NCBI RefSeq assembly: GCF_005848555.1
Contig: NZ_CP040518.1
Location: 1,859,001-1,923,000, forward strand
DNA from: Blautia sp. SC05B48
Lineage (GTDB): Bacteria; Bacillota; Clostridia; Lachnospirales; Lachnospiraceae
Length of the DNA stretch: 64,000 nt
Direction: 5' to 3'
The notes beneath the pieces were generated by a model. The model was not told the DNA's origin. It saw only the letters and a list, made by a program, of their open reading frames with translations, and made no database searches. Numbering within the stretch: position 1 is the first letter of the stretch; each line of letters begins with the position of its first letter. A program made the position numbers and the translations under genes. This document shows positions 1-64,000 of this stretch, one piece after another.

Positions 1-5
1 TAATA

Positions 6-14
6 TGTTATAAT
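6..14 (+). promoter_or_regulatory. extended -10 promoter of hpf
   Basis: A TGnTATAAT extended -10 box (TATAAT at 9-14) lies 32 bp upstream of the hpf start. The -35 region is outside the window. Confidence 0.6.
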
Positions 15-46
15 AGCAACATAAAACAGCAAAGGGGATGGAAGTC

Positions 47-574
47 ATGAAATTTATTATTAGTGGAAAGAATATAGCAGTAACCGAAGGACTTAAAACA
101 GCTGTTGAGGACAAGCTTGGTAAACTTGAAAGGTATTTCACTCCTGAAACTGAGATTTCAGTAACCTTAAGCGTTGAGAAGGATCGCCAGAAGATCGAGG
201 TAACGATCCCTGTGAAAGGTAACATTATCCGTTCCGAGCAGGTAAGCAACGATATGTATGTATCCATCGATCTGGTTGAAGAGGTAATTGAGCGTCAGCT
301 TCGTAAATACAAGAACAAGATCGTTGACAAGCAGCAGGAATCCACAAACTTCCAGAAGGCATACCTTGATAAGGATTATGAAGAGGATGAGGAAGTTAAG
401 ATCATCCGTACCAAGAAATTTGGGATCAAACCAATGTATCCGGAAGATGCATGCGTACAGATGGAGCTTCTCGGACATAATTTCTTTGTATTCTTTAATG
501 CTGAGACAGAGCAGGTTAACGTAGTTTATAAACGTAAAGGAAATACTTACGGACTGATCGAACCAGAGTTCTGA
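47..574 (+). CDS. hpf: ribosome hibernation-promoting factor, long form
   Basis: Long-form HPF/RaiA (175 aa) binds idle 70S ribosomes and dimerises them into inactive 100S particles in stationary phase. The N-terminal S30AE ribosome-binding domain spans about residues 1-100. The C-terminal dimerisation domain (about 118-175, with VKIIRTKKF and KPMYPEDA) marks the long Gram-positive form. The ATG at 47 is preferred over the in-frame ATG at 38 because AAAGGGG at 31-37 is correctly spaced only from 47. It is followed by its own terminator, so it is monocistronic, a few kb upstream of secA. Confidence 0.95.
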   Translation: MKFIISGKNIAVTEGLKTAVEDKLGKLERYFTPETEISVTLSVEKDRQKIEVTIPVKGNIIRSEQVSNDMYVSIDLVEEVIERQLRKYKNKIVDKQQESTNFQKAYLDKDYEEDEEVKIIRTKKFGIKPMYPEDACVQMELLGHNFFVFFNAETEQVNVVYKRKGNTYGLIEPEF

Positions 575-610
575 TAGGGGATTTTATTATCACAACTGAA
601 TATTGAATGG

Positions 611-659
611 AAGGCTCCGGGAATCTGTGTGAGAAATCGGCAGGTTTCCGGAGCCTTTT
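611..659 (+). terminator. terminator after hpf
   Basis: AAGGCTCCGG pairs with CCGGAGCCTT across a ~25-nt loop and is followed by TTTTA. Confidence 0.75.
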
Positions 660-689
660 ATGTCACAGCAAAATCAGGCTTCTTTTCTG

Positions 690-718
690 TTGCAAGCAAT
701 AGGGGAGAACTATATAAT
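690..718 (+). promoter_or_regulatory. sigma-A-type promoter of the 748-1617 gene
   Basis: TTGCAA (690-695), 17-bp spacer, TATAAT (713-718). Confidence 0.65.
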
Positions 719-747
719 GAAGACATATGCGAAAGGAGGAAGGGGAA

Positions 748-1617
748 ATGAAAAAGAAGCTTCCTGTGGTAATCTTAAGTGCAGCTCTTGGCATGACCAT
801 GATACCGGCTACCTGTATGGCAGCGGAATTTAACAGTGGTGACACCACAAAAGAACAGACTGTGGAGGACCTGGAACTGATTTCCGGAGAAAACAATACA
901 AAGGATTCCCAAAAGTCAGAAATACAATGGACAGGATTTAAATGGGACAGCTATTCCCAGGCAGAAATAACGCTTACGTCAGTCGTTAACGGTGTCTGCT
1001 ATTATAAATGGGCAGAGCGAGGGGACGACGGAAATTCCCAGGTACCTCAGATCGAGACCGGAAATACCGTGAATGATGAGGTTTTGATCAGTGAGGATGA
1101 AGAGTTCGGGATCACACTTGCAGACCTGGATACAGACCAGGCAGTTGATCTGTATATCCAGATTGAGGATGAGAAGGGGAAATTAAGTGATCTGAAGCGG
1201 ATGGAACTGGATCAGGACAGCCGCCCGGCGAAAAAAACAGATTCTGCAAAAAAACATAAAGCAGCCAAACCAAAGGCGGAGGACAGTACGGTAGAGGGGC
1301 TGGATTCTCCTCTGAAATTCTATCCGGATACATTTTACGATTTTAAGGTTATCGGTGCAGGTACCGATAATGAAGATCCGGAAAACGGAGACATTAAGTG
1401 GGTGCCTGTTTACTGGAGTACATCTGCGAATCCGAATTCCAACCGGATCCGGAGCACCTGGAAGATCGGTTCCAAGGAAGGAATCGACCAGGAGGGAACA
1501 TTTAATCTGTATGTTTTCTTCCGCAAATATACCTGCAAGGATTCCAAATGGCAGTCTACGGATAAGATACAGTCTGTACAGTACAAGTTTCAGTCAGCCT
1601 CACTTTCTGAAAAATAA
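748..1617 (+). CDS. secreted protein, paralogue of the next gene
   Basis: A 289-aa exported protein of unknown function. The start at 748 is chosen because AAAGGAGG at 732-739 fits it and not the ATG at 727. A typical signal peptide (KKK, hydrophobic core, cleavage near MAAEF) is followed by a ~75-residue module beginning IQWTGFKW with CYYKWAERG, and a second module beginning VEGLDSPLKF with the motif WVPVYWSTS. Both modules recur in the same order in the next gene, so the two are tandem paralogues. No catalytic motif or anchor is visible, so it is probably released or loosely wall-associated. Confidence 0.75.
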   Translation: MKKKLPVVILSAALGMTMIPATCMAAEFNSGDTTKEQTVEDLELISGENNTKDSQKSEIQWTGFKWDSYSQAEITLTSVVNGVCYYKWAERGDDGNSQVPQIETGNTVNDEVLISEDEEFGITLADLDTDQAVDLYIQIEDEKGKLSDLKRMELDQDSRPAKKTDSAKKHKAAKPKAEDSTVEGLDSPLKFYPDTFYDFKVIGAGTDNEDPENGDIKWVPVYWSTSANPNSNRIRSTWKIGSKEGIDQEGTFNLYVFFRKYTCKDSKWQSTDKIQSVQYKFQSASLSEK

Positions 1618-1687
1618 TATTGTGTAGAGTGCGAATATCTCCTTGACATAATAAATATGTAACACATGGAGAAAAGGAGGAAGGTAA

Positions 1688-3457
1688 ATGAAGAAAAAAG
1701 TTCTGGCGCTTTTTTTAAGTGCCGCGCTTTGTGTGACGGTGCTTCCGGCAACCGGTATGGCTGCAGAGTTTGGCAGCGGTGATGCAGAAATCGTAGAAAA
1801 TGCTGCTGACAGCCAGGAGATGTTTTCCGCAGAGGAAACTACAGAGCCTATGGGAGAGACCGGGCAGCCTGCAGAAGACAGTGAGGATATTTCTGAGGGA
1901 ACTGTGGATAACTCTTCCGGTGTAATCATGGAAGATGTGGAAAATACGGAAAATGCGGAGAACAGCGAGGATGCTTTCGGCGAAGCTGAGGAAGGAGTTT
2001 CAGAAGAAATCTCCAGTGAGGATGATCCGGAAGTATTATTGACAGAACTGATACCTGAGGAAGCCGGAGACAGTATGGAAGAAGAAACCGCAGAAGCTAC
2101 GTCAACGTCAGATCCGGAGCTGACAGTGGCACCGGCAGCGGATCCGGAGCCGACAGTGACACCGACAGAGATTCAGGAACCGACAGTGACACCAACACCG
2201 GTGCCCAAAATAAACGTAAAATGGACCGGAGAAAAATGGGTAAGCCGCAGTTCTGTAAACGTGACACTGCAAGTTGATGCAAACGGAGCCTGTTACTACA
2301 AAGCTGCAGCGAGAAAAAAGGACGGAACATCTGATGTTCCGAGGATTGATACGGGAAACTCTCGTGTGTTGGTTACTGCAAACAGAAGCTTTGTGATATA
2401 TCTTAAGAATCTGGATACAGAGAAAGAATTTGATCTGTATCTTAAGATACTGGGTTCAGATGGAAGAACCAGCAGACTGAAAAAATTAAAGCTGAATTAC
2501 GGGGGGACCCGTCCGAAATATGATGTGACGCCGACACCAACCTATACACCTTTTATACCGGATGTCAAAGAAAGTTTTGTAAGAGGTCTGGATTCTCCGC
2601 TGGAATTTACTCCGAATAAATATTATAATTTTACCGTGACCGGCGCGGGAACTACAAATTCAAATCCCGGGCCTGGAGACGTGAAGTGGGTGCCGGTTTA
2701 CTGGAGTACTTCACCAAATCCAACCGATAACAGGAAGAATACTACATGGCGGATCGGATCTGCCAAAGGAATAAATAAAGCCGCAACTTATAACATGTAT
2801 ATCTTTTTTCAGAAGTATGTTTATCAGAAATCTGCATGGGAAAAGACTGACGAAGTACAGTCAGCCGTATACCAGTTCCGGTCCGCGGCCTTGACAACTG
2901 TAAAGCTTACCACTCCCGGGCTATCCGGTACTTCCAACAGCCCTGCCGGCATCATCTTCAAATGGAAAAAAGCTGCAAATGCTTCCGGCTATAAGATATA
3001 TCGAAGGACCGGAAACAGCAGCAAGTGGGTCAATATCGCTACCGTAAGCGGAAGCAATACGCTGGTCTACACAGACGGATCAGTAAAAGCAGGAACCATG
3101 TATACCTATACAGTCCGCGCATACAAAGGCTCTGCTTTAAGTGCTTATAACAAAAACGGCAGCAGGATCGTCCGCCTGACAGCTCCGGTGCAGTACAAAC
3201 CGTCCAGCAAGGCTTCCGGGAAGCTGACTGTCCGCTGGAAAAAAGCAGCTGGCGCTTCCAGCTATCAGATCCAGTATGCGGCATCAAGGTCCATGAGAGG
3301 GTCCAGGACAGTGTCTACCAGTGCACTGACCCGAACACTTTCCGGTTTGAAAAAGGGAAGCACCTGCTATGTTCGTATCCGTTCCTGTAAAAAAGTAAAC
3401 GGAAAGGCATATTATGGTACCTGGAGCAGTGTAAAAAATGCAAAAGTAAGGAAATAA
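1688..3457 (+). CDS. secreted fibronectin type III-like protein
   Basis: A 589-aa exported protein starting after AAAAGGAGG at 1674-1682. Order: signal peptide (1-26), a long acidic Glu/Thr-rich segment with Pro-Thr repeats (about 30-170), the two modules shared with the upstream paralogue (about 174-270 with CYYKAAARK, and 297-397 with WVPVYWSTS), then two fibronectin type III-like repeats (about 408-495 and 498-588) typical of clostridial surface proteins. There is no LPXTG motif. Probably a cell-surface or matrix protein; ligand unknown. The extra C-terminal repeats and acidic linker distinguish it from its paralogue. Confidence 0.75.
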   Translation: MKKKVLALFLSAALCVTVLPATGMAAEFGSGDAEIVENAADSQEMFSAEETTEPMGETGQPAEDSEDISEGTVDNSSGVIMEDVENTENAENSEDAFGEAEEGVSEEISSEDDPEVLLTELIPEEAGDSMEEETAEATSTSDPELTVAPAADPEPTVTPTEIQEPTVTPTPVPKINVKWTGEKWVSRSSVNVTLQVDANGACYYKAAARKKDGTSDVPRIDTGNSRVLVTANRSFVIYLKNLDTEKEFDLYLKILGSDGRTSRLKKLKLNYGGTRPKYDVTPTPTYTPFIPDVKESFVRGLDSPLEFTPNKYYNFTVTGAGTTNSNPGPGDVKWVPVYWSTSPNPTDNRKNTTWRIGSAKGINKAATYNMYIFFQKYVYQKSAWEKTDEVQSAVYQFRSAALTTVKLTTPGLSGTSNSPAGIIFKWKKAANASGYKIYRRTGNSSKWVNIATVSGSNTLVYTDGSVKAGTMYTYTVRAYKGSALSAYNKNGSRIVRLTAPVQYKPSSKASGKLTVRWKKAAGASSYQIQYAASRSMRGSRTVSTSALTRTLSGLKKGSTCYVRIRSCKKVNGKAYYGTWSSVKNAKVRK

Positions 3458-3464
3458 GATCTGT

Positions 3465-3510
3465 AATATCCCGCGGGATCCTCGAAAACAGGATCCTATG
3501 CGGGATATTT
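3465..3510 (+). terminator. terminator after the FnIII-like gene
   Basis: AATATCCCGCGGGATCCT pairs with AGGATCC-TAT-GCGGGATATT around a 7-nt loop, followed by a T-rich run. Confidence 0.75.
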
Positions 3511-3548
3511 TCTGTTGTTCCTGACATGATTTGTTAAATAATTGTTCA

Positions 3549-3577
3549 TTGTTTTTATAACAGGAAAGTGGTAGAAT
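3549..3577 (+). promoter_or_regulatory. promoter of secA
   Basis: TTGTTT (3549-3554), 17-bp spacer ending in an extended TGG, then TAGAAT (3572-3577), about 110 bp upstream of secA. Confidence 0.55.
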
Positions 3578-3689
3578 ATATACCATATGTGATCCAGTAT
3601 AACGGATATCAACAGAGAACTGGAATGATCCCAAATTGGACAGATCAGAGACAGCAGTCTTATTCGAATAAAATGATTGGAGCAGAAAC

Positions 3690-6269
3690 ATGAATGTTTT
3701 TTCAAAAGTATTTGGAACCCGCAGCCAGCGTGAGGTAAAACGTATCATGCCGCTGGTTGAAAAAACCGAGAGCTATCAGTCTCAGATGCAGCAGCTTACT
3801 GATGAGCAGTTACGAGACAAGACAAGAGAATATAAGAAACGTCTTGCAGAAGGTGCAACACTGGATGATCTTCTTCCGGAGGCATTTGCCACTGTACGTG
3901 AGGCAGCCAAGCGTGTACTTGGAATGGAGCATTACCGGGTACAGATCATCGGTGGTATCATCCTTCATCAGGGCCGTATCGCCGAGATGAAAACAGGTGA
4001 AGGTAAAACTCTTGTTTCCACACTTCCTGCATACCTGAATGCCCTTGAGGGAAAAGGTGTCCACATCGTAACCGTCAACGACTACCTGGCAAAACGAGAT
4101 GCCGAGTGGATGGGTAAGGTTCACGAGTTCCTTGGCCTGACCGTAGGCGTGGTACTTAACGACATGAAGCCGGAAGAGCGCCGTGCAGCATACGGATGTG
4201 ATATCACATACGTAACAAACAACGAACTTGGATTTGATTATCTTCGTGACAACATGGTCATCTATAAAGAACAGCTTGTTCAGAGAGATCTTCACTACTG
4301 TATCATCGATGAGATCGACTCTGTTCTGATCGATGAGGCACGTACACCTCTGATCATTTCCGGACAGAGCGGCAAGTCCACCAAGCTTTATGAAGTGTGC
4401 GATATCCTTGCACAGCAGCTGGAGCGTGGTGAGGCCAGCCATGAAATGACCAAGATGGCAGCCATCATGGGTGAGGAGGTTATCGAGACCGGTGACTTCG
4501 TCGTAAATGAGAAGGACAAGATCGTCAACCTTACCGAGCAGGGTATCAAGAAGGTTGAGAAATTCTTTAATATCGAGAACCTGGCAGATCCGGAAAACCT
4601 GGAAATCCAGCACAACATCATCCTTGCACTTCGTGCACATAATCTGATGCATAAGGATCAGGATTATGTTGTAAAAGATGACGAGATCCTTATCGTTGAT
4701 GAGTTTACCGGACGTATCATGCCGGGCCGTCGTTACTCCGATGGTCTTCATCAGGCGATCGAGGCGAAAGAGCATGTGAAGGTTAAAAGAGAGAGTAAGA
4801 CTCTTGCAACCATTACCTTCCAGAACTTTTTCAACAAATATGACAAAAAAGGCGGTATGACTGGTACAGCTCTTACCGAGGAAAAAGAGTTCCGCGATAT
4901 CTACGGCATGGACGTTGTAGAGATCCCGACCAACCGCGTGGTACAGCGTAAAGACCTTGACGATGCCGTTTACATGACAAAGAAAGAGAAATTCAACGCC
5001 GTTGTAGAGGCAGTTAAGGAAGCTCACGCAAAACATCAGCCGGTATTGGTTGGTACGATCACCATCGAGACTTCCGAGCTTCTCAGCAGAATGCTGAAGA
5101 GAGAGGGAATCCCCCACAACGTATTGAATGCCAAGTTCCATGAGCTTGAGGCTGAGATCGTAGCTCAGGCAGGACAGGCAGATGCCGTTACCATCGCGAC
5201 CAACATGGCAGGTCGTGGTACCGATATCAAGCTTGATGATGTGGCAAGAGAGGCCGGTGGTTTGAAGATCATCGGTACCGAGCGTCATGAGTCAAGACGT
5301 ATCGATAACCAGCTCCGTGGACGTTCCGGACGACAGGGAGATCCGGGTGAATCTCGTTTCTACATTTCCCTTGAGGATGATCTGATGCGTCTGTTCGGTT
5401 CCGAGAGATTGATGAAGGTGTTCACATCCCTTGGTGTTGAGGAGAATGAGCAGATTGAGCACAAGATGCTTTCCAATGCCATCGAGAAAGCCCAGGAGAA
5501 GATCGAGTTCAACAACTTTGGTATCCGTAAAAATCTTCTCGACTATGACCAGGTTAACAATGAGCAGAGAGAGATCATCTACGAGGAGCGCCGCCAGGTA
5601 CTTGACGGTGAGAATATGCGTGATGCCATCTACAAGATGATCACAGATATCGTAGACAGCATGACAGACATGTGCTTCTCCGATGATATGGATTCTTCTG
5701 AGTGGGATCTTGATGAGTTCAATACTGCGATCACTCCGATCATCCCGATCCATCCGCTGACCGCTGAGAAGGTAAAAGGCCATAAGAAAGACGAGATCAA
5801 GCACATTGTGAAGGAAGAGGCTGTGAAGCTTTATGAAGCAAAAGAGGCTGAGTTCCCGGAACCGGAGCAGCTTCGTGAGCTTGAGCGAGTTGTCCTTCTG
5901 AAATGCATCGACAGCAAATGGATGGATCATATCGATGATATGGAAATGCTCCGTCAGGGTATCGGTCTGATGGCGTATGGCCAGAGAGATCCGGTTGTTG
6001 AGTACAAGATGAACGCATTCGAGATGTTTAACAGCATGATCAGCTCTATTCAGGAAGACACTGTACGTATGCTGTATCATGTTCATGTAGAGCAGAAGAT
6101 TGAGCGTGAGCAGGTTGCTAAGGTAACCGGCACAAACAAAGATGACAGCGCAGGCCCGAAGAAACCGGTTCAGCGAAAAGAAGATAAAGTATATCCGAAT
6201 GATCCGTGCCCATGCGGAAGCGGCAAGAAATACAAACAGTGCTGCGGACGCAAGGCTGCCAAGATCTGA
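3690..6269 (+). CDS. secA: preprotein translocase ATPase SecA
   Basis: The ATPase that pushes Sec-dependent preproteins through SecYEG. 859 aa, the usual length for one complete SecA. Walker A GEGKT is at about 102-106, the DEAD-like [14 protein letters not shown] follows near 210, and the helicase domain carries GRGTDIKL and [11 protein letters not shown]. The C-terminus has the zinc-binding SEC-C motif [13 protein letters not shown]. Start at 3690 is preceded by GGAG. Monocistronic: own promoter and a strong terminator. Confidence 0.97.
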
Positions 6270-6280
6270 GAAGGAAGATA

Positions 6281-6320
6281 AAAATAGTCTCACCCAGATG
6301 ATGCGGTGGGGCTATTTTTT
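6281..6320 (+). terminator. terminator after secA
   Basis: AAAATAGTCTCACC pairs with GGTGGGGCTATTTT around a 10-nt loop, with a T run. Confidence 0.85.
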
Positions 6321-6423
6321 CTGGGATTTCTGTTACACAGGAACAGAGTACAGCGAATATTAATCATCCTGCGTCAATATAGCAGATACTTAATTTTCGA
6401 TGTAAGAGAAGGGACATGATAAT

Positions 6424-7257
6424 ATGGCAATTATAAAAACTGCAATTCTTCAGACACATGTATATACTGATAAATTTCGCAACATCACCCAGGCGGCAGA
6501 ACTTCTTGCCAGCCCGGAGCTTCAGGGGATCGATCTGGCAGTCCTGCCCGAAATGTTCTGCTGTCCTTACGAAAATAAATACTTTCCGGAATATGCCGAA
6601 ACTGAGGGCGGAGATACCTGGGAAAAATGTTCCCGACTGGCGGCAGAACACAGGCTTTATCTTATAGCCGGAAGCATGCCGGAGAGAGATGAAGCCGGCC
6701 ATATTTATAACACTTCTTATGTCTTTGACAAAAATGGTCATCAGATCGGTAAGCACCGGAAGATGCATCTTTTTGATATTGATGTAAAAGGCGGTCAGTA
6801 TTTTAAAGAATCCGATACTCTGACACCAGGAGACCAGGTGACGGTTTTTGACACAGAATTTGGAAAGATAGGCCTTTGCATCTGCTACGACTTTCGTTTC
6901 CCGGAGCTTGCCAGGCTGATGGTGGACGAAGGTGCCCAGGTGATCATCGTGCCGGCTGCTTTTAACATGACCACAGGTCCGCTGCACTGGGAGCTGATGT
7001 TCCGCCAGAGAGCCGTGGACAATCAAGTATATACTATCGGAGCTGCACCTGCCAGAGACCTGAACGCCGGATATCATTCCTGGGGCCATTCCATTGCCGT
7101 AGATCCCTGGGGAAAAGTCCTCATGGAGATGGATGAGAAGCTGGCTGTGAAGGTTGTGGAACTGGAACTGGACGAGGTAAAAAAAGTCCGGGAGCAGCTG
7201 CCGCTTCTGAAGCACAGGAGAGGGGATATTTACGCCCTGACCACGTTTTCGTTGTAA
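6424..7257 (+). CDS. carbon-nitrogen hydrolase, Nit2/omega-amidase-like
   Basis: 277 aa, nitrilase superfamily. The Glu-Lys-Cys triad is visible: Glu in LAVLPEMFCC, Lys in KHRKMHLFDID, Cys in LCICYDFRFPE. The overall pattern, including HLFDID and CYDFRFPELARL, fits the Nit2 branch, which removes the amide from alpha-ketoglutaramate or ketosuccinamate (metabolite repair after glutamine transamination). The exact substrate is an inference. It stands alone between secA and prfB. Confidence 0.85.
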   Translation: MAIIKTAILQTHVYTDKFRNITQAAELLASPELQGIDLAVLPEMFCCPYENKYFPEYAETEGGDTWEKCSRLAAEHRLYLIAGSMPERDEAGHIYNTSYVFDKNGHQIGKHRKMHLFDIDVKGGQYFKESDTLTPGDQVTVFDTEFGKIGLCICYDFRFPELARLMVDEGAQVIIVPAAFNMTTGPLHWELMFRQRAVDNQVYTIGAAPARDLNAGYHSWGHSIAVDPWGKVLMEMDEKLAVKVVELELDEVKKVREQLPLLKHRRGDIYALTTFSL

Positions 7258-7330
7258 TTTTTATGTCCATATGGTATTGTATAAGACAGGCAGGAAATCC
7301 TGTATCAATATATAGAAAGAAGGTGAAGCT

Positions 7331-8450
7331 GTGGTTGAGTTAGATCAGTTCAAGAGTATTCTTGCAACATACACAGAGCCATTAGTGGAAGTGAGGGATT
7401 CACTTTGACCTCGCTAACAAAGAGCAGAAGGTCGAAGAATTAGAGCGCGAGATGGAAGCGCCTGATTTCTGGGATAATGCGGAAGCATCCCAGATGAAGA
7501 TGAAACAGTTAAAGAGTCTCAAGGACGATATTGAGACATACCATAATCTGGAAACACAGATGGAAGATATGGAAACCATGATCGAGATGGGGTACGAGGA
7601 GAATGATCCTGAGATCGTCCCTGAGATCCAGGAAATGCTGGACGAGTTCCAGGCAAGTTTTGACAGCATCCGTGTGAAGACACTTCTTTCCGGAGAGTAC
7701 GACGGAGAGAATGCCATCATCAAGCTGAACGCAGGAGCCGGCGGTACAGAAGCCTGTGACTGGTGCGGAATGCTTTACCGTATGTACAGCAGATGGGCGG
7801 AGAAGAAAGGCTTTGCGCTGGAAGTACTGGATTACCTTGACGGTGATGAGGCCGGTGTGAAATCTGTAACCTTCCAGGTGAACGGAGAGAACGCCTACGG
7901 TTATCTGAAATCCGAGAAGGGTGTTCATCGTCTTGTACGTATTTCCCCGTTTAATGCAGCAGGAAAGAGACAGACCTCTTTTGTATCCTGCGATGTTATG
8001 CCGGATATCAAGAAGGATCTGGACGTTGAGATCAATGATGACGATATCCGTATCGATACCTACCGAAGCAGTGGTGCCGGCGGACAGCATATCAACAAGA
8101 CCTCCTCTGCGATCCGTATCACCCATTTTCCGACAGGAATCGTGGTACAGTGCCAGAATGAACGTTCTCAGCACATGAACAAGGATAAGGCTATGCAGAT
8201 GCTGAAGGCCAAGCTGTATATGCTGAAACAGCAGGAAGCTGAGGAGAAGCTTTCCGGCATTCGAGGCGAAGTGACAGATATCGGCTGGGGAAACCAGATC
8301 CGTTCCTATGTCCTGCAGCCATACACCATGGTAAAAGACCATAGAACCAATGAAGAAACCGGTAATGTTGACGCAGTTCTGGACGGCGGTATTGACATTT
8401 TTATCAATGCATACCTGAAATGGATCGCGCTGGCGAAAAAGAAAGAATAA
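7331..8450 (+). CDS. prfB: peptide chain release factor 2, with programmed +1 frameshift
   Basis: Releases peptides at UGA and UAA codons. Translation starts at GTG 7331 (AAGGTG at 7319-7324), reads 25 codons to an in-frame TGA at 7406-7408, and shifts +1 to continue from GAC at 7407, giving 372 aa. The recoding site has the classic parts: AGG at 7394, nine nt before CTT-TGA-C. After the shift the protein has the RF2 stop-recognition SPF motif (RISPFNAAGK) and the catalytic GGQ (SSGAGGQHINK). The coding join is 7331-7405 plus 7407-8450. An annotation starting at the internal ATG 7452 would lose about 40 residues. Confidence 0.95.
7394..7409 (+). promoter_or_regulatory. prfB frameshift/autoregulatory site
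   Basis: SD-like AGGG, then CTT TGA C. Low RF2 lets the ribosome slip from CTT to TTT, so RF2 controls its own synthesis (established for prfB). Confidence 0.9.
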
Positions 8451-8480
8451 CATTACTGTCACGGAACCCCATAAAGACAG

Positions 8481-8527
8481 AGAAAAGGACTCCGCAGGCA
8501 AAAAAAGCGCTTGTGGAGTTTCTTTTA
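8481..8527 (+). terminator. terminator after prfB
   Basis: AGAAAAGGACTCCGCAGGC pairs, with one bulge, with GCGCTTGTGGAGTTTCTTTT. Confidence 0.65.
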
Positions 8528-8622
8528 TTATGATAATATATCTCTTGTACAAAAACAGTTGTCTTTATGAAACGGACAGGGGGCTGCTGGCCACAGTGTG
8601 AACAGCAGTCAGAGAGGTTACT

Positions 8623-9075
8623 ATGCAGAAACAGGTTGAAAAGAAAAAATACTATGTAGTAAGAGAACGGGCAGTGCCGGAAGTACTTCTCAAGGTGGTT
8701 GAGGCCAAGAGACTGCTGGAATCCAAACGGGTGGCTACTGTTCAGGAAGCTGCTGAAAGGACCGGGATCAGCCGCAGTTCTTTTTACAAATATAAGGACG
8801 ATATTTTTCCTTTCCACGAGGAGACCAAGGGAAAGACCATCACCTTTATCATTCAGATGGACGATGAGCCGGGGCTTTTATCAATGGTGCTGCAGACGAT
8901 TGCCCGTTTTCACGGTAATATCCTGACCATACATCAGAGTATTCCAATTAACGGAGTCGCAACACTGACGCTGAGCGTTGACATCCTTCCGGGAGAAGGC
9001 GACGCAGAGGCTATGGTGGAGGATATTGAGCAGAGAGACGGTATACACTATTTGAAAATTTTAGGCAGGGAGTAA
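8623..9075 (+). CDS. ACT domain-containing protein, UPF0735/PheB-like
   Basis: 150 aa. The N-terminal ~65 residues contain a helix-turn-helix-like segment (TVQEAAERTGISRSSFYKY). The C-terminal ~75 residues form an ACT domain (TFIIQMDDEPGLLSMVLQTI), a fold that senses small molecules, usually amino acids. The stop is 4 bp before hom, and lysC follows, so it heads an aspartate-family amino-acid operon. A regulatory role sensing an end product such as threonine is likely but not shown. Start at 8623 is preceded by AGAGAGG. Confidence 0.85.
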   Translation: MQKQVEKKKYYVVRERAVPEVLLKVVEAKRLLESKRVATVQEAAERTGISRSSFYKYKDDIFPFHEETKGKTITFIIQMDDEPGLLSMVLQTIARFHGNILTIHQSIPINGVATLTLSVDILPGEGDAEAMVEDIEQRDGIHYLKILGRE

Positions 9076-9079
9076 GCAT

Positions 9080-10291
9080 ATGATAAACATAGCAGTATTA
9101 GGCTACGGTACAGTAGGAAGCGGAGTTGTTGAAGTCATCAACACCAATCATGAGAGCATTAACAAGAGAGCCGGAGATGAGATCAACATCAAATACGTTC
9201 TTGACTTAAGAGATTTCCCGGGAGATCCGGTTGAGAAAGTTCTGGTTCATGATTATGAAGTGATCGTAAACGATCCGGAGGTAGATATTGTTGTTGAGGT
9301 TATGGGCGGAATCGAGCCGGCTTATACTTTTGTAAAAAGAGCGCTTCAGGCAGGAAAGAGCGTAAGCACATCCAATAAGGCCCTGGTAGCCAAGCATGGT
9401 TCCGAGCTTATGGAGATCGCAAAAGAAAAAAATATCAACTTCCTTTTTGAGGCAAGCTGCGGCGGCGGTATCCCGATCATCCGTGCACTGAATTCTTCAT
9501 TGACAGCAGATGAGATCGATGAGATCACAGGAATCCTTAACGGAACCACAAACTACATGCTTTACAAGATGAGCACAGAGAACTGTGATTTTGATACGGT
9601 TCTGAAGGAAGCCCAGGCAAAGGGCTATGCAGAGGCAGATCCGACTGCAGATGTAGGAGGTGCTGACGCATGCCGTAAGATCGCCATCCTTTCTTCACTT
9701 GCATACGGAAAATTCCTGAATTACGAGGATATTTATACAGAGGGAATCACAAAGATCACACCGGCAGATATGGAATATGCAAAAGAGCTTGGCATGACCA
9801 TCAAGCTTCTTGCCACAAGCCGCAGGATCGGAGATTCTTTCTATGCAATGGTAGCGCCGTTCCTGGTAGGTCAGAGCAGCCCGCTTTACAGTGTAAATGA
9901 TGTGTTTAATGCAGTATTTGTGCACGGAAACGTTCTTGGAGATGCCATGTTCTACGGAAGCGGAGCAGGTAAGCTTCCGACTGCAAGTGCAGTAGTTGCA
10001 GATGTTGTGGATGAAGCAAAGCATCTCCACAGAAATATTATGACAAACTGGAGCAGCTATGCCCTGAAGCTTATGGATATGGATGAAGTTGAGGGACGTT
10101 TCTTCGTACGTGTGTCTGATACTACTATGGATGAAGTGGAAAAAGCTTTTGGTGATGTACAGACCATTGAGCCGGATGACCTTCCGGACGAATTCGGATT
10201 TATCACACCGGTGATGAAGCAGGCTGAATATTATGAGAAGATCAGCAAGCTTACCGGAAAAGTACTGGCAATGATCCGTGTAAAGGATTGA
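9080..10291 (+). CDS. hom: homoserine dehydrogenase
   Basis: 403 aa. NAD(P)-dependent reduction of aspartate semialdehyde to homoserine, the branch point to threonine and methionine. N-terminal Rossmann fold with GYGTVGSGV at about 8-16, catalytic region GILNGTTNYML, and the family signature around AKGYAEADPTADVGG. A C-terminal ACT-like tail (from about 340) suggests threonine feedback. AGGGAG at 9068 overlaps the end of the upstream ACT gene. Confidence 0.95.
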   Translation: MINIAVLGYGTVGSGVVEVINTNHESINKRAGDEINIKYVLDLRDFPGDPVEKVLVHDYEVIVNDPEVDIVVEVMGGIEPAYTFVKRALQAGKSVSTSNKALVAKHGSELMEIAKEKNINFLFEASCGGGIPIIRALNSSLTADEIDEITGILNGTTNYMLYKMSTENCDFDTVLKEAQAKGYAEADPTADVGGADACRKIAILSSLAYGKFLNYEDIYTEGITKITPADMEYAKELGMTIKLLATSRRIGDSFYAMVAPFLVGQSSPLYSVNDVFNAVFVHGNVLGDAMFYGSGAGKLPTASAVVADVVDEAKHLHRNIMTNWSSYALKLMDMDEVEGRFFVRVSDTTMDEVEKAFGDVQTIEPDDLPDEFGFITPVMKQAEYYEKISKLTGKVLAMIRVKD

Positions 10292-10312
10292 TGCCGAAGG
10301 GAAGAAAAGAAC

Positions 10313-11521
10313 ATGTTGATCGTAAAAAAATTTGGCGGTACTTCTGTGGCAAACAAAGAGCGTATCTTTAACGTTGCCAGAAGATGTATCGAAGATTACA
10401 AAAAAGGAAACGACGTGGTGGTCGTGCTTTCTGCAATGGGTAAGTATACCGATGAGCTGATCACCATGGCAAAAGATATCAATGACAAACCTCCGAAACG
10501 TGAGATGGATATGCTTTTTACCATCGGAGAGCAGATGTCAGTGGCACTGATGTCCATGGCTATGGACAGTCTGGGAGTACCGGCTGTTTCCCTGAACGCT
10601 TTTCAGGTAGCTATGCATACAACAAGTGCACACGGCAGCGCACGCCTGAAAAAGATCGATGCGGCACGTATCCGCAGAGAGCTGGATAACCGCAGGATCG
10701 TTGTGGTCACAGGCTTCCAGGGCATTGATAAATATAATGACTATACCACACTTGGACGTGGCGGTTCTGATACCACAGCCGTAGCTATTGCAGCAGCACT
10801 TCATGCAGATGCTTGTGAGATCTATACCGATGTGGATGGTGTTTATACCGCAGACCCGCGTAAGGTTTCGAATGCCCGCAAGCTCCAGGAGATCACTTAT
10901 GACGAGATGCTTGATCTGGCAACTCTGGGTGCGGGAGTGCTTCATAACCGTTCTGTGGAGATGGCAAAGAAATACGGCGTGCCGCTGGTGGTACGCTCCA
11001 GTCTCAACAACAGCGAAGGAACTGTGGTAAAGGAGGAAGTAACAGTGGAGAGAATGCTGATCAGCGGTGTTGCTCTGGATACAGATGCAGTACGTATTGC
11101 TGTGATCGGACTTAAAGATTCACCAGGAGTGGCATTTAAGCTTTTTGATACCCTGGCTAAGAAAAATATCAATGTGGATATGATCCTTCAGTCTATCGGC
11201 CGTGCCGGAACCAAGGATATTTCCTTTACCGTTGATAAAAATGATCTGGACGATGCAATGGATGTTCTGGAAGCTAACCAGGCACGCATCGCCTATTCTG
11301 AGCTTCATGCGGAGAAAAACATTGCCAAGCTTTCTATTGTAGGAGCAGGCATGATGAGCAATCCGGGTGTTGCTGCAAAAATGTTCGAGAGCCTTTACAA
11401 TGAGGGTGTGAACATCAATATGATCGCAACATCTGAGATCCGTGTGACGGTTCTCATTAACGAGAAAGATGGCGTACGTGCCATGAATGCGGTACATGAT
11501 GCGTTTAATCTTGCAGACTAA
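10313..11521 (+). CDS. lysC: aspartate kinase, monofunctional
   Basis: 402 aa. Phosphorylates aspartate, first step towards lysine, threonine and methionine. Starts with the family signature VKKFGGTSVAN; GRGGSDTTAVA and DVDGVYTADPR form the active-site region. Two C-terminal ACT domains (about 255-400) give feedback control. Lies 21 bp after hom in the same operon, which places committed enzymes and an ACT sensor under one promoter. Confidence 0.95.
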   Translation: MLIVKKFGGTSVANKERIFNVARRCIEDYKKGNDVVVVLSAMGKYTDELITMAKDINDKPPKREMDMLFTIGEQMSVALMSMAMDSLGVPAVSLNAFQVAMHTTSAHGSARLKKIDAARIRRELDNRRIVVVTGFQGIDKYNDYTTLGRGGSDTTAVAIAAALHADACEIYTDVDGVYTADPRKVSNARKLQEITYDEMLDLATLGAGVLHNRSVEMAKKYGVPLVVRSSLNNSEGTVVKEEVTVERMLISGVALDTDAVRIAVIGLKDSPGVAFKLFDTLAKKNINVDMILQSIGRAGTKDISFTVDKNDLDDAMDVLEANQARIAYSELHAEKNIAKLSIVGAGMMSNPGVAAKMFESLYNEGVNINMIATSEIRVTVLINEKDGVRAMNAVHDAFNLAD

Positions 11522-11623
11522 ACAAACAAATTTGAAATATAAAAACATGATATATTTGAAGTAAAATGACGAGGCGGAGGCTTGGAGGAGTCTTCGCCTT
11601 CTATAACGAAGGGATACAGAATT

Positions 11624-12412
11624 ATGAGAAAAAATCTGAAGGGCTGTAAGAAGCTGGCAGGGGAAACTCTGGCCGGTAATTTTACTGTCCCTGTGATCGG
11701 GAGCATTGCAGTTGCGGCGATGAGCGCAATTTCAAGCTATATTTCCACAGCACTTTTTCCGGGAGATTCCCTGTATGCGATCATTGGAGGAGAGGTATTC
11801 AGTTTTATCCTTTCTCTGGTGATCTGTGTTTTTTCCGCAGGACTTTACCGGATCTACCTGAATATTTCCAGAAGGGAAGCCTACTCTTTCGGAGATCTTC
11901 TGTACTTTTTCAGCCATCAGCCGGATCATGTGATCGTGACATCTTTTGTGCTGGCATTGATCAATCTGGTGACATCACTTCCATTGGTGTGGTTTTCTTT
12001 TACAAGCAATATGGGAAATACAACGAAGGAGCAGATGAACTGGACAGTAACTTACATGCTGCTCACACTTCTCGGGTTCGCGCTGAACCTGCTGGCAGCT
12101 ATGCCGTTCACCATGAGCTATTACATCCTGTCCGATAATTCGGACATAAAAGGAGTACAGGCGCTGAAAGCCAGTGCGAAGCTTATGAAAGGACATTACT
12201 GGGAATATATGAAAATGCTCTTAAGTTTTGTTCCGTGGATCATTTTTTCCATATTTACATTGTATCTGGCACTGATCTGGCTGGTGCCTTATATAGAAAC
12301 CTGTATGGCAGTTTTCTATCGGAATATTTCCGGAGAGTTCGATGAGCCACCGGCGGAGCCGTATCCTCCGGTGACTCCGATCCCTCAGTTCCATGATGAA
12401 ACAGAAGCCTGA
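11624..12412 (+). CDS. multi-pass membrane protein, DUF975-like
   Basis: 262 aa from ATG 11624 (GAAGGG at 11608-11613). A TTG at 11582 in the same frame is less likely. Several hydrophobic segments are spaced along the protein, starting at about residues 25-45 and 60-85, with SAGLYRIYLNISRRE and a late conserved-looking patch (LKASAKLMKGHYWEY) that resembles DUF975/glycerophosphoryl diester-type membrane families. Function unknown. It follows lysC by 100 bp and may be a separate unit. Confidence 0.65.
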   Translation: MRKNLKGCKKLAGETLAGNFTVPVIGSIAVAAMSAISSYISTALFPGDSLYAIIGGEVFSFILSLVICVFSAGLYRIYLNISRREAYSFGDLLYFFSHQPDHVIVTSFVLALINLVTSLPLVWFSFTSNMGNTTKEQMNWTVTYMLLTLLGFALNLLAAMPFTMSYYILSDNSDIKGVQALKASAKLMKGHYWEYMKMLLSFVPWIIFSIFTLYLALIWLVPYIETCMAVFYRNISGEFDEPPAEPYPPVTPIPQFHDETEA

Positions 12413-12470
12413 TCGCCTTTCCGGGCACGCAGTTGTTGCAGGCTGTGGAAGAAATTAAAACTTACATCCA

Positions 12471-12959
12471 TTATAGATTCAAAGGAAGTCGTCCCACAAC
12501 TTCCTTTGTCAACACTCCTATGAGAATACCTGCCAGGACACCTGCCACCAGCAGTGCCGGTGCATAAATCATCAAACTCGTATTGCTCACCACGATCATG
12601 GCAACGATCAGCTGACCGATATTATGTGTGACACCACCGGCCACACTGATACCGATCAGACTGAAGCAGGAATGTTTTTTCAAAAGATCCATCACAGTCA
12701 GGCTAAGCGCAGCGCCAGCCAGACTATACAAAATACTGAACAGATTTCCAAACATAAATCCGATCACCAGGATTCTGACAACGGACACGAGAGCCGCTTC
12801 TTTAAAGGAATATCGGTCCAGTATAAAAAGCACCGCCAGGTTTGCAAGTCCGAGCTTGATACCCGGAATCCCTGTAAATACAGGGATCAGAGACTCCACA
12901 TATCCAAAAATGATTGCTACTGCGGCAAATAATCCGAGATAAGCTGTTTTTCGTTTCAT
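12471..12959 (-). CDS. Gx transporter family membrane protein
   Basis: 162 aa, strongly hydrophobic, about five membrane segments, with GIPGIKLGLANLA near residue 30. This is the family named heptaprenyl diphosphate synthase component I, now called Gx transporter, an ECF S-component-like fold. Such genes sit with NusG-II, FMN-binding and ApbE genes in flavin electron-transfer loci, as here. Its role may be substrate or quinone-precursor uptake; this is inference. Minus-strand AAAGGA precedes the ATG. Probably cotranscribed with the NusG-II gene upstream. Confidence 0.8.
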   Translation of the reverse strand: MKRKTAYLGLFAAVAIIFGYVESLIPVFTGIPGIKLGLANLAVLFILDRYSFKEAALVSVVRILVIGFMFGNLFSILYSLAGAALSLTVMDLLKKHSCFSLIGISVAGGVTHNIGQLIVAMIVVSNTSLMIYAPALLVAGVLAGILIGVLTKEVVGRLPLNL

Positions 12960-13025
12960 AAATAAATCCTTTCATTTGTTGCAGGAATATCACAGACAGA
13001 ATACCATCTGTCAGAGAAAACTGTA

Positions 13026-13054
13026 CGGAGAATATACATTACGCATATTCTCCG
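13026..13054 (-). other. intercistronic hairpin
   Basis: CGGAGAATAT and ATATTCTCCG flank a 9-nt loop between the NusG-II and Gx genes. No T run follows on the minus strand, so RNA processing or partial attenuation is more likely than full termination. Confidence 0.5.
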
Positions 13055-13060
13055 GAAATT

Positions 13061-13429
13061 TTATGTCACCGCATCAATTTTCGGGGAACTCTCCGAATCC
13101 TCTGCAGTATTTTCCCCTTCTATCACAACCTTATTAGGAAGGCAGATGATGGAACCGCCGTGCTCGTCCACAGCCTTCTGTTTCATACAGTAATGATCCG
13201 GGCAGGTTGCTTCGATCATGGTAACTTTTCCATCTTTGATCTCGCAGACATTGGTGTCTCCGATGTGTATGATCTGGTCCTGGGAAAGAGAATAGGTTCC
13301 GAACTCTTTTCCGTCAACGGTAATACGGATCATATTATGGGACCGTTTCCCCGCAATCTGAAAACCAAGCCAGAGAACCCCTGCCAGAATCAGGATCCCG
13401 GCAATAAAAATCATTTCTTTTTTCTTCAA
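13061..13429 (-). CDS. NusG domain II-containing membrane-anchored protein
   Basis: 122 aa: an N-terminal membrane anchor (about 7-26), then a small extracytoplasmic beta-domain of the NusG-II type with VDGKEFGTYSL and CPDHYCMKQ, a CPDHxC motif common to this family. Starts with TTG (13427-13429), supported by GGAG seven nt upstream. Family members accompany FMN-binding/ApbE loci and may act in redox protein assembly on the outer face of the membrane; function is not established. Confidence 0.8.
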   Translation of the reverse strand: MKKKEMIFIAGILILAGVLWLGFQIAGKRSHNMIRITVDGKEFGTYSLSQDQIIHIGDTNVCEIKDGKVTMIEATCPDHYCMKQKAVDEHGGSIICLPNKVVIEGENTAEDSESSPKIDAVT

Positions 13430-13463
13430 AACAAATCTCCATTTCTGTTACAGATTCAAAAAA

Positions 13464-13492
13464 ATCATATCATAATCGAAATTAAAAGGCAA
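13464..13492 (-). promoter_or_regulatory. minus-strand promoter for the NusG-II/Gx unit
   Basis: Read on the minus strand: TTGCCT (13487-13492), 17-bp spacer, TATGAT (13464-13469). A TTAA-N6-CTAA dyad sits 7 bp upstream of the -35. Confidence 0.5.
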
Positions 13493-13499
13493 ACATAAG

Positions 13500-13513
13500 T
13501 TAATGATATCTAA
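13500..13513. promoter_or_regulatory. candidate operator 1 (TTAA-TGATAT-CTAA)
   Basis: First of four 14-bp TTAR-N6-CTAA dyads in the 416-bp divergent region; see findings. Confidence 0.45.
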
Positions 13514-13579
13514 CCATAATTCATACAGCTGTTCCAAACGGAAAGGGAGGAGTGGCGAAAAAATTCACATTATAAAAAG

Positions 13580-13593
13580 TTAAAAACTACTAA
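13580..13593. promoter_or_regulatory. candidate operator 2 (TTAA-AAACTA-CTAA)
   Basis: Ends 8 bp upstream of the -35 of the FMN-binding operon promoter. Confidence 0.45.
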
Positions 13594-13601
13594 CAAAAAT
13601 G

Positions 13602-13630
13602 TAGACAAGAAAAAAATCAGATGATATAAT
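13602..13630 (+). promoter_or_regulatory. promoter of the FMN-binding/ApbE operon
   Basis: TAGACA (13602-13607), 17-bp spacer, TATAAT (13625-13630). The leader to the first start codon is about 205 nt. Confidence 0.6.
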
Positions 13631-13643
13631 ACTTGACTGTAAG

Positions 13644-13657
13644 TTAGCAACATCTAA
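13644..13657. promoter_or_regulatory. candidate operator 3 (TTAG-CAACAT-CTAA)
   Basis: Perfect 4-6-4 dyad at about +7 to +20 of the predicted transcript, a repressor position. Same architecture as the site before feoA at 53260-53273. Confidence 0.5.
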
Positions 13658-13671
13658 TTTTATAAAAATGA

Positions 13672-13685
13672 TTAATCTAAACTAA
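13672..13685. promoter_or_regulatory. candidate operator 4 (TTAA-TCTAAA-CTAA)
   Basis: Fourth dyad of the same design, 14 bp downstream of operator 3. Confidence 0.4.
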
Positions 13686-13762
13686 TTTATGGATATGGAT
13701 AAAAATTACATAATTTATCCAAAAGACAGTTATACGCAGATTGCAGGATTGGATCGAGAGCA

Positions 13763-13810
13763 TCTGACGCAGCAATATATGTTCGTATAGCCTGAGTCTG
13801 ATGCAGCAAT
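13763..13810 (+). repeat. short direct repeat in operon leader
   Basis: TCTGACGCAGCAAT (13763-13776) and TCTGATGCAGCAAT (13797-13810), 34 bp apart, in the leader of the FMN-binding operon. No known riboswitch recognised here. Confidence 0.4.
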
Positions 13811-13845
13811 TTACGGAATTGTTATAAATACAAGGGAGAAAAGAG

Positions 13846-14439
13846 ATGAAAAACCAGAATTTTTACATGAGAGTGATCTCATTGCTGTTAGTGGTTCTTG
13901 CTGTGCTTTTTTATAACAGCAGCATGAAAGCCCAGGCAAATGAAAAAGAGATCGCGGCTCTGACAGATAAGGTAGATACACTTCAGGAGCAGCAGAATGA
14001 ACTTCTCAGCGCGCTGGAGACAAGCTACGCAAACCGTGTGAAGAACCAGAGTACTGCAGCAGAAACCGAGGCATCCAGCAGCGACAGCACAGACAACGAA
14101 TCTGTGGACAGCTCCGGTTCAGGCAGTACAGCGGACAGTGGCGAAGCAGACAGCAGCGGAGATAATGTCTATAAAGACGGAACCTATACAGGAGAAGCAC
14201 AGGGTTACGGTGGAACGATTCAGGTTGAGGTGACGCTTTCCGGTGATGAGATCACATCCATTAATGTGACAAGCGCTCCCGGTGAGGACAGCGCGTATCT
14301 TTCTCAGGCAGAAAGCGTGATCGATTCTATTATCAGTGCCCAGAGTACAGATGTGGACACCGTATCAGGAGCAACTTTTAGTTCCACAGGAATTCTGAAT
14401 GCGGTTGATGAAGCTCTTGGAAAGGCGGAAAATTCATGA
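13846..14439 (+). CDS. membrane-anchored FMN-binding domain protein
   Basis: 197 aa. N-terminal membrane anchor (about 9-26), a short coiled-coil-like segment (KEIAALTDKVDTLQEQQNE), a Ser/Glu/Asp-rich flexible linker (about 65-105), then one FMN-binding domain (about 108-195) with the flavinylation motif DTVSGATFSS, whose Thr is the residue ApbE modifies. It should carry covalent FMN outside the membrane. Its stop overlaps the next start (ATGA), which couples it to the ferredoxin-like protein and, further on, to ApbE. Confidence 0.9.
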   Translation: MKNQNFYMRVISLLLVVLAVLFYNSSMKAQANEKEIAALTDKVDTLQEQQNELLSALETSYANRVKNQSTAAETEASSSDSTDNESVDSSGSGSTADSGEADSSGDNVYKDGTYTGEAQGYGGTIQVEVTLSGDEITSINVTSAPGEDSAYLSQAESVIDSIISAQSTDVDTVSGATFSSTGILNAVDEALGKAENS

Positions 14440-15209
14440 AAAAGAGACAGAGGGAAGTAAGGCTGATGCGTGCGGGGATACAGTTAGCGTTCTTTATTGC
14501 GGCACCTTCTCTGTTCTCTACAGCTTTTGCGGGAATCAAATCAATCTTTCTTGCCATTGGATCCGGACAGGCGGTGGAGTGGAATTCTTTTTTGACCGTG
14601 ACGGCCGTTCTTCTGATCTTCACCTGCTTTTTCGGAAGACATTTCTGTGGATATGCGTGTGCGTTCGGATCTTTCGGCGATGCCGTGTACGAAGGCTTTT
14701 CCTGGATCTGGACGAAATGTTTTCATAAAAAAAAGAAACCAGCCCTTTCTGAAAAGCTGGTCCACAGACTTCAGAAAGTCAAATATATCGTACTGGCCCT
14801 GATCCTGCTTTCCTGCATCACAGGTGTATACGGAAAGCTCACAGGAACCAGCCCGTGGGATGTTTTTTCCATGATCACAGCTGGACGGCTTCCAAACAGT
14901 AAATACTTGGTGGGGATCATCCTGCTGATCCTGATCATGATCGGAATGTGCACCCAGGAGCGCTTTTTCTGCCAGTTTCTCTGCCCGATGGGAGCGGTGT
15001 TTGCGCTGATGCCGATTTTGCCGGGAGCCTTATTCCGGAGAAATCGTGAGAAATGCCCGCCGAAATGCGGACTTTGTAAAAAGAGATGTCCGGCGCATCT
15101 GGATATTGACGGTGATACGGCGATGTCAGGGGAATGTCTTTGCTGCCATGCCTGTGCGGCGACATGCCCGCGGAAAAATATTCACATTGGAACAACTGAG
15201 GAAAAATAA
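14436..15209 (+). CDS. 4Fe-4S membrane electron-transfer protein, NapH/NosR/YccM-like
   Basis: 257 aa. Several membrane helices carry the Cys motifs GRHFCGYACAFG and FFCQFLCPMGAV of the NapH/NosR-type family. The C-terminal tail holds a two-cluster ferredoxin domain (CGLCKKRCP and CLCCHACAATCP). It would take electrons from the cytoplasm or quinone pool and pass them to the extracytoplasmic FMN protein encoded upstream. Overlaps that gene by 4 nt and ends 3 bp before apbE, a tight three-gene unit. Confidence 0.88.
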   Translation: MKKRQREVRLMRAGIQLAFFIAAPSLFSTAFAGIKSIFLAIGSGQAVEWNSFLTVTAVLLIFTCFFGRHFCGYACAFGSFGDAVYEGFSWIWTKCFHKKKKPALSEKLVHRLQKVKYIVLALILLSCITGVYGKLTGTSPWDVFSMITAGRLPNSKYLVGIILLILIMIGMCTQERFFCQFLCPMGAVFALMPILPGALFRRNREKCPPKCGLCKKRCPAHLDIDGDTAMSGECLCCHACAATCPRKNIHIGTTEEK

Positions 15210-15212
15210 TCT

Positions 15213-16277
15213 ATGAAATATCAGGCTCTTAAAAAGAAAGCTTTTTTTGCCACAGCAGTACTCACAGGGACAGTGATGCTGTTTCCGGTTGGATGTCCGG
15301 CTGCGGCAGAGAAAGATATACAGAACTATACAGATACCGATTTTGCCATGGATACTGTGGTATCGGAAACACTTTATACCACAGGAGACGATATAAACAG
15401 TAAACTGACTTCAATTCTGACAGATGTGGAGACGAATCTTCTGTCCTGGACAAATGAGAGTTCGCAGATTTATAAGGTGAACGCAGATTGCGGAAACGAT
15501 ACGGAGATTTCCGAAGAACTTTCCGGATATCTGGAACGCATCCTTGCCATTGCGAAAGATTCTAATGGAGCCTTTGATCCGACGATTGGAGAACTGATTC
15601 GGCTGTGGGATATCGGAGGGGAGAATCAGCGGATTCCCGGAAAAGATGAAATTCAGGAAGCGCTGAAGGATTCCGGATACAAAAAGGTTTCCCTGGATGG
15701 AAATATGGTTCATATGGATAAGGGCTGTTCTCTGGATCTCGGAGCTGCCGGAAAGGGAATCGGCTGTGATTCCATCCTGGAATATCTGAAAACGCAGAAA
15801 GAAGTCTCTGCGGCGCTTATGAATCTGGGAGGAAGCAGTGTCATGACTTATGGAAGCAAGCCGGATGGTTCTTCCTGGAATGTGGCAGTGACAGATCCCA
15901 GAGCTGAAAATGAGGATGACTATCTTGGTGTGGTTGCCTTAAATGGTACAGAATTTCTTTCCACATCCGGAGATTATGAGAAATATTTTATCGAAAATGG
16001 TGTAAGGTATCACCACATTATGGACCCGTCTACCGGCTATCCGGCAGAAAGCGGAGTGACCGGGGTAACGGTAGTCTGTGACACCGGACTGGAGGCAGAT
16101 GCGCTTTCCACAGCATGTTTTGTGCTGGGGGTGGAAAAAGGGGCACAGCTGTTGAAAGCTTACGGTGCAGACGGACTTTTTGTGGATGAAGATCATCATG
16201 TATATCTCACTGAGGGGATGAAAGAGCGGTTCAGCCTGATTGCAGATTCCTACAGTGTGGAGGATATTGCAGAGTGA
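15213..16277 (+). CDS. apbE: FAD:protein FMN transferase (ApbE), probable lipoprotein
   Basis: 354 aa. Transfers FMN from FAD to Thr in D-x-x-SGAT motifs of FMN-binding domains. The signal peptide ends in PVGC, an approximate lipobox, so it is likely anchored on the outer face. Family motifs: DFAMDTVVS near residue 45, DLGAAGKGIGCD, MNLGGSSVM, and HHIMDPSTGYPAE, which supplies metal ligands. It lies in the operon with one target and near a second target with three sites (18781-20382). Confidence 0.95.
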   Translation: MKYQALKKKAFFATAVLTGTVMLFPVGCPAAAEKDIQNYTDTDFAMDTVVSETLYTTGDDINSKLTSILTDVETNLLSWTNESSQIYKVNADCGNDTEISEELSGYLERILAIAKDSNGAFDPTIGELIRLWDIGGENQRIPGKDEIQEALKDSGYKKVSLDGNMVHMDKGCSLDLGAAGKGIGCDSILEYLKTQKEVSAALMNLGGSSVMTYGSKPDGSSWNVAVTDPRAENEDDYLGVVALNGTEFLSTSGDYEKYFIENGVRYHHIMDPSTGYPAESGVTGVTVVCDTGLEADALSTACFVLGVEKGAQLLKAYGADGLFVDEDHHVYLTEGMKERFSLIADSYSVEDIAE

Positions 16278-16402
16278 AGCTGATCTCCCGGCGATCCGGT
16301 TTATGACCGTTTGGCAGAGGGAATGCTCATATCCGCGTTACTTGCGATAGTAAACCTGGAAAGGGTTCTATAAATATATCATATTTTTAGGAGGAATAAG
16401 CA

Positions 16403-18616
16403 ATGCAGAAGTGGAATCTACTGAAAAAAACAGCTCCATGCATCTTAAGTCTTGCGGTGGCAGCAACAACTTTTCCGACCGCTGTAATGGCATCTGATCT
16501 TGATGCAGCCGTGGTTTCCGAGGCAGAGGCAGGAGATACGGAAGATTTTGTAACAGAGGAAACAACAGAGGATACAGCAGCAGTGACAGAAGCAGCGGCA
16601 GACGAGACAGAGGATATCCAGCAGGAAGATACAGAAGCTGTTGAGAATCTGGATGAGACAGCAGAGGAAGCAGATCCGTTCTCTACAGGAGAAGAGGATT
16701 TTACAGAAGGCGATGAAGTGGCAGAAGCATTTTCCGATTCTGACCAGCTGACAGGCGAGTATCAGTATGTATATGCAGGACTTACCTGGGGTGAGTACTG
16801 GGCAGCTGAAGGCGTCTATGCAGCTGGAGATACAAGCTCTTCAGAAGAGAAGGATTCACATAGTGAGTTTGATACAGGAGCTTTTGATACAGTAACAAGA
16901 GCAACTGCAAATCATGGACTCCACAGAGGAAGCTATCAGACAGAAGCTACGATCATTGCTGAAGACGGAACCAGATTCGATATATCCTACTGGGAGGATA
17001 AAGGAAGCACACTTTATCTTACAGACGGTTCCAAGGTAAAATGGAACAGAGGCAGTATAACAACAGAAGATGGAAAAACCTATACGATGGATCATTATGA
17101 GATATATGGTCTGAAATATGTTCCGGTAGCAGTTAAGACCGCAGATTTTGCAGATTTCTGCAAAAAGTATAATGTCGTACAGGATGGAGCTATGCTCTCC
17201 GGAGGATACAGTGAAAACAATCTCCAGTATTATAAAGGCCTTGTGGCAGACGTAAATGCACAGACAAATGGTCTGAAATATGCGGAGAAAAATGGTGACG
17301 GCTTTACATTTACAGCAAGAAAATCAGACGGAACAGCTTCCGGTATCAAGGATCAGGCGTTAAAAACAGCAACAGGGATCAAGCCGAGTGTAAAAGCAGC
17401 AAGCGGAAGCTACGGCGAATTCCTCCGTGTGGATCTCAATGGAAATTATGGCGATCTTGGTGCAAATATGCAGGCTGTACGCTGGGATTATTATGGAGAT
17501 GATTCCACATATACAAAATGCCTCGCTTCTTATGGAACCAAGTTTGCCGCAGATAACTGGATGCATAAAGCAATGGGAATCCAGCTTGGACTTACAAAAT
17601 CTGCACGCTGCAAGCTTCCGGGAGGAACAGACGGAACAGGATACTGGAAACTGACAGTGTATGCTCTTGGATATAATGACTATACCTACAGCTTCCAGGC
17701 AACTGCAGAGAATATCGTAAATCCTACAATGGAGCCGACTGATTTTACAAGTCTTAAAACGGAAGTGGAAGCTGCAAAAGCTCTGGCAGAGAAGGATTAC
17801 ACAATTGCAACCTGGAAGTCCTTTGCCGGTGAGCTTCAGGAAGCAGAAGACATTCTTGCAAAAACAGATGCAAGTCAGGCTGAGGTAAATGAAGCACTTG
17901 AACATCTTCAGGGAGCAGAGAAAGAGCTTCAGAAGGTAACAGTTACACTTGATAAGACAGCAGCTGCTGTATATATAGGAAAAACGACGACTCTTAAGGC
18001 AACAACAAATGACAGCGATGCAGCAGTAACATTTAAGTCCGGCAACACAAAGGTTGCAACAGTAAGCAGCAAGGGTGTTGTTAAAGGCGTAAAAGCCGGA
18101 ACAGCAGTTATCACAGCAAAGGTAGGAAATGCCACAGCAACCTGCAAGGTAACAGTAAAAGCTTCTACAATTAAATTTGCAAAGGCCTCCGTAACGATCT
18201 ACAAAGGAAAAACAGCAACTGTAAAAGCAACTGCAACACCATCTGCAACTGTAAAATACACAAGCAGCAACACAAAGGTTGCAACCGTAAACAGCAAAAC
18301 AGGTGTTGTAAAAGGAATCAAAGCAGGAACCGTTACGATTACAGCAAAGGCAGGAGCCCTGAAGACAACCTGCAAAGTAGTTGTCAAGAATCCTGCATTC
18401 AGTCTTGTAAAATCTTCTGCAACGATCAAAAAAGGTAAAACAACAACCATCAGATCCAAAGCAGCACCTGCAGGCAAGGTTACATATACAAGCAGCAATA
18501 AAAAAGTTGCAGCTGTAAACAGCAAGGGTGTTGTAAAGGGAATCAAAAAAGGTAAAGCAACGATCACAGTGAAATGCAACGGAATTACAAAGAAATTTGT
18601 GGTAACTGTTAAATAA
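16403..18616 (+). CDS. secreted surface protein with FIVAR and three BIG2 Ig-like domains
   Basis: 737 aa, start after AGGAGG at 16390-16395. Signal peptide (1-30), acidic Thr/Glu-rich linker (30-115), an unrecognised folded region (about 116-440) beginning YQYVYAGLTWGEYW, a FIVAR-like helical segment (about 446-510), then three BIG2 bacterial Ig-like repeats (about 513-586, 589-662, 664-737), each with a KGVVKG-type signature. No LPXTG. Its place between two flavin-protein units suggests a surface role in the same process, but this is only positional evidence. Confidence 0.75.
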   Translation: MQKWNLLKKTAPCILSLAVAATTFPTAVMASDLDAAVVSEAEAGDTEDFVTEETTEDTAAVTEAAADETEDIQQEDTEAVENLDETAEEADPFSTGEEDFTEGDEVAEAFSDSDQLTGEYQYVYAGLTWGEYWAAEGVYAAGDTSSSEEKDSHSEFDTGAFDTVTRATANHGLHRGSYQTEATIIAEDGTRFDISYWEDKGSTLYLTDGSKVKWNRGSITTEDGKTYTMDHYEIYGLKYVPVAVKTADFADFCKKYNVVQDGAMLSGGYSENNLQYYKGLVADVNAQTNGLKYAEKNGDGFTFTARKSDGTASGIKDQALKTATGIKPSVKAASGSYGEFLRVDLNGNYGDLGANMQAVRWDYYGDDSTYTKCLASYGTKFAADNWMHKAMGIQLGLTKSARCKLPGGTDGTGYWKLTVYALGYNDYTYSFQATAENIVNPTMEPTDFTSLKTEVEAAKALAEKDYTIATWKSFAGELQEAEDILAKTDASQAEVNEALEHLQGAEKELQKVTVTLDKTAAAVYIGKTTTLKATTNDSDAAVTFKSGNTKVATVSSKGVVKGVKAGTAVITAKVGNATATCKVTVKASTIKFAKASVTIYKGKTATVKATATPSATVKYTSSNTKVATVNSKTGVVKGIKAGTVTITAKAGALKTTCKVVVKNPAFSLVKSSATIKKGKTTTIRSKAAPAGKVTYTSSNKKVAAVNSKGVVKGIKKGKATITVKCNGITKKFVVTVK

Positions 18617-18645
18617 TGCAACTGTTTAGCAAAGAGTAAGAACAA

Positions 18646-18681
18646 CCTCTGCCGCAGACCCTTTTATGTCTGCGGCAGAGG
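18646..18681 (+). terminator. hairpin after the BIG2 gene, probable terminator
   Basis: Perfect 14-bp stem CCTCTGCCGCAGAC / GTCTGCGGCAGAGG with an 8-nt loop. The following TCTGCTCATTT is only weakly T-rich. Confidence 0.6.
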
Positions 18682-18780
18682 TCTGCTCATTTCTACAGCA
18701 ATCCGGAAAATCACCTGGAATGCGATACAGAGCATATGCCTGACGGGAAGCCGCATAGAAAGAGGGGAGAACAAGTATCC

Positions 18781-20382
18781 ATGGAAAAAGAGTTAAAAGA
18801 TAAAAAACCAGCCGAAAATGGCACACCCAAGGTGCCCTGGACGAAAATGATCCCTGCAGCAGCTGTGATTGCGGCGCTTGCGTTTTCGGGCATAAAGGCG
18901 AAGGGATCCGAGGAATCAACGGAAGCAGTACAGAAAGCAGAGACAACCGTGATGTCTGCTTCGGAGTTGGAAAAATATCTCGGATATGAAGAAGGAAATA
19001 CTGTTTCTGACAGCACATCTGCCTCAGATAAGAAAAACAGTACATCAAAGAAAAGCTCATCAAAGAAAAGTGCGAAAAAAACAGCAGCAAAAAAAAGTTC
19101 TGGTACGAGAACGGTTTCAGAATCAGCAAAAAGCAATGCCGGTGCGGCAGGACAGGGTTCTACCCAGACCCCGGTAGCGGCAGTTCCGGCCAATGGCTAT
19201 AAAGATGGAGTATATGAAGGATCTGGAACCGGATTCGGTGGTACGATCCGTGTACAGGTAACAGTCAGCGGAGGAAAGATCGCAGCCATTGATATTCTGG
19301 ATGCATCTGGCGAGACTGCATCTTATTTTGCGTCAGCTCAGGGTGTGATCAGCAGGATGATCGCCGGAAATACACCGAATGTAGATGCAGTAAGTGGAGC
19401 AACCTATTCCTCCAACGGAATCATCCAGGCAGTTCAGAATGCGCTCTCCCAGGCAGCGGCAGATGGAAGTAGCCAGCAGGTCACCCCTGCACCTGTAGTA
19501 ACGGCTGTACCAACTATGACACCATCACCGTCACCTACAAAAAAACCATCTTCTGCAAAGGAGCCGGAAGATCCGGACAGTCCGAAAAAATATCTGGACG
19601 GTAAATATACAGCTTCGGCAAAGGGCTTCAATGGAGACGTGAAAGTAATTGTGACCATCAAGGATGGAGTGATCGAAGCTCTGAAACAGGAAAATACGGA
19701 CACGGAGCAGTTTTTTGAAAGAGCATGGAGCGTGCTGGAAAAACAGATCATAGGCACAGATTCTGTGGATGATATTGATACAGTCAGCGGAGCAACCTAT
19801 TCTTCCAACGGAATTCTGAATGCTGTAAAAAAAGCTCTCAAAGAAGCGGTCAATCCGGAGTATGGAAAGAAACCCACACCAACTCCGACAAAGAAACCGA
19901 TACCAAAGCCAACAGCCACACTGAAACCTGCGGCAACGCCGAAACCAACAGCCACACCGAAGCCAACAGAGACACCGGCAGCAACCCCGACGCCGGAGCC
20001 GGACGACCCGGATGTGACGCCGGTTCCTGAAAAACCCAATGTAACTCCAACACCAGGGACAGATGAGCCGGATGCCACGCCGGAGCCAACGGAAGCACCG
20101 GAACCTGCCGGAATGTACAGAGATGGAACGTATACGGGATCAGCTTTTGGATATGGAGGAAAAACATATCTGACAATCACGATCTCAGGAGGCCAGATCG
20201 TATCCATTGAGCAGACAAATCAGGATACACCGGAATTTTTTGATCCTGCATGGAGCATGATCTATTCTCAGATCATGGCAAACCAGTCGGCAGATGGAAT
20301 TGATACTGTCAGCGGAGCCACATATTCATCCGAAGGGATCCTGGACGCTGCACAAAAGGCCCTTGCCCAGGCGAAGAATTAA
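18781..20382 (+). CDS. secreted protein with three FMN-binding (flavinylation) domains
   Basis: 533 aa from ATG 18781, with GAGGGGAG at 18762; the in-frame ATG at 18736 lacks a site. A membrane anchor (about 20-38), a Lys/Ser-rich basic stretch, then three FMN-binding domains at about 138-225, 270-365 and 443-533, separated by Pro-Thr-Lys-rich linkers. Each has a flavinylation motif: DAVSGATYSS, DTVSGATYSS, DTVSGATYSS. It would carry up to three covalent FMN groups in a row outside the cell, a likely electron conduit fed by the 13846-16277 operon and flavinylated by its ApbE. The repeats differ enough to be old duplications. Confidence 0.9.
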   Translation: MEKELKDKKPAENGTPKVPWTKMIPAAAVIAALAFSGIKAKGSEESTEAVQKAETTVMSASELEKYLGYEEGNTVSDSTSASDKKNSTSKKSSSKKSAKKTAAKKSSGTRTVSESAKSNAGAAGQGSTQTPVAAVPANGYKDGVYEGSGTGFGGTIRVQVTVSGGKIAAIDILDASGETASYFASAQGVISRMIAGNTPNVDAVSGATYSSNGIIQAVQNALSQAAADGSSQQVTPAPVVTAVPTMTPSPSPTKKPSSAKEPEDPDSPKKYLDGKYTASAKGFNGDVKVIVTIKDGVIEALKQENTDTEQFFERAWSVLEKQIIGTDSVDDIDTVSGATYSSNGILNAVKKALKEAVNPEYGKKPTPTPTKKPIPKPTATLKPAATPKPTATPKPTETPAATPTPEPDDPDVTPVPEKPNVTPTPGTDEPDATPEPTEAPEPAGMYRDGTYTGSAFGYGGKTYLTITISGGQIVSIEQTNQDTPEFFDPAWSMIYSQIMANQSADGIDTVSGATYSSEGILDAAQKALAQAKN

Positions 20383-20442
20383 CCGGGTGAACGTTGGAAC
20401 AGCTATAAACATCTGAATCTAAGCCAATAATAAGAGATGAAA

Positions 20443-20486
20443 GAAACCTCTGGACTTCTGATTTTTTTTGAAGTTCAGAGGTTTTT
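20443..20486 (+). terminator. terminator after the triple-FMN gene
   Basis: GAAACCTCTGGACTTC pairs with GAAGTTCAGAGGTTTT (with G-U pairs), then a T run. The 346-bp gap to ldh otherwise holds the ldh promoter and Rex-like site. Confidence 0.75.
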
Positions 20487-20639
20487 TGCCATGTTTCTGA
20501 AATTGTTTCTATAAATCGATAAAAAAATAACAGGAATATATACAGAATAATATGGGAAATATCAGAAAATAAAAGCGGTTTAAATAATTTGAAATGCAAA
20601 TTGGCAGGGATTAACCTGAGAAATACAATAAAATTTTTA

Positions 20640-20668
20640 TTGCACAGGGCAATGTTTTATGTTATGTT
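20640..20668 (+). promoter_or_regulatory. putative ldh promoter
   Basis: TTGCAC, 17-bp spacer, TATGTT (20663-20668). Confidence 0.45.
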
Positions 20669-20687
20669 TGAATATGTGTAATTAAAG

Positions 20688-20705
20688 TTGTTATTTAAAT
20701 GACAA
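20688..20705. promoter_or_regulatory. candidate Rex operator before ldh
   Basis: TTGTTA-TTTAAA-TGACAA, an 18-bp near-palindrome matching the clostridial Rex form TTGTTAA-N4-TTAACAA except at one or two positions. It lies downstream of the putative -10, where a repressor would block transcription. Confidence 0.5.
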
Positions 20706-20728
20706 ACAACGCTGAAAGGAGAACAAAT

Positions 20729-21676
20729 ATGAGCAGTAAAATTACGATCATCGGAGCAGGAAGCGTGGGTTCAACTATCGCCTACACCTTATCACAGAAG
20801 AGCATTGCCTCAGAAATTGTCCTGATCGATATCAACAGGCAGAAGGCAGAGGGCGAGGTCATGGATATTGACCAGGGAACCAGCTTCCGTGAACCGATCT
20901 CCATTGTGGCAGGAGATTATCCGGATGCAGCTGATTCTGACATTGTGATCATCACTTCCGGCATTGCCAGAAAACCGGGACAGACACGTATCGAGCTGAC
21001 ACAGACCAATGTCAACATTATGAAGAGCATCACTCCGGAGATCGTAAAGGTGGCTCCAAAAGCGCTTTATATCATTGTAAGCAACCCATGTGATATCATG
21101 ACATACGCATTTGCAAAAATTTCCGGTCTTCCAGAGAACCAGATCCTTGGTTCCGGAACCGCCCTGGATACGGCCCGTCTCCGCTGCAGACTTTCCCAGC
21201 ACTACGGCGTATCTGAGAAAAACATCCACGCCTATGTATTCGGAGAGCATGGAGATACTTCCTTTGTACCGTGGTCCAGAGCCTTTGTTGCAGGTGCGAC
21301 CCTTGATGAATTTGACAAGATCGTTCATGAGGATCAGAAAGATATGCAGCCACTTGACAGAGAAGAGGTTCTGGAGTATGTTCATACTTCAGGATCAACT
21401 GTGATCGCCAAGAAGGGTGCTACATTTTATGCGGTAGCCGTATCTGTTTGCAGACTTTGCTCGCTTCTTCTTGCTGCATCTGATACAATAGTCAGTGTAT
21501 CAACCATGCTTCACGGAGAGTACGGTGTTGAAGACGTATGTCTTAGTACCATGGCTTCTATCGGACCGGAAGGTGTAAAACGTATCGTTCGTGTTCCACT
21601 GACCGAGGAGGAGACAGAGAAGCTTCATGCAAGCGCCAATGCTCTGAAGGACGTGATCGCACAGATTGATCTTTGA
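20729..21676 (+). CDS. ldh: L-lactate dehydrogenase
   Basis: 315 aa from ATG 20729 (GAAAGGAG at 20714-20721); the in-frame ATG at 20699 has no site. Reduces pyruvate to lactate with NADH, recycling NAD+ in fermentation. N-terminal GAGSVGSTIA NAD-binding loop, substrate Arg in LDTARLRCRL, catalytic His in GEHGDTSFVPWS. The family also contains malate dehydrogenases; the GEHGDTS pattern and length favour lactate. Confidence 0.92.
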   Translation: MSSKITIIGAGSVGSTIAYTLSQKSIASEIVLIDINRQKAEGEVMDIDQGTSFREPISIVAGDYPDAADSDIVIITSGIARKPGQTRIELTQTNVNIMKSITPEIVKVAPKALYIIVSNPCDIMTYAFAKISGLPENQILGSGTALDTARLRCRLSQHYGVSEKNIHAYVFGEHGDTSFVPWSRAFVAGATLDEFDKIVHEDQKDMQPLDREEVLEYVHTSGSTVIAKKGATFYAVAVSVCRLCSLLLAASDTIVSVSTMLHGEYGVEDVCLSTMASIGPEGVKRIVRVPLTEEETEKLHASANALKDVIAQIDL

Positions 21677-21748
21677 TAAATGTCAGAAGCTGTGTAAAGA
21701 GGAAAATGCAGCCTCAGGCAAATTTGAAACAACGGGAGAAAGATAAAA

Positions 21749-23905
21749 ATGGATATTATTCAGGTAATTACCAGAGAATTGAACGTTGAGAAATGGCAGG
21801 TTGAGGCAGCAGTTAAGCTGATCGATGAAGGCTGCACCATTCCTTTTATTTCCAGATACCGTAAGGAAGCAACCGGTACACTGAACGACGAACAGCTTCG
21901 TAATCTTAATGAGAGACTTACCTATTTAAGAAATCTTGAGGATAAAAAGGCTCAGGTTCTGGGCAGCATCGAGGAGCAGGGCAAGCTGACTCCGGAGCTG
22001 AAGAAACAGATCGAGGCAGCGCAGACACTTGTTGTGGTAGAGGATCTTTACCGTCCGTACCGCCCGAAGCGCCGTACACGTGCCATCATCGCCAGGGAAA
22101 AAGGTCTGGGACCTCTGGCTGACATCATTCTTCTCCAGATGACGAAGAAACCTCTTGAAGAAGAGGCAAAAGCATTTCTTTCTGAGGAAAAAGAAGTCAA
22201 AACTGTGGAAGAGGCCATCAGTGGTGCCAGAGATATCATTGCGGAGCACATTTCCGATGAAGCAGATTATCGTATCAGCATCCGTAAGAGAACAATGGAT
22301 AAGGGAACTATATGCTCTAATGCGAGAGATGAGAAGGAGCAGTCTGTATACGAGATGTATTATGACTTTGAAGAGCCGGTGAAAAAGCTTGCAGGTCATC
22401 GTGTCCTTGCTCTGAACCGTGGTGAGAAAGAGAAATTCCTTACTGTGAAGATACTTGCACCTGAGGAAGAGATCATCCGTTATCTTGAAAAACAGGTGAT
22501 CGTCCGCGATAATCCATACACTGCACCTGTTCTGAAAGAAGCCATTGAGGACAGCTATAAACGTCTCATCGGACCGGCTATTGAGCGTGAGATCCGGAGC
22601 GCCCTTACAGAGGCAGCAGAGGACGGTGCCATCCATGTCTTTGGCAAAAATCTGAAGCAGCTTCTCATGCAGCCTCCGATCGCAGGACAGGTAGTTCTTG
22701 GCTGGGACCCTGCCTTCCGTACAGGATGCAAGCTGGCAGTGGTAGATCCGACCGGGAAGGTTCTGGATACCACAGTCATTTATCCCACAGCACCAACCAA
22801 TGAGACCAAGATCCGTGCCGCAAAGGAAACCCTGAAAAAGCTTATCAGCAAATATCATGTGACACTGATCTCTGTAGGAAACGGAACGGCATCCAGAGAA
22901 TCCGAGCAGATCATCGTGGAGCTTCTTAAGGAAATTCCGGAAAAGGTCCAGTATGTCATCACCAACGAGGCAGGTGCTTCTGTATATTCCGCAAGCAAGC
23001 TTGCCACGGAAGAATTCCCGAATTTCGATGTTGGACAGAGAAGCGCCGCATCCATCGCAAGACGTGTACAGGATCCGCTTGCAGAGCTTGTAAAGATCGA
23101 TCCGAAATCCATTGGTGTCGGTCAGTATCAGCATGATATGAACCAGAAGAAGCTGGGAGAAGCCCTTAACGGTGTTGTGGAAGATTGTGTAAACAAGGTC
23201 GGAGTGGATCTGAATACGGCATCTGCCTCCCTACTGGAGTATATTTCCGGAATCAGTAAGGCCATCGCAAAGAATATCGTAGCCTACCGTGAGGAAAACG
23301 GCCGTTTCCAGACAAGAAGAGAGCTTCTTAAGGTTGCTAAGCTTGGTCCGAAAGCCTTTGAGCAGTGTGCAGGTTTCACACGGATCACAGGAGGCAAAAA
23401 TCCCCTGGACGCAACCAGTGTCCATCCGGAAAGCTATGACGCAGCAAAAAAACTCCTGGAAAAGCTAGGCTACACACCGGAAGATGTGGCAGAGCGTAAG
23501 CTTGCCGGTATTTCCGGACAGATCCGCGATTACGGAAAACTGGCAAAGGAGCTGGAGATCGGAGAGCCAACCTTACGTGATATCGTAAAGGAACTGGAAA
23601 AACCTGCCAGAGATCCACGTGACGAGATGCCGAAACCGATTCTCCGTACCGATGTACTGGATATGAAGGATCTGAAAGAGGGCATGGTTCTTAAGGGAAC
23701 TGTCCGCAATGTTATTGACTTTGGTGCTTTTGTAGATATCGGTGTGCATCAGGATGGCCTGGTCCATATTTCCGAGATGAGCGAGAAATTCATCAAACAT
23801 CCGCTGGAAGCAGTCAGTGTGGGAGACATCGTGGATGTCCGTGTTCTTGGTGTTGATATGAAGAAAAAACGTATCAGCCTTTCCATGAAGGGAATTAATA
23901 AATAA
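21749..23905 (+). CDS. tex: Tex-family RNA-binding transcription accessory protein
   Basis: 718 aa, the usual Tex length. Order: N-terminal helical region, YqgF/RNase H-like domain (about 320-450, with GWDPAFRTGCKLAVVD), helix-hairpin-helix pair (about 490-560, LLEYISGISKAIAKNIV), and a C-terminal S1 RNA-binding domain (about 640-715, GTVRNVIDFGAFVDIGV). Tex binds nucleic acid and affects transcription and translation; the precise role varies by species. No obvious operon partner. Confidence 0.93.
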   Translation: MDIIQVITRELNVEKWQVEAAVKLIDEGCTIPFISRYRKEATGTLNDEQLRNLNERLTYLRNLEDKKAQVLGSIEEQGKLTPELKKQIEAAQTLVVVEDLYRPYRPKRRTRAIIAREKGLGPLADIILLQMTKKPLEEEAKAFLSEEKEVKTVEEAISGARDIIAEHISDEADYRISIRKRTMDKGTICSNARDEKEQSVYEMYYDFEEPVKKLAGHRVLALNRGEKEKFLTVKILAPEEEIIRYLEKQVIVRDNPYTAPVLKEAIEDSYKRLIGPAIEREIRSALTEAAEDGAIHVFGKNLKQLLMQPPIAGQVVLGWDPAFRTGCKLAVVDPTGKVLDTTVIYPTAPTNETKIRAAKETLKKLISKYHVTLISVGNGTASRESEQIIVELLKEIPEKVQYVITNEAGASVYSASKLATEEFPNFDVGQRSAASIARRVQDPLAELVKIDPKSIGVGQYQHDMNQKKLGEALNGVVEDCVNKVGVDLNTASASLLEYISGISKAIAKNIVAYREENGRFQTRRELLKVAKLGPKAFEQCAGFTRITGGKNPLDATSVHPESYDAAKKLLEKLGYTPEDVAERKLAGISGQIRDYGKLAKELEIGEPTLRDIVKELEKPARDPRDEMPKPILRTDVLDMKDLKEGMVLKGTVRNVIDFGAFVDIGVHQDGLVHISEMSEKFIKHPLEAVSVGDIVDVRVLGVDMKKKRISLSMKGINK

Positions 23906-23930
23906 AGAAAAAACCCGAGACATACCGCGC

Positions 23931-23955
23931 GAATTTATGCGATCAGCATAAATTC
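23931..23955. other. 10-bp perfect hairpin in the tex-mscS gap
   Basis: GAATTTATGC-gatca-GCATAAATTC. No T run follows. Part of a 342-bp gap without a recognisable gene. Confidence 0.45.
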
Positions 23956-24067
23956 TGTGCATCGCCAGGCGTGTTACTGAGAACGAAGTGAAAAGTAACG
24001 TATATTCTGCAGCATTCTGCGGCGGATTACCGGACAGAAATACAATAAAGCTATAACCTATAACAGA

Positions 24068-24144
24068 ATTACAGCAGTGGTTTATACCCTATACTTTATA
24101 AAACCGGAGAAATCAGGTTTACAGGGAAAAACTACTGCTGTATT
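24068..24144 (+). other. long imperfect hairpin upstream of mscS
   Basis: TTACAGCAGTGGTTT at 24070 region pairs with AAACTACTGCTGTA near 24129-24142; an inner AAACC/GGTTT stem lies in the loop. The flank is TATTATTATATT, so it could be a weak terminator for tex. Confidence 0.45.
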
Positions 24145-24247
24145 ATTATATTGCCAGATGCGGATTATAGGGAATGTTTACATCAGGAATACATAGATCG
24201 ATCCGCATATGTATATCGAATGATCGATCAGACAGGGGGGATTATAT

Positions 24248-25111
24248 TTGGATAGTACTGTACAGACCGTGCAGGAGGTCGGAAATCAGGTAAACCAGTA
24301 CAGGCAGATGTTTGAAAATTATCTGCCGGACATCACAAAATTCGGAATCAAGGTTGTTCTGGCTATCGTTGCTTTCTGGGTAGGAAGCACGGTAATTAAA
24401 TGGATCGTAAAGTTTGTGAGGAAATCACTGACAAAATCCAGGCTGGATACAGGAGCGGCACAGTTTATATCCTCACTGGTCAAGATCGTACTTTACATAC
24501 TCCTGATCTTTAATATATCCACAAGCTTTGGAGTAAAGGAATCATCTCTGGCAGCACTTCTTGGAACTGCAGGTGTTACTATGGGTCTTGCCCTCCAGGG
24601 CGGACTTGCCAATCTGGCAGGAGGTATGATGCTTCTTCTGTTCAAGCCTTTCCAGGTAGGGGATTACATCATCGTTAACGGACAGGACGGAAGCGAGGGA
24701 ACGGTAGCCAAGGTCGAGATTTGTTATACAACGTTATTATCCATTGATAACAAGCACATCGTGATCCCGAACGGTACTCTTTCCAATGCGACCATCACCA
24801 ACGTAACAGCAAGGGATCAGCGAAGGCTGGAGATCAAAGTGGGAATCTCTTACAATGCAGATATCCAGAAGGCCAAGGATATCCTGGAAGATATCCTCAC
24901 CGAAGATCCGGATACAAGAGAAGACGAAGAGATGGTGGTATTTGTAGACGAGCTGGCAGAAAGCTCTGTGATCATGGGCTTTCGTGTCTGGGTAGCTACT
25001 GACCGCTACTGGGCAGCCAGATGGAGATTGAACCAGAGGATCAAGGAAGATTTTGATTATTATGGGATTGAGATTCCTTATAATCAGCTGGATGTGCATA
25101 TCCATAAATAA
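24248..25111 (+). CDS. mscS: small-conductance mechanosensitive channel, MscS family
   Basis: 287 aa starting at TTG 24248, preceded seven nt upstream by AGGGGGG. Opens under membrane tension to release solutes on osmotic downshift. Three membrane helices in the N-terminal ~130 residues; TM3 has the Gly/Ala-rich pore pattern TMGLALQGGLANLAGGMML followed by LLFKPFQVGDYI, then the beta-domain and C-terminal mixed domain. Minimal MscS length. Confidence 0.92.
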   Translation: MDSTVQTVQEVGNQVNQYRQMFENYLPDITKFGIKVVLAIVAFWVGSTVIKWIVKFVRKSLTKSRLDTGAAQFISSLVKIVLYILLIFNISTSFGVKESSLAALLGTAGVTMGLALQGGLANLAGGMMLLLFKPFQVGDYIIVNGQDGSEGTVAKVEICYTTLLSIDNKHIVIPNGTLSNATITNVTARDQRRLEIKVGISYNADIQKAKDILEDILTEDPDTREDEEMVVFVDELAESSVIMGFRVWVATDRYWAARWRLNQRIKEDFDYYGIEIPYNQLDVHIHK

Positions 25112-25167
25112 TATGCATCAAGGAAGAAAGATAAGGCCCTTTCACATGGCAGAGAATATGAAAATTA

Positions 25168-25195
25168 TTGACAAACCAGTGTCGGGGTGTAATAA
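25168..25195 (+). promoter_or_regulatory. putative promoter of the panD leader
   Basis: TTGACA (25168-25173) followed after about 16-17 bp by TAATAA/AATAAT, about 330 bp upstream of panD. Confidence 0.45.
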
Positions 25196-25413
25196 TACCC
25201 CACAGAGATAGTATTTGGACTCAAAACTATACTCTGGCTGAAATCACTGGAATCTTATATAAAAATAGCCAGCCGGAACCCGGGACCGGGAACGGACGGA
25301 TATATGAAAATTATAAAAGATTATGAAAGATACGAGCCTGTATTAATGACATAAATTATGTGAATGTTTTTTATGTACAAAAAACAGGACTCAATATACA
25401 GGGAATCAATCAG

Positions 25414-25454
25414 AAGCGTTTCAGGGTCGAAGTGTGCCCCGAGACGCTTTTTTA
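25414..25454 (+). terminator. terminator/attenuator before panD
   Basis: AAGCGTTTCAGGG pairs with CCCCGAGACGCTT, then six T. It sits between a promoter-like site and panD, so it ends either a small RNA or an attenuated panD leader. Confidence 0.7.
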
Positions 25455-25521
25455 TTAAATACGGAAGCGGATGCTTTTATCCACTTGAAAGTTATTCCCT
25501 GCAGGAAAGGACTTATATAAG

Positions 25522-25914
25522 ATGACAATAGAGATGTTAAAAGGAAAGATCCACAGAGCAACCGTTGTCCAGGCGGAACTGGATTATGTAGGAAGTATCA
25601 CTGTGGATGAGGAACTGCTGGAAGCTGCCGGGATACTGGAATATGAGAAGGTTCAGATCGTAGATGTGAACAACGGCAGCCGTTTCGAGACATACACCAT
25701 TTGCGGAGAACGCGGAAGTGGTATGATCTGCCTGAATGGAGCAGCAGCAAGATGTGTGAGTACCGGTGACAAGATCATCATCATGGCTTACGCACAGTAC
25801 GAGCAGGAAGAAGCCCGTACCCACAAGCCTGCAGTTGTATTTGTAGATGAAGAGAACAGAATCAGCAGAGTGACTAATTATGAGAAACACGGACTGCTGA
25901 AGGATATGGCCTGA
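25522..25914 (+). CDS. panD: aspartate 1-decarboxylase
   Basis: 130 aa. Makes beta-alanine from aspartate for pantothenate. The pro-enzyme cleaves itself at Gly24-Ser25 (YVGSITVD), leaving a pyruvoyl group; with the ATG at 25522 the numbering equals that of E. coli PanD, which supports this start (AAAGG at 25506). Also [14 protein letters not shown]. First of a panD-panC-transporter unit that has no panB. Confidence 0.95.
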
Positions 25915-26014
25915 CGCAGATCAGAAATACAATAAGACGAAGGTGAATTCAGAAAAGAGGCTATCTCGAATCTATAAAGAAAACCGGTCCGGAACCGGAA
26001 AAGAGGAGAGCACA

Positions 26015-26854
26015 ATGCAGGTAACAAAAACAGTAGAAGAAACAAGAAAACAGATCAAAGCGTGGAAAAAAGAAGGAAAAACAGTAGGCCTTGTGCCAAC
26101 CATGGGATTTCTCCATGAGGGACACGCAAGCCTGATCAAAAAATGCAGAGAGCAGAATGATATCGTAGTGGTATCCGATTTCGTCAATCCTACACAGTTC
26201 GGTCCTACCGAAGACCTGGAAGCCTACCCGAGAGACTTTGAGCGTGACAGCAAGCTCTGCGAAAGCCTGGGAGCGGACCTGATCTTCTGCCCGGAGCCTT
26301 CCGAGATGTATCATGATCCCCACGCATTTGTAAGTATAGATACTCTGTCAGAGACACTTTGCGGAAAAACACGTCCGATCCATTTCAAAGGTGTGTGTAC
26401 CGTTGTGACCAAGCTGTTCCACATTGTGGCACCGGACAGAGCATATTTCGGACAGAAAGACGCACAGCAGCTGGCCATCATCCGCAAGATGGTGAGTGAT
26501 CTGAACTTCGATATTGAGATCGTAGGTTGTCCGATCATCCGTGAGGAGGACGGACTTGCAAAATCCTCCAGAAATACATATTTAAGCCCTGAAGAGAGAA
26601 AAGCAGCTCTTTGCCTGTCAAAGGCAGTAAAAGCCGGACAGGAAGCCATTCACGCAGGAATCCCGGCAGAAGAGCTTCTCGGAAAAATGCGAGCAGTGAT
26701 CGAAGCAGAGCCTCTGGCAAAGATCGATTATGTATCCATGGTAGATGCACTTACCATGCAGCCGGTGGAAAAAGCTGACCGCAGCGTTCTTGTAGCAATG
26801 GCTGTTTACATCGGAAAAACAAGACTGATCGACAACTTTAGCTACGAGGTATAA
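26015..26854 (+). CDS. panC: pantothenate synthetase
   Basis: 279 aa from ATG 26015 (AAGAGGAGAG). Joins pantoate and beta-alanine with ATP. PTMGFLHEGHASL is the nucleotide-binding HIGH-type motif, NPTQFGP and KDAQQLAIIRKMV complete the active site. An in-frame ATG at 25943 has no ribosome site. Lies 100 bp after panD and 3 bp before the BASS transporter. Confidence 0.95.
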   Translation: MQVTKTVEETRKQIKAWKKEGKTVGLVPTMGFLHEGHASLIKKCREQNDIVVVSDFVNPTQFGPTEDLEAYPRDFERDSKLCESLGADLIFCPEPSEMYHDPHAFVSIDTLSETLCGKTRPIHFKGVCTVVTKLFHIVAPDRAYFGQKDAQQLAIIRKMVSDLNFDIEIVGCPIIREEDGLAKSSRNTYLSPEERKAALCLSKAVKAGQEAIHAGIPAEELLGKMRAVIEAEPLAKIDYVSMVDALTMQPVEKADRSVLVAMAVYIGKTRLIDNFSYEV

Positions 26855-26857
26855 TGT

Positions 26858-27844
26858 ATGGGGAAAATTTTAAAGAAAATCGGAATTATCAGCAGCCTTG
26901 CATCCAGATATATCGGGATCATTATCATCGCTTTTTCCTGCCTGGCTTTTTTCTGGCGTGACGGCTTTTCCTGGATGACAAACTATACGTCTGTATTTCT
27001 GGGAGTGATCATGTTTGGTATGGGTCTGACCATAAAACTGGATGACTTCCGGGCAATTTTTTCCAGACCCAAAGAAGTGGTGATCGGTGCAGTGGCTCAG
27101 TATACCATTATGCCGGTGATCGCCTGGCTTCTGTGTAAAGTGATGAACCTTCCGGCAGATCTGGCACTGGGAGTGATCCTGGTGGGATGCTGTCCGGGCG
27201 GAACAGCCAGCAATGTGATCACCTATATCGCAGGAGGTGATGTGGCGCTTTCTGTGGGAATGACCATAGTTTCCACACTGGCAGCGCCGTTGATGACACC
27301 GTTTCTTGTATATGTTCTGGCAGGAGCCTGGGTGGAAGTATCCTTCTGGGCTATGGTGATTTCTGTGGTAAAGGTAATTCTGATCCCGGTTCTCCTGGGA
27401 GTTTTTCTCCGGAGCCTTGCGGGAGAGCATGTGGATAAGGTATCCGATATTATGCCGCTGGTGTCGGTTGTAGCTATTGTTATGATCATCGGAGGAATTG
27501 TGGCTGTAAATGCAGAGAAGATCGTAAGCTGTGGAGTTCTGGTGCTTGGAGTAGTGGCGATCCACAATTTCTGTGGTATGATGCTGGGCTTTCTGGCTGC
27601 AAAAATCTTCCATGTGGAGTATTCCAGAACAACAGCTATAGCTATAGAGGTAGGCATGCAGAACAGTGGCCTTGCTGTCTCACTGGCAGCAGCTAATTTT
27701 GCAGCCAATCCGCTTGCAACACTTCCGGGCGCGATCTTCAGTGTATGGCACAATATTGCGGGCTCCATTTTTGCGGGAATCCGCCGTGCAGGTGCAGAAC
27801 GTCAGACAGAACCAGGGAGCAGTATATTGGCAGAAGAAAGATAA
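26858..27844 (+). CDS. BASS-family transporter, probable pantothenate-precursor symporter (PanS-like)
   Basis: 328 aa, about ten membrane helices, with the bile acid:sodium symporter family core GCCPGGTASNVITYIAGGD and EVGMQNSGLAVSLA. Starts 3 bp after panC with no gap for a promoter, so it belongs to the pantothenate unit. In Salmonella the BASS protein PanS moves ketopantoate; a similar role here would supply the precursor that PanB would otherwise make. Substrate is inferred from context. Confidence 0.8.
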   Translation: MGKILKKIGIISSLASRYIGIIIIAFSCLAFFWRDGFSWMTNYTSVFLGVIMFGMGLTIKLDDFRAIFSRPKEVVIGAVAQYTIMPVIAWLLCKVMNLPADLALGVILVGCCPGGTASNVITYIAGGDVALSVGMTIVSTLAAPLMTPFLVYVLAGAWVEVSFWAMVISVVKVILIPVLLGVFLRSLAGEHVDKVSDIMPLVSVVAIVMIIGGIVAVNAEKIVSCGVLVLGVVAIHNFCGMMLGFLAAKIFHVEYSRTTAIAIEVGMQNSGLAVSLAAANFAANPLATLPGAIFSVWHNIAGSIFAGIRRAGAERQTEPGSSILAEER

Positions 27845-27890
27845 AAAGTTAGAAGAATACTGAAGGAAATTCGAAATATCGTTTATAAAG

Positions 27891-27935
27891 AAGCCCGGTG
27901 GCGTATGGGATAATCTGTACGTTGCCGGGCTTTTT
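27891..27935 (+). terminator. terminator of the pan unit
   Basis: AAGCCCGGTGGCGTA pairs with TACGTTGCCGGGCTT, then TTTT. Confidence 0.8.
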
Positions 27936-28046
27936 GCGTTGTGGATTTGAAAATAGCATGTTAGACTGGAAATATAAATCGCAGATATAATACGGGCTCA
28001 GGAAAGGAGCTTGTGAACATTAAACATTGTAAAAGAGGACACTGCA

Positions 28047-29075
28047 ATGAAATGTGATGATTTGATACAGGAATTGAATACATGGGAGTATGATGAGAAG
28101 ATATACCGGGAATACTACTTTATGAAAAAAACTCCCGAAAAAGTTAAAGATTTTGTGAAAAGCCATTCTGATCACGAACTGGAAGTAGGATGGGTGCTGA
28201 ATCCAGAATTACTGAATCAGCATGCAGGTGAAGATGAATTTATTTCTGAAAAATATAATGTAAGTCTTGTAAAGCATCCCCGTTATCTGCCGGTGTTTTA
28301 TCATGAACATGATTTTTTTGAAATCATATATGTTCTGTCAGGAACCTGTACTAATTCCTTCCGGGATTCCACAGAGAAACTGACAGCAGGAGACCTGTGC
28401 CTGCTTGCACCTAATGTCAGACATGGAATTTTGGCAGTGGAGGATGACAGCATCATTCTGAATATCCTGATCCGCCGCAGCACATTTATGGATATCTTTT
28501 ATAATACAGTCCGTGATAAGACTCAGATTTCCGGTTTCTTTGTAGGAAATCTATATTCCAGAGAAAAAATACGCTACCTTCTTTTCCATACGAAGGATGA
28601 TATAGTTATCCGCAATTACATTCTGGACATGTATAGGGAACAGAAAACCGGCGACAGTTTTTCGGACAGGATCATCTGTAGCATCCTTACATTGTTTTTT
28701 GTGGAACTGACCAGACGCCACGGGAAAAAAGTAAGCATACCGGATAACAGAAGAGAACGAACGGAGCAGGAATCCGAAATGCTTGCTTATATGATGAGAA
28801 ACTGCAGTACAGTAACTTTAAATGAACTTGCAGAGAAATTTCATTTTTCTGTACCATATTGTTCAAAACTGATCAAATCTATCTCCGGAAAAACTTTCTC
28901 CAATCTTCTCACAGAGATCCGTCTGCAGCAAGGCGAACAGCTTCTTCTCTGCAGCCAGCTCAGCGTAGAAGATATCAGTGACAGGGTAGGGTATAAAAAT
29001 CCGGAAAGTTTTATCCGTGCATTTCGCCGCTTATACAATGATACACCAAGCCAATACAGAAGAAAGAATAAATAA
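28047..29075 (+). CDS. AraC family transcriptional regulator with cupin domain
   Basis: 342 aa. N-terminal cupin effector domain (about 75-150, HEHDFFEIIYVLSGT and LCLLAPNVRHGI), C-terminal double helix-turn-helix of AraC type (about 245-342, LNELAEKFHFSVPYCSKLI and VEDISDRVGYKNPESFIRAF). Target and effector are unknown; no sugar genes are adjacent. GGAC/GAGG near 28035 is a weak ribosome site. Confidence 0.88.
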   Translation: MKCDDLIQELNTWEYDEKIYREYYFMKKTPEKVKDFVKSHSDHELEVGWVLNPELLNQHAGEDEFISEKYNVSLVKHPRYLPVFYHEHDFFEIIYVLSGTCTNSFRDSTEKLTAGDLCLLAPNVRHGILAVEDDSIILNILIRRSTFMDIFYNTVRDKTQISGFFVGNLYSREKIRYLLFHTKDDIVIRNYILDMYREQKTGDSFSDRIICSILTLFFVELTRRHGKKVSIPDNRRERTEQESEMLAYMMRNCSTVTLNELAEKFHFSVPYCSKLIKSISGKTFSNLLTEIRLQQGEQLLLCSQLSVEDISDRVGYKNPESFIRAFRRLYNDTPSQYRRKNK

Positions 29076-29181
29076 AGTCAATTAAATTGATTATTTTAGA
29101 CCATGGAAGCAGTTCCGATATTCCGCTATGATGTAGGTAAATAAAAAATATCAATGCAGAATAAAAAAGGAGGAAGCCAGT

Positions 29182-29430
29182 ATGAAATATAATGATACTT
29201 ATTCTATGATCGGAGCTATGATTAACCAGGGATTTGAAGTTGAGTTTAAGAAAGAACGGGAGAAAAAAGAAAAACGCCGCAGATTTTTACGGAAATTGAT
29301 CGTCATGATATCTCGATTAAAGAAAAGTTCGGGAAATATTACGGAGAATATGTCTAACAGTGCCGGTAAATGCAGATGTGACGCACATACGATATGTGCA
29401 TGCGCTGTCGATTGTGGAGACAGAGTGTGA
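29182..29430 (+). CDS. small protein with Cys-rich C-terminus, unknown
   Basis: 82 aa with a strong AAAGGAGG at 29168-29175, which supports a real gene. Residues 1-55 are rich in Lys/Arg/Glu (EFKKEREKKEKRRRFLRK), helical in appearance. The last ~20 residues hold five cysteines in CRCDAHTICACAVDC. No family recognised. It lies between the AraC gene and the thiC riboswitch. Could be a metal-binding small protein or a peptide precursor; no modifying enzyme is nearby. Confidence 0.55.
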   Translation: MKYNDTYSMIGAMINQGFEVEFKKEREKKEKRRRFLRKLIVMISRLKKSSGNITENMSNSAGKCRCDAHTICACAVDCGDRV

Positions 29431-29501
29431 TAATCTGGTATAACCAATAGACACAAGTCACATTATGTCGAAAGAAAAAGTCAGAAAATGCAGAAATGCG
29501 G

Positions 29502-29530
29502 TTTACAAATTTTAGCCGGTATACTATAAT
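29502..29530 (+). promoter_or_regulatory. promoter of the thiC leader
   Basis: TTTACA (29502-29507), 17-bp spacer, TATAAT (29525-29530). Confidence 0.6.
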
Positions 29531-29570
29531 AACCACATGGACGAACAGACGTCCCCAACATATGAAAACA

Positions 29571-29652
29571 GGGGGGCCCGCTGAAGCGAGCTGAGAGTAG
29601 ACTGTAAATGTCTTGACCCATAACCTGATTTGGATAATGCCAACGTAGGGAC
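29571..29652 (+). ncRNA. TPP riboswitch (THI element)
   Basis: Contains the conserved parts of the thiamine pyrophosphate aptamer: GGGGGGCCC, GCTGAGAG, GACCC, AACCTGAT, TGGATAATGCCAACGTAGGGA. With the terminator at 29745-29789 it forms an OFF switch for thiC when thiamine pyrophosphate is plentiful. Confidence 0.95.
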
Positions 29653-29744
29653 ATATGCACGAAGGATTCTTAAAGACACAGAAGATCAGAGAGTACAGAA
29701 GAGATCAGAAGTACAGAAGATTTTCATTAAGTACGTAAGATTAA

Positions 29745-29790
29745 GAGCCGGTTGCCGTGATGCGTGTGCGTTGCAGCAGCCGGTTTTTTG
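29745..29790 (+). terminator. riboswitch-controlled terminator of thiC
   Basis: AGAGCCGGTTGC pairs with GCAGCAGCCGGTT, followed by TTTTTTG, between the aptamer and thiC. Confidence 0.8.
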
Positions 29791-29909
29791 TTGTATAAAC
29801 ATAAAGAATTTACAGAAGGATACCCTATAACTATCTGCCGGGAACAGAACTTCCGACAGTAGTGACAGATTTTCCAGATTTGGATACAAAATGAAAGGAG
29901 TTTTTTTAC

Positions 29910-31214
29910 ATGAGAAATTACAGTACACAGATGGAGGCTGCCCGTAAAGGCATCATCACACCTGAGCTTGAAATCGTAGCTAAGAAGGAACGCATGACAA
30001 CAGAGGAACTGCTTCCGCTGGTAGCCTCCGGTAAGGTGGCTATCTGTGCAAATAAAAATCACAAATGTATCGATCCGGAGGGCGTAGGCTCCATGCTCCG
30101 CACCAAGATCAATGTAAACCTTGGTGTATCCAGAGACTGCAAGGATTACGACGTGGAGATGCAGAAGGTTATGGAAGCTGTAAACATGGGCGCTCATGCC
30201 ATCATGGATCTTTCTTCCCACGGAAATACCATTCCGTTCCGACGCAAGCTGACATCCGAGTGTCCAGCCATGATCGGAACCGTTCCGGTTTATGACTCTG
30301 TTATCCACTATCAGAGAGATCTTGATACACTGACAGCCAAGGATTTTATCGATGTAGTAAGACTCCATGCACAGGATGGTGTTGACTTTGTAACTCTTCA
30401 TTGTGGAATCACAAGAAAGACCATCGATCAGATCCGTAACCACAAGAGAAAAATGAATATCGTTTCCAGAGGAGGATCTCTTGTATTTGCATGGATGTGC
30501 ATGACAGGTGAGGAGAATCCGTTCTATGAATACTATGACGAGATCCTGGATATCTGCCGCGAGTATGATGTGACCATCTCTCTTGGTGATGCCTGCCGTC
30601 CGGGATGTCTGGCTGATGCAACAGATGTATGCCAGATCGAGGAGCTTGTACGTCTTGGCGAGCTGACCAAACGTGCATGGGAAAAAGACGTCCAGGTTAT
30701 GGTCGAGGGACCGGGACATGTGCCGCTTGATCAGGTTGAGGCAAATATGAAAGTACAGCAGTCCATCTGTCAGGGCGCACCGTTCTATGTATTAGGACCT
30801 ATCGTAACTGACGTTGCACCGGGATATGACCACATCACATCCGCGATTGGCGGCGCAGTAGCAGCTATGTCCGGAGCAGCATTCCTCTGCTATGTAACAC
30901 CTGCAGAGCACCTTGCACTTCCGAATCTTGAAGACGTAAAACAGGGAATCATGGCATCCAAGATCGCAGCACATGCAGCAGACATTGCCAAAGGTGTCCG
31001 CGGTGCCCGTGAGATCGATGACAAGATGGCAGATGCCAGAAGAAAGCTTGACTGGGAGGCACAGTGGGAATGCGCCATGGATCCGGAAACCGCAAAACGT
31101 ATCTGGAACGAGCGCAAACCGGAGCATGATGATACCTGCTCCATGTGCGGTAAATTCTGTGCAGTACGAAGCATGAACAAGGCACTTGCAGGAGAGCATA
31201 TCGATATTCTGTAA
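29910..31214 (+). CDS. thiC: phosphomethylpyrimidine synthase
   Basis: 434 aa. Radical-SAM rearrangement of aminoimidazole ribotide to hydroxymethylpyrimidine phosphate, the pyrimidine half of thiamine. The C-terminal cluster motif [10 protein letters not shown] is present; [12 protein letters not shown] and [13 protein letters not shown] are family hallmarks. AAAGGAG precedes the start. Controlled by the upstream TPP riboswitch; no other thi gene is adjacent. Confidence 0.97.
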
Positions 31215-31340
31215 AAAAACGGAATGCAGATAAGCATGCAGCACAGTATACCTGTTTTCGGGATATTCAGCAGCCAGCCGGAGCGGATATATTATTTCGT
31301 TGCAGTATAATCAGTATAATATAGAAGAAACCGGAATATC

Positions 31341-31389
31341 AGAGCTGTCCATGTCTGTGGTAAAATATCACAACAGGGCGGCTCTTTTT
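31341..31389 (+). terminator. terminator after thiC
   Basis: AGAGCTGTCC pairs with GGGCGGCTCT around an inner TGTG/CACA stem, then TTTTT. The remaining ~180 bp to the next gene is AT-rich and contains a 10-bp direct repeat ATAATCCATG. Confidence 0.75.
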
Positions 31390-31573
31390 CTGTGTATAAA
31401 ATAAAAATATACATACAAAATATCGTCTATATGACGAAAAAATACATGTTCCATATGCAAAGTGCTCAATAATCCATGCAGAAGGATTGGATAATCCATG
31501 TATTTTTTGTGTCCAAATTGTTAAAATAGCATCATCAAATAACGGAGAACGTCAAAATAAAGGAGGACGAAAC

Positions 31574-32893
31574 ATGAAAAGAAAGATGCTCAGCGTTCTG
31601 CTCTGTGCAGCGATGATGGGAACAACACTGGCAGGTGCAACAAGCGTACTTGCAGCTGACGACAAAGATTCCGACAGCAAATGGGAGTACAAAGAGGCTA
31701 CTCTTACATTCCTGATCGATCCGGACACAGCATCATCCGGATATCAGGCAGTATTTGATCTCTGCGAGAAAGAGACAGGTATCCACATTGAGACAGAGCT
31801 TCGTGCATCAGGCGGTGACGGAGACAACCAGGTAAAAACAAGACTTGCATCCGGCGAGATGACAGATCTTTGCGGATACAACTCAGGAGCTAAACTCAAT
31901 GAGCTCGATCCGGAGAACAACTTCATCGATATTTCCGGCGAAGAGTGGGCAAGCCGTCTTGACGATACATTCGCATCTGCAGTAAGTGCAGGTTCTGATT
32001 CCGCAGTATACGGTGTACCGCTTACCGCTTCCATGCTGGGATGCGTTCTTTACAACAAAGATCTTTATGAGCAGTATGATCTTGAGGTTCCGGACACATG
32101 GGAAGATTTCCTTAAGAACTGCGATACTCTGAAAGAGGCTGGTGAGACAGCAGTGATCGGATCTCTTGGAGATTCCTGGACCATTCAGGTTCCATACCTT
32201 GGAGATCACTACAATGTACTTGCAGCAGAGCCTGATTTCTCAGAGAAATTTGAAGCTGGCGAGGCAAAATACGCTACAACAGAGGCTGGTCTTGCAAGCT
32301 TCCAGAAACTTGCTGATCTTCAGGATTACTTCAATGATGACTACACAGCAACTACATATGCAGATGCATGCGATAAACTTGTAAATGGTGAGGGCGCACA
32401 CTGGTTCATTCTTTCCCAGGCACTTTCCAGCATCTACGAGCTTTACGGAGATGATGTAAATAAGATCGGTGTTATGGGTGTTCCTGGAACAGATGCAGAT
32501 AACCACGGAATCACAGTTTGGGAGCCAACTGCTATCTATGGAAATGCAAACAGCGATAAGAAAGATGATATCTTAAGATTCATGGAGTTCTACACATCTG
32601 ATGAGGCACTGGATGCATTTACAGCTGCACAGAAACCGGACGGCCCATACTGCATCAAGGGCTATGAGCTTCCGGATGACGCATATGACGGAGTTAAAGA
32701 GGCTCAGGAGAAATATTTCGATGCAGGCAAAACAAGCGTTGCAATGGAGTTCCAGACATCTGTAAAGGGAACAAACTGCGAGTATATCTGCTCTGAGGTT
32801 GCAACCGGACAGTCTACAGCAGAGGAAGCTGCAAAGGCTTACGATGAGGACTGCAAGAAACAGGCTACACAGCTCGGACTTGACTGGAAATAA
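31574..32893 (+). CDS. carbohydrate ABC transporter substrate-binding protein
   Basis: 439 aa from ATG 31574 with AAAGGAGGACG at 31560-31568. Family 1 (MalE/MsmE-like) solute-binding protein for an oligosaccharide. The signal peptide ends VLAADDK and has no lipobox Cys, unusual for a Gram-positive binding protein. Mature protein starts near 32. First gene of a locus with two permeases, a YesM/YesN pair and a GH106-like hydrolase; the ATPase is missing and is probably a shared MsmK-type protein encoded elsewhere. Confidence 0.9.
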   Translation: MKRKMLSVLLCAAMMGTTLAGATSVLAADDKDSDSKWEYKEATLTFLIDPDTASSGYQAVFDLCEKETGIHIETELRASGGDGDNQVKTRLASGEMTDLCGYNSGAKLNELDPENNFIDISGEEWASRLDDTFASAVSAGSDSAVYGVPLTASMLGCVLYNKDLYEQYDLEVPDTWEDFLKNCDTLKEAGETAVIGSLGDSWTIQVPYLGDHYNVLAAEPDFSEKFEAGEAKYATTEAGLASFQKLADLQDYFNDDYTATTYADACDKLVNGEGAHWFILSQALSSIYELYGDDVNKIGVMGVPGTDADNHGITVWEPTAIYGNANSDKKDDILRFMEFYTSDEALDAFTAAQKPDGPYCIKGYELPDDAYDGVKEAQEKYFDAGKTSVAMEFQTSVKGTNCEYICSEVATGQSTAEEAAKAYDEDCKKQATQLGLDWK

Positions 32894-32904
32894 ATGAATG
32901 TGTG

Positions 32905-32935
32905 TCGGCCGCCTGTGTTGCAGGCGGCCGATTTT
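32905..32935 (+). terminator. intercistronic hairpin between binding protein and permeases
   Basis: Perfect stem CGGCCGCCTG-tgttg-CAGGCGGCCG then ATTTT. Such partial terminators raise binding-protein mRNA over permease mRNA. Confidence 0.75.
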
Positions 32936-32994
32936 ACGGAACTGCATTTACAAAAAGCTGCCAGATATCTGGAAAAACGGAAAGGAAATAGAGC

Positions 32995-33855
32995 ATGAAC
33001 AAAAAGAAAATATATAGTTTATGGTTCCTCGTTCCGGCAGTTGCGATCTTTGTGATCTTTTTCATCATTCCGATGGTGACATCACTGTTTTTTAGCTTAA
33101 CTGTATGGGACTTGAAATCATTTACATTCTGTGGCTTTGATAACTATAAAACGTTCTTCAGTGAGAGATCCTTAAGTATATCTGTAAGAAATACCCTGAT
33201 CTACGCATTTCTTACAAGTGGACTGAAGGTGATCATTGCATTTTTCATTGCATTGTTCCTGACAAGTAAGATCAAAACAAAAGATTTCTTAAGATCTCTT
33301 GTATTTTTCCCGAATCTTGTCAGTGCAGTAGCCATCGGTATTATTTTTAAGGCACTGATGCATCCGAGCAAGGGTCTGTTCAATACACTTCTTGCAGCCA
33401 TCGGAATTTCCGGACCGAACTGGCTTGGAGATACAAGCCTGGCACTGTTTTCTGTGATTGCAGTTGATGTGTGGAAAGGTGTCAGCATTTCCACAGTTAT
33501 CTTTATTGCAGGTATTACTTCGATTGATTCCAGTTATTATGAGGCTGCTTCCATTGACGGTGCAACCCGCTGGCAGACGATCCGAAACATTGTAATGCCT
33601 CTGGTTCGTTCTTCAACAAATACTATCATCACACTTTCCCTGATCGGCGGGCTTCGCTGCTTTGACCTGATCTGGGCTATGACAAAGGGTGGTCCTGGAT
33701 TTGCAACTGACGTACTTGCATCGGTTGTTTACAAGCAGTACGCAGCAGGCTTCTTCGGTCTGTCTACAGCAGGAAACGTAATCATGTTTGCGGTAATTGC
33801 GATCATCGCATTCCCACTTCAGAAGTTCCTTAACAGCAGGGAGGTGTACAACTAA
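32995..33855 (+). CDS. carbohydrate ABC permease, MalF-like
   Basis: 286 aa, six membrane helices. The EAA loop that docks the ATPase is visible as YYEAASIDGATRWQTIRNIVMPLV (about residues 181-204). GGAAAGGAAATAG precedes the ATG. Forms the channel with the next gene. Confidence 0.92.
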   Translation: MNKKKIYSLWFLVPAVAIFVIFFIIPMVTSLFFSLTVWDLKSFTFCGFDNYKTFFSERSLSISVRNTLIYAFLTSGLKVIIAFFIALFLTSKIKTKDFLRSLVFFPNLVSAVAIGIIFKALMHPSKGLFNTLLAAIGISGPNWLGDTSLALFSVIAVDVWKGVSISTVIFIAGITSIDSSYYEAASIDGATRWQTIRNIVMPLVRSSTNTIITLSLIGGLRCFDLIWAMTKGGPGFATDVLASVVYKQYAAGFFGLSTAGNVIMFAVIAIIAFPLQKFLNSREVYN

Positions 33856-33856
33856 A

Positions 33857-34687
33857 ATGAAAAAACAGAAAAGAATTACCTTATTAGGAGACATCCTCGG
33901 ATGTGTTTTCGGTATTCTCATTTTTGCAGTACCGTTTCTCTTCATGCTGATCAATGCACTGAAGGACAGAAAAGAAGCAAATCTTCTGAGACTCTCCCTT
34001 CCGACGGAGTGGATGTGGAGCAACTTCAAAGAAGTATTTTCCGCAAACAATTATCAGATCATCACAGCATTTAAGAACAGTATCATCCTCACGATAGGCT
34101 CCCTGATCGTGTTGATCATTGTAGGCTCCATGGCAGGCTATGTTCTTCAGAGAAGATCTGACAGACCTGTAAAGATTGTGGATACACTTGTTATGACAGG
34201 TCTTATGATCCCTCCTGCGATCCTTCCTACCATCTGGGTTATGCAGGGACTTCATATTTACAAAACCATGTTTGGTATGATCATGGTTGAGACAGCACTT
34301 CAGATTCCGTTTACCATCATGCTTTATAAGGGATTTATGAATACGATCCCGGTAGAGCTTGAAGAGGCCGGATATATTGACGGTTGTACGAGAAGCAATC
34401 TGTTTGTAAAGATTATTTTCCCTCTTTTGAAACCGGTTACTTCCACAATCATTATCCTGAATGCGGTAACGATCTTCAATGACTTTACAAATCCGCTGTA
34501 TTTCCTTCCCGGAAATGACAACGTAACAGTTCAGCTTACTCTTTACAACTTCATGGGAAGATATTCCAGTTCCTACAATCTGCTGTTTGCAGATGTACTG
34601 CTTATCACCATTCCGATGCTGATCCTCTTCCTGTTCTTCAACAAGAAGATCGTAGATGGTATGGTAGCCGGAGCTGTCAAAGGCTGA
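33857..34687 (+). CDS. carbohydrate ABC permease, MalG-like
   Basis: 276 aa starting one base after the previous stop; an earlier in-frame ATG at 33797 lies within that gene and is unlikely. Six helices, EAA loop VELEEAGYIDGCTRSNLFVK. Partner of the MalF-like permease. Confidence 0.92.
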   Translation: MKKQKRITLLGDILGCVFGILIFAVPFLFMLINALKDRKEANLLRLSLPTEWMWSNFKEVFSANNYQIITAFKNSIILTIGSLIVLIIVGSMAGYVLQRRSDRPVKIVDTLVMTGLMIPPAILPTIWVMQGLHIYKTMFGMIMVETALQIPFTIMLYKGFMNTIPVELEEAGYIDGCTRSNLFVKIIFPLLKPVTSTIIILNAVTIFNDFTNPLYFLPGNDNVTVQLTLYNFMGRYSSSYNLLFADVLLITIPMLILFLFFNKKIVDGMVAGAVKG

Positions 34688-34757
34688 TGCAAAACAGGTT
34701 ACCAAATATGCAAGATCAGTTTTGTATGGTAAGATTTAAGATGCCGTGCAACTGGGA

Positions 34758-34796
34758 AAAACAGATACTCTGCTGTACAGGCGGGGTATCTGTTTA
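34758..34796 (+). terminator. hairpin between permease and histidine kinase
   Basis: AAACAGATAC pairs with GTATCTGTTT around a ~16-nt loop; weak T tract. Partial terminator or processing site. Confidence 0.55.
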
Positions 34797-34829
34797 TTGC
34801 TATATACAGATGAAATGCGAGGTGTTCTT

Positions 34830-36644
34830 ATGAAATTCCGTACAAAACTGATCTTAGGTTTTTCTGTTGTAATATTTTTTATATCAACAATTTTGGGGAT
34901 AGTCTGCTATAACTATAATTTTAGAAGGCTGTCAGAAAAAGCAGCGCAAAGTTTGAAATTTTATTCCAGGCAGACTGCTTCTAATGTTGATTTTACCATA
35001 GATTCCATGAAACATGTGACAGACTATATCCTGTCGGACCAGGATATGCTCAATGCGATGAAAACGCTTCCGAAGTATTATGAAAACGGCAGTTTTAGTG
35101 TCGGCAGGACAATAGTGCACAATGACCTTTTGGATGCGTTGAATTCAGGACTTGCTATGTATTATATCAACAGAAATTTTTACAGAGTGATTATTTTTAA
35201 TGAATTCGGAGATGTGGCATCCAGTACCAATACCGGTTCCAAGCTTACCAATAAGGCAAGAAATACATCCAACATCAAATGGCTGGATTCAGCAGACAGA
35301 ATGCACGGTAAACCGATCCTGATAGCACCACATATGGATGGCTGGGGAATCCGGGAAAGCGAGGAAGTTTTTTCTCTGGCCAGAAAAGTACAGGGCGGAG
35401 ATTTCGGATATATTGAAGTTCAGTATGCTACGGATGAACTGAAGGATATATTTGAGATTCCGGATTCCGATATTAAAGTTGTGGCGTTTCTTCCGGGAGG
35501 AGAAGTATTGTATCAGTCTGAGGGACTGACTGGCGATCTGGTAAGCTACATGAAGAAGCATCCGGAAGTAACAAAAATGGATTCCATTACCGTTTCTTCA
35601 GACACGAGCATGTGGGCATCGGCATCAGAAGTGTCCGATAATTACGGGATCCGGGTGGTTGCACTGGAGAAAAAGACGGAGATCGTTGCGGGCATGAAGG
35701 AAGCGGTGATGATCGCACTGGGAATGGCTGTCGGCTGTTTTGTGATCTCTATGGGAGTGGTGATCTTTATTGCAAGCAGGCTTTCCAAGCCACTTACTGC
35801 ACTGAAGGATCAGATGGAAAATACCGGGCTCGAGAATCTGGATGCAGAGCTTGCAGTTCCGGATACAGATGATGAAGTGCAGGCAGTAGGAATCGCATAC
35901 CAGAACCTGATGCGTCGACTGAACGAATCCATTGTAAAGGAAAAACGAATGTCTCTTCTGCAGCTTCAGGCTCAGTTTGATACCCTTCAGGCTCAGGTTA
36001 ATCCGCATTTTCTCTATAATGTACTGAATGTGATATCAAGCAGAGGCATTATGGACGGTGATGAGGAAATTTGTGAGATATGCGGCTGTCTGGCAGCCAT
36101 GCTCCGATATTCCACAAACACAAAGGAGAGATACGCAACGGTAGAAAAAGAGCTGGAGTATCTTGAACGTTATATTGTTCTGCTGAAATCCAGGTATGAG
36201 CATCGCCTGGAAGTGGAAGTAGACTGTGAGGAATCCGTAAAACATGAACAGCTTCCCAAGATTGTGCTGCAGCAGCTGGTGGAGAACAGCATACAGCATG
36301 GATATAATAACAGCAAAAATATCATGAAAATTTATGTACGTGGCTGGCGGGATGAAACCGGCTGGTACTTTGAAGTACGGGATAACGGACAGGGTGCCAC
36401 AGATGAAGTATGTGAAGAGTTAAAACAAAAAATGAAAAAAATCCGGAAAAAGATCATGTCCAGAGGAAGCAGCATAGAGATGGAAATCGGAGGTATGGGA
36501 CTGGCGAATACCTATGCCAGAATGTTCCTTCTGTACAATGGAAGAGCAGTATTCCGGATACGAAACCTTGAAGAAGGATTAAGCGTCATCATAGGAGTAT
36601 CGGAAAAGGAGGTCGAAGCCGATGTATCAGGTGATGGTTGTTGA
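34830..36644 (+). CDS. sensor histidine kinase, YesM-type
   Basis: 604 aa from ATG 34830 (CGAGGTG at 34818). Membrane helix near residues 8-28, a ~265-residue extracellular sensor region, second helix (about 293-315), HAMP, then the His_kinase domain with the phosphorylated His in QVNPHFLYNVLN. N box QQLVENSIQHGY and G box GGMGLANTYAR. The last 23 nt overlap the response regulator. Presumably senses the sugar handled by the upstream transporter. Confidence 0.92.
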   Translation: MKFRTKLILGFSVVIFFISTILGIVCYNYNFRRLSEKAAQSLKFYSRQTASNVDFTIDSMKHVTDYILSDQDMLNAMKTLPKYYENGSFSVGRTIVHNDLLDALNSGLAMYYINRNFYRVIIFNEFGDVASSTNTGSKLTNKARNTSNIKWLDSADRMHGKPILIAPHMDGWGIRESEEVFSLARKVQGGDFGYIEVQYATDELKDIFEIPDSDIKVVAFLPGGEVLYQSEGLTGDLVSYMKKHPEVTKMDSITVSSDTSMWASASEVSDNYGIRVVALEKKTEIVAGMKEAVMIALGMAVGCFVISMGVVIFIASRLSKPLTALKDQMENTGLENLDAELAVPDTDDEVQAVGIAYQNLMRRLNESIVKEKRMSLLQLQAQFDTLQAQVNPHFLYNVLNVISSRGIMDGDEEICEICGCLAAMLRYSTNTKERYATVEKELEYLERYIVLLKSRYEHRLEVEVDCEESVKHEQLPKIVLQQLVENSIQHGYNNSKNIMKIYVRGWRDETGWYFEVRDNGQGATDEVCEELKQKMKKIRKKIMSRGSSIEMEIGGMGLANTYARMFLLYNGRAVFRIRNLEEGLSVIIGVSEKEVEADVSGDGC

Positions 36645-38124
36645 TGATGAGCCGATGGCCGCCAGTCTGATCGTCAACATTATAAAACAGAAATACAACA
36701 AGTTCGAGATTATGGGAACTGCCTATAACGGTGAAGAAGCACTGGAGCTGATACAGGAAAGAGGAGAACCGGATATTTTGATCACAGATATCCAGATGCC
36801 GGTAATGAACGGATTGAAGCTTGTGGAAGAAACAAAAAAGCAATATCCCAATGTGATCAGTGTGATCGTCAGTGGATATCAGGAATTTGAGTATGCAAAA
36901 CAGGCAATTGCTTTTGGGGTGTGTGATTATATCCTGAAACCGATCGTGCCCTCGGAATTTTCCAAACTGATCACCAGGATAGAAGAAAAGCTGAAACAAA
37001 AATATTACAAAGAACGAAATACACTGATACACAAGATGGTAAATGAAATTCCTGTGGATGAAAAAACACTTCGGAGATATTTTCAGTCAGAATGTTATTA
37101 TGGGGCCATTGTAAGACTGAACGGACTTCCCAGTCGTTACGGGGAACGGGGGAAAAAGGAAGTCTTTTCAGACATCAATGAGATGATGATCGCATATGGA
37201 CGTGACACTCAGGAGACACTGTATCTCTGTCCGGGAGAACTGGTCAGTGATGAGGATTATGAACAGATGATCAGGAGACGTATTGGAAAAGAACAGCCGG
37301 AAGCTGCATATGTGACGTCTGTGATCCGGCGGAGATCAGTTCCGGCAGCACAGATCGGAGAAATGATGCGAGAGCTTTACCGGAAGCTGGATTCTTCTAT
37401 TATCCTGGGGAAAAACCAGACATTGCTCCTGGAGGAAACCGCATCGCAGGTTCAAGCTGGAAGACCGGGAAAGGATTACGAATATCTGGAAGAGCTGGAA
37501 TATCTGGCTGGCAAACAGAAGTACGACCGGCTTCAGAAGGAAGTAGAAGCACTGATCAGCAGGTGGGTGCAGGAAGAACATCCTCAGCTGTGGATCGAAG
37601 GACGTGTGCGGCAGATAGGCTATCTGCTTCAGCGTTATGATGCAGGAAACCGGGATTACCGGGAGTCAGAATTTCTTATGGATGATATTTTTTCCACTGC
37701 AGAAAATGTGGAACAGCTTTGCAACGGGATTTCCGATATCTTTTTTAAGGATATAAAGGAAGATCTGACATCCACACAGAAAACAGATACCGAAGAATAT
37801 TTTGAGAGTGTGAAAGAATACATCCGAAAACACATGGCGGAACAGCTGTCTCTGCACAGTGTGAGCAAAGCAGTGGGAGTCTCCCAGACATATTTAAGCA
37901 GACTTTTCAGAAGGTATGAGGATGCATCTTTTAATACTTATCTGACAGCACTTCGCATGGAGAAGGCAAAGCTTCTTCTTCAGCGTGAAGAGAAGATGTA
38001 TGTGAAAGATGTTGCGGAAAAGGTAGGATACAAAGATCAGTTTTATTTCAGTCGTATTTTTTATTCCTATACAGGAGTGAGGCCGTCAGAATATGTTGAG
38101 AAAGAAAATCATGGGATGATATAA
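36622..38124 (+). CDS. response regulator with AraC-type DNA-binding domain, YesN-like
   Basis: 500 aa. Receiver domain at 1-120 with phosphoacceptor Asp56 (ILITDIQMP), a long middle region (about 125-390) of unknown fold, then AraC helix-turn-helix (about 400-500, LHSVSKAVGVSQTYLSRLF and VKDVAEKVGYKDQFYFSRIF). Translationally coupled to the kinase. Likely activates the transporter and hydrolase genes. Confidence 0.92.
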   Translation: MYQVMVVDDEPMAASLIVNIIKQKYNKFEIMGTAYNGEEALELIQERGEPDILITDIQMPVMNGLKLVEETKKQYPNVISVIVSGYQEFEYAKQAIAFGVCDYILKPIVPSEFSKLITRIEEKLKQKYYKERNTLIHKMVNEIPVDEKTLRRYFQSECYYGAIVRLNGLPSRYGERGKKEVFSDINEMMIAYGRDTQETLYLCPGELVSDEDYEQMIRRRIGKEQPEAAYVTSVIRRRSVPAAQIGEMMRELYRKLDSSIILGKNQTLLLEETASQVQAGRPGKDYEYLEELEYLAGKQKYDRLQKEVEALISRWVQEEHPQLWIEGRVRQIGYLLQRYDAGNRDYRESEFLMDDIFSTAENVEQLCNGISDIFFKDIKEDLTSTQKTDTEEYFESVKEYIRKHMAEQLSLHSVSKAVGVSQTYLSRLFRRYEDASFNTYLTALRMEKAKLLLQREEKMYVKDVAEKVGYKDQFYFSRIFYSYTGVRPSEYVEKENHGMI

Positions 38125-38160
38125 CAAAAATAATATTAATCTAAAATGGAGGGTTAAGGT

Positions 38161-41100
38161 ATGCTGTATCATAATGGGGAAAAGCTTACAAAAGAGAAAT
38201 TTCAGGATCCGGGAAGCGAGTACAGAGCGGCTCCGTTCTGGGCATGGAACTGTAAGATGACAGAAGCGGAGATCGACAATACTCTGGATGCTCTGAAGGC
38301 GATGGGAATGGGCGGCGGACATATCCACTGCCGCACAGGAATGGATAATCCTTACATGGGCGAAGAGTTTCTGGATCTGGTAAAATATTCCTGGAAAAAA
38401 AGCCTGGAAAAAAATATGCTGACCTGGCTGTATGATGAAGACCGCTGGCCATCCGGAGCAGGCGGCGGACTGGTAACAAGAGACCACAAATACAGGATCC
38501 GTTTTCTGCTTTTCACTCCGGAGTGCCAGGATGGAAAAGAGATTGAAAACAGCGAACTTCGTTCTTCCGGACAGGCGATCCGAAGCAATGAGCGTACATT
38601 TCTTGGAAAATATCAGGTACGGCTGGAGGATGGTTACCTTACAGAGTATGAAAAGATCGATGAGGATGCACCGCTGAAGGAGGGATTTCAGGAATGGTTT
38701 GCCTATCTTGAGGTGTCCGGTGATAATCCATGGTTTAACAATGAGGCGTATCTGAACACACTGGATAAAGAGGCAGTGGAGCGTTTTATCCAGGTAACCC
38801 ACGAGAAGTATTATGAAAATCTGGGAGAGGAGTTTGGGAAAACCATTCCTGCCATCTTTACAGATGAGCCGCAATTTTCCCATAAACAGTGCCTGGATTT
38901 TGCAGATGAGCGGATGGATGTGACCATTCCATATACCGATGATCTGGAAGAAACTTTCCGTGATGCATATGGACATAGCCTTCTTAAGCATCTTCCGGAA
39001 CTGTTCTGGGAACTTCCGGGAGATGCAGTTTCCAGAATCCGTTATGAGTATCATGACCACATTGCGGAGCGTTTTGCAGAGGCTTTTGCGGATACTGTGG
39101 GAGGCTGGTGTAAGGAACATGGCATTGCCCTGACCGGACATATGATGGAGGAGCCGACTCTGGAAACACAGACAGCGGCCCTGGGAGAAGCCATGCGTTC
39201 CTATCGTTCCTTTGAGATCCCGGGAATTGATATGCTTTGTGACAGAAGAGAATTTTCTACTGCAAAGCAGGCAGAAAGTGCTGTGCACCAGTTTGGAAGA
39301 GAGGGAATGACAAGTGAACTTTATGGTGTTACAAACTGGGATTTTGATTTCCGGGGCCATAAGCTTCAGGGGGACTGGCAGGCAGCTCTTGGAGTAACGG
39401 TCCGTGTGCCGCATCTGACCTGGACCTCCATGGCAGGTGAGGCAAAACGTGATTATCCGGCTTCTATCAGCTACCAGTCACCGTGGTATAAAGAATATCC
39501 TCTTGTGGAGAATTATTTTGCAAGAGTCAATACAGCTCTCACAAGAGGCGTTCCGCATGTGAAGCTGGCAGTGATCCATCCGGTAGAGTCTTACTGGCTT
39601 TTCTGGGGACCGAAGGAGCAGACAGCACCAATCCGTGAGGAGATGGATGAAAACTTTATCCATATGATCGAATGGCTGCTTTATGGTACCGTTGATTTTG
39701 ATTTTATTTCAGAGTCTCTGCTTCCGGATCTGAATCAGGGACAGGAAGAGGAAAAACTTCTGAAGGTGGGAGTAATGAAATATGATACAGTTCTCGTACC
39801 GAACTGCCTGACACTTCGAAGCTCTACCTTGGAGATTCTTGAGAAATTTAAGGAAAGAGGCGGCCGGGTGATCTTTGCAGGACAGCTTCCGAAATATGCA
39901 GATGCCCGTCCGTCAGACAGAGGTGCGAAGCTGGCAGAGAAGTGTGAGATTGTGTCATTCAGTAAGTACCGTCTGCTGGAAGCTGTGAAAGAGGCAAGAG
40001 ATATCGAGGTACTTGAGGATGACGGTAAACCAGCTACAAACCTGATCTACCAGATGAGAGAAGAGGGAGAAAACCGCTGGCTGTTCCTGTGTCATGTAAA
40101 CCGTACAGAGAAGGTCTCCGATGCCTGTATCGTGATCAATGAACTGCAGGAGCGTAAGAAAAATCAGGATCTTCCAAGAGAAGAAAAACTTCGCATCCGT
40201 ATCCGTGGATCCTGGAAGTTGACGGTATATGATGCCATGACAGGTGAAATTTATCCGGTGAAAGCAGAGTACCATAAAGGGGACACTGTTCTGGAACGAA
40301 GCATGTTTGATCACGACAGTCTTCTTCTCTGGCTGGAGCCGGCTGGCACAGCATCCATGGTATCAGAAGAATTGCTTTCTGAAACAGATAATGCTGAGAA
40401 TACTGAGAATGGTTCTGCAAGTGAGGAGAAGAAATGTAGCTGCCAGCTGGATATTTCCGATCAGGTGGAGATTGTTCGCAGTGAGCCGAATGTAAGTATT
40501 CTGGATCTGGCTGAATATGCGTTTGACGGTGGGGAGTGGCAGCCGGAGGAAGAGATTCTCCGCATTGACAATCTGTTCCGTGAGAAACTGGGATATCCGC
40601 TCCGCATGGAGGCTTTTGCACAGCCGTGGACCAATGACAGAGAGGAAGGCTTTGAACATACTTTGTCCCTGCGATTCCATATTCATACAGAGGTTCTGTT
40701 GGAAGGGATTTTCCTTGCCATGGAAAATGACGGGAAAACCAGAATATTCCTGGATGAGAAAGCAGTGGAAAACCGTGCAGAGGGATGGTATACAGATCAC
40801 TGTATCCGCAAAGTGCCGCTTCCGAAGATGGAATCCGGAGAGCATGAACTGGTTGTGGAGATCCCTTACAATTCCAAAGTGAATATCGAAGCAATGTTCC
40901 TGCTGGGAGAGTTTTCCGTGAAAGTTGTGGGAAGAGATCAGGTGCTGGATGCGGTGAGCCACAAGGCAGCCTTCAGTGATCTTACCGTTCAGGGTTATCC
41001 GTTCTATGGTGGAAATGTGACATATAAAATTCCATTTATCAGCAAAGGCGGAGAAGTAAATGTACGGGCAAATCTGTTCCGCGCACCGGTTATGAAGGCT

Positions 41101-41364
41101 TCTGTGGATGGAAAAGAAGCGGGGTATATTGCATTTTCTCCTTATGAGGTATCTCTTGGTGAACTGCCGTCAGGAGAGCATCTCCTGGAGTTGACTGTAT
41201 TTGGAAACAGGGTGAATACATTTGGAATCTTACACAACTGTGACCAGAAAGAAGACTGGTATGGACCAAATGCATGGAGGACAACCGGTGACCTCTGGTC
41301 CTATGAGTATCAGATAAAACCGTCAGGTCTTCTGAAAGCGCCGGTTTTTGTAGAGAAAAATTAA
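38161..41364 (+). CDS. large glycoside hydrolase, GH106-like (alpha-L-rhamnosidase type)
   Basis: 1067 aa, no signal peptide, hence cytoplasmic. The N-terminal PFWAWN pattern, MGMGGGHIHCR and CREHGI-like CKEHGIALTGHMM fit the GH106/rhamnosidase-like group, whose members cut rhamnose from pectin rhamnogalacturonan or flavonoid glycosides. The C-terminal ~250 residues look like beta-sandwich modules. It follows the response regulator by 36 bp with GGAGGG ahead. Family placement is from pattern; substrate is unproved. It would act on sugars imported by the upstream ABC system. Confidence 0.75.
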   Translation: MLYHNGEKLTKEKFQDPGSEYRAAPFWAWNCKMTEAEIDNTLDALKAMGMGGGHIHCRTGMDNPYMGEEFLDLVKYSWKKSLEKNMLTWLYDEDRWPSGAGGGLVTRDHKYRIRFLLFTPECQDGKEIENSELRSSGQAIRSNERTFLGKYQVRLEDGYLTEYEKIDEDAPLKEGFQEWFAYLEVSGDNPWFNNEAYLNTLDKEAVERFIQVTHEKYYENLGEEFGKTIPAIFTDEPQFSHKQCLDFADERMDVTIPYTDDLEETFRDAYGHSLLKHLPELFWELPGDAVSRIRYEYHDHIAERFAEAFADTVGGWCKEHGIALTGHMMEEPTLETQTAALGEAMRSYRSFEIPGIDMLCDRREFSTAKQAESAVHQFGREGMTSELYGVTNWDFDFRGHKLQGDWQAALGVTVRVPHLTWTSMAGEAKRDYPASISYQSPWYKEYPLVENYFARVNTALTRGVPHVKLAVIHPVESYWLFWGPKEQTAPIREEMDENFIHMIEWLLYGTVDFDFISESLLPDLNQGQEEEKLLKVGVMKYDTVLVPNCLTLRSSTLEILEKFKERGGRVIFAGQLPKYADARPSDRGAKLAEKCEIVSFSKYRLLEAVKEARDIEVLEDDGKPATNLIYQMREEGENRWLFLCHVNRTEKVSDACIVINELQERKKNQDLPREEKLRIRIRGSWKLTVYDAMTGEIYPVKAEYHKGDTVLERSMFDHDSLLLWLEPAGTASMVSEELLSETDNAENTENGSASEEKKCSCQLDISDQVEIVRSEPNVSILDLAEYAFDGGEWQPEEEILRIDNLFREKLGYPLRMEAFAQPWTNDREEGFEHTLSLRFHIHTEVLLEGIFLAMENDGKTRIFLDEKAVENRAEGWYTDHCIRKVPLPKMESGEHELVVEIPYNSKVNIEAMFLLGEFSVKVVGRDQVLDAVSHKAAFSDLTVQGYPFYGGNVTYKIPFISKGGEVNVRANLFRAPVMKASVDGKEAGYIAFSPYEVSLGELPSGEHLLELTVFGNRVNTFGILHNCDQKEDWYGPNAWRTTGDLWSYEYQIKPSGLLKAPVFVEKN

Positions 41365-41416
41365 GGCTTGTAATTATAAAAAGAGCGCGTTATAATGAAC
41401 CCATAAAAAAGAAAAT

Positions 41417-41527
41417 TTCTTCGGGGCAGGGTGTGATTCCCTACCGGCGGTATAGTCCGCGACCCGCTTTGGCGGCTGATCTGGTGAGATTCCGGAACCG
41501 ACAGTAAAGTCTGGATGAGAGAAGAAC
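41417..41527 (+). ncRNA. FMN riboswitch (RFN element)
   Basis: Contains the conserved RFN parts TCTTCGGGGCAGGGTG, CCTACCGGCGGTA, GCCCGCTTTGGC-type helix, GGTGAGATTCCGGAACCGACAG and GGATGAGAGAAG. Controls riboflavin uptake gene ribU through the downstream terminator. Confidence 0.95.
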
Positions 41528-41552
41528 GCGCAGTATTTGAAGAACGTGCTCA

Positions 41553-41584
41553 GTGCCCCGGGAAGAAGCTCCCGGGGCTTTTTA
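41553..41584 (+). terminator. FMN riboswitch terminator
   Basis: GTGCCCCGGG pairs with CCCGGGGC around an 8-nt loop, then TTTTT. Confidence 0.8.
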
Positions 41585-41660
41585 TGTGAAGAAATTTTTT
41601 TCGCGTAAAGATTTCTTGTAGAAATTTTCTTTGAATATTTCTGAAGAAGGAGAGAGAGTT

Positions 41661-42296
41661 ATGAGTGAACAGATATTACAGAGAGGAAATGCCGTGGAAA
41701 GAAGCAGAACAAGAACCATCGCGCAGGTAGCCATGCTTGGTGCTGTGGCAGGAGTATTGATGAATCTTGAGTTTCCGATTCCTTTTCTTGCACCGTCTTT
41801 TTATCAGCTTGATTTTTCCGAGGTACCGGTTATGGTAGGAACCTTCGCTATGGGACCTGTGGCAGGTATTCTGATCGAGCTTGTGAAGATCCTTGTACAT
41901 CTTGTGACCAAGGGAACTATGACAGCCGGTGTTGGTGATGTTGCCAACTTCCTGTTTGGATGTGCCTATGTGGTACCGGCCGGCCTGATCTATCGTTTCC
42001 ATCACAAAAAAAGCAGAGTACATGCAGTTGCAGGTATGGCAGTGGGAACTGTTCTGACAGCAATCCTTGCATGTTTCATCAATGCTTTTGTACTGCTTCC
42101 GGCTTACGGTAAGGCTTTTGGAATGCCGATCGAGACCTTTATCCAGATGGGAAGCGCAGTACACAGTTCCGTAAACGGACTGCTTACCTTTGCACTGCTG
42201 ATCATTGTACCGTTTAATATCTTTAAATATGCACTGACATCTCTGATCGTGTTTGTGATTTATAAGAAGATCCGTGTTGTACTGAAGGGTGACTGA
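41661..42296 (+). CDS. ribU: ECF transporter S component, riboflavin (RibU)
   Basis: 211 aa from ATG 41661 (AAGGAGAGAGAG); ORF extends upstream to 41631 but the site fits 41661. About six membrane helices. FPIPFLAPSFYQLDFSEVP is the RibU-type signature. The FMN riboswitch in front fixes the substrate as riboflavin or FMN. Supplies flavin for the ApbE-dependent surface proteins. The ECF energising module is not in the window. Confidence 0.93.
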   Translation: MSEQILQRGNAVERSRTRTIAQVAMLGAVAGVLMNLEFPIPFLAPSFYQLDFSEVPVMVGTFAMGPVAGILIELVKILVHLVTKGTMTAGVGDVANFLFGCAYVVPAGLIYRFHHKKSRVHAVAGMAVGTVLTAILACFINAFVLLPAYGKAFGMPIETFIQMGSAVHSSVNGLLTFALLIIVPFNIFKYALTSLIVFVIYKKIRVVLKGD

Positions 42297-42369
42297 TCAT
42301 AAGCAGTTGCCGGAGGATGAAGAAAAGATCAGAAATTGGTGGTTTCAGATAAATATCTGAGAATGTGAG

Positions 42370-42420
42370 AAATGCCATGTAATATATTGCCGATGGGCAG
42401 TAAATTACATGGCATTTTTT
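42370..42420. terminator. bidirectional terminator ribU / MATE
   Basis: AATGCCATGTAAT pairs with ATTACATGGCATT, with T on one side and A on the other, between converging genes. Confidence 0.8.
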
Positions 42421-42423
42421 ATG

Positions 42424-43812
42424 TCAGGCGTTTTGTTCAGCAGCTTTCATGACTCCGAGCTCACGTCTCGCAAAAACAACGGCCAGTACAAATGCAGAGG
42501 TATCTGCAATTGGTCCTGCGTACATGACGCCATCGATTCCGAAGCAAATCGGGAAAATGACGATCAGTGGCAGCAGGAAGAGCACCTGTCTTGTAAGGGA
42601 CATGATCACACCAAGTCTGGCTTTTCCAATGGAGGTAAAAAAGCCGGCGGACATAGGCTGGATTCCGTTGGCAAAGGTCATCAGCATGAAGATGCGGAGA
42701 TATTTTTCTGCAAAATGAAAGTACAGGTCGCTGCCGTTTCCGAAGATGCCTACGATCTGATGTGGGAAGAACTGGAAGCAGATAAAAAATATGGTTGCGA
42801 TCACAGTACATAAGATTACGGAATAGCGGTATGTCTGGCGCACGCGGCTGTATTTTTCGGCACCGTAATTAAAGCCCCAGATGGGCTGGGAGCCCTGGGA
42901 GATTCCGATGCAGATGGCCATAAATACCTGGTTGACTTTGGAAATGATTCCTGCACAGGCGATCGGAATATCACTCCCGTAGGCTGAGAGTGCTCCGTAA
43001 TGGCGAAGTGTATTGTTCATGACGATCTGCACTGCAGCAATGGCAACCTGATTGATACAGGATGCCATTCCCAGAGAAAAAATGGCAGACAGATTGCGTG
43101 CCTTAGGAATCAGCATGGAGCGGTCCAGGTACATTTTCCGAAGTCTGGAAAAATAAAAAATGATCAGAAGTCCGGATACGACCTGACCGATCACGGTTGC
43201 CCAGGCAGCACCTTTGATGCCCCAGCCGAATCCAAAGATGAAAAGTGGGTCCAGGATGGTGTTGATGACAGCACCAGCCAGGATACAGGTCATGGAATAG
43301 GTGGGACTCCTGTCTGCACGGACCAGGTGATTGCCGCCTGTGCTTAAAACGTAAAAAGGAAGTCCAATGGCGGTGATCCCCATGTAATCAATGGCATAGG
43401 GCATGACGTCCGGTGTTCCGCCGAAAAAATGAAGCAGTGGCTTCAGGAACAGAAGGACGATGACAGAGAGTATCGTACCGGAGATTATCAGCGAGGAAAG
43501 TCCGGTTCCTGCGATGGAGCTGGCTTTTTTTTCGTTTCCTGCGCCCATTTCCAGGTTGTAATTGGAGGCACTGCCGATTCCCAGGAGCAGTGCAGCAGCA
43601 GTAGAGATAATGGTTACGGGAAATGCGATATTTGTGGCGGCGTTTCCAAGCATTCCTACGCCCTGGCCGATAAAGATCTGGTCAACGATATTGTACAGAG
43701 CGCTGACCAGCATGCTGATGATGGCGGGAATGGCGAATTTGGTGATCAGGCTGCCTACAGGGGCGGTTCCCAGAGGGTTTTCGGCCTGGGCAGAGGTGGT
43801 CTGGTTTTTCAA
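42424..43812 (-). CDS. MATE family efflux transporter
   Basis: 462 aa, twelve membrane helices in two similar halves, with the MATE N-half pattern ALYNIVDQIFIGQGVG and the mid-protein QGSQPIWGFNYGAEKY. Exports drugs or metabolites driven by Na+ or H+. Complete, unlike the MATE remnant at 53.6-54.4 kb. Divergent from the NUDIX gene. Confidence 0.92.
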   Translation of the reverse strand: MKNQTTSAQAENPLGTAPVGSLITKFAIPAIISMLVSALYNIVDQIFIGQGVGMLGNAATNIAFPVTIISTAAALLLGIGSASNYNLEMGAGNEKKASSIAGTGLSSLIISGTILSVIVLLFLKPLLHFFGGTPDVMPYAIDYMGITAIGLPFYVLSTGGNHLVRADRSPTYSMTCILAGAVINTILDPLFIFGFGWGIKGAAWATVIGQVVSGLLIIFYFSRLRKMYLDRSMLIPKARNLSAIFSLGMASCINQVAIAAVQIVMNNTLRHYGALSAYGSDIPIACAGIISKVNQVFMAICIGISQGSQPIWGFNYGAEKYSRVRQTYRYSVILCTVIATIFFICFQFFPHQIVGIFGNGSDLYFHFAEKYLRIFMLMTFANGIQPMSAGFFTSIGKARLGVIMSLTRQVLFLLPLIVIFPICFGIDGVMYAGPIADTSAFVLAVVFARRELGVMKAAEQNA

Positions 43813-43988
43813 TGTTTTTTCCTTCTTTCTTATCTACAGTAGCTGTTTGGTAATGTAATAAGTAATTTTTATAGTAGGGTATTTATTATAGCACTATTGT
43901 GAAGTGAGTGTAAGTATAAAAAATTGACCTTTGGTTTTGGATGGGATAAAATGTTTTTAGAAAAAAATTTCGGGAAGGAGCTTTTCAG

Positions 43989-44600
43989 ATGGGTAAGATC
44001 AACAATGTGAAAAAACTTACAGATAATAAGTTCGTGAATCTTTATGGGGTGGATGCGACCAGTGTACATGATACGCCGGTTTCTTATTTTGTGGCTTCCA
44101 GGGCGAAGTGTGTGGAGGATTTGAAGCTTTCTACGGGGGAGAATCATCCGGACGGGGTGATCATTTACAGTATTTATGGAGAGCAGAGGGATAAGGTTGT
44201 GCTGATCCGTCAGTATCGGTATACGATCGGCGGGTATATTTATGAGTTTCCGGCGGGACTTGTGGAGCCTGGGGAGGATTTCCATGAGGGTGCCGTGCGG
44301 GAGATGTTTGAGGAGACCGGGTTGAAGCTGGAGCCGATCAAGGTTGCGGAGGCTTTTGAGAAGCCGTATTTTACGACGATTGGGATGACGGATGAATCTT
44401 GTGCTACGGTTTATGGGTATGCCAGTGGTGAGGTTAGTAAGGCTGCTCAGGAGGATAGTGAAGAGATTGAAGTTGTTATTGCTGACAGAGATGAAGTGCG
44501 AAGGATTTTGAAGGAGGAGAGGGTTGCTATTATGTGTGCATATATGTTGATGCACTTTTTGAAGGATGAGGAGCCGTTTGGGTTCCTTGGGGAGATTTAA
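43989..44600 (+). CDS. NUDIX hydrolase, ADP-ribose pyrophosphatase-like
   Basis: 203 aa. The NUDIX box is complete: G-x5-E-x7-REMFEETGL (GLVEPGEDFHEGAVREMFEETGL, residues about 100-122 split over two quotes). Length and layout fit the ADP-ribose/NDP-sugar group. Preceded by AAGGAG. Codons end more often in G and GGG-rich stretches occur than in neighbours. Relation to the sirtuin/macrodomain pair at 58.8 kb is only by substrate type. Confidence 0.88.
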   Translation: MGKINNVKKLTDNKFVNLYGVDATSVHDTPVSYFVASRAKCVEDLKLSTGENHPDGVIIYSIYGEQRDKVVLIRQYRYTIGGYIYEFPAGLVEPGEDFHEGAVREMFEETGLKLEPIKVAEAFEKPYFTTIGMTDESCATVYGYASGEVSKAAQEDSEEIEVVIADRDEVRRILKEERVAIMCAYMLMHFLKDEEPFGFLGEI

Positions 44601-44612
44601 ATGATGGAAGGG

Positions 44613-44826
44613 GACGCCAGCGAGGGGCTTCTTTCCAGACTGGGGCTTCGTCGGGGGCTGGCTTCTAAGGTGCCGGAATTCTGCTAAAAGCGCTTCAAAT
44701 AATCTCGAACTCGCGTCTGAAGCCGCTCAAACAGCGAGATTTTTTGAAGCAACGCAGATTTCCGCCACCTAAGAATCAGCTCCCCTCCTGCAGAGTCAGT
44801 CTGGAAAGAAGCCCCTTACTGGCTGT
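44613..44826. repeat. ~210-nt three-stem imperfect palindrome
   Basis: Three nested stems: outer 44617-44642 with 44797-44822 (24 of 26 pairs), middle 44653-44684 with 44754-44785 (about 27 of 32), inner 44692-44707 with 44735-44750 (15 of 16), and a 27-nt tip loop. No coding potential. It could fold as DNA cruciform or as a very stable RNA. MITE-like element, structured RNA or terminator are all possible. Confidence 0.8.
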
Positions 44827-44901
44827 GCGTTGGCCGTGAGACGTGTTAAATCTCGTGGGGAGTGTTGATAGTATGGTGGCATGACGGGAGTTGGATGAGC
44901 C

Positions 44902-45060
44902 GTCAGCGCTGCGCTGGACGGCTGGGAGGAAAGGCTGAGTTTCCTTGTGGTTTGACGAGAGGGGGCCATCGGCGCTGCGCTGGACGGCTGGGAGGAAAGG
45001 CTGAGTTTCCTTGTGGTTTGACGAGAGGGGTGGCCATCAGCGCTGCGCTGGATGGCTGGG
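44902..45060. repeat. 66-68-bp tandem repeat, 2.4 copies
   Basis: The mark GCGCTGCGCTGG recurs at 44906, 44972 and 45040 (periods 66 and 68). Two full units share about 60 identical bases including GGAGGAAAGGCTGAGTTTCC and TTGTGGTTTGACGAGAGGG; the third is partial. A frame through it gives a repeated peptide, but the lack of a ribosome site argues against a gene. Confidence 0.8.
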
Positions 45061-45061
45061 G

Positions 45062-45098
45062 AAAACGGGGAATCTGCGGCTGCGGATTCCCCGTTTTG
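45062..45098. terminator. bidirectional terminator
   Basis: AAAACGGGGAATC-tgcggctgcg-GATTCCCCGTTTT, just after the minus-strand stop codon at 45100. Confidence 0.85.
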
Positions 45099-45099
45099 A

Positions 45100-45621
45100 T
45101 CAGAGTTCTATGAGTTTTCCAAGGTCTTTGTTGTATTTGCAGTATTTGCCGTTTTCGGAGATAAATGGCTGGTAGGTGTCGGTCCGGTTGTCTTTGACGT
45201 AGACGATTCCGGTGGCGATCATTTCTACCAGGGAGAAGCGTTTGCTTAAGCTGGAGATCCAGCGGTAGGTTTTTTCGTTGCCGGAGTCTGCCATGAGAAG
45301 GTTGTAGCCGCCTGGGCAGGATTCTAGGGTGAAGTAGACTTTCTGGGACCGGATGGAGGTGTTGAAGACCTGACCGGTGATGTAGGTGGAGAAGTTGGTT
45401 TCTACAAATTGGCGGAAGGTGTAGAAATCGTAGATCACGCCGGTGGTCTCATCTTTGATCTTGTCGCCGCGTTCGATGCGGGCTTTCAGGAGTTTGAGGA
45501 CTTCGATGGTCCAATTGATGAAGGAGATGCTGCTGTAGGTCATGCTTTCCTGAAGCTTGTCGACCAGCTGTTTTGACAGAATATTGGATTTTGATGCTTC
45601 ATTAAAAAGTTCTTCGTTCAT
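45100..45621 (-). CDS. hypothetical protein
   Basis: 173 aa, no family recognised. A soluble, mixed helix and beta protein, no signal peptide or membrane segment. Good minus-strand ribosome site (GGAGGGAAC just upstream of 45621) and a full promoter (45678-45706) support expression. Isolated between a repeat region and cfa. Confidence 0.65.
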   Translation of the reverse strand: MNEELFNEASKSNILSKQLVDKLQESMTYSSISFINWTIEVLKLLKARIERGDKIKDETTGVIYDFYTFRQFVETNFSTYITGQVFNTSIRSQKVYFTLESCPGGYNLLMADSGNEKTYRWISSLSKRFSLVEMIATGIVYVKDNRTDTYQPFISENGKYCKYNKDLGKLIEL

Positions 45622-45677
45622 AATGTTCCCTCCAGTGTTGAATTTTATATGGTTTTCGCTCTTTTTTTGTATCTTTT

Positions 45678-45706
45678 ATTATAAGTCTGAATTGTATATA
45701 AAGCAA
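45678..45706 (-). promoter_or_regulatory. minus-strand promoter of the 45100-45621 gene
   Basis: On the minus strand TTGCTT (45701-45706), 17-bp spacer, TATAAT (45678-45683). The rest of the 336-bp gap to cfa is AT-rich with the cfa promoter at its right end. Confidence 0.6.
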
Positions 45707-45899
45707 TAAAAAATACGTAAAATACAAAGGCGATTATTGAAAAGTGATATATAATTAACAGATGTGTCTTAAAAATATCAGTGTTTTTACCGGCTTGTTT
45801 AAAAATGGATTGTAAATATCTAGTTTATTTCACTAAGTGTAAGTGAGAAATTTACCAAATATCCCCATTTTATTGATGGAATTTTGTCGTATATCTCCC

Positions 45900-45930
45900 T
45901 TGACATAAAGCCTTCCTCCGGGTGTATCAT
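45900..45930 (+). promoter_or_regulatory. putative cfa promoter
   Basis: TTGACA (45900-45905) and TGTATCAT (-10 TATCAT at 45925-45930); spacer is 19 bp, long but close to optimum boxes. Confidence 0.45.
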
Positions 45931-45957
45931 ATGCAGTGTTAAAGGAGGTAGACTATT

Positions 45958-47142
45958 ATGTTTGAGACATTACAGGAGAAGACTGAAGAGAAAGCAATGG
46001 TGCAGTTCCTTGAACGCTTTACAGATTATCCATTTCTGGTAAAGTTCAAGAATTCCGAGTATCACATCGGAGAGGGTGAACCTACATTTACGGTGAATTT
46101 TAAGAAAGCGATTCCTCTGGCAGATCTGATGAAGAGCACATCCCTTGCACTGGGTGAGGCGTATATGCGTGGAGATCTGGATATCGAGGGAAATCTTTAT
46201 GAAGCGCTGGATCATTTTCTGGGTCAGATGGGAAAATTTTCTACCAATGAATCTGCTCTGAAAAAGATCATGTTCAGTTCAACATCAAAGAAGAACCAGG
46301 AAAAGGAAGTAACCAGCCATTATGATATTGGAAATGACTTTTATAAACTTTGGCTGGATGAGACTATGAGTTATTCCTGCGGGTATTTTATCCATGAGGA
46401 TGATACGTTGTATCAGGCGCAGGTAAATAAAGTTGATTATATTCTTAAAAAATTACATCTGGAAGAGGGTATGAGTCTTTTAGATATCGGCTGCGGCTGG
46501 GGCTTTCTGCTGATCGAGGCAGCTAAGAAATATAAGGTTCATGGTACCGGTATCACCTTAAGTCATGAACAGTATGCAGAATTTCAGAGACGGATCAAGG
46601 AGCAGGGTCTGGAAGATTATCTTACGGTAGAGCTGATGGATTACCGTGATCTGCCGAAGAAGGAGTATCAGTTTGACCGTGTTGTCAGTGTCGGTATGCT
46701 GGAGCATGTTGGACGTGATAATTATCAGCTGTTTCTTGATTGTGTGGAAAAGGTTCTGAAGCCGGGCGGACTGTTTCTGCTTCACTTTATCAGTGCTCTG
46801 AAGGAGCATCCGGGTGACCCGTGGGTCAAGAAATATATTTTCCCAGGCGGAACTGTTCCGAGCTTACGTGAGATCCTGAACCATATGGCAGAGGACAATT
46901 TCCATACCCTGGATATCGAAAATCTCCGTCTGCATTACAATAAGACATTGCTTCACTGGGAAAAGAATTTCCGGGACAATATTGAAAAAGAAAAGACTAT
47001 GTTTGACGAAGAGTTCCTGCGTATGTGGGATCTGTACCTGTCAGCATGTGCGGCAACCTTCCACAACGGAATTATCGATCTTCACCAGATTCTTATGACC
47101 AAGGGTGTGAACAATGATCTGCCAATGACCCGCTGGTATTGA
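45958..47142 (+). CDS. cfa: cyclopropane-fatty-acyl-phospholipid synthase
   Basis: 394 aa. Adds a methylene from S-adenosylmethionine to cis double bonds of membrane lipids, a stress adaptation. SAM motif LLDIGCGWGFLL near residue 177; N-terminal lipid-binding region, YDIGNDFYKLWLDETMSYSCGYF and a late FRDNIEKEKTMFDEEFLRMWDLY. AAAGGAGG precedes the ATG. Terminal position in a short promoter-linked unit. Confidence 0.94.
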   Translation: MFETLQEKTEEKAMVQFLERFTDYPFLVKFKNSEYHIGEGEPTFTVNFKKAIPLADLMKSTSLALGEAYMRGDLDIEGNLYEALDHFLGQMGKFSTNESALKKIMFSSTSKKNQEKEVTSHYDIGNDFYKLWLDETMSYSCGYFIHEDDTLYQAQVNKVDYILKKLHLEEGMSLLDIGCGWGFLLIEAAKKYKVHGTGITLSHEQYAEFQRRIKEQGLEDYLTVELMDYRDLPKKEYQFDRVVSVGMLEHVGRDNYQLFLDCVEKVLKPGGLFLLHFISALKEHPGDPWVKKYIFPGGTVPSLREILNHMAEDNFHTLDIENLRLHYNKTLLHWEKNFRDNIEKEKTMFDEEFLRMWDLYLSACAATFHNGIIDLHQILMTKGVNNDLPMTRWY

Positions 47143-47179
47143 TTTTCTCTTTACAAATCTGCCGGAAAGGAATATCATA

Positions 47180-47203
47180 CTTTTATAAAATAATTAATAA
47201 AAG
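47180..47203. promoter_or_regulatory. candidate ROK operator, copy 1
   Basis: CTTTTAT-N10-ATAAAAG dyad 18 bp before the ROK gene; 22 of 24 bases match copy 2 before the dehydrogenase gene. Confidence 0.5.
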
Positions 47204-47220
47204 CAATCAAGAGGTTTGAT

Positions 47221-48327
47221 ATGGCAGGAAAAGCAGAGAAAAAAAACAATACAAGATCCAGGATCATCACCTATGTGATGAATAACCGGAGCACCTCAAA
47301 GGTGGAGCTTTCCAAAAACCTGAATATGAGTATGCCGACTGTGCTGTCCAACGTAAATGAACTGATGGAGAGCGGTGTTCTTGTAGAGACCGGGGAGTAT
47401 GCATCCACAGGAGGCAGAAAGGCGAAAAGTATCGGCATTAATCCTTCTTACCGTTATGCAGCAGGAATTATGATCACGGCGAATCATGTCGGGATGGTCC
47501 TGGTAAATATGCGGTCAGAGGTTGAGAAGACAGAGCGTGTAAGAATGAAGTTTTCTCCGGAGACTTCTTACTGCCTGGAGTTGTCTTCCCTGGTCAAAGA
47601 TTTTCTGGGAGATATGGAAGCTCCTGAGAAGCTGCTTGGAATCGGAATCTCAATTCCCGGGATCATCAGTCGGGAGCAGCATCTTGTTGTGAAATCGCAT
47701 GCGCTTAAGATCGAAAATTACAGCCTCAGTTTTCTGGAGCAGGCTTTTTCCTGTCCTGTTTATTTTGAAAATGACGCGAATGCAGCTATGCTGGCGGAAG
47801 ATCTTCATCTGTATCAGGACGCGATCTATCTGTCTCTTAATAATACGCTTGGCGGTGCTTTCTGTATTGACGGGAAACTGTTTGCCGGGCAAAATCAGAA
47901 GGCCGGTGAATTTGGCCATATGATCCTGGTTCCGGGTGGCAGACCGTGTTACTGCGGCAAGAAGGGATGCGCAGACGCTTACTGTGCATCCAGCGCGCTG
48001 ACCGGTGAGCGCTATGAGTCTTTGGAACAGTTTATGGACAGTCTTTCCGCAGGAGAAGCAGATGCCTCTGAAAAATGGGGAGAGTATCTGGACCATCTTG
48101 CCGTACTGATCTCCAATCTCCGGATGGCTTATGATATGGATATTATCCTGGGCGGCGAGGTTGGCGGATATCTGCCGGATCATATGCTGCCTCTCGGAGA
48201 AAAAGTGATGGAGTACAATGGTTTTGACCGTGATACCAGATATCTTAAGAACTGCAGCTACCGGAAGGAAGCATCTGCAGTTGGCGCGGCGAAGCACTTT
48301 TTTCATGAGCTAATCAAAAATATTTAA
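47221..48327 (+). CDS. ROK family transcriptional regulator
   Basis: 368 aa. N-terminal winged helix (about 12-70, STSKVELSKNLNMSMPTVLSNV), then the ROK sugar-binding fold with zinc motif CYCGKKGCADAYC near residue 248. The kinase-type ATP loop DxGGT is replaced by ITANHVG, so it is a regulator rather than a kinase. The next two genes, dehydrogenase and sugar transporter, carry the same operator, which suggests it represses them and itself. Confidence 0.88.
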   Translation: MAGKAEKKNNTRSRIITYVMNNRSTSKVELSKNLNMSMPTVLSNVNELMESGVLVETGEYASTGGRKAKSIGINPSYRYAAGIMITANHVGMVLVNMRSEVEKTERVRMKFSPETSYCLELSSLVKDFLGDMEAPEKLLGIGISIPGIISREQHLVVKSHALKIENYSLSFLEQAFSCPVYFENDANAAMLAEDLHLYQDAIYLSLNNTLGGAFCIDGKLFAGQNQKAGEFGHMILVPGGRPCYCGKKGCADAYCASSALTGERYESLEQFMDSLSAGEADASEKWGEYLDHLAVLISNLRMAYDMDIILGGEVGGYLPDHMLPLGEKVMEYNGFDRDTRYLKNCSYRKEASAVGAAKHFFHELIKNI

Positions 48328-48411
48328 CCGAATCAAGTAAGTCCCCTGCGGGGGTGCGAATATCCGATTGACCAAATGCATAGAGAATACGAATCATGCA
48401 GAGAAAAGAAT

Positions 48412-48460
48412 CTGCAGCTCCGGCATGGAAGAACCTTGCCGGAGCTGCGGGTTCTTTTTT
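48412..48460 (+). terminator. terminator after the ROK gene
   Basis: CTGCAGCTCCGGCA pairs with TGCCGGAGCTGCGG, then a T tract (TTCTTTTTTT). Confidence 0.85.
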
Positions 48461-48572
48461 TATGTGGTGGATAGTGAAATGTGCATAAAAAAACCGGATC
48501 GAATTTGTTCAACAGGGAGAATCACCGGAAACCCTATTGACAAATCCTCTCAAAAGAACAATAATGTAATTA

Positions 48573-48596
48573 CTTTAATAAAACAATTAATAAAAG
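48573..48596. promoter_or_regulatory. candidate ROK operator, copy 2
   Basis: CTTTAAT-N10-ATAAAAG, 32 bp before the dehydrogenase start; TTGACA at 48537-48542 may be its -35. Confidence 0.5.
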
Positions 48597-48628
48597 ATAA
48601 TACATAATAAACAAGGAGGAAAAACATT

Positions 48629-49657
48629 ATGATCCAGCAGGTAATGACAAATCCAGGAGAGATTATTTTCAGAGAGGTTCCGGTTCCGAAGGTGGGAGAT
48701 GACCAGGTTCTCGTTAAGATCATGAACATTGGTATCTGCGGTTCCGATATTCATGTATATCACGGCAAGCATCCTTTTACCAAGTATCCGGTGACACAGG
48801 GACATGAGGTGTCCGGTGAGATTACAGAGCTGGGAAAGAATGTCACAGGCTTTCAGGTAGGACAGAAGGTAACGATCGAGCCACAGGTATACTGCGGACA
48901 TTGTTATCCATGCCGCCACGGCAAATATAATCTCTGCGAAGAGCTGAAGGTTATGGGCTTCCAGACAACAGGAACAGCTTCCGAGTATTTTGCGGTAGAC
49001 GCTTCCAAGGTCACACCGATCCCGGAGGAAATGTCTTATGAGGAAGGTGCGATGATCGAGCCTCTGGCAGTTGCTGTTCACGCAGTGAAACAGATGGGCG
49101 ATGTGAAGGGGATGAATATTGCTGTTCTTGGTGCCGGCCCCATTGGAAATCTGGTGGCACAGAGTGCCAAAGGAATGGGCGCTGCGAAGGTTATGATCAC
49201 GGATGTCAGTGATCTTCGCCTTGAGAAAGCGAAAGAGTGCGGTATTGATGTGTGCGTAAATACCAAGGAGAAAGATTTTGGTGAGGCTATGGTGGAAGCC
49301 TTTGGCCCGGATAAAGCAGATGTGATCTATGACTGTGCCGGAAATAACATCACCATGGGACAGGCGATCAAATACGCAAGAAAAGGCAGCGTGATCGTGC
49401 TGGTAGCTGTTTTTGCGGATATGGCCACCATTGACCTGGCAGTTGCCAATGACCATGAGCTGGATATCAAGAGCACGATGATGTACCGTCATGATGACTA
49501 TGTGGATGCCATCGATCTTGTGAATGCAGAGAAGGTTCATTTAAGACCGCTGATCTCCAAGACCTTTGCCTTTAAGGATTATCTCAAGGCTTACCAGTAT
49601 ATTGATGCCAACCGTGAGACAACCATGAAGGTTATCATCAACGTGCAGGAGAAATAA
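48629..49657 (+). CDS. zinc-dependent alcohol/polyol dehydrogenase
   Basis: 342 aa MDR family. Catalytic zinc ligands Cys in CGSDIHVYHG and GHEVSGEI, structural zinc loop CGHCYPCRHGKYNLC, Rossmann GAGPIGNL near residue 168. Resembles sorbitol, L-threonine or galactitol dehydrogenases. Partner of the transporter that follows; substrate likely a sugar or sugar alcohol. AGGAGG at 48613 precedes the start. Confidence 0.88.
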   Translation: MIQQVMTNPGEIIFREVPVPKVGDDQVLVKIMNIGICGSDIHVYHGKHPFTKYPVTQGHEVSGEITELGKNVTGFQVGQKVTIEPQVYCGHCYPCRHGKYNLCEELKVMGFQTTGTASEYFAVDASKVTPIPEEMSYEEGAMIEPLAVAVHAVKQMGDVKGMNIAVLGAGPIGNLVAQSAKGMGAAKVMITDVSDLRLEKAKECGIDVCVNTKEKDFGEAMVEAFGPDKADVIYDCAGNNITMGQAIKYARKGSVIVLVAVFADMATIDLAVANDHELDIKSTMMYRHDDYVDAIDLVNAEKVHLRPLISKTFAFKDYLKAYQYIDANRETTMKVIINVQEK

Positions 49658-49683
49658 CACCAGGAAATGTACTAACAGGAAAT

Positions 49684-49707
49684 CTCCCGGATGTGGCTGT
49701 CCGGGAG
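49684..49707. terminator. intergenic hairpin, copy 1 of a duplicated sequence
   Basis: CTCCCGGA-tgtggctg-TCCGGGAG-type stem between dehydrogenase and transporter; identical 24 bp recurs at 51141-51164. Confidence 0.6.
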
Positions 49708-49758
49708 AGATATAAGCGATAAGCAGTAAACGAGGAGTAACGAAAAACAGGAGGAGTT

Positions 49759-51123
49759 ATGGGTAGTGAAGACAGATACGGAAAGGTACCGCTGATCAGT
49801 AAGATCGCGTATGGTTTTGGTGATGTAGGCTGTAATTTCAGCTGGATGTTTGTCAGTAATTTTTTGATGATATTTTATACAGATGTATTCGGGATCAGTA
49901 TGACGGCTGTTTCAGCGCTGATGCTGTTCTCAAGATTCTGGGATGCGATCAACGATCCCATTGTCGGAGGACTTACGGATAAGACGAAGACCAGATGGGG
50001 ACGGTACCGTCCGTGGCTGCTCATTGCGGCGCCTGTTACAGCGATCCTTCTGATGATGACGTTCTGGGCACATCCGGACTGGTCGGATACATCCAAGATC
50101 ATCTATATGGTGATCACATACTGCCTGCTGGTGTTGGGATATACCTGTGTAAACATTCCATACGGAACGCTTTGCGGCGCAATGACACAGGACATTGATG
50201 AGCGGGCGAAGATCAATACGTCCCGTTCGGTTGCGGCTATGATCGCTATCGGAATTATCAACATCATTACTGTGCCTTTGATCGGAAAACTGGGAAGCAG
50301 CAGTCAGAAGACAGGTTATCTTCTGGTAGCCATCATTTACGGATGCATTTTTGCGGCATGTCATATTTTCTGCTTTGCAAAAACAAAGGAGCAGGTGACC
50401 ACACCGGAAAAAGAAAAGATATCCATCCGGGTTCAGCTGAAAGCAGTCATGCAGAACCGGCCATATCTTCTGGCACTGGTGGGACAGGTACTGTTTGGTT
50501 TCACTCTTTACGGAAGAAACGCGGATGTTCTGTATTACTTTACCTATGTGGAGGGAAACGCATCTTACTATACAACTTACTCCATGTGTATCATCATTCC
50601 GTCCATTATCGGAGCTGCCTGCTTTCAGCCGGTCTTCCGGAAACTGAACAACAAAGGGCGGACAGCGTCTCTGTTTGCGCTCCTTACCGGAATTTCCATG
50701 CTTGCCATGTATTTCTTTAATGTAAAAGAATCTCCGGCTGCCTTTTACGCCCTGGCAGGAATCACACAGTTCTTTTTCTCCGGATTTAACACGGCAATCT
50801 ATGCGATCATACCGGACTGCGTGGAATACGGAGAATGGAAAACAGGTCTTCGCAACGATGGTTTCCAGTATGCGTTCGTATCCCTCGGAAACAAGATTGG
50901 AATGGCGATCGGAACAGCGCTCCTTGCGGCGCTTCTGGGAAAATACGGTTATGTGGCAAACCAGGCCCAGAATTCAGCCGTGCTCAGCATCATGAAACAT
51001 TCCTTTACCACGATCCCCGGAATCCTGTGGATCGTTACGGCAGTGGTGCTGTTCTTCTACAGATTGAACAGAAAAAGATACAATGAGATCGTGGAAGATC
51101 TGAAATATGGAAAAAGAGGATAA
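49759..51123 (+). CDS. GPH-family sugar:cation symporter
   Basis: 454 aa, twelve membrane helices. DAINDPIVGGLTDKTKT and TRWGRYRPWLL are the hallmark loop of the glycoside-pentoside-hexuronide (melibiose) family. Imports a sugar or glycoside together with Na+ or H+, with the dehydrogenase and ROK regulator making a small catabolic unit. AGGAGG precedes the ATG. Confidence 0.9.
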   Translation: MGSEDRYGKVPLISKIAYGFGDVGCNFSWMFVSNFLMIFYTDVFGISMTAVSALMLFSRFWDAINDPIVGGLTDKTKTRWGRYRPWLLIAAPVTAILLMMTFWAHPDWSDTSKIIYMVITYCLLVLGYTCVNIPYGTLCGAMTQDIDERAKINTSRSVAAMIAIGIINIITVPLIGKLGSSSQKTGYLLVAIIYGCIFAACHIFCFAKTKEQVTTPEKEKISIRVQLKAVMQNRPYLLALVGQVLFGFTLYGRNADVLYYFTYVEGNASYYTTYSMCIIIPSIIGAACFQPVFRKLNNKGRTASLFALLTGISMLAMYFFNVKESPAAFYALAGITQFFFSGFNTAIYAIIPDCVEYGEWKTGLRNDGFQYAFVSLGNKIGMAIGTALLAALLGKYGYVANQAQNSAVLSIMKHSFTTIPGILWIVTAVVLFFYRLNRKRYNEIVEDLKYGKRG

Positions 51124-51140
51124 TATGAGAACCATAAAAG

Positions 51141-51164
51141 CTCCCGGATGTGGCTGTCCGGGAG
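51141..51164. terminator. bidirectional terminator, copy 2 of the hairpin
   Basis: Same 24 bp as 49684-49707, extended by AAAG on the left and CTTT on the right. Confidence 0.75.
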
Positions 51165-51171
51165 CTTTGCT

Positions 51172-51420
51172 TTATATATGGAGAAGTGTTTCAAAATCCT
51201 TTTGGCACATAGGCCGGTAATACAGAAAGCCCTGGATTTCGTCACAGCCCTCTGCTTTTAAAAATTCTGCAATTTCTTTTGTTTCCACACCTTCGCATAC
51301 GATAGATTTTCCCATACGTTTCAGCATATGGAAAACTTCCTGGAGAACGATCTGGGTGTTTTCAGTCAGAGAATCCCCCAGGAATTTTCGGTCGATCTTA
51401 ACTTCATTAAAGAGCAGATC
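51172..51420 (-). pseudogene. 3' part of EAL domain, out of frame
   Basis: Encodes EVKIDRKFLGDSL, VCEGVETKEIAEFLK and QGFLYYRPM, the C-terminal third of an EAL domain, in a frame shifted relative to the larger gene at 51366-52964. Belongs with that gene; about 65-70 codons of the domain are lost at the junction. Confidence 0.8.
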
Positions 51421-52964
51421 TTTTTTACAAAGTTTTCCGGTTCTTCGAAATGAAGAGGAGAAACATTTAAGGACAGACGAAAATTTTCGGGAAGAAATTC
51501 CACAGATTCCTGAAGCCAACGGAAGGTTTTTTCATAAACATAATAATCCAGGCGGATCACAAAGCCGTTTTGCTCAAAAAGAGGAATATATACAGCTGGT
51601 GACCATAGCATTTTTTGGTCACGAATCCATCGAACCAGAACTTCCGCACTGGAGATATTTCCATTTTGGGGAGTTACTTTGGGCTGAAAATATATTTGAA
51701 ATTCCTCGTTTTTCAGTGCCTGATGAAAAGAGTGGAGAATCTCGGCCTGCATTTTTTCCTGGCGGTCGATCTCATCAGAATAAATACAGCAAGGAGAAAG
51801 CATTTTTTTGGAAAGTCTACGGGCTACATTTGCACAGGAAAGGATAGTTTCCGGAGTGGTATCGGCATCAGGAACAAGGCAGATTCCGGAGTTGGTACGG
51901 AAAAAATTTACATGGAAGGTATTTCTCATACGCTTGCAGATTTTTCGGTCAAGAGCTTGGATCTCTGAAAGAAATGCATCATTTGTAAGATCAGAAATAT
52001 CTGCAATGCTGATAAAAACATCCGAGAAAAAACGAGTGGTAAAAATGGTAAAAGGTGCACCGGCAATTTCTTCATAGACCATGTTCAGAATCTCATTTCC
52101 CAGGGAATATCCATATTTATCATTGATAAAATGAAAGTTTTCCACATCAGTGGAGATCAGAGCAAGGGAATGGGTGTTTCCGGTATTACTCTGAATCTGC
52201 CGAATCTTTTCGGAAAGAGTTTCAGAAGAAATCGTGGGAATTGCAGTGCCTGCAGAAACGGAACGGGAAGAAAATTTTTTATTTGCTGCAATTTTCTTAT
52301 GCGCTTTATCCTGATACATTTTCTGATCTGCCGCATTAATAAGATCCTGCATCATAAAGTAGTGATTTTGATAGCTGACCTCGTAACCGATGGCATAGCT
52401 TAGCGGAAGGGTGGTTCTGCTATTATATTCCTGTACAAGGGAATTCAGTTTTCGGGCCATCTGTCGAAGAGAGGCTTCAGAAGTATTCTGTTGGATGATG
52501 ATAAATTCATCTCCTCCGTAACGGGCAAGGAAACTGTCAGAATTAAGGATGCGCGTCAGACAGTAGGAGAAGGACTGGATAAATTCGTCTCCTTTTTCAT
52601 GCCCGTAGGTGTCATTGACATATTTCAGATCATTCAGATCGAACATCATGACACCGATGCCAAAGGTACTCGGACGGTTATTTAGCTCCAGAATCAGTTT
52701 TTCCAGGGAAGTTTTATTGTGGACACCGGTGATATCACGGAAGGCTTTTACGATAAGGCGGGAAAGCAGCTCTCTCTGAATCAGGGAAAGGGCAAGAGTC
52801 ACCACAAGCAGAGCCAGTGCAATTTCCATAAGCCGGAGCATAGGATAATAAGAAACACCGGGTTCCTGAAGAAATTTCAGGAGATACAGGTCAATGATCA
52901 GCAGGATTACAAGCGCCAGCAGGGTGCATTCACAAAGATGAAGTACACTTTTTTCTTTTTTCAT
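51366..52964 (-). CDS. membrane GGDEF protein with degenerate second GGDEF and truncated EAL domain
   Basis: 532 aa as it now reads. Two helices (about 10-70), an intact diguanylate-cyclase domain (about 80-230) with ARYGGDEFIII, a second GGDEF-like domain (about 250-385) without the motif, and the start of an EAL domain with EVL in place of EAL (SAEVLVRW) that stops after NVSPLHFEEPENFVKK. The loss of DDFGTGYSS-type residues makes the phosphodiesterase part inactive, so the cyclase half may remain. Minus-strand AAGGAG at 52979-52984 supports the start. Downstream of feoA, same strand, possibly cotranscribed. Confidence 0.8.
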   Translation of the reverse strand: MKKEKSVLHLCECTLLALVILLIIDLYLLKFLQEPGVSYYPMLRLMEIALALLVVTLALSLIQRELLSRLIVKAFRDITGVHNKTSLEKLILELNNRPSTFGIGVMMFDLNDLKYVNDTYGHEKGDEFIQSFSYCLTRILNSDSFLARYGGDEFIIIQQNTSEASLRQMARKLNSLVQEYNSRTTLPLSYAIGYEVSYQNHYFMMQDLINAADQKMYQDKAHKKIAANKKFSSRSVSAGTAIPTISSETLSEKIRQIQSNTGNTHSLALISTDVENFHFINDKYGYSLGNEILNMVYEEIAGAPFTIFTTRFFSDVFISIADISDLTNDAFLSEIQALDRKICKRMRNTFHVNFFRTNSGICLVPDADTTPETILSCANVARRLSKKMLSPCCIYSDEIDRQEKMQAEILHSFHQALKNEEFQIYFQPKVTPQNGNISSAEVLVRWIRDQKMLWSPAVYIPLFEQNGFVIRLDYYVYEKTFRWLQESVEFLPENFRLSLNVSPLHFEEPENFVKKICSLMKLRSTENSWGIL

Positions 52965-53012
52965 AAATTAAATAAATCTCCTTGTTGTTTACTGATAAAA
53001 TGGCAGAGTATT

Positions 53013-53228
53013 TCAGACTTGCACGATGATCATTTTGGCAAAGTCCTGATTGATGCCGATCTTGCTTTCCTGGATTCGTACAATATAAGAGCCGAAAAGA
53101 ATCGACAGAATCCGTACCGTTGCTCCTTCAAGAAAACCAAGCGTTTCCAGATGATGGCGTTCGTTTTCATTGCCGCATATTTTTTGAATGATATAATCTG
53201 TGTTGATATCAGCTAAATTCAGTGGCAT
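53013..53228 (-). CDS. feoA: FeoA domain protein
   Basis: 71 aa, SH3-like FeoA family, an accessory of ferrous iron uptake by FeoB. ETLGFLEGATVRIL and VRIQESKIGINQDFAKMI match the family. No feoB is next to it. GGAGGAACT precedes the ATG. A TTAG-N6-CTAA dyad stands upstream, consistent with iron control. Confidence 0.85.
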   Translation of the reverse strand: MPLNLADINTDYIIQKICGNENERHHLETLGFLEGATVRILSILFGSYIVRIQESKIGINQDFAKMIIVQV

Positions 53229-53259
53229 AGTTCCTCCGACAAAATGGTTTTATTTTAAA

Positions 53260-53273
53260 TTAGTTTTAACTAA
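53260..53273. promoter_or_regulatory. candidate iron-regulator operator before feoA
   Basis: TTAG-TTTTAA-CTAA, a perfect 14-bp dyad about 30 bp upstream of feoA. Same 4-6-4 design as the dyads at 13500-13685. Confidence 0.5.
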
Positions 53274-53483
53274 CATTATATCGCAAAGAAAAGATATGTC
53301 AATGGTTTGCAGAGTGTTACTTTTGAGTGAAATTTTTCAAAGCAGTTTTATATGGGACGACAGGCAGAGCAGTTTGTGATATGATAAAAAAATATCGTCA
53401 ATAAATATAAGAATGTTTAGAAATTGTTTAGCCGACAGGCGTATAAGGAAGATGAATAAAAATGCAGCAGGGGAGATAGAAAA

Positions 53484-54427
53484 ATGGATACGGTAAAATA
53501 AGATTTCAGCAGACTTTTTCGCTGTATGCAGCGCGCCGAAAGAGGAGAAGAGCTGACAATAGGCTTCTTTGGCGGTTCAATCACCCAGGGCAAGATCCTG
53601 AAGCCGCTGACTAATCTTGTGAGCAGCTTTGCCATGGGAACTACGGTTCTGCTGGGGCAGCAGATTGGCTGTGGAGAGCGGAAAAAGGGAGGTCGGACGG
53701 TGGGAACTGCCATTGTGATGTTCGGAGTGATCGCGCTGATCATGACTGTGATCCTTGTGATTTTTGCGCCTCAGGTCAGCAGTATCATGAATGCGCCGGA
53801 AGAAGCCTTTGACAAGACTGTGGATTATGTACGGATCTGCTGGTAAGTATTTCCTTCCTGATCATTCTTGCCATCGTGAATTCCATGGATGTGACAGCTT
53901 CCGCAGGAGTGGGAGTTGCGGAAAAAGTCTGCGCGTTTATCATGCTGATCTCCTCAGCATTTATGCAGTCCATCTCTGCTTTTGTGGCTCAGAATTACGG
54001 CGCAGGACGGATGGACTGTGCGAAAAAAGCGCTGCATTATGGTGTGGCAGTTTCTTTTGCCATCGGCGTGGGAATGTTTTTCCTGTCATTTTTCCATGGA
54101 GGTGCTCTGGCGGGAATCTTCTCGTCGGATACCATGGTTATTGATGCGGCGGCAGATTATCTGAAAGCCTATGCCATTGACTGCATGCTTACGGCGATCT
54201 TTTTCTGCTACATCGGTTTCTATAATGGAATCGGTCTGACAAAGTTTGTGATGATCTAGGGAATCCTGGGCGCTTTCTGTGTCCGTGTTCCGGTATCCTG
54301 GTTTATGAGCCGCCAGCCGGAAGCGACACTGTTTGATATCGGTCTGGCGACACCAATGTCCTCTGCGCAGCAGATCGCGCTTTGCCTTGGCTGCATGCTG
54401 TATCTGAAAAAGAAGCAGCGTGTATAA
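53484..54427 (+). pseudogene. chimeric remnant: SGNH hydrolase N-terminus fused to a MATE transporter fragment
   Basis: ATG 53484 after GGGAGATA, an in-frame TAA at 53499, then AERGEELTIGFFGGSITQG, the N-terminal motif of SGNH/GDSL hydrolases (Ser in GGSITQG). From about 53590 the frame continues as MATE transporter sequence (LVSSFAMGTTVLLGQQIG), stops near 53845, and resumes in another frame (MDVTASAGVGVAEKVCAFIM, to VMI at 54259) and later readthrough to 54427. Multiple stops and frame changes show a decayed gene. Confidence 0.8.
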
Positions 54428-54492
54428 AGTGATATGGTACGGGATTATTATGGTAATGGAAATGTACTTATATGAAAAAAGAGGAAAATGCT

Positions 54493-55029
54493 ATGACCTA
54501 TACAACGGATTATCAGTCACCACTGGGAACGATCTTTCTTGCGGCAGATGAAAAAGGTCTTACCGGTCTGTGGCTGGAAGGGCAGAAATACTATGCTGCC
54601 CAGATAAAAAAAGAAGAATGCAGGCAGGAAGAAGCGCCGGTGCTGAAAGAAACAAAGCGCTGGCTGGATATTTATTTTCAGGGAAAAGAGCCGGATTTTA
54701 TGCCGGCGCTTCATCCGGTGGGAACGGAATTTCAATGTGCGGTGTGGGAGATCCTGCGCAGGATTCCTTACGGCCGGACGATCACCTACGGTGAGATCGC
54801 CGGACAGCTTGCCGCACAGCGGGGCGTGAAAAAAATGTCCGCGCAGGCGGTAGGAGGAGCGGTGGGTCATAATAAGATATCCATTATCATTCCCTGCCAT
54901 CGTGTGGTAGGAAGTAACGGAAGTCTCACCGGATATGCCGGCGGGATCGACAAGAAGATCGCGCTTCTGAAACTGGAAAAAACAGATATAACCGGATTTT
55001 TTGTTCCGAAGAAGGGAACGGCACTGTAG
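54493..55029 (+). CDS. ogt: methylated-DNA-protein-cysteine methyltransferase
   Basis: 178 aa from ATG 54493, spaced correctly from GAGG at 54481; an ATG at 54472 is in frame but less favoured. Removes methyl from O6-methylguanine to a Cys in one suicidal step. Active site PCHRVVGSNG; ILRRIPYGRTITYGEIA is the DNA-binding recognition helix. Complete. GAAAACGTTTTC lies just after it. Confidence 0.95.
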   Translation: MTYTTDYQSPLGTIFLAADEKGLTGLWLEGQKYYAAQIKKEECRQEEAPVLKETKRWLDIYFQGKEPDFMPALHPVGTEFQCAVWEILRRIPYGRTITYGEIAGQLAAQRGVKKMSAQAVGGAVGHNKISIIIPCHRVVGSNGSLTGYAGGIDKKIALLKLEKTDITGFFVPKKGTAL

Positions 55030-55035
55030 AAAAAC

Positions 55036-55049
55036 AGAAAACGTTTTCA
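55036..55049. promoter_or_regulatory. cre-like site
   Basis: AGAAAACGTTTTCA matches the CcpA cre consensus TGWAANCGNTNWCA at 13 of 14 positions, 70 bp before the nitroreductase gene. May equally be chance palindrome. Confidence 0.3.
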
Positions 55050-55119
55050 GAAATATGCACTGTTGATTCTTTTATAATTATGATAAAATAAATAAAAATT
55101 TTGTACGGGAGGAATCATC

Positions 55120-55617
55120 ATGGAGAATATTTTTCACAGAGTAAGTATCCGAAAATATGAAGACAGACCGGTAGAGAAAGAAAAGATCCTGCAGATCCTG
55201 AAAGCAGGTATGCAGGCTCCAAGCGCATGCAATCAGCAGCCCTGGGAATTTTATGTGGTAACAGATAAAGAGAAGATCAGGAAGCTTTCCGGTGCGACAC
55301 CCTATTCCGGCTGTGCGGCAGGCGCGCCTGTCGTGATCGTTCCGGTATATCGCAAAGAAGGCCTGGTGATACAGTCTATGGCACAGATCGATATGTCCAT
55401 TGCCCAGGAGAATATCTGGTTGGAAACGGATGCACTGGGACTTGGTGGCGTGTGGATCGGAATCGCACCGATGCAGGACCGCATGGATGAGGTTCATGAC
55501 ATGCTGGAGCTTCCGGAAAACGTGGAGGTATTTTCTCTGTTTGCCCTGGGCTATCCGGCAGAAAAAAGAGAACAGCAGAACCGGTTTGATGAAAGCAGGA
55601 TCCATTTCGTGGAATAA
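55120..55617 (+). CDS. nitroreductase family protein
   Basis: 165 aa, FMN-binding nitroreductase fold, short form. SIRKYEDRPVEKEKI and QAPSACNQQPWEFYVV are the family signature; GLGGVWIGIAP is the mid-protein loop. Reduces nitro or quinone compounds or flavins. AGGAGG at 55109 precedes the start. The HD gene follows by 47 bp. Confidence 0.9.
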   Translation: MENIFHRVSIRKYEDRPVEKEKILQILKAGMQAPSACNQQPWEFYVVTDKEKIRKLSGATPYSGCAAGAPVVIVPVYRKEGLVIQSMAQIDMSIAQENIWLETDALGLGGVWIGIAPMQDRMDEVHDMLELPENVEVFSLFALGYPAEKREQQNRFDESRIHFVE

Positions 55618-55664
55618 AACAGCTGACTGTGAAGAAACATAATGACAGAATCGAGGAACAAAAA

Positions 55665-56270
55665 ATGGAACATATCGCAAGAGATGAAGCATTTGTTTTA
55701 TTAAAAAAATACAACAAAGACCCTTTTCATATTCAGCACGCACTGACAGTTGAGGCAGTGATGAAGTGGTACGCAAAAGAGCTGGGATATGGAGATGACG
55801 CAGAGTACTGGGGCATTGTAGGACTGTTCCATGACATTGATTTTGAACTTTATCCGGAGGAACACTGTCTGAAAGCACCGGAGCTTCTTCGTGAGGCTGG
55901 TGTGGGAGAGGATATCATTCATGCAGTGGTTTCCCATGGCTACGGAATTACCGTTGGCTGTGGAAAAACCATTGAGACGGAACCGGAGCATGAAATGGAA
56001 AAAGTTCTCTTTGCGGCAGATGAGCTGACAGGACTGATCTGGGCAGCAGCGCTGATGCGTCCGTCAAAAAGCACCAAGGACATGGAACTGAAATCCCTCA
56101 AAAAGAAATATAAGAGCAAAGGCTTCGCAGCCGGCTGCTCCAGAGAGGTGATCCAGCGTGGTGCTGATCAGCTGGGATGGGATCTTGCCAAGCTTCTTAC
56201 CATGACACTGCAGGCTATGGCAGACAGCGAAGATGATATTCAGAAAGAGATGGAAGCGGAAGAAGTATAA
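55665..56270 (+). CDS. HD-domain phosphohydrolase-like protein
   Basis: 201 aa from ATG 55665 (GAGG at 55653); an upstream GTG is in frame. HD pattern: ALTVEAVMKWYAKELG, then FHDIDFE (HD pair) and HAVVSHGYG. Metal-dependent phosphohydrolase fold; substrate unknown. Confidence 0.8.
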   Translation: MEHIARDEAFVLLKKYNKDPFHIQHALTVEAVMKWYAKELGYGDDAEYWGIVGLFHDIDFELYPEEHCLKAPELLREAGVGEDIIHAVVSHGYGITVGCGKTIETEPEHEMEKVLFAADELTGLIWAAALMRPSKSTKDMELKSLKKKYKSKGFAAGCSREVIQRGADQLGWDLAKLLTMTLQAMADSEDDIQKEMEAEEV

Positions 56271-56323
56271 GAATAGTAAAAATCACCAATGCTGAGAAGG
56301 GTGTTTTGTGAAAGAAGCCTTTT

Positions 56324-56342
56324 GCAGAAAAAACTTTTCTGC
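56324..56342. other. small hairpin
   Basis: GCAGAAAA-aac-TTTTCTGC between the HD gene and the small gene at 56426. Possible weak terminator. Confidence 0.4.
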
Positions 56343-56425
56343 GGTAAAATAAAAGATAGAATCTGTATAAAATTCAAACAGGCATTTATCGTAGTAAGTT
56401 AAGAAAACAGGAAGAGGTGGATAAC

Positions 56426-56647
56426 ATGAAAGAATACGAGATCATTATTGAAACGATCAATCCATGCGGCGGCGAGCGTCATTCCCAGCAGGAGATCATT
56501 GAAGCGGAGATTGAGAGCCCGGAAGCTTATGTGAAACAGAACGGAAGATTTCCGGTGATCGATACAGCGCAGAATCCGGACGGGGATGTGGTGATCGTAA
56601 CCGGTGACGGAAACGGTTACATGGTAAGATATACATTTACAGAATAA
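56426..56647 (+). CDS. small hypothetical protein
   Basis: 73 aa, ATG 56426 after AAGAGGTGG. Acidic with INPCGGERH near the N-terminus; no family recognised. Followed by a strong terminator, so it is likely expressed on its own. Confidence 0.6.
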   Translation: MKEYEIIIETINPCGGERHSQQEIIEAEIESPEAYVKQNGRFPVIDTAQNPDGDVVIVTGDGNGYMVRYTFTE

Positions 56648-56691
56648 AAAAACAGCGTCTGCAGAAAAGAAGCTGCAGATGCTGTTTTTTT
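56648..56691 (+). terminator. terminator
   Basis: AAACAGCGTCTGCAG pairs with CTGCAGATGCTGTTT, T run. Confidence 0.8.
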
Positions 56692-56731
56692 GTCGAAATG
56701 GAAGGCAGTTATGTATAAGGAGGAACAAAAC

Positions 56732-57349
56732 ATGAAAGTATTAATGCTTAACGGAAGTCCCAGGGTAAAGGGAAATACAGCACTTGCTCTGGAAGAAATG
56801 AAAAAGGTCTTCGAACAGGAAGGCGTGGAAGTCGAGATCGTGCGGGTAGGTCATAAAGAGGTCCGGAGCTGCATTGCCTGTCAGCGCTGCTACGAGCTTG
56901 GAAAATGTGTTTTTGATGACATCGTAAATGAACTGGCGCCGAAATTTGAAGAAGCAGACGGTCTTGTAGTTGCCAGTCCGGTCTATTTTGCTTCTGCCAA
57001 TGCCACACTGGTTGCTGTTCTTACCAGACTTTTTTACAGCACCCATTTTGACAAGACCATGAAGGTAGGTGCCAGCGTTGTCTGTGCAAGACGTGGCGGA
57101 TGTTCCGCCACCTTTGATGAGCTGAACAAATTTTTCACCATCTCAAATATGCCCATCGCATCCAGCCAGTACTGGAATTCCATTCATGGACGGGAGCAGG
57201 GAGAAGCAGAACAGGATGAGGAAGGTAAGCAGACCATGCGTGTCCTCGCCAGAAACATGACATTCCTCATGAAGAGCATTGCCCTGGGAAAAGAAAAATT
57301 CGGGCTTCCGGAAACAGAAGAACGGGCATTTACTCATTTTATCAGATGA
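56732..57349 (+). CDS. NADPH-dependent FMN reductase / flavodoxin-fold oxidoreductase
   Basis: 205 aa from ATG 56732 with AAGGAGG at 56717. Flavodoxin-like fold: LMLNGSPRVKGNTALA binds FMN phosphate; SCIACQRCYELGKC has two CxxC-like pairs typical of the iron-sulfur flavoprotein-type NAD(P)H:FMN group; ASPVYFASANATL is the second FMN loop. Neighbour of Rrf2 and PPOX genes that share operator motifs. Confidence 0.9.
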   Translation: MKVLMLNGSPRVKGNTALALEEMKKVFEQEGVEVEIVRVGHKEVRSCIACQRCYELGKCVFDDIVNELAPKFEEADGLVVASPVYFASANATLVAVLTRLFYSTHFDKTMKVGASVVCARRGGCSATFDELNKFFTISNMPIASSQYWNSIHGREQGEAEQDEEGKQTMRVLARNMTFLMKSIALGKEKFGLPETEERAFTHFIR

Positions 57350-57375
57350 CGAGGTGATTTTGATCTTCACCTTAC

Positions 57376-57394
57376 TGTAATCATTGACATTACA
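57376..57394. promoter_or_regulatory. candidate Rrf2 operator before its own gene
   Basis: TGTAAT-CATTGAC-ATTACA, overlapping the -35 (TTGACA 57384-57389); -10 TATGAT at 57407-57412 with a 17-bp spacer. Confidence 0.6.
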
Positions 57395-57439
57395 ACGGGA
57401 AGGATATATGATAAGAAAAAACAGAAGAGGTGAAGAAGA

Positions 57440-57871
57440 ATGCAGATATCCAGCAGATTTACGTTAGCAGTGCACATTTTTACATGCATTGATACGTTTC
57501 AGAATGAATATAAAGTAACCAGTGATTTTATTGCGGGCAGTACCAATGTAAATCCGGTGATCATCCGCAAGATCCTTCTGCAGCTGAAGGCTGCCGGTCT
57601 GGTGCAGGTTGCCAGGGGAACCGGCGGAACTACCATTACCAGACCGTTATCAGAAATCACATTTCTGGATATATATAAAGCGGTGGAGTGTGTGGAAGAC
57701 AACAAGCTCTTTCACTTCCACGAGAATCCCAACCCGCAGTGTCCGGTAGGAAAAAATATCCACAATATCCTGGATGATAAGCTGCAGCAGGTGCAGGACG
57801 CAATGGAGCGGGAGCTTCAGTCTATCACTTTGGAGGATGTGAAAGAAGATCTGGAGAAATATCTTCAGTAG
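57440..57871 (+). CDS. Rrf2 family transcriptional regulator
   Basis: 143 aa. Winged helix: TSDFIAGSTNVNPVIIRKILLQLKAAGLV, wing VARGTGGTTITRP. Lacks the three-Cys cluster loop of IscR (only CPVG and isolated Cys), so it may sense redox or another ligand. Its promoter carries a 19-bp dyad also found twice before the PPOX gene, so it probably controls both. Confidence 0.9.
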   Translation: MQISSRFTLAVHIFTCIDTFQNEYKVTSDFIAGSTNVNPVIIRKILLQLKAAGLVQVARGTGGTTITRPLSEITFLDIYKAVECVEDNKLFHFHENPNPQCPVGKNIHNILDDKLQQVQDAMERELQSITLEDVKEDLEKYLQ

Positions 57872-57921
57872 TAAAAGATAAAACAGAACAGAATCGCGAA
57901 AGCGCATCACAGAAATGATAA

Positions 57922-57970
57922 GCCGCTACCAAGCAGAGAAGTTATGAAATCTGCTGAGTAGCGGTTTTTT
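57922..57970 (+). terminator. terminator after the Rrf2 gene
   Basis: AGCCGCTAC and GTAGCGGTT close a structure with an inner AGCAGA/TCTGCT stem, then T run. Confidence 0.8.
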
Positions 57971-58043
57971 ATATTTGGGGAAATTGATCAGTGATATTTC
58001 ATGGTATAAAAAAGCACTTGAGAAAAAATATAAAAAATCTAGT

Positions 58044-58062
58044 TGTAACTATTGACATTACA
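58044..58062. promoter_or_regulatory. candidate Rrf2 operator a before PPOX gene
   Basis: TGTAAC-TATTGAC-ATTACA over the -35 of a full promoter (TTGACA 58052-58057, 17 bp, TATATT 58075-58080). Confidence 0.6.
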
Positions 58063-58086
58063 ATAAAACGATGCTATATTACTTGA

Positions 58087-58105
58087 TGTAATAAAGAAGG
58101 TTACA
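58087..58105. promoter_or_regulatory. candidate Rrf2 operator b before PPOX gene
   Basis: TGTAAT-AAAGAAG-GTTACA, about +5 to +23, same 6-7-6 design. Confidence 0.5.
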
Positions 58106-58178
58106 ACAATGACTGGCCGGTCATGATTATAAGAAAATGTTATTGATGCGAATAATAAGAATAAAGGAGAAAACGATC

Positions 58179-58574
58179 ATGAAAAAAGTAGTAGAATTTT
58201 TACAGGCAAACCCGGTACAGTATCTGGCAACTGTAGGACGCGATGGAAAGGCGAAATGCCGCCCGTTCATGTTCTGTTTTGAGAAAGACGGAAAGCTCTG
58301 GTTCTGCACAAACAATACCAAGGATGTTTACAAGGATATGCAGGCAAACCCGGAGATCGAGGTTTCCGTATCTAATCCGGAGTACGCATGGATCCGTCTT
58401 CACGGAAAAGCTGTTTTTGAGGACAACCATGAAGTAAAGGTAGCCTGCATGGAGAATCCTATTGTCAAAGGTCAGTATGAGACTGCTGAGAACCCGATCT
58501 TTGAGGTATTCTACCTTGAGAACCCACATGGTCTGATCGCAGACTTCTCCGGAAACCCGCCATATGAATTCTAA
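58179..58574 (+). CDS. pyridoxamine 5'-phosphate oxidase-fold flavoprotein
   Basis: 131 aa from ATG 58179 (AAAGGAG). Split-barrel FMN fold: PVQYLATVGRDGKAKCRPF, FCTNNTKDVYKDMQANP, VSNPEYAWIRLHGKAVF. Typically an FMN or F420-like reductase, not PdxH itself. A ferredoxin-like fragment lies 180 bp downstream, perhaps the lost C-terminal part or a decayed partner. Confidence 0.88.
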   Translation: MKKVVEFLQANPVQYLATVGRDGKAKCRPFMFCFEKDGKLWFCTNNTKDVYKDMQANPEIEVSVSNPEYAWIRLHGKAVFEDNHEVKVACMENPIVKGQYETAENPIFEVFYLENPHGLIADFSGNPPYEF

Positions 58575-58631
58575 TTGAATCAACACCCAATTGATTCTAT
58601 GTCATAACAGACTCCCGATAGCACCAAGGCA

Positions 58632-58703
58632 AATTCCTGCATTCATTCCTCATTCAATGGACGCAGGAATTTCCTGGTTACTGTTCACTCTGTGAACAGT
58701 AAC
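58632..58703. other. two consecutive hairpins before the sirtuin gene
   Basis: AATTCCTGC / GCAGGAATT (58632-58671) then a perfect GTTACTGTTCAC-tct-GTGAACAGTAAC (58677-58703). Confidence 0.6.
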
Positions 58704-58755
58704 ATTTCCAATACATAAAAATCGGACATTTACAACAGATACATTTCACAGGAAC

Positions 58756-58797
58756 TGCATGGAGGTCTGTCCTTTCGGAGCAGTGGAAAGAAGGTAA
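58756..58797 (+). pseudogene. ferredoxin-domain remnant
   Basis: In one frame the DNA reads NCMEVCPFGAVERR-stop, the tail of a 4Fe-4S motif. It has no start codon of its own and ends in the ribosome site of the next gene. Short, so chance is possible. Confidence 0.35.
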
Positions 58798-58800
58798 GCT

Positions 58801-59781
58801 ATGGAGATCCGTAAACATCTTCATATCATAAGGAGGCAGAAAAAAGTGGACTGGGCACAGTTTTTATGCGGGATACCCGCAAGAGATTATATATTTCAGA
58901 AGGAGCCCTATGAGGAACAGATCACACAGGCTTCGGCATATCTGAAGGAAGCAGATCATGTGCTGATCGGAGCAGGTGCCGGCCTTTCTGCAGCGGCCGG
59001 TCTTACCTACAGCGGGAAACGCTTTCAGGAAAATTTCAGCGATTTTATAAAAAAATACGGGCTGCAGGATATGTATTCTGCCGGTTTTTATCCATTTCAG
59101 ACAGAGGAAGAGCGCTGGGGTTACTGGTGCAGACATTCTTATGTAAACCGTATCAAACCACCGGCTTTGCCACTGTATCAGCAGCTTTTTGACCTGGTGA
59201 AAGAAAAAGACTATTTTGTGCTGACCACCAATGTGGATCACCAGTTTCAGAAAGCCGGATTTTCGGAAGAGAGGATCTTTGCCACACAGGGAGATTATGG
59301 CCGGATCCAGTGCATGAAGGGATGTCATCCCAGGACCTATGATGCCGTTTCCATGTTTGCCCAGATGGTTCAGGCAGAAAAGGACTGTAAGATTCCTTCT
59401 TATATGGTGCCGAAATGTCCGGTATGCGGCGGCCCTATGGCTATGAATCTCCGATGCGACCAGTATTTTGTGGAGGATGAGCAGTGGAATGAGGCTGCGG
59501 AAAATTATGGAAAGTATCTGAAACAGCTGAAAAAAGGCAAGGCTGTACTGCTGGAGCTGGGCGTTGGTTTTAACACACCATCTATTATTCGCTTTCCTTT
59601 TGAAAAAATGGTACGTGAGCACAAAAATACAGAGCTGATCCGCCTGAACAGAGACGAGGCTGTGATACCGGAAAGCTTCGGAGAACGTGGAATCGGAATC
59701 AATCGTGACTTGTGCGACAGCTTACGGGATATTACAATAGAAATAAAAAAGATATCCGCAGATCATTTGCAGGACAGCTGA
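58801..59781 (+). CDS. SirTM-type sirtuin (predicted ADP-ribosyltransferase)
   Basis: 326 aa, GAAGG at 58790 precedes the ATG. NAD-binding GAGAGLSAAAG at 57-67, catalytic-loop Asn144 (TTNVDHQFQ). Where classical sirtuins have the catalytic His (ELHG), this protein has ATQGDYG, Gln163, as in class M sirtuins, which ADP-ribosylate proteins rather than deacylate them. Zinc Cys at about 171, 175 and in PKCPVCGG. The next gene is a macrodomain hydrolase, the expected reverse enzyme. Product is predicted by analogy to SirTM. Confidence 0.85.
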   Translation: MEIRKHLHIIRRQKKVDWAQFLCGIPARDYIFQKEPYEEQITQASAYLKEADHVLIGAGAGLSAAAGLTYSGKRFQENFSDFIKKYGLQDMYSAGFYPFQTEEERWGYWCRHSYVNRIKPPALPLYQQLFDLVKEKDYFVLTTNVDHQFQKAGFSEERIFATQGDYGRIQCMKGCHPRTYDAVSMFAQMVQAEKDCKIPSYMVPKCPVCGGPMAMNLRCDQYFVEDEQWNEAAENYGKYLKQLKKGKAVLLELGVGFNTPSIIRFPFEKMVREHKNTELIRLNRDEAVIPESFGERGIGINRDLCDSLRDITIEIKKISADHLQDS

Positions 59782-59880
59782 TATAAAACCCAACAGAAAC
59801 CAAAGTGCCCAATGGGAAAAATCTGCGGAAGTGTTACAGGCAGGTCAAAACAGAACTGGTAAATAACAGAAGGAGGACAT

Positions 59881-60702
59881 ATGGATCAGAAACAGCGTCT
59901 TGATTATCTTGTGGAAAAATTCAAAGAAGATTCCGGAGAATACAGGAACCTTAAGGTCTCGGACAACGATGCAGAAAAAAGAAGAATCCTTCGTTCTCTC
60001 ATGAACATTCGCATGCCCCGGCATATGGATGAAGAAATCCTGAAGGTGCAGGATGAATTCCTGAAGGAAGATGCCAGGGAAAAAGGAATCGTAACCCTGG
60101 ATCAGATTCCGACGGTAAAAGAGGCGTACCACAGTACTGTGCCTTTTGCGGAAAAAATCTCTATCTGGCAGGGCGATATCACCAGACTTCAGGTGGGAGC
60201 TATCGTCAATGCAGCCAACTCCCAGATGCTGGGCTGTTTTGTGCCCTGCCACAGATGTATTGACAATGCGATCCATTCGGCTGCGGGAGTGGAGCTTCGT
60301 GCAGAGTGCAGCCGCCAGATGAACCAGAAACGGATCCGCTACGGAAGATCCTATGAAGAACCAACCGGACAGGCCATGGTGACCGGTGGCTATAACCTTC
60401 CGGCGGAGCATGTGATCCATACGGTGGGGCCTATTGTTTACTACGAAGTCACGGACAAGTTACGGCAGGATCTGAAAAACTGTTACGAAAGTGTGCTGAA
60501 CTGCTGCCTGGAAAACAATATCCGATCCGTAGCGTTCTGCTGTATCTCCACCGGAGAGTTCCATTTTCCCAACAAAGAAGCAGCAGAGATCGCTGTGAAC
60601 ACCACAGAAGCCTTTCTGGAAAAACAAGGAGATGCTTTTGACCGGGTGATCTTTAATGTGTTTAAGGATATGGATCTGGAGTATTATAAAAATCAGTTTT
60701 AA
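59881..60702 (+). CDS. zinc-type macrodomain ADP-ribose hydrolase
   Basis: 273 aa. N-terminal helical part (about 1-95), macrodomain (about 95-270) with IWQGDITRLQVGAIVNAANSQMLG, the Cys/His zinc site GCFVPCHRCIDNAIH and GYNLPAEHVIHTVGP. SirTM-linked macrodomains of this type remove ADP-ribose. AGGAGGACAT immediately before the ATG. Lies 99 bp after the sirtuin gene; together a possible reversible protein-modification pair. Confidence 0.9.
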   Translation: MDQKQRLDYLVEKFKEDSGEYRNLKVSDNDAEKRRILRSLMNIRMPRHMDEEILKVQDEFLKEDAREKGIVTLDQIPTVKEAYHSTVPFAEKISIWQGDITRLQVGAIVNAANSQMLGCFVPCHRCIDNAIHSAAGVELRAECSRQMNQKRIRYGRSYEEPTGQAMVTGGYNLPAEHVIHTVGPIVYYEVTDKLRQDLKNCYESVLNCCLENNIRSVAFCCISTGEFHFPNKEAAEIAVNTTEAFLEKQGDAFDRVIFNVFKDMDLEYYKNQF

Positions 60703-60730
60703 GTATCCGGTCAGCTCCTGGCTTTATGAA

Positions 60731-60800
60731 AACAGCCTCGCTGAAGACTGCATACGGTTATTGTATGCCATGCCTTCTGCGGGGCTGTTATTTTATTTTT
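60731..60800 (+). terminator. terminator after the macrodomain gene
   Basis: AACAGCCTCGCTGAAG pairs with CTTCTGCGGGGCTGTT, inner GCATAC/GTATGC stem, T-rich end. Confidence 0.8.
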
Positions 60801-61110
60801 TAAATAGTTTATCATTACAGAGATCCACAAACAGCTGGGCTGTTCTGGAAAGAGGTCTGTCGCTGCGGTAGCACAGGGACAGCTGTGAAGAGATCGCTGG
60901 TGTGATGGGAATGGCACGCCAGGGAGAGTAGCTGGGTCTGGGACCGTTCTCGGGAAGCTGGACGTGAACATCCATCAGCAGGGCCACACAGGCCTGATTA
61001 GTCACCATGTCCAGAATGGAATCGGTTCTGTGGCTGGTAAAAACGATATTTGGTACAAAATTGGCGTTCTGGCAGGCTATTCTAGCAACACCCTCAAGTT
61101 TGCCCCTCAC
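60793..61110 (-). pseudogene. LysR-type regulator, C-terminal fragment
   Basis: 105 aa matching the end of a LysR effector domain (SILDMVTNQACVALLMD and PITPAISSQLSLCYRSDRPLSR). The helix-turn-helix and about two-thirds of the protein are missing; upstream the frame closes with TGA before any DNA-binding part, next to the fliB-like gene. Confidence 0.7.
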
Positions 61111-61142
61111 GAAGAGCGCCCTTCAACAACTTTAATTACCCT

Positions 61143-62291
61143 TTATATTTCCAGCAGATTTTCCAGAGAAAAAATTGATTCCCAATCAAGAAGTTCTTCC
61201 ATTTTATTAAGATTCTGGTCAGAGTGTTCCAGCTCCCTGGAAAAACGGTAACAGATTGAGACCAGATCTGGAAAGGAAAACTGCTTTTGCTGCAAAAGCC
61301 AGGTTCCCATTGCCAGCTCGTGGATCATGAAGGTGCAGATAACTGCCATTTTTACTTTGGCGAAGATCTGTTCATCATATACGGCCCCGCAGAAATACGT
61401 GTAGATCCAATAGAGCAGGAGCTGTTCTTCCTGAATCTTCCAGTCCGGATAAAAGGTTTCGAATTCAAGACAGACATCCTGGTATTGTTGTTCGGTATCA
61501 CAGGCGGTATATAACGGGGTTAAGGTTTCCAAGAGGTAATCATGCCAGCCAGAGCGGAGAACTTCCATTTGAGGAATGATGGTTTTCCATATGTTTTTTC
61601 GCAGGTCAGCAGAAGGCTTTTTGGCAGTGATCCACTTGTGGAGTTTTTTCTGGAAGGAATCTCCGAAAGCAGAATTTTGATGACGACTGCGGATCGTTTC
61701 CCATTGAAACAATTTGTTCCGGTCCAGACAGAGCTGAAAATCATGGCCGCAGGCCAGAAGCTTCCGGCGGCGTAACGCACAGGGAACGGAACGGTCCTGG
61801 ATCACGGAGAAGAGATAGTCTCTGGTGTCCATCAGCGCGGTGAAAAGGAAATAGTCGAAGTCGTCATAAGTCTCTTCTGGAGTTTCCTTTTCCACAGTCC
61901 GGAATGTGATTTTTTCTTTGTGGCTGAGAAAGATTCTGGCGGCTTCCGGGCAGGAAAGAGACAGAGACAATTCCCGAAGTCCCTCAAATTCTTCGATATG
62001 CCTCGGGTATTTACGGCAGGTATCGCAGAGCATATCTTTGCCCGCTTCGCTGTAGATATCACAGAGATTATCTTCGTTCAGAAATGCACAGCGTTTTTGA
62101 TAATGACGGAAAGAATGTTCCTTCCAGTCGATGTCATTCAGAAGGCGGTTGCGAAAAGCTCCTTTGCAGTGGCGGTATTTTTTGAGACTGTTTTGATCGA
62201 TCATGATCTGCCAGCCGGCACAGCAGGTATCCGGACAGCTGCCTGCGATGCAGGAAAATTCATTACAAAAAGTAGGTTTCGTGATTTGCAT
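61143..62291 (-). CDS. FliB-like lysine-N-methylase family protein
   Basis: 382 aa. Cys-rich N-terminus (FSCIAGSCPDTCCAGW, then RCAFLNEDNLCDIYSEAG and DMLCDTCRKYPRHIE) is the YkgJ-type metal cluster motif of flagellin lysine-N-methylase FliB. No flagellar gene is in the window; in many such genomes the protein has another target. Upstream gene is the truncated S8 protease, opposite strand. Confidence 0.8.
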   Translation of the reverse strand: MQITKPTFCNEFSCIAGSCPDTCCAGWQIMIDQNSLKKYRHCKGAFRNRLLNDIDWKEHSFRHYQKRCAFLNEDNLCDIYSEAGKDMLCDTCRKYPRHIEEFEGLRELSLSLSCPEAARIFLSHKEKITFRTVEKETPEETYDDFDYFLFTALMDTRDYLFSVIQDRSVPCALRRRKLLACGHDFQLCLDRNKLFQWETIRSRHQNSAFGDSFQKKLHKWITAKKPSADLRKNIWKTIIPQMEVLRSGWHDYLLETLTPLYTACDTEQQYQDVCLEFETFYPDWKIQEEQLLLYWIYTYFCGAVYDEQIFAKVKMAVICTFMIHELAMGTWLLQQKQFSFPDLVSICYRFSRELEHSDQNLNKMEELLDWESIFSLENLLEI

Positions 62292-62492
62292 AATAGTTCT
62301 CCCGAAGGTTGTAAATTTTACCTGGAATTATAGCACTGCATAAAAGAAACTACAACAGAAATGAAGCGTGATATCCTGACAGTGTTAAGAATGAGAACTG
62401 GAAATTGTCATGTAATCTGATAAGCTTTTCAAGTTAATTAATGTGGGCTAACTGTGTATAGTAAAGTAAGGAATCAAAGAAGCGAGCTTATC

Positions 62493-63329
62493 ATGCCAGA
62501 TCAGAAAATTGACAATCTTTTAAATCTAGCCCTGGATGCTACAGAAGAGGAACGCCAGAAATCCGGAAATCTGAACACAGGATATGATCCTGCTGGGAAA
62601 ACCTGGGATGTGATCGTGAAATACACAGGCAGGGAGGAGGAGCTTTCCGGAGAGGGAATACAGGCAGTTCCGCTTCTGGGAAACTATGCAGTTGTTACTT
62701 TTCCGGAGCGTGAGATCGACAGCTATTCTGACCGAGAAAATGTGATCTTTATGGAAAAACCAAAACAACTTTATTTTGAAGTGTTTCAGGGAAAAACAGC
62801 CAGCTGCATCCAGGCGGTACAGACCGGAGCGGAAGGGTTGACCGGAGAAGGAATCCTTATGGGAATCGTGGATTCCGGTGTTGATTATTTCCACCCTGAT
62901 TTTCGAAATGAGGATGGAAGCAGCCGGATCCTGTATCTATGGGATCAGGGAATTCCGGGAAAACCACCGGCAGGATATGGGGCAGGAACAGAATATACGA
63001 AAGAAGAAATTGATGAGGCGCTTGCACTTGGAGAAAACCAGGGCAGACGCCTTGTTCCGTCTGTGGATATCAGCGGACACGGGACTGCTGTGCTTGGAAT
63101 CGCAGCCGGAAACGGAAGGGCTTCCGGTGGTGTGAACAGAGGCGTTGCCTATGAAAGTGATCTCCTGGTTGTGAAAATGGGAATTCCAAAGGAGAATTCT
63201 TTTCCCAGGACAACGGAACTGATCCAGGGAATCGACTATCTGATGAGGAAGGCGCTGGAACTAAATCGGCCGTTGGTGATCAATCTGAGTTTTGGGAATA
63301 ATTATGGGTCTCATGAACCTTATAATTAA
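62493..63329 (+). pseudogene. subtilisin-like S8 peptidase, truncated before catalytic Ser
   Basis: 278 aa from ATG 62493. CspBA/clostridial S8 type: catalytic Asp in GIVDSGVDYFHPDF, His in DISGHGTAVLGIAAGN, then oxyanion-side INLSFGNNYGSH. The protein stops at EPYN, about 15 residues after, so the Ser part (GTSxAxP) is missing. The sequence changes at 63315, where a mobile element has entered. Confidence 0.85.
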
Positions 63330-63341
63330 GGGAAAACATAA

Positions 63342-63385
63342 GAAAACACTGATATTTCCTGTGTTTTCAGGCAATTCAGTGTTTT
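63342..63385 (-). terminator. hairpin at the element's left end
   Basis: AAAACACTGA (63343-63352) pairs with TCAGTGTTTT (63376-63385), directly at the stop of the minus-strand small gene, so a terminator for it. Confidence 0.6.
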
Positions 63386-63554
63386 ACTCGGATTCATGTT
63401 TGGTTGTTGTTTGAGTCTTATAATACTCGGTCAGGATCATGTTAATCTGCTGGGAACGTGTACGATAGTTCGCTTTTGCATCCTTATCAATCTCAGCAAC
63501 CAGTTCTTTGGACAAAGTAGTATAGACCTGAATATTGTTGGAACTGATAGCCAT
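63384..63554 (-). CDS. ribbon-helix-helix DNA-binding protein
   Basis: 56 aa from minus-strand ATG at 63552-63554 (GGAGGTGCCAC ahead); a longer start has no site. VYTTLSKELVAEIDKDAKAN and RTRSQQINMILTEYY fit the ribbon-helix-helix dimer fold used by plasmid and transposon regulators. Part of the mobile element; probably represses element genes. Confidence 0.75.
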   Translation of the reverse strand: MAISSNNIQVYTTLSKELVAEIDKDAKANYRTRSQQINMILTEYYKTQTTTKHESE

Positions 63555-63710
63555 GTGGCACCTCCGATTCAATTTAATAGAATTATTCTATCATACTTCT
63601 TCGGGAGGGGCAATGTGAACTGAAAATTGAAGAATTATTGTTACTGTAAAATTGGAACGGTCGTAAAGAAAATCTATGAATAGAGAACGATAAGAAAGGT
63701 AGAACAGACA

Positions 63711-64000
63711 ATGAAGAAAACAATTTTTGAAGAGATGGGCGGTACTTATATCAGACATGGGGATTATCTTATCCCTGCTCTTACCTTACCGAAGGAAGAA
63801 GAACAAAGGGTTGTCGGTGTATGGGGACAAAGACATTTGCGGTATTTGAAGGAATACCGCAGATTGCTATATCTGAATATGCTTACAAGCGGCAGGCTGA
63901 ATGGTTATTTGGCTGATATAGAAGAACAGGCACAGGAACGCTTTGAAAGACTTGTAGAACAGATGAAACAGGCACAAGGCATTACAGAACAGCTAAAGGT
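63711..64000 (+). CDS. tnpV: TnpV-family transposon protein, 3' truncated by window end
   Basis: At least 96 aa: KKTIFEEMGGTYIRHGDY, VWGQRHLRYLKEYRR, LTSGRLNGYLADIEEQA fit TnpV, a small protein of Tn4451-type mobilizable elements of uncertain function. GAAAGG precedes the ATG. The reading frame is open to the window edge. Confidence 0.85.
   Translation, partial: MKKTIFEEMGGTYIRHGDYLIPALTLPKEEEQRVVGVWGQRHLRYLKEYRRLLYLNMLTSGRLNGYLADIEEQAQERFERLVEQMKQAQGITEQLK

Follow-up and report, generated by a model that had tools for sequence, protein, structure and literature searches.

The promoters of iron-uptake genes and of an extracytosolic flavin electron-transfer system in Blautia sp. SC05B48 carry dyads of the form TTAR-N6-CTAA, and a DtxR-type, iron-repressed regulon that includes the flavin system is the likely reading of these sites; binding, the iron signal and ferric reduction are the parts of it that we infer. 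The dyads were noted in a 64,000-nucleotide stretch of the chromosome (NZ_CP040518.1, positions 1,859,001 to 1,923,000; hereafter the window), for which a first-pass annotation had proposed an iron- or metal-responsive regulon resembling those of DtxR and IdeR. This proposal is supported by the presence of the motif upstream of feoA in 55 of 79 loci from other genomes, by flavodoxin and transport operons among the targets, by DtxR-type genes adjacent to the sites and by the motif at the flavin unit in 14 of 28 loci.

Dyads of the flavin electron-transfer locus and of feoA

The flavin locus is organized in two divergent units. The minus strand carries an eetA-like gene (13061..13429; NusG_II, PF07009, 2.6e-28) and an eetB-like gene (12471..12959; Gx, PF07456 by Pfam), while the plus strand encodes an FMN-binding protein with one DTVSGAT flavinylation-like motif (13846..14439), a NapH-like membrane 4Fe-4S protein with two CxxCxxxC motifs (Fer4_5; 14436..15209), an ApbE flavin transferase (15213..16277; PF02424, 3.1e-77), a probably secreted protein with Tp47 and Big_2 domains (16403..18616) and a protein with three FMN_bind domains and three D-x-x-SGAT motifs (18736..20382). 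The Tp47/Big_2 gene is without an operator site of its own; its homologues at other loci often bear one. Pfam agreed with the earlier gene calls for Gx (EetB), NusG_II (EetA), FMN_bind, Fer4_5, ApbE and FeoA, and the combination of a PF12801 protein with ApbE and FMN_bind proteins makes this a NapH-like flavinylation cluster. A stand-alone feoA lies further along the window on the minus strand (53013..53228; PF04023, 8.4e-12). At 53526-54427, the frame of a MATE-type transporter looks broken in several pieces, of which the first only has a MatE match.

All five dyads of the first-pass annotation are present where it had placed them, at 13500, 13580, 13644, 13672 and 53260. The identical 4-6-4 form claimed for them holds insofar as every one fits TTAR-N6-CTAA with the spacing of a single-dimer site; a perfect TTAG-N6-CTAA dyad, however, is found in only two of the five, TTAGCAACATCTAA (13644..13657) and TTAGTTTTAACTAA (53260..53273), and in the remaining three one side reads TTAA. 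The predicted plus-strand promoter of the FMN_bind/Fer4_5/ApbE unit (TAGACA-17-TATAAT, 13602..13630, 11/12) has dyads 13 and 41 bases past its -10 box, the first being TTAGCAACATCTAA and the second the operator-like TTAATCTAAACTAA (13672..13685), which begins 28 bp after the 13644 dyad, and has one dyad 5' of its -35 box. Another operator-like dyad, TTAAAAACTACTAA (13580..13593), sits between the divergent promoters, and TTAATGATATCTAA (13500..13513), also operator-like, lies 7 bp 5' of the -35 box of the predicted eetA-eetB promoter (TTGCCT-17-TATGAT, 13464..13492, minus strand), which is conserved in relatives. A rival minus-strand promoter, TTGTTA-16-TATAAT (13596-13569), was discarded in favor of the latter because its -10 box is lost in the related genomes G005 and G016. 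The feoA dyad is upstream of its gene, since feoA is on the minus strand, and stands one base past the -10 box of the predicted feoA promoter (TTGACA-16-TATAAT, 53275..53302, minus strand, 12/12). At most of the predicted promoters the geometry fits a repressor; the eetA dyad may also serve cooperation or activation, as sites 5' of a -35 box could activate.

The matches to TTAR-N6-CTAA in the whole window, both strands included, amount to 8 against 3.51 +/- 2.09 in shuffled sequences, with 3 of 100 shuffles reaching 8, so that window-wide enrichment is only mild; one further match at 62438, absent from the first-pass annotation, is taken as chance. The divergent gap of 416 bp (13430-13845) holds four matches against 0.04 expected, a number equaled in none of 2000 shuffles, and zero matches were obtained there with spacers 2-5 and 7-11. 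The stretch of the dyad cluster has a G+C content of 30%. The four-dyad cluster is not a product of chance.

Conservation of the gap within Blautia

When the gap was aligned with those of the relatives G004, G005 and G016, the dyads 13500, 13644 and 13672 were found to be kept. In these three sites AAGTTAA-N6-CTAACC, AAGTTAG-N6-CTAATT and GATTAA-N6-CTAA, respectively, are unchanged among the four Blautia genomes, while most of the core bases vary; moreover, the 28-bp pitch between the 13644 and 13672 dyads is identical in all four. Dyad 13580 is the weakest of the set, because only its outer GTTA and TACTAAC are kept in the relatives, where TTAR-N6-CTAA no longer fits; single degenerate dyads such as this one could be idle.

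Sites also occur in more distant members of the genus, with two strict ones (TTAG-N6-CTAA) in the gap of G021, and with a relaxed one in the gap plus a strict one just 5' of ApbE in G022. The gene order is different in G001, where one strict site lies before FMN_bind, two lie before ApbE and two more separate the Tp47-like gene from eetB. The flavin unit of G029 had zero sites within the 8 kb fetched.

Sites and targets along the chromosome

The scanned chromosome is one contig of 3.73 Mb. The first-pass annotation had allowed that the motif might turn up genome-wide at the chance rate of AT-rich DNA, or that no iron-regulated gene might share it, and neither is what we found: there are 23 strict N6 sites on the chromosome as compared with 6 for N5 and 11 for N7, and the strict motif recurs upstream of feoA in other genomes (see below). 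The degenerate form TTAR-N6-YTAA has 110 matches, which are taken as mostly noise. An automatic ORF rule assigned 14 of the 23 N6 sites to the 150 bp preceding an ORF, 5 to other non-coding DNA and 4 to the interior of ORFs; the corresponding numbers were 0, 1 and 5 for the N5 sites and 4, 3 and 4 for the N7 sites. One of the 4 sites scored inside an ORF, 122929, is truly located 41 bp upstream of the DtxR-like gene D5 on the other strand. The rule also picks the wrong neighboring ORF for some sites and overlooks the short feoA; for this reason the targets named here were read by hand.

The search for iron genes near the motif, as the annotation had suggested, was productive. Strict sites precede a feoA-feoA-feoB operon, a second feoA and a DUF3793 gene with flavodoxin, the latter with its site after the -10 box by reading. 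The feoA-feoA-feoB operon is preceded by three strict sites and one relaxed site (TTAATCTTGATTAA), and the first strict dyad covers the -10 box of its predicted promoter (TTGACA-17-TAAACT); such a placement, on or beside predicted promoters of iron genes, agrees with operators of the DtxR/IdeR type. Four operons with a Trep_Strep membrane protein are targets as well; Pfam confirmed ABC genes in two of them, and the others show frames that look ABC-like. Two of the four end in the DtxR-type genes D3 and D2. The list further includes the DtxR-like gene D5, with a strict dyad directly after TTGACA/TATAAT, a DUF2325 gene (site 46188), an LCM-type methyltransferase and a class-I methyltransferase and, less surely, an alpha/beta hydrolase and GNAT-like and enolase-like genes, the last two named by look. 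TrmO had been considered as the target of site 46188, and a strand check placed this site upstream of the DUF2325 gene. The methyltransferase, enolase-like and hydrolase targets are without a known iron role, which counts against an iron regulon, and the strict sites 719605, 1525697, 2314450 and 2400761 match no promoter. The strict dyads 1247661, 2590174 and 570868 directly precede two methyltransferase genes and an ORF that has no Pfam match and is followed by a ZIP transporter.

feo loci in other genomes

We took 80 named FeoB loci, 79 of which had a recognizable feoA, and scanned 250 bp upstream of the first feoA (less at contig ends). This upstream DNA contained 84 strict N6 sites, distributed in 55 of the 79 loci, against a shuffle mean of 0.78; about a third of the loci (24 of 79) had no strict site in the tested stretch. 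The TTAR/YTAA form at spacers 1, 4, 5, 7 and 8 showed no excess over shuffles in the same 79 loci. By their titles the feo loci span Lachnospiraceae, Erysipelotrichaceae and Spirochaetales among others, and a logo of 97 strict feo-locus sites displayed an outer G in 78 and an outer C in 71.

An excess was also seen at spacer 10, with 17 sites in the first 2.7 kb of L123-L202 and 8 in the flavin loci described below. It is due in part to nested half-sites TTAGTTAG-N6-CTAACTAA (for example L325 10676-10697, and feo upstream regions), in which the offset is 4, whereas that of the DtxR box is 5.

A gene of the DtxR/MntR type lies next to feoA in divergent orientation in 21 of the 79 loci, and in 19 of these 21 a strict site is found between both genes. 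In 8 loci a DtxR-type gene is located elsewhere in the fetched stretch, and none was present there in the remaining 50. We also observed, behind the feo operon of L028 (12159-15267), a nitrogenase-iron-protein-like ATPase with partner genes, named from a look at the sequence.

Flavin loci in other Lachnospiraceae

Of 299 family genomes, 31 had a match to the Fer4_5 protein at E <= 1e-25, and 28 further loci were read, leaving out two weaker matches (the second one of G249, and G425). The first eight loci to be extended were chosen for a strict site already seen in each of them; the other 20 followed, and all 28 were counted. Together they hold 36 N6 sites (shuffle mean 5.0, maximum 10), while spacers 2, 3, 4, 5, 7, 8, 9, 10 and 11 gave 1, 0, 0, 3, 0, 1, 4, 8 and 1, respectively. 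Taken alone, the 20 loci extended later have 14 N6 sites, and no other spacer exceeds 7 (N10). When only the 250 bp preceding a flavin-cluster gene are considered, N6 sites are found in 14 of the 28 loci (23 sites) and any other spacer in 0-5 loci; the other 14 loci have no strict site in that range. The sites usually precede apbE or the Tp47-like gene. Four loci, L340-L343, have only a longer form of the Fer4_5 protein, in some cases accompanied by ApbE, and lack strict sites; L329 ends at a contig edge.

In contrast with the N6 excess of the flavin loci, the eetA genes alone do not mark the motif. NusG_II was matched in 122 of 146 genomes of the order, and the 30 of these loci examined contained 3 strict N6 sites, not in excess of the 0-3 of the spacer controls, ruling out EetA as a general marker; the motif thus seems to be linked to the FMN_bind/Fer4_5 unit rather than to EetA/EetB generally.

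The content of some of these loci bears on what the flavin system is for. In L316 (1071-13677), genes for DtxR, EetB, ApbE, a large ORF without Pfam match, a multi-FMN protein, FMN_bind and Fer4_5 are followed in the same stretch by FeoA, FeoB, DtxR, HMA, DUF3793 and flavodoxin; this locus has eight strict sites, one of them within the FeoB frame, and is not among the 14 counted, since the genes that its upstream sites face are those of Feo and an unassigned ORF. L317 has a DtxR-type gene divergent from apbE, with a strict site in between, and beside the flavin unit of L322 (7105-12399) there is a 1764-aa protein combining Tp47, FIVAR, FMN_bind and Shr-like hemoglobin-interacting domains. An iron-type switch placed before both iron-uptake and flavin electron-export genes suggests that the flavin proteins serve to win iron, and the flavin system of this regulon probably works at the cell surface as a reductase of ferric or heme iron that feeds Feo. 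It is also conceivable, but we think unlikely, that the operators are real but serve to induce the flavin unit for energy metabolism, or as a replacement of iron-rich electron carriers under iron shortage, rather than for iron acquisition. The presence in the same regulon of flavodoxin, a classical ferredoxin substitute, would agree with that explanation; the two CxxCxxxC iron-sulfur motifs of the NapH-like protein are a poor fit with iron sparing, and FeoA and FeoB directly behind the flavin genes in L316, as well as the hemoglobin-interacting domain of the L322 surface protein, argue for acquisition.

Candidate regulators and the metal signal

Five DtxR-type genes, D1 to D5, are present in the genome. 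D1 (genome 2168797-2169183) matches PF01325 (2.5e-12) and PF02742 (8.2e-14), that is, the DNA-binding and the metal/dimer domains; both Pfam DtxR domains are also found in D2-D4, and the length of D1-D4 (123-138 aa) is MntR-like. The C-terminal SH3-like domain that defines DtxR and IdeR proper is not seen in D1-D4, for which Pfam gave no third domain match. D5 (genome 122055-122888, minus strand; L007 627-1460) is longer, 277 aa, and joins a metal/dimer domain to an additional C-terminal part for which Pfam gave no match. No strict site was found in the 3.1 kb around each of D1-D4.

Regarding which of them may act on these sites, D1 was attractive as sole regulator by its linkage to feoA at ~11 kb, which is the same in the genomes G004, G005 and G016, whose orthologues have 94-98% identity, as in G000, the genome of the window. 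This was ruled out by G021 and G022, both of which have sites and no close D1 orthologue (best 55% and 53%); the job of regulator may therefore pass between paralogues. A tree of the regulators did not single out one paralogue as that of feo.

As for the family of the binder, the strongest single piece comes from a 14-bp palindrome of 4-6-4 geometry, TTAGGTTAACCTAA, designed for one DtxR dimer and bound with an apparent Kd of 5.5 nM in the presence of Co2+ according to PMC13379313; such single-dimer binding points to a DtxR-type protein on the dyads, and it concerns the DtxR of another phylum and not a Blautia protein. Moreover, the published 19-bp DtxR box TTAGGTTAGCCTAACCTAA, as given in PMC7762939, holds two overlapping TTAG-N6-CTAA dyads with an offset of 5.

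The same operators could be served by a DtxR-family protein that senses manganese, as MntR does, with Feo and the flavin genes taking part in a general divalent-metal response, an explanation that we regard as improbable. D1 scores best against the MntR models, yet below their curated cut-offs (103 vs 153 and 72 vs 138 bits), and its nearest solved structures are MntR (2h09) first, followed by SloR, IdeR and DtxR. At the position where DtxR has Met, D1-D4 have Asp, which in D1 corresponds to D8 of MntR. The metal ligands of the iron-type DtxR site are Met and Cys. A DACxxEH metal-site motif is present in 60 of 61 tabulated regulators, its Cys aligning in these 60 with a Glu of B. subtilis MntR, and the Asp position is occupied in the 27 feo-linked regulators by Met (9), Asn (11; 20 of 27 together with Met) or Asp in only 7; both features speak against manganese. 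So do the targets, which are Feo, flavodoxin and flavin electron-transfer genes, and no gene for Nramp, a classical MntR target, was found in the genome. In favor of a role of manganese, TroR of T. denticola answers to both Mn and Fe, as stated in PMC2628430.

It is very improbable that the dyads are bound by a regulator outside the DtxR family, of Fur or MarR type, with the adjoining DtxR genes as bystanders. Among three Fur-type matches in the genome, one has its start ~350 bp away from a strict site, and in C. difficile and C. acetobutylicum feo and flavodoxin respond to low iron as is proposed here, with Fur repression of both reported for C. difficile in PMC6311696; that regulon, however, uses Fur and Fur boxes, those quoted in that source being unlike TTAG-N6-CTAA, whereas the operator predicted here is of DtxR type. 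The strict site between feoA and a divergent DtxR-type gene in 19 of 21 cases and the single-dimer DtxR spacing also stand against it. Finally, that the dyads are chance matches in AT-rich promoter DNA, as the weak window-wide enrichment, the three degenerate sites of five and the 30% G+C might suggest, is refuted for the motif as a class by the shuffles of the local cluster (0 of 2000), by conservation and by the enrichment at feo and flavin loci at the exact spacing, and can hardly be true.

A model of the regulon and its relation to known systems

For the DtxR-type, iron-repressed regulon that we favor, the sequence would be consistent with the following course of events. Each dyad would serve as an operator for one dimer of a DtxR/MntR-type metalloregulator. 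With enough iron in the cell, the repressor would be iron-loaded and would sit on or just past the -10 box of feoA, feoA-feoA-feoB, flavodoxin and the FMN_bind unit, or just 5' of the -35 box at eetA, and block transcription. When iron is low the repressor would leave, turning on Feo, the transport operons, flavodoxin and the surface electron-transfer chain. EetB would then export FAD, ApbE would attach flavin to the FMN_bind proteins, and the NapH-like protein would send electrons outward to a flavin chain reducing ferric (or heme) iron outside the cell, from where Fe(II) would enter via FeoB. A broader version, for which we see even chances, is that the multi-flavinylated NapH-like clusters of Lachnospiraceae are a dedicated iron-acquisition machine under DtxR-type control, in which Tp47/Shr-like surface proteins would hold ferric or heme iron and flavin wires would reduce it, delivering Fe(II) to FeoB.

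The regulon shares with the DtxR/IdeR iron regulons the TTAG/CTAA half-sites, the promoter-occluding positions and the iron-uptake targets, but differs from them in its single or spaced 4-6-4 dyads, in the short, MntR-like candidates D1-D4 and in the inclusion of a flavin electron-transfer system among its targets. Besides its flavin proteins, a Listeria-type extracellular electron-transfer locus has Ndh2 and demethylmenaquinone genes. The Listeria system (PMC9973259) comprises EetA, EetB (the S component of FAD export), ApbE/FmnB and PplA, and has in common with the Blautia locus the grouping of EetA, EetB, ApbE and an FMN-binding protein; the NapH-like 4Fe-4S, multi-FMN and Tp47/Big_2 proteins, the divergent layout and the iron-type operators set the latter apart. 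A likeness in gene content is also offered by the NapH-like, multi-flavinylated clusters described in PMC8238504, with PF12801, ApbE and FMN_bind proteins, a multi-FMN protein and, as in relatives of the Blautia locus, a large protein with FIVAR domains. The role of the multi-flavinylated clusters is called generally unclear in that paper, which notes Fur control for PepSY-like clusters of two Gram-negatives.

A full-text search, with most subscription journals outside its reach, listed no recognizable paper on this motif in Lachnospiraceae or on its link with the flavin cluster; a DtxR-type iron regulon is as a kind known, while the operator in this lineage and the inclusion of a flavin surface cluster appear to be new. 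For a major group of gut bacteria, the work names an operator of iron control together with candidate regulators, and it places an extracytosolic flavin system of unclear purpose inside an iron regulon. The iron-type operators are a concrete clue to the role of multi-flavinylated clusters, and if the iron-acquisition reading is true, it would give this cluster type a function. It predicts, in a form that is easily tested, that the flavin unit would be induced by iron starvation and that growth on ferric or heme iron would depend on it.
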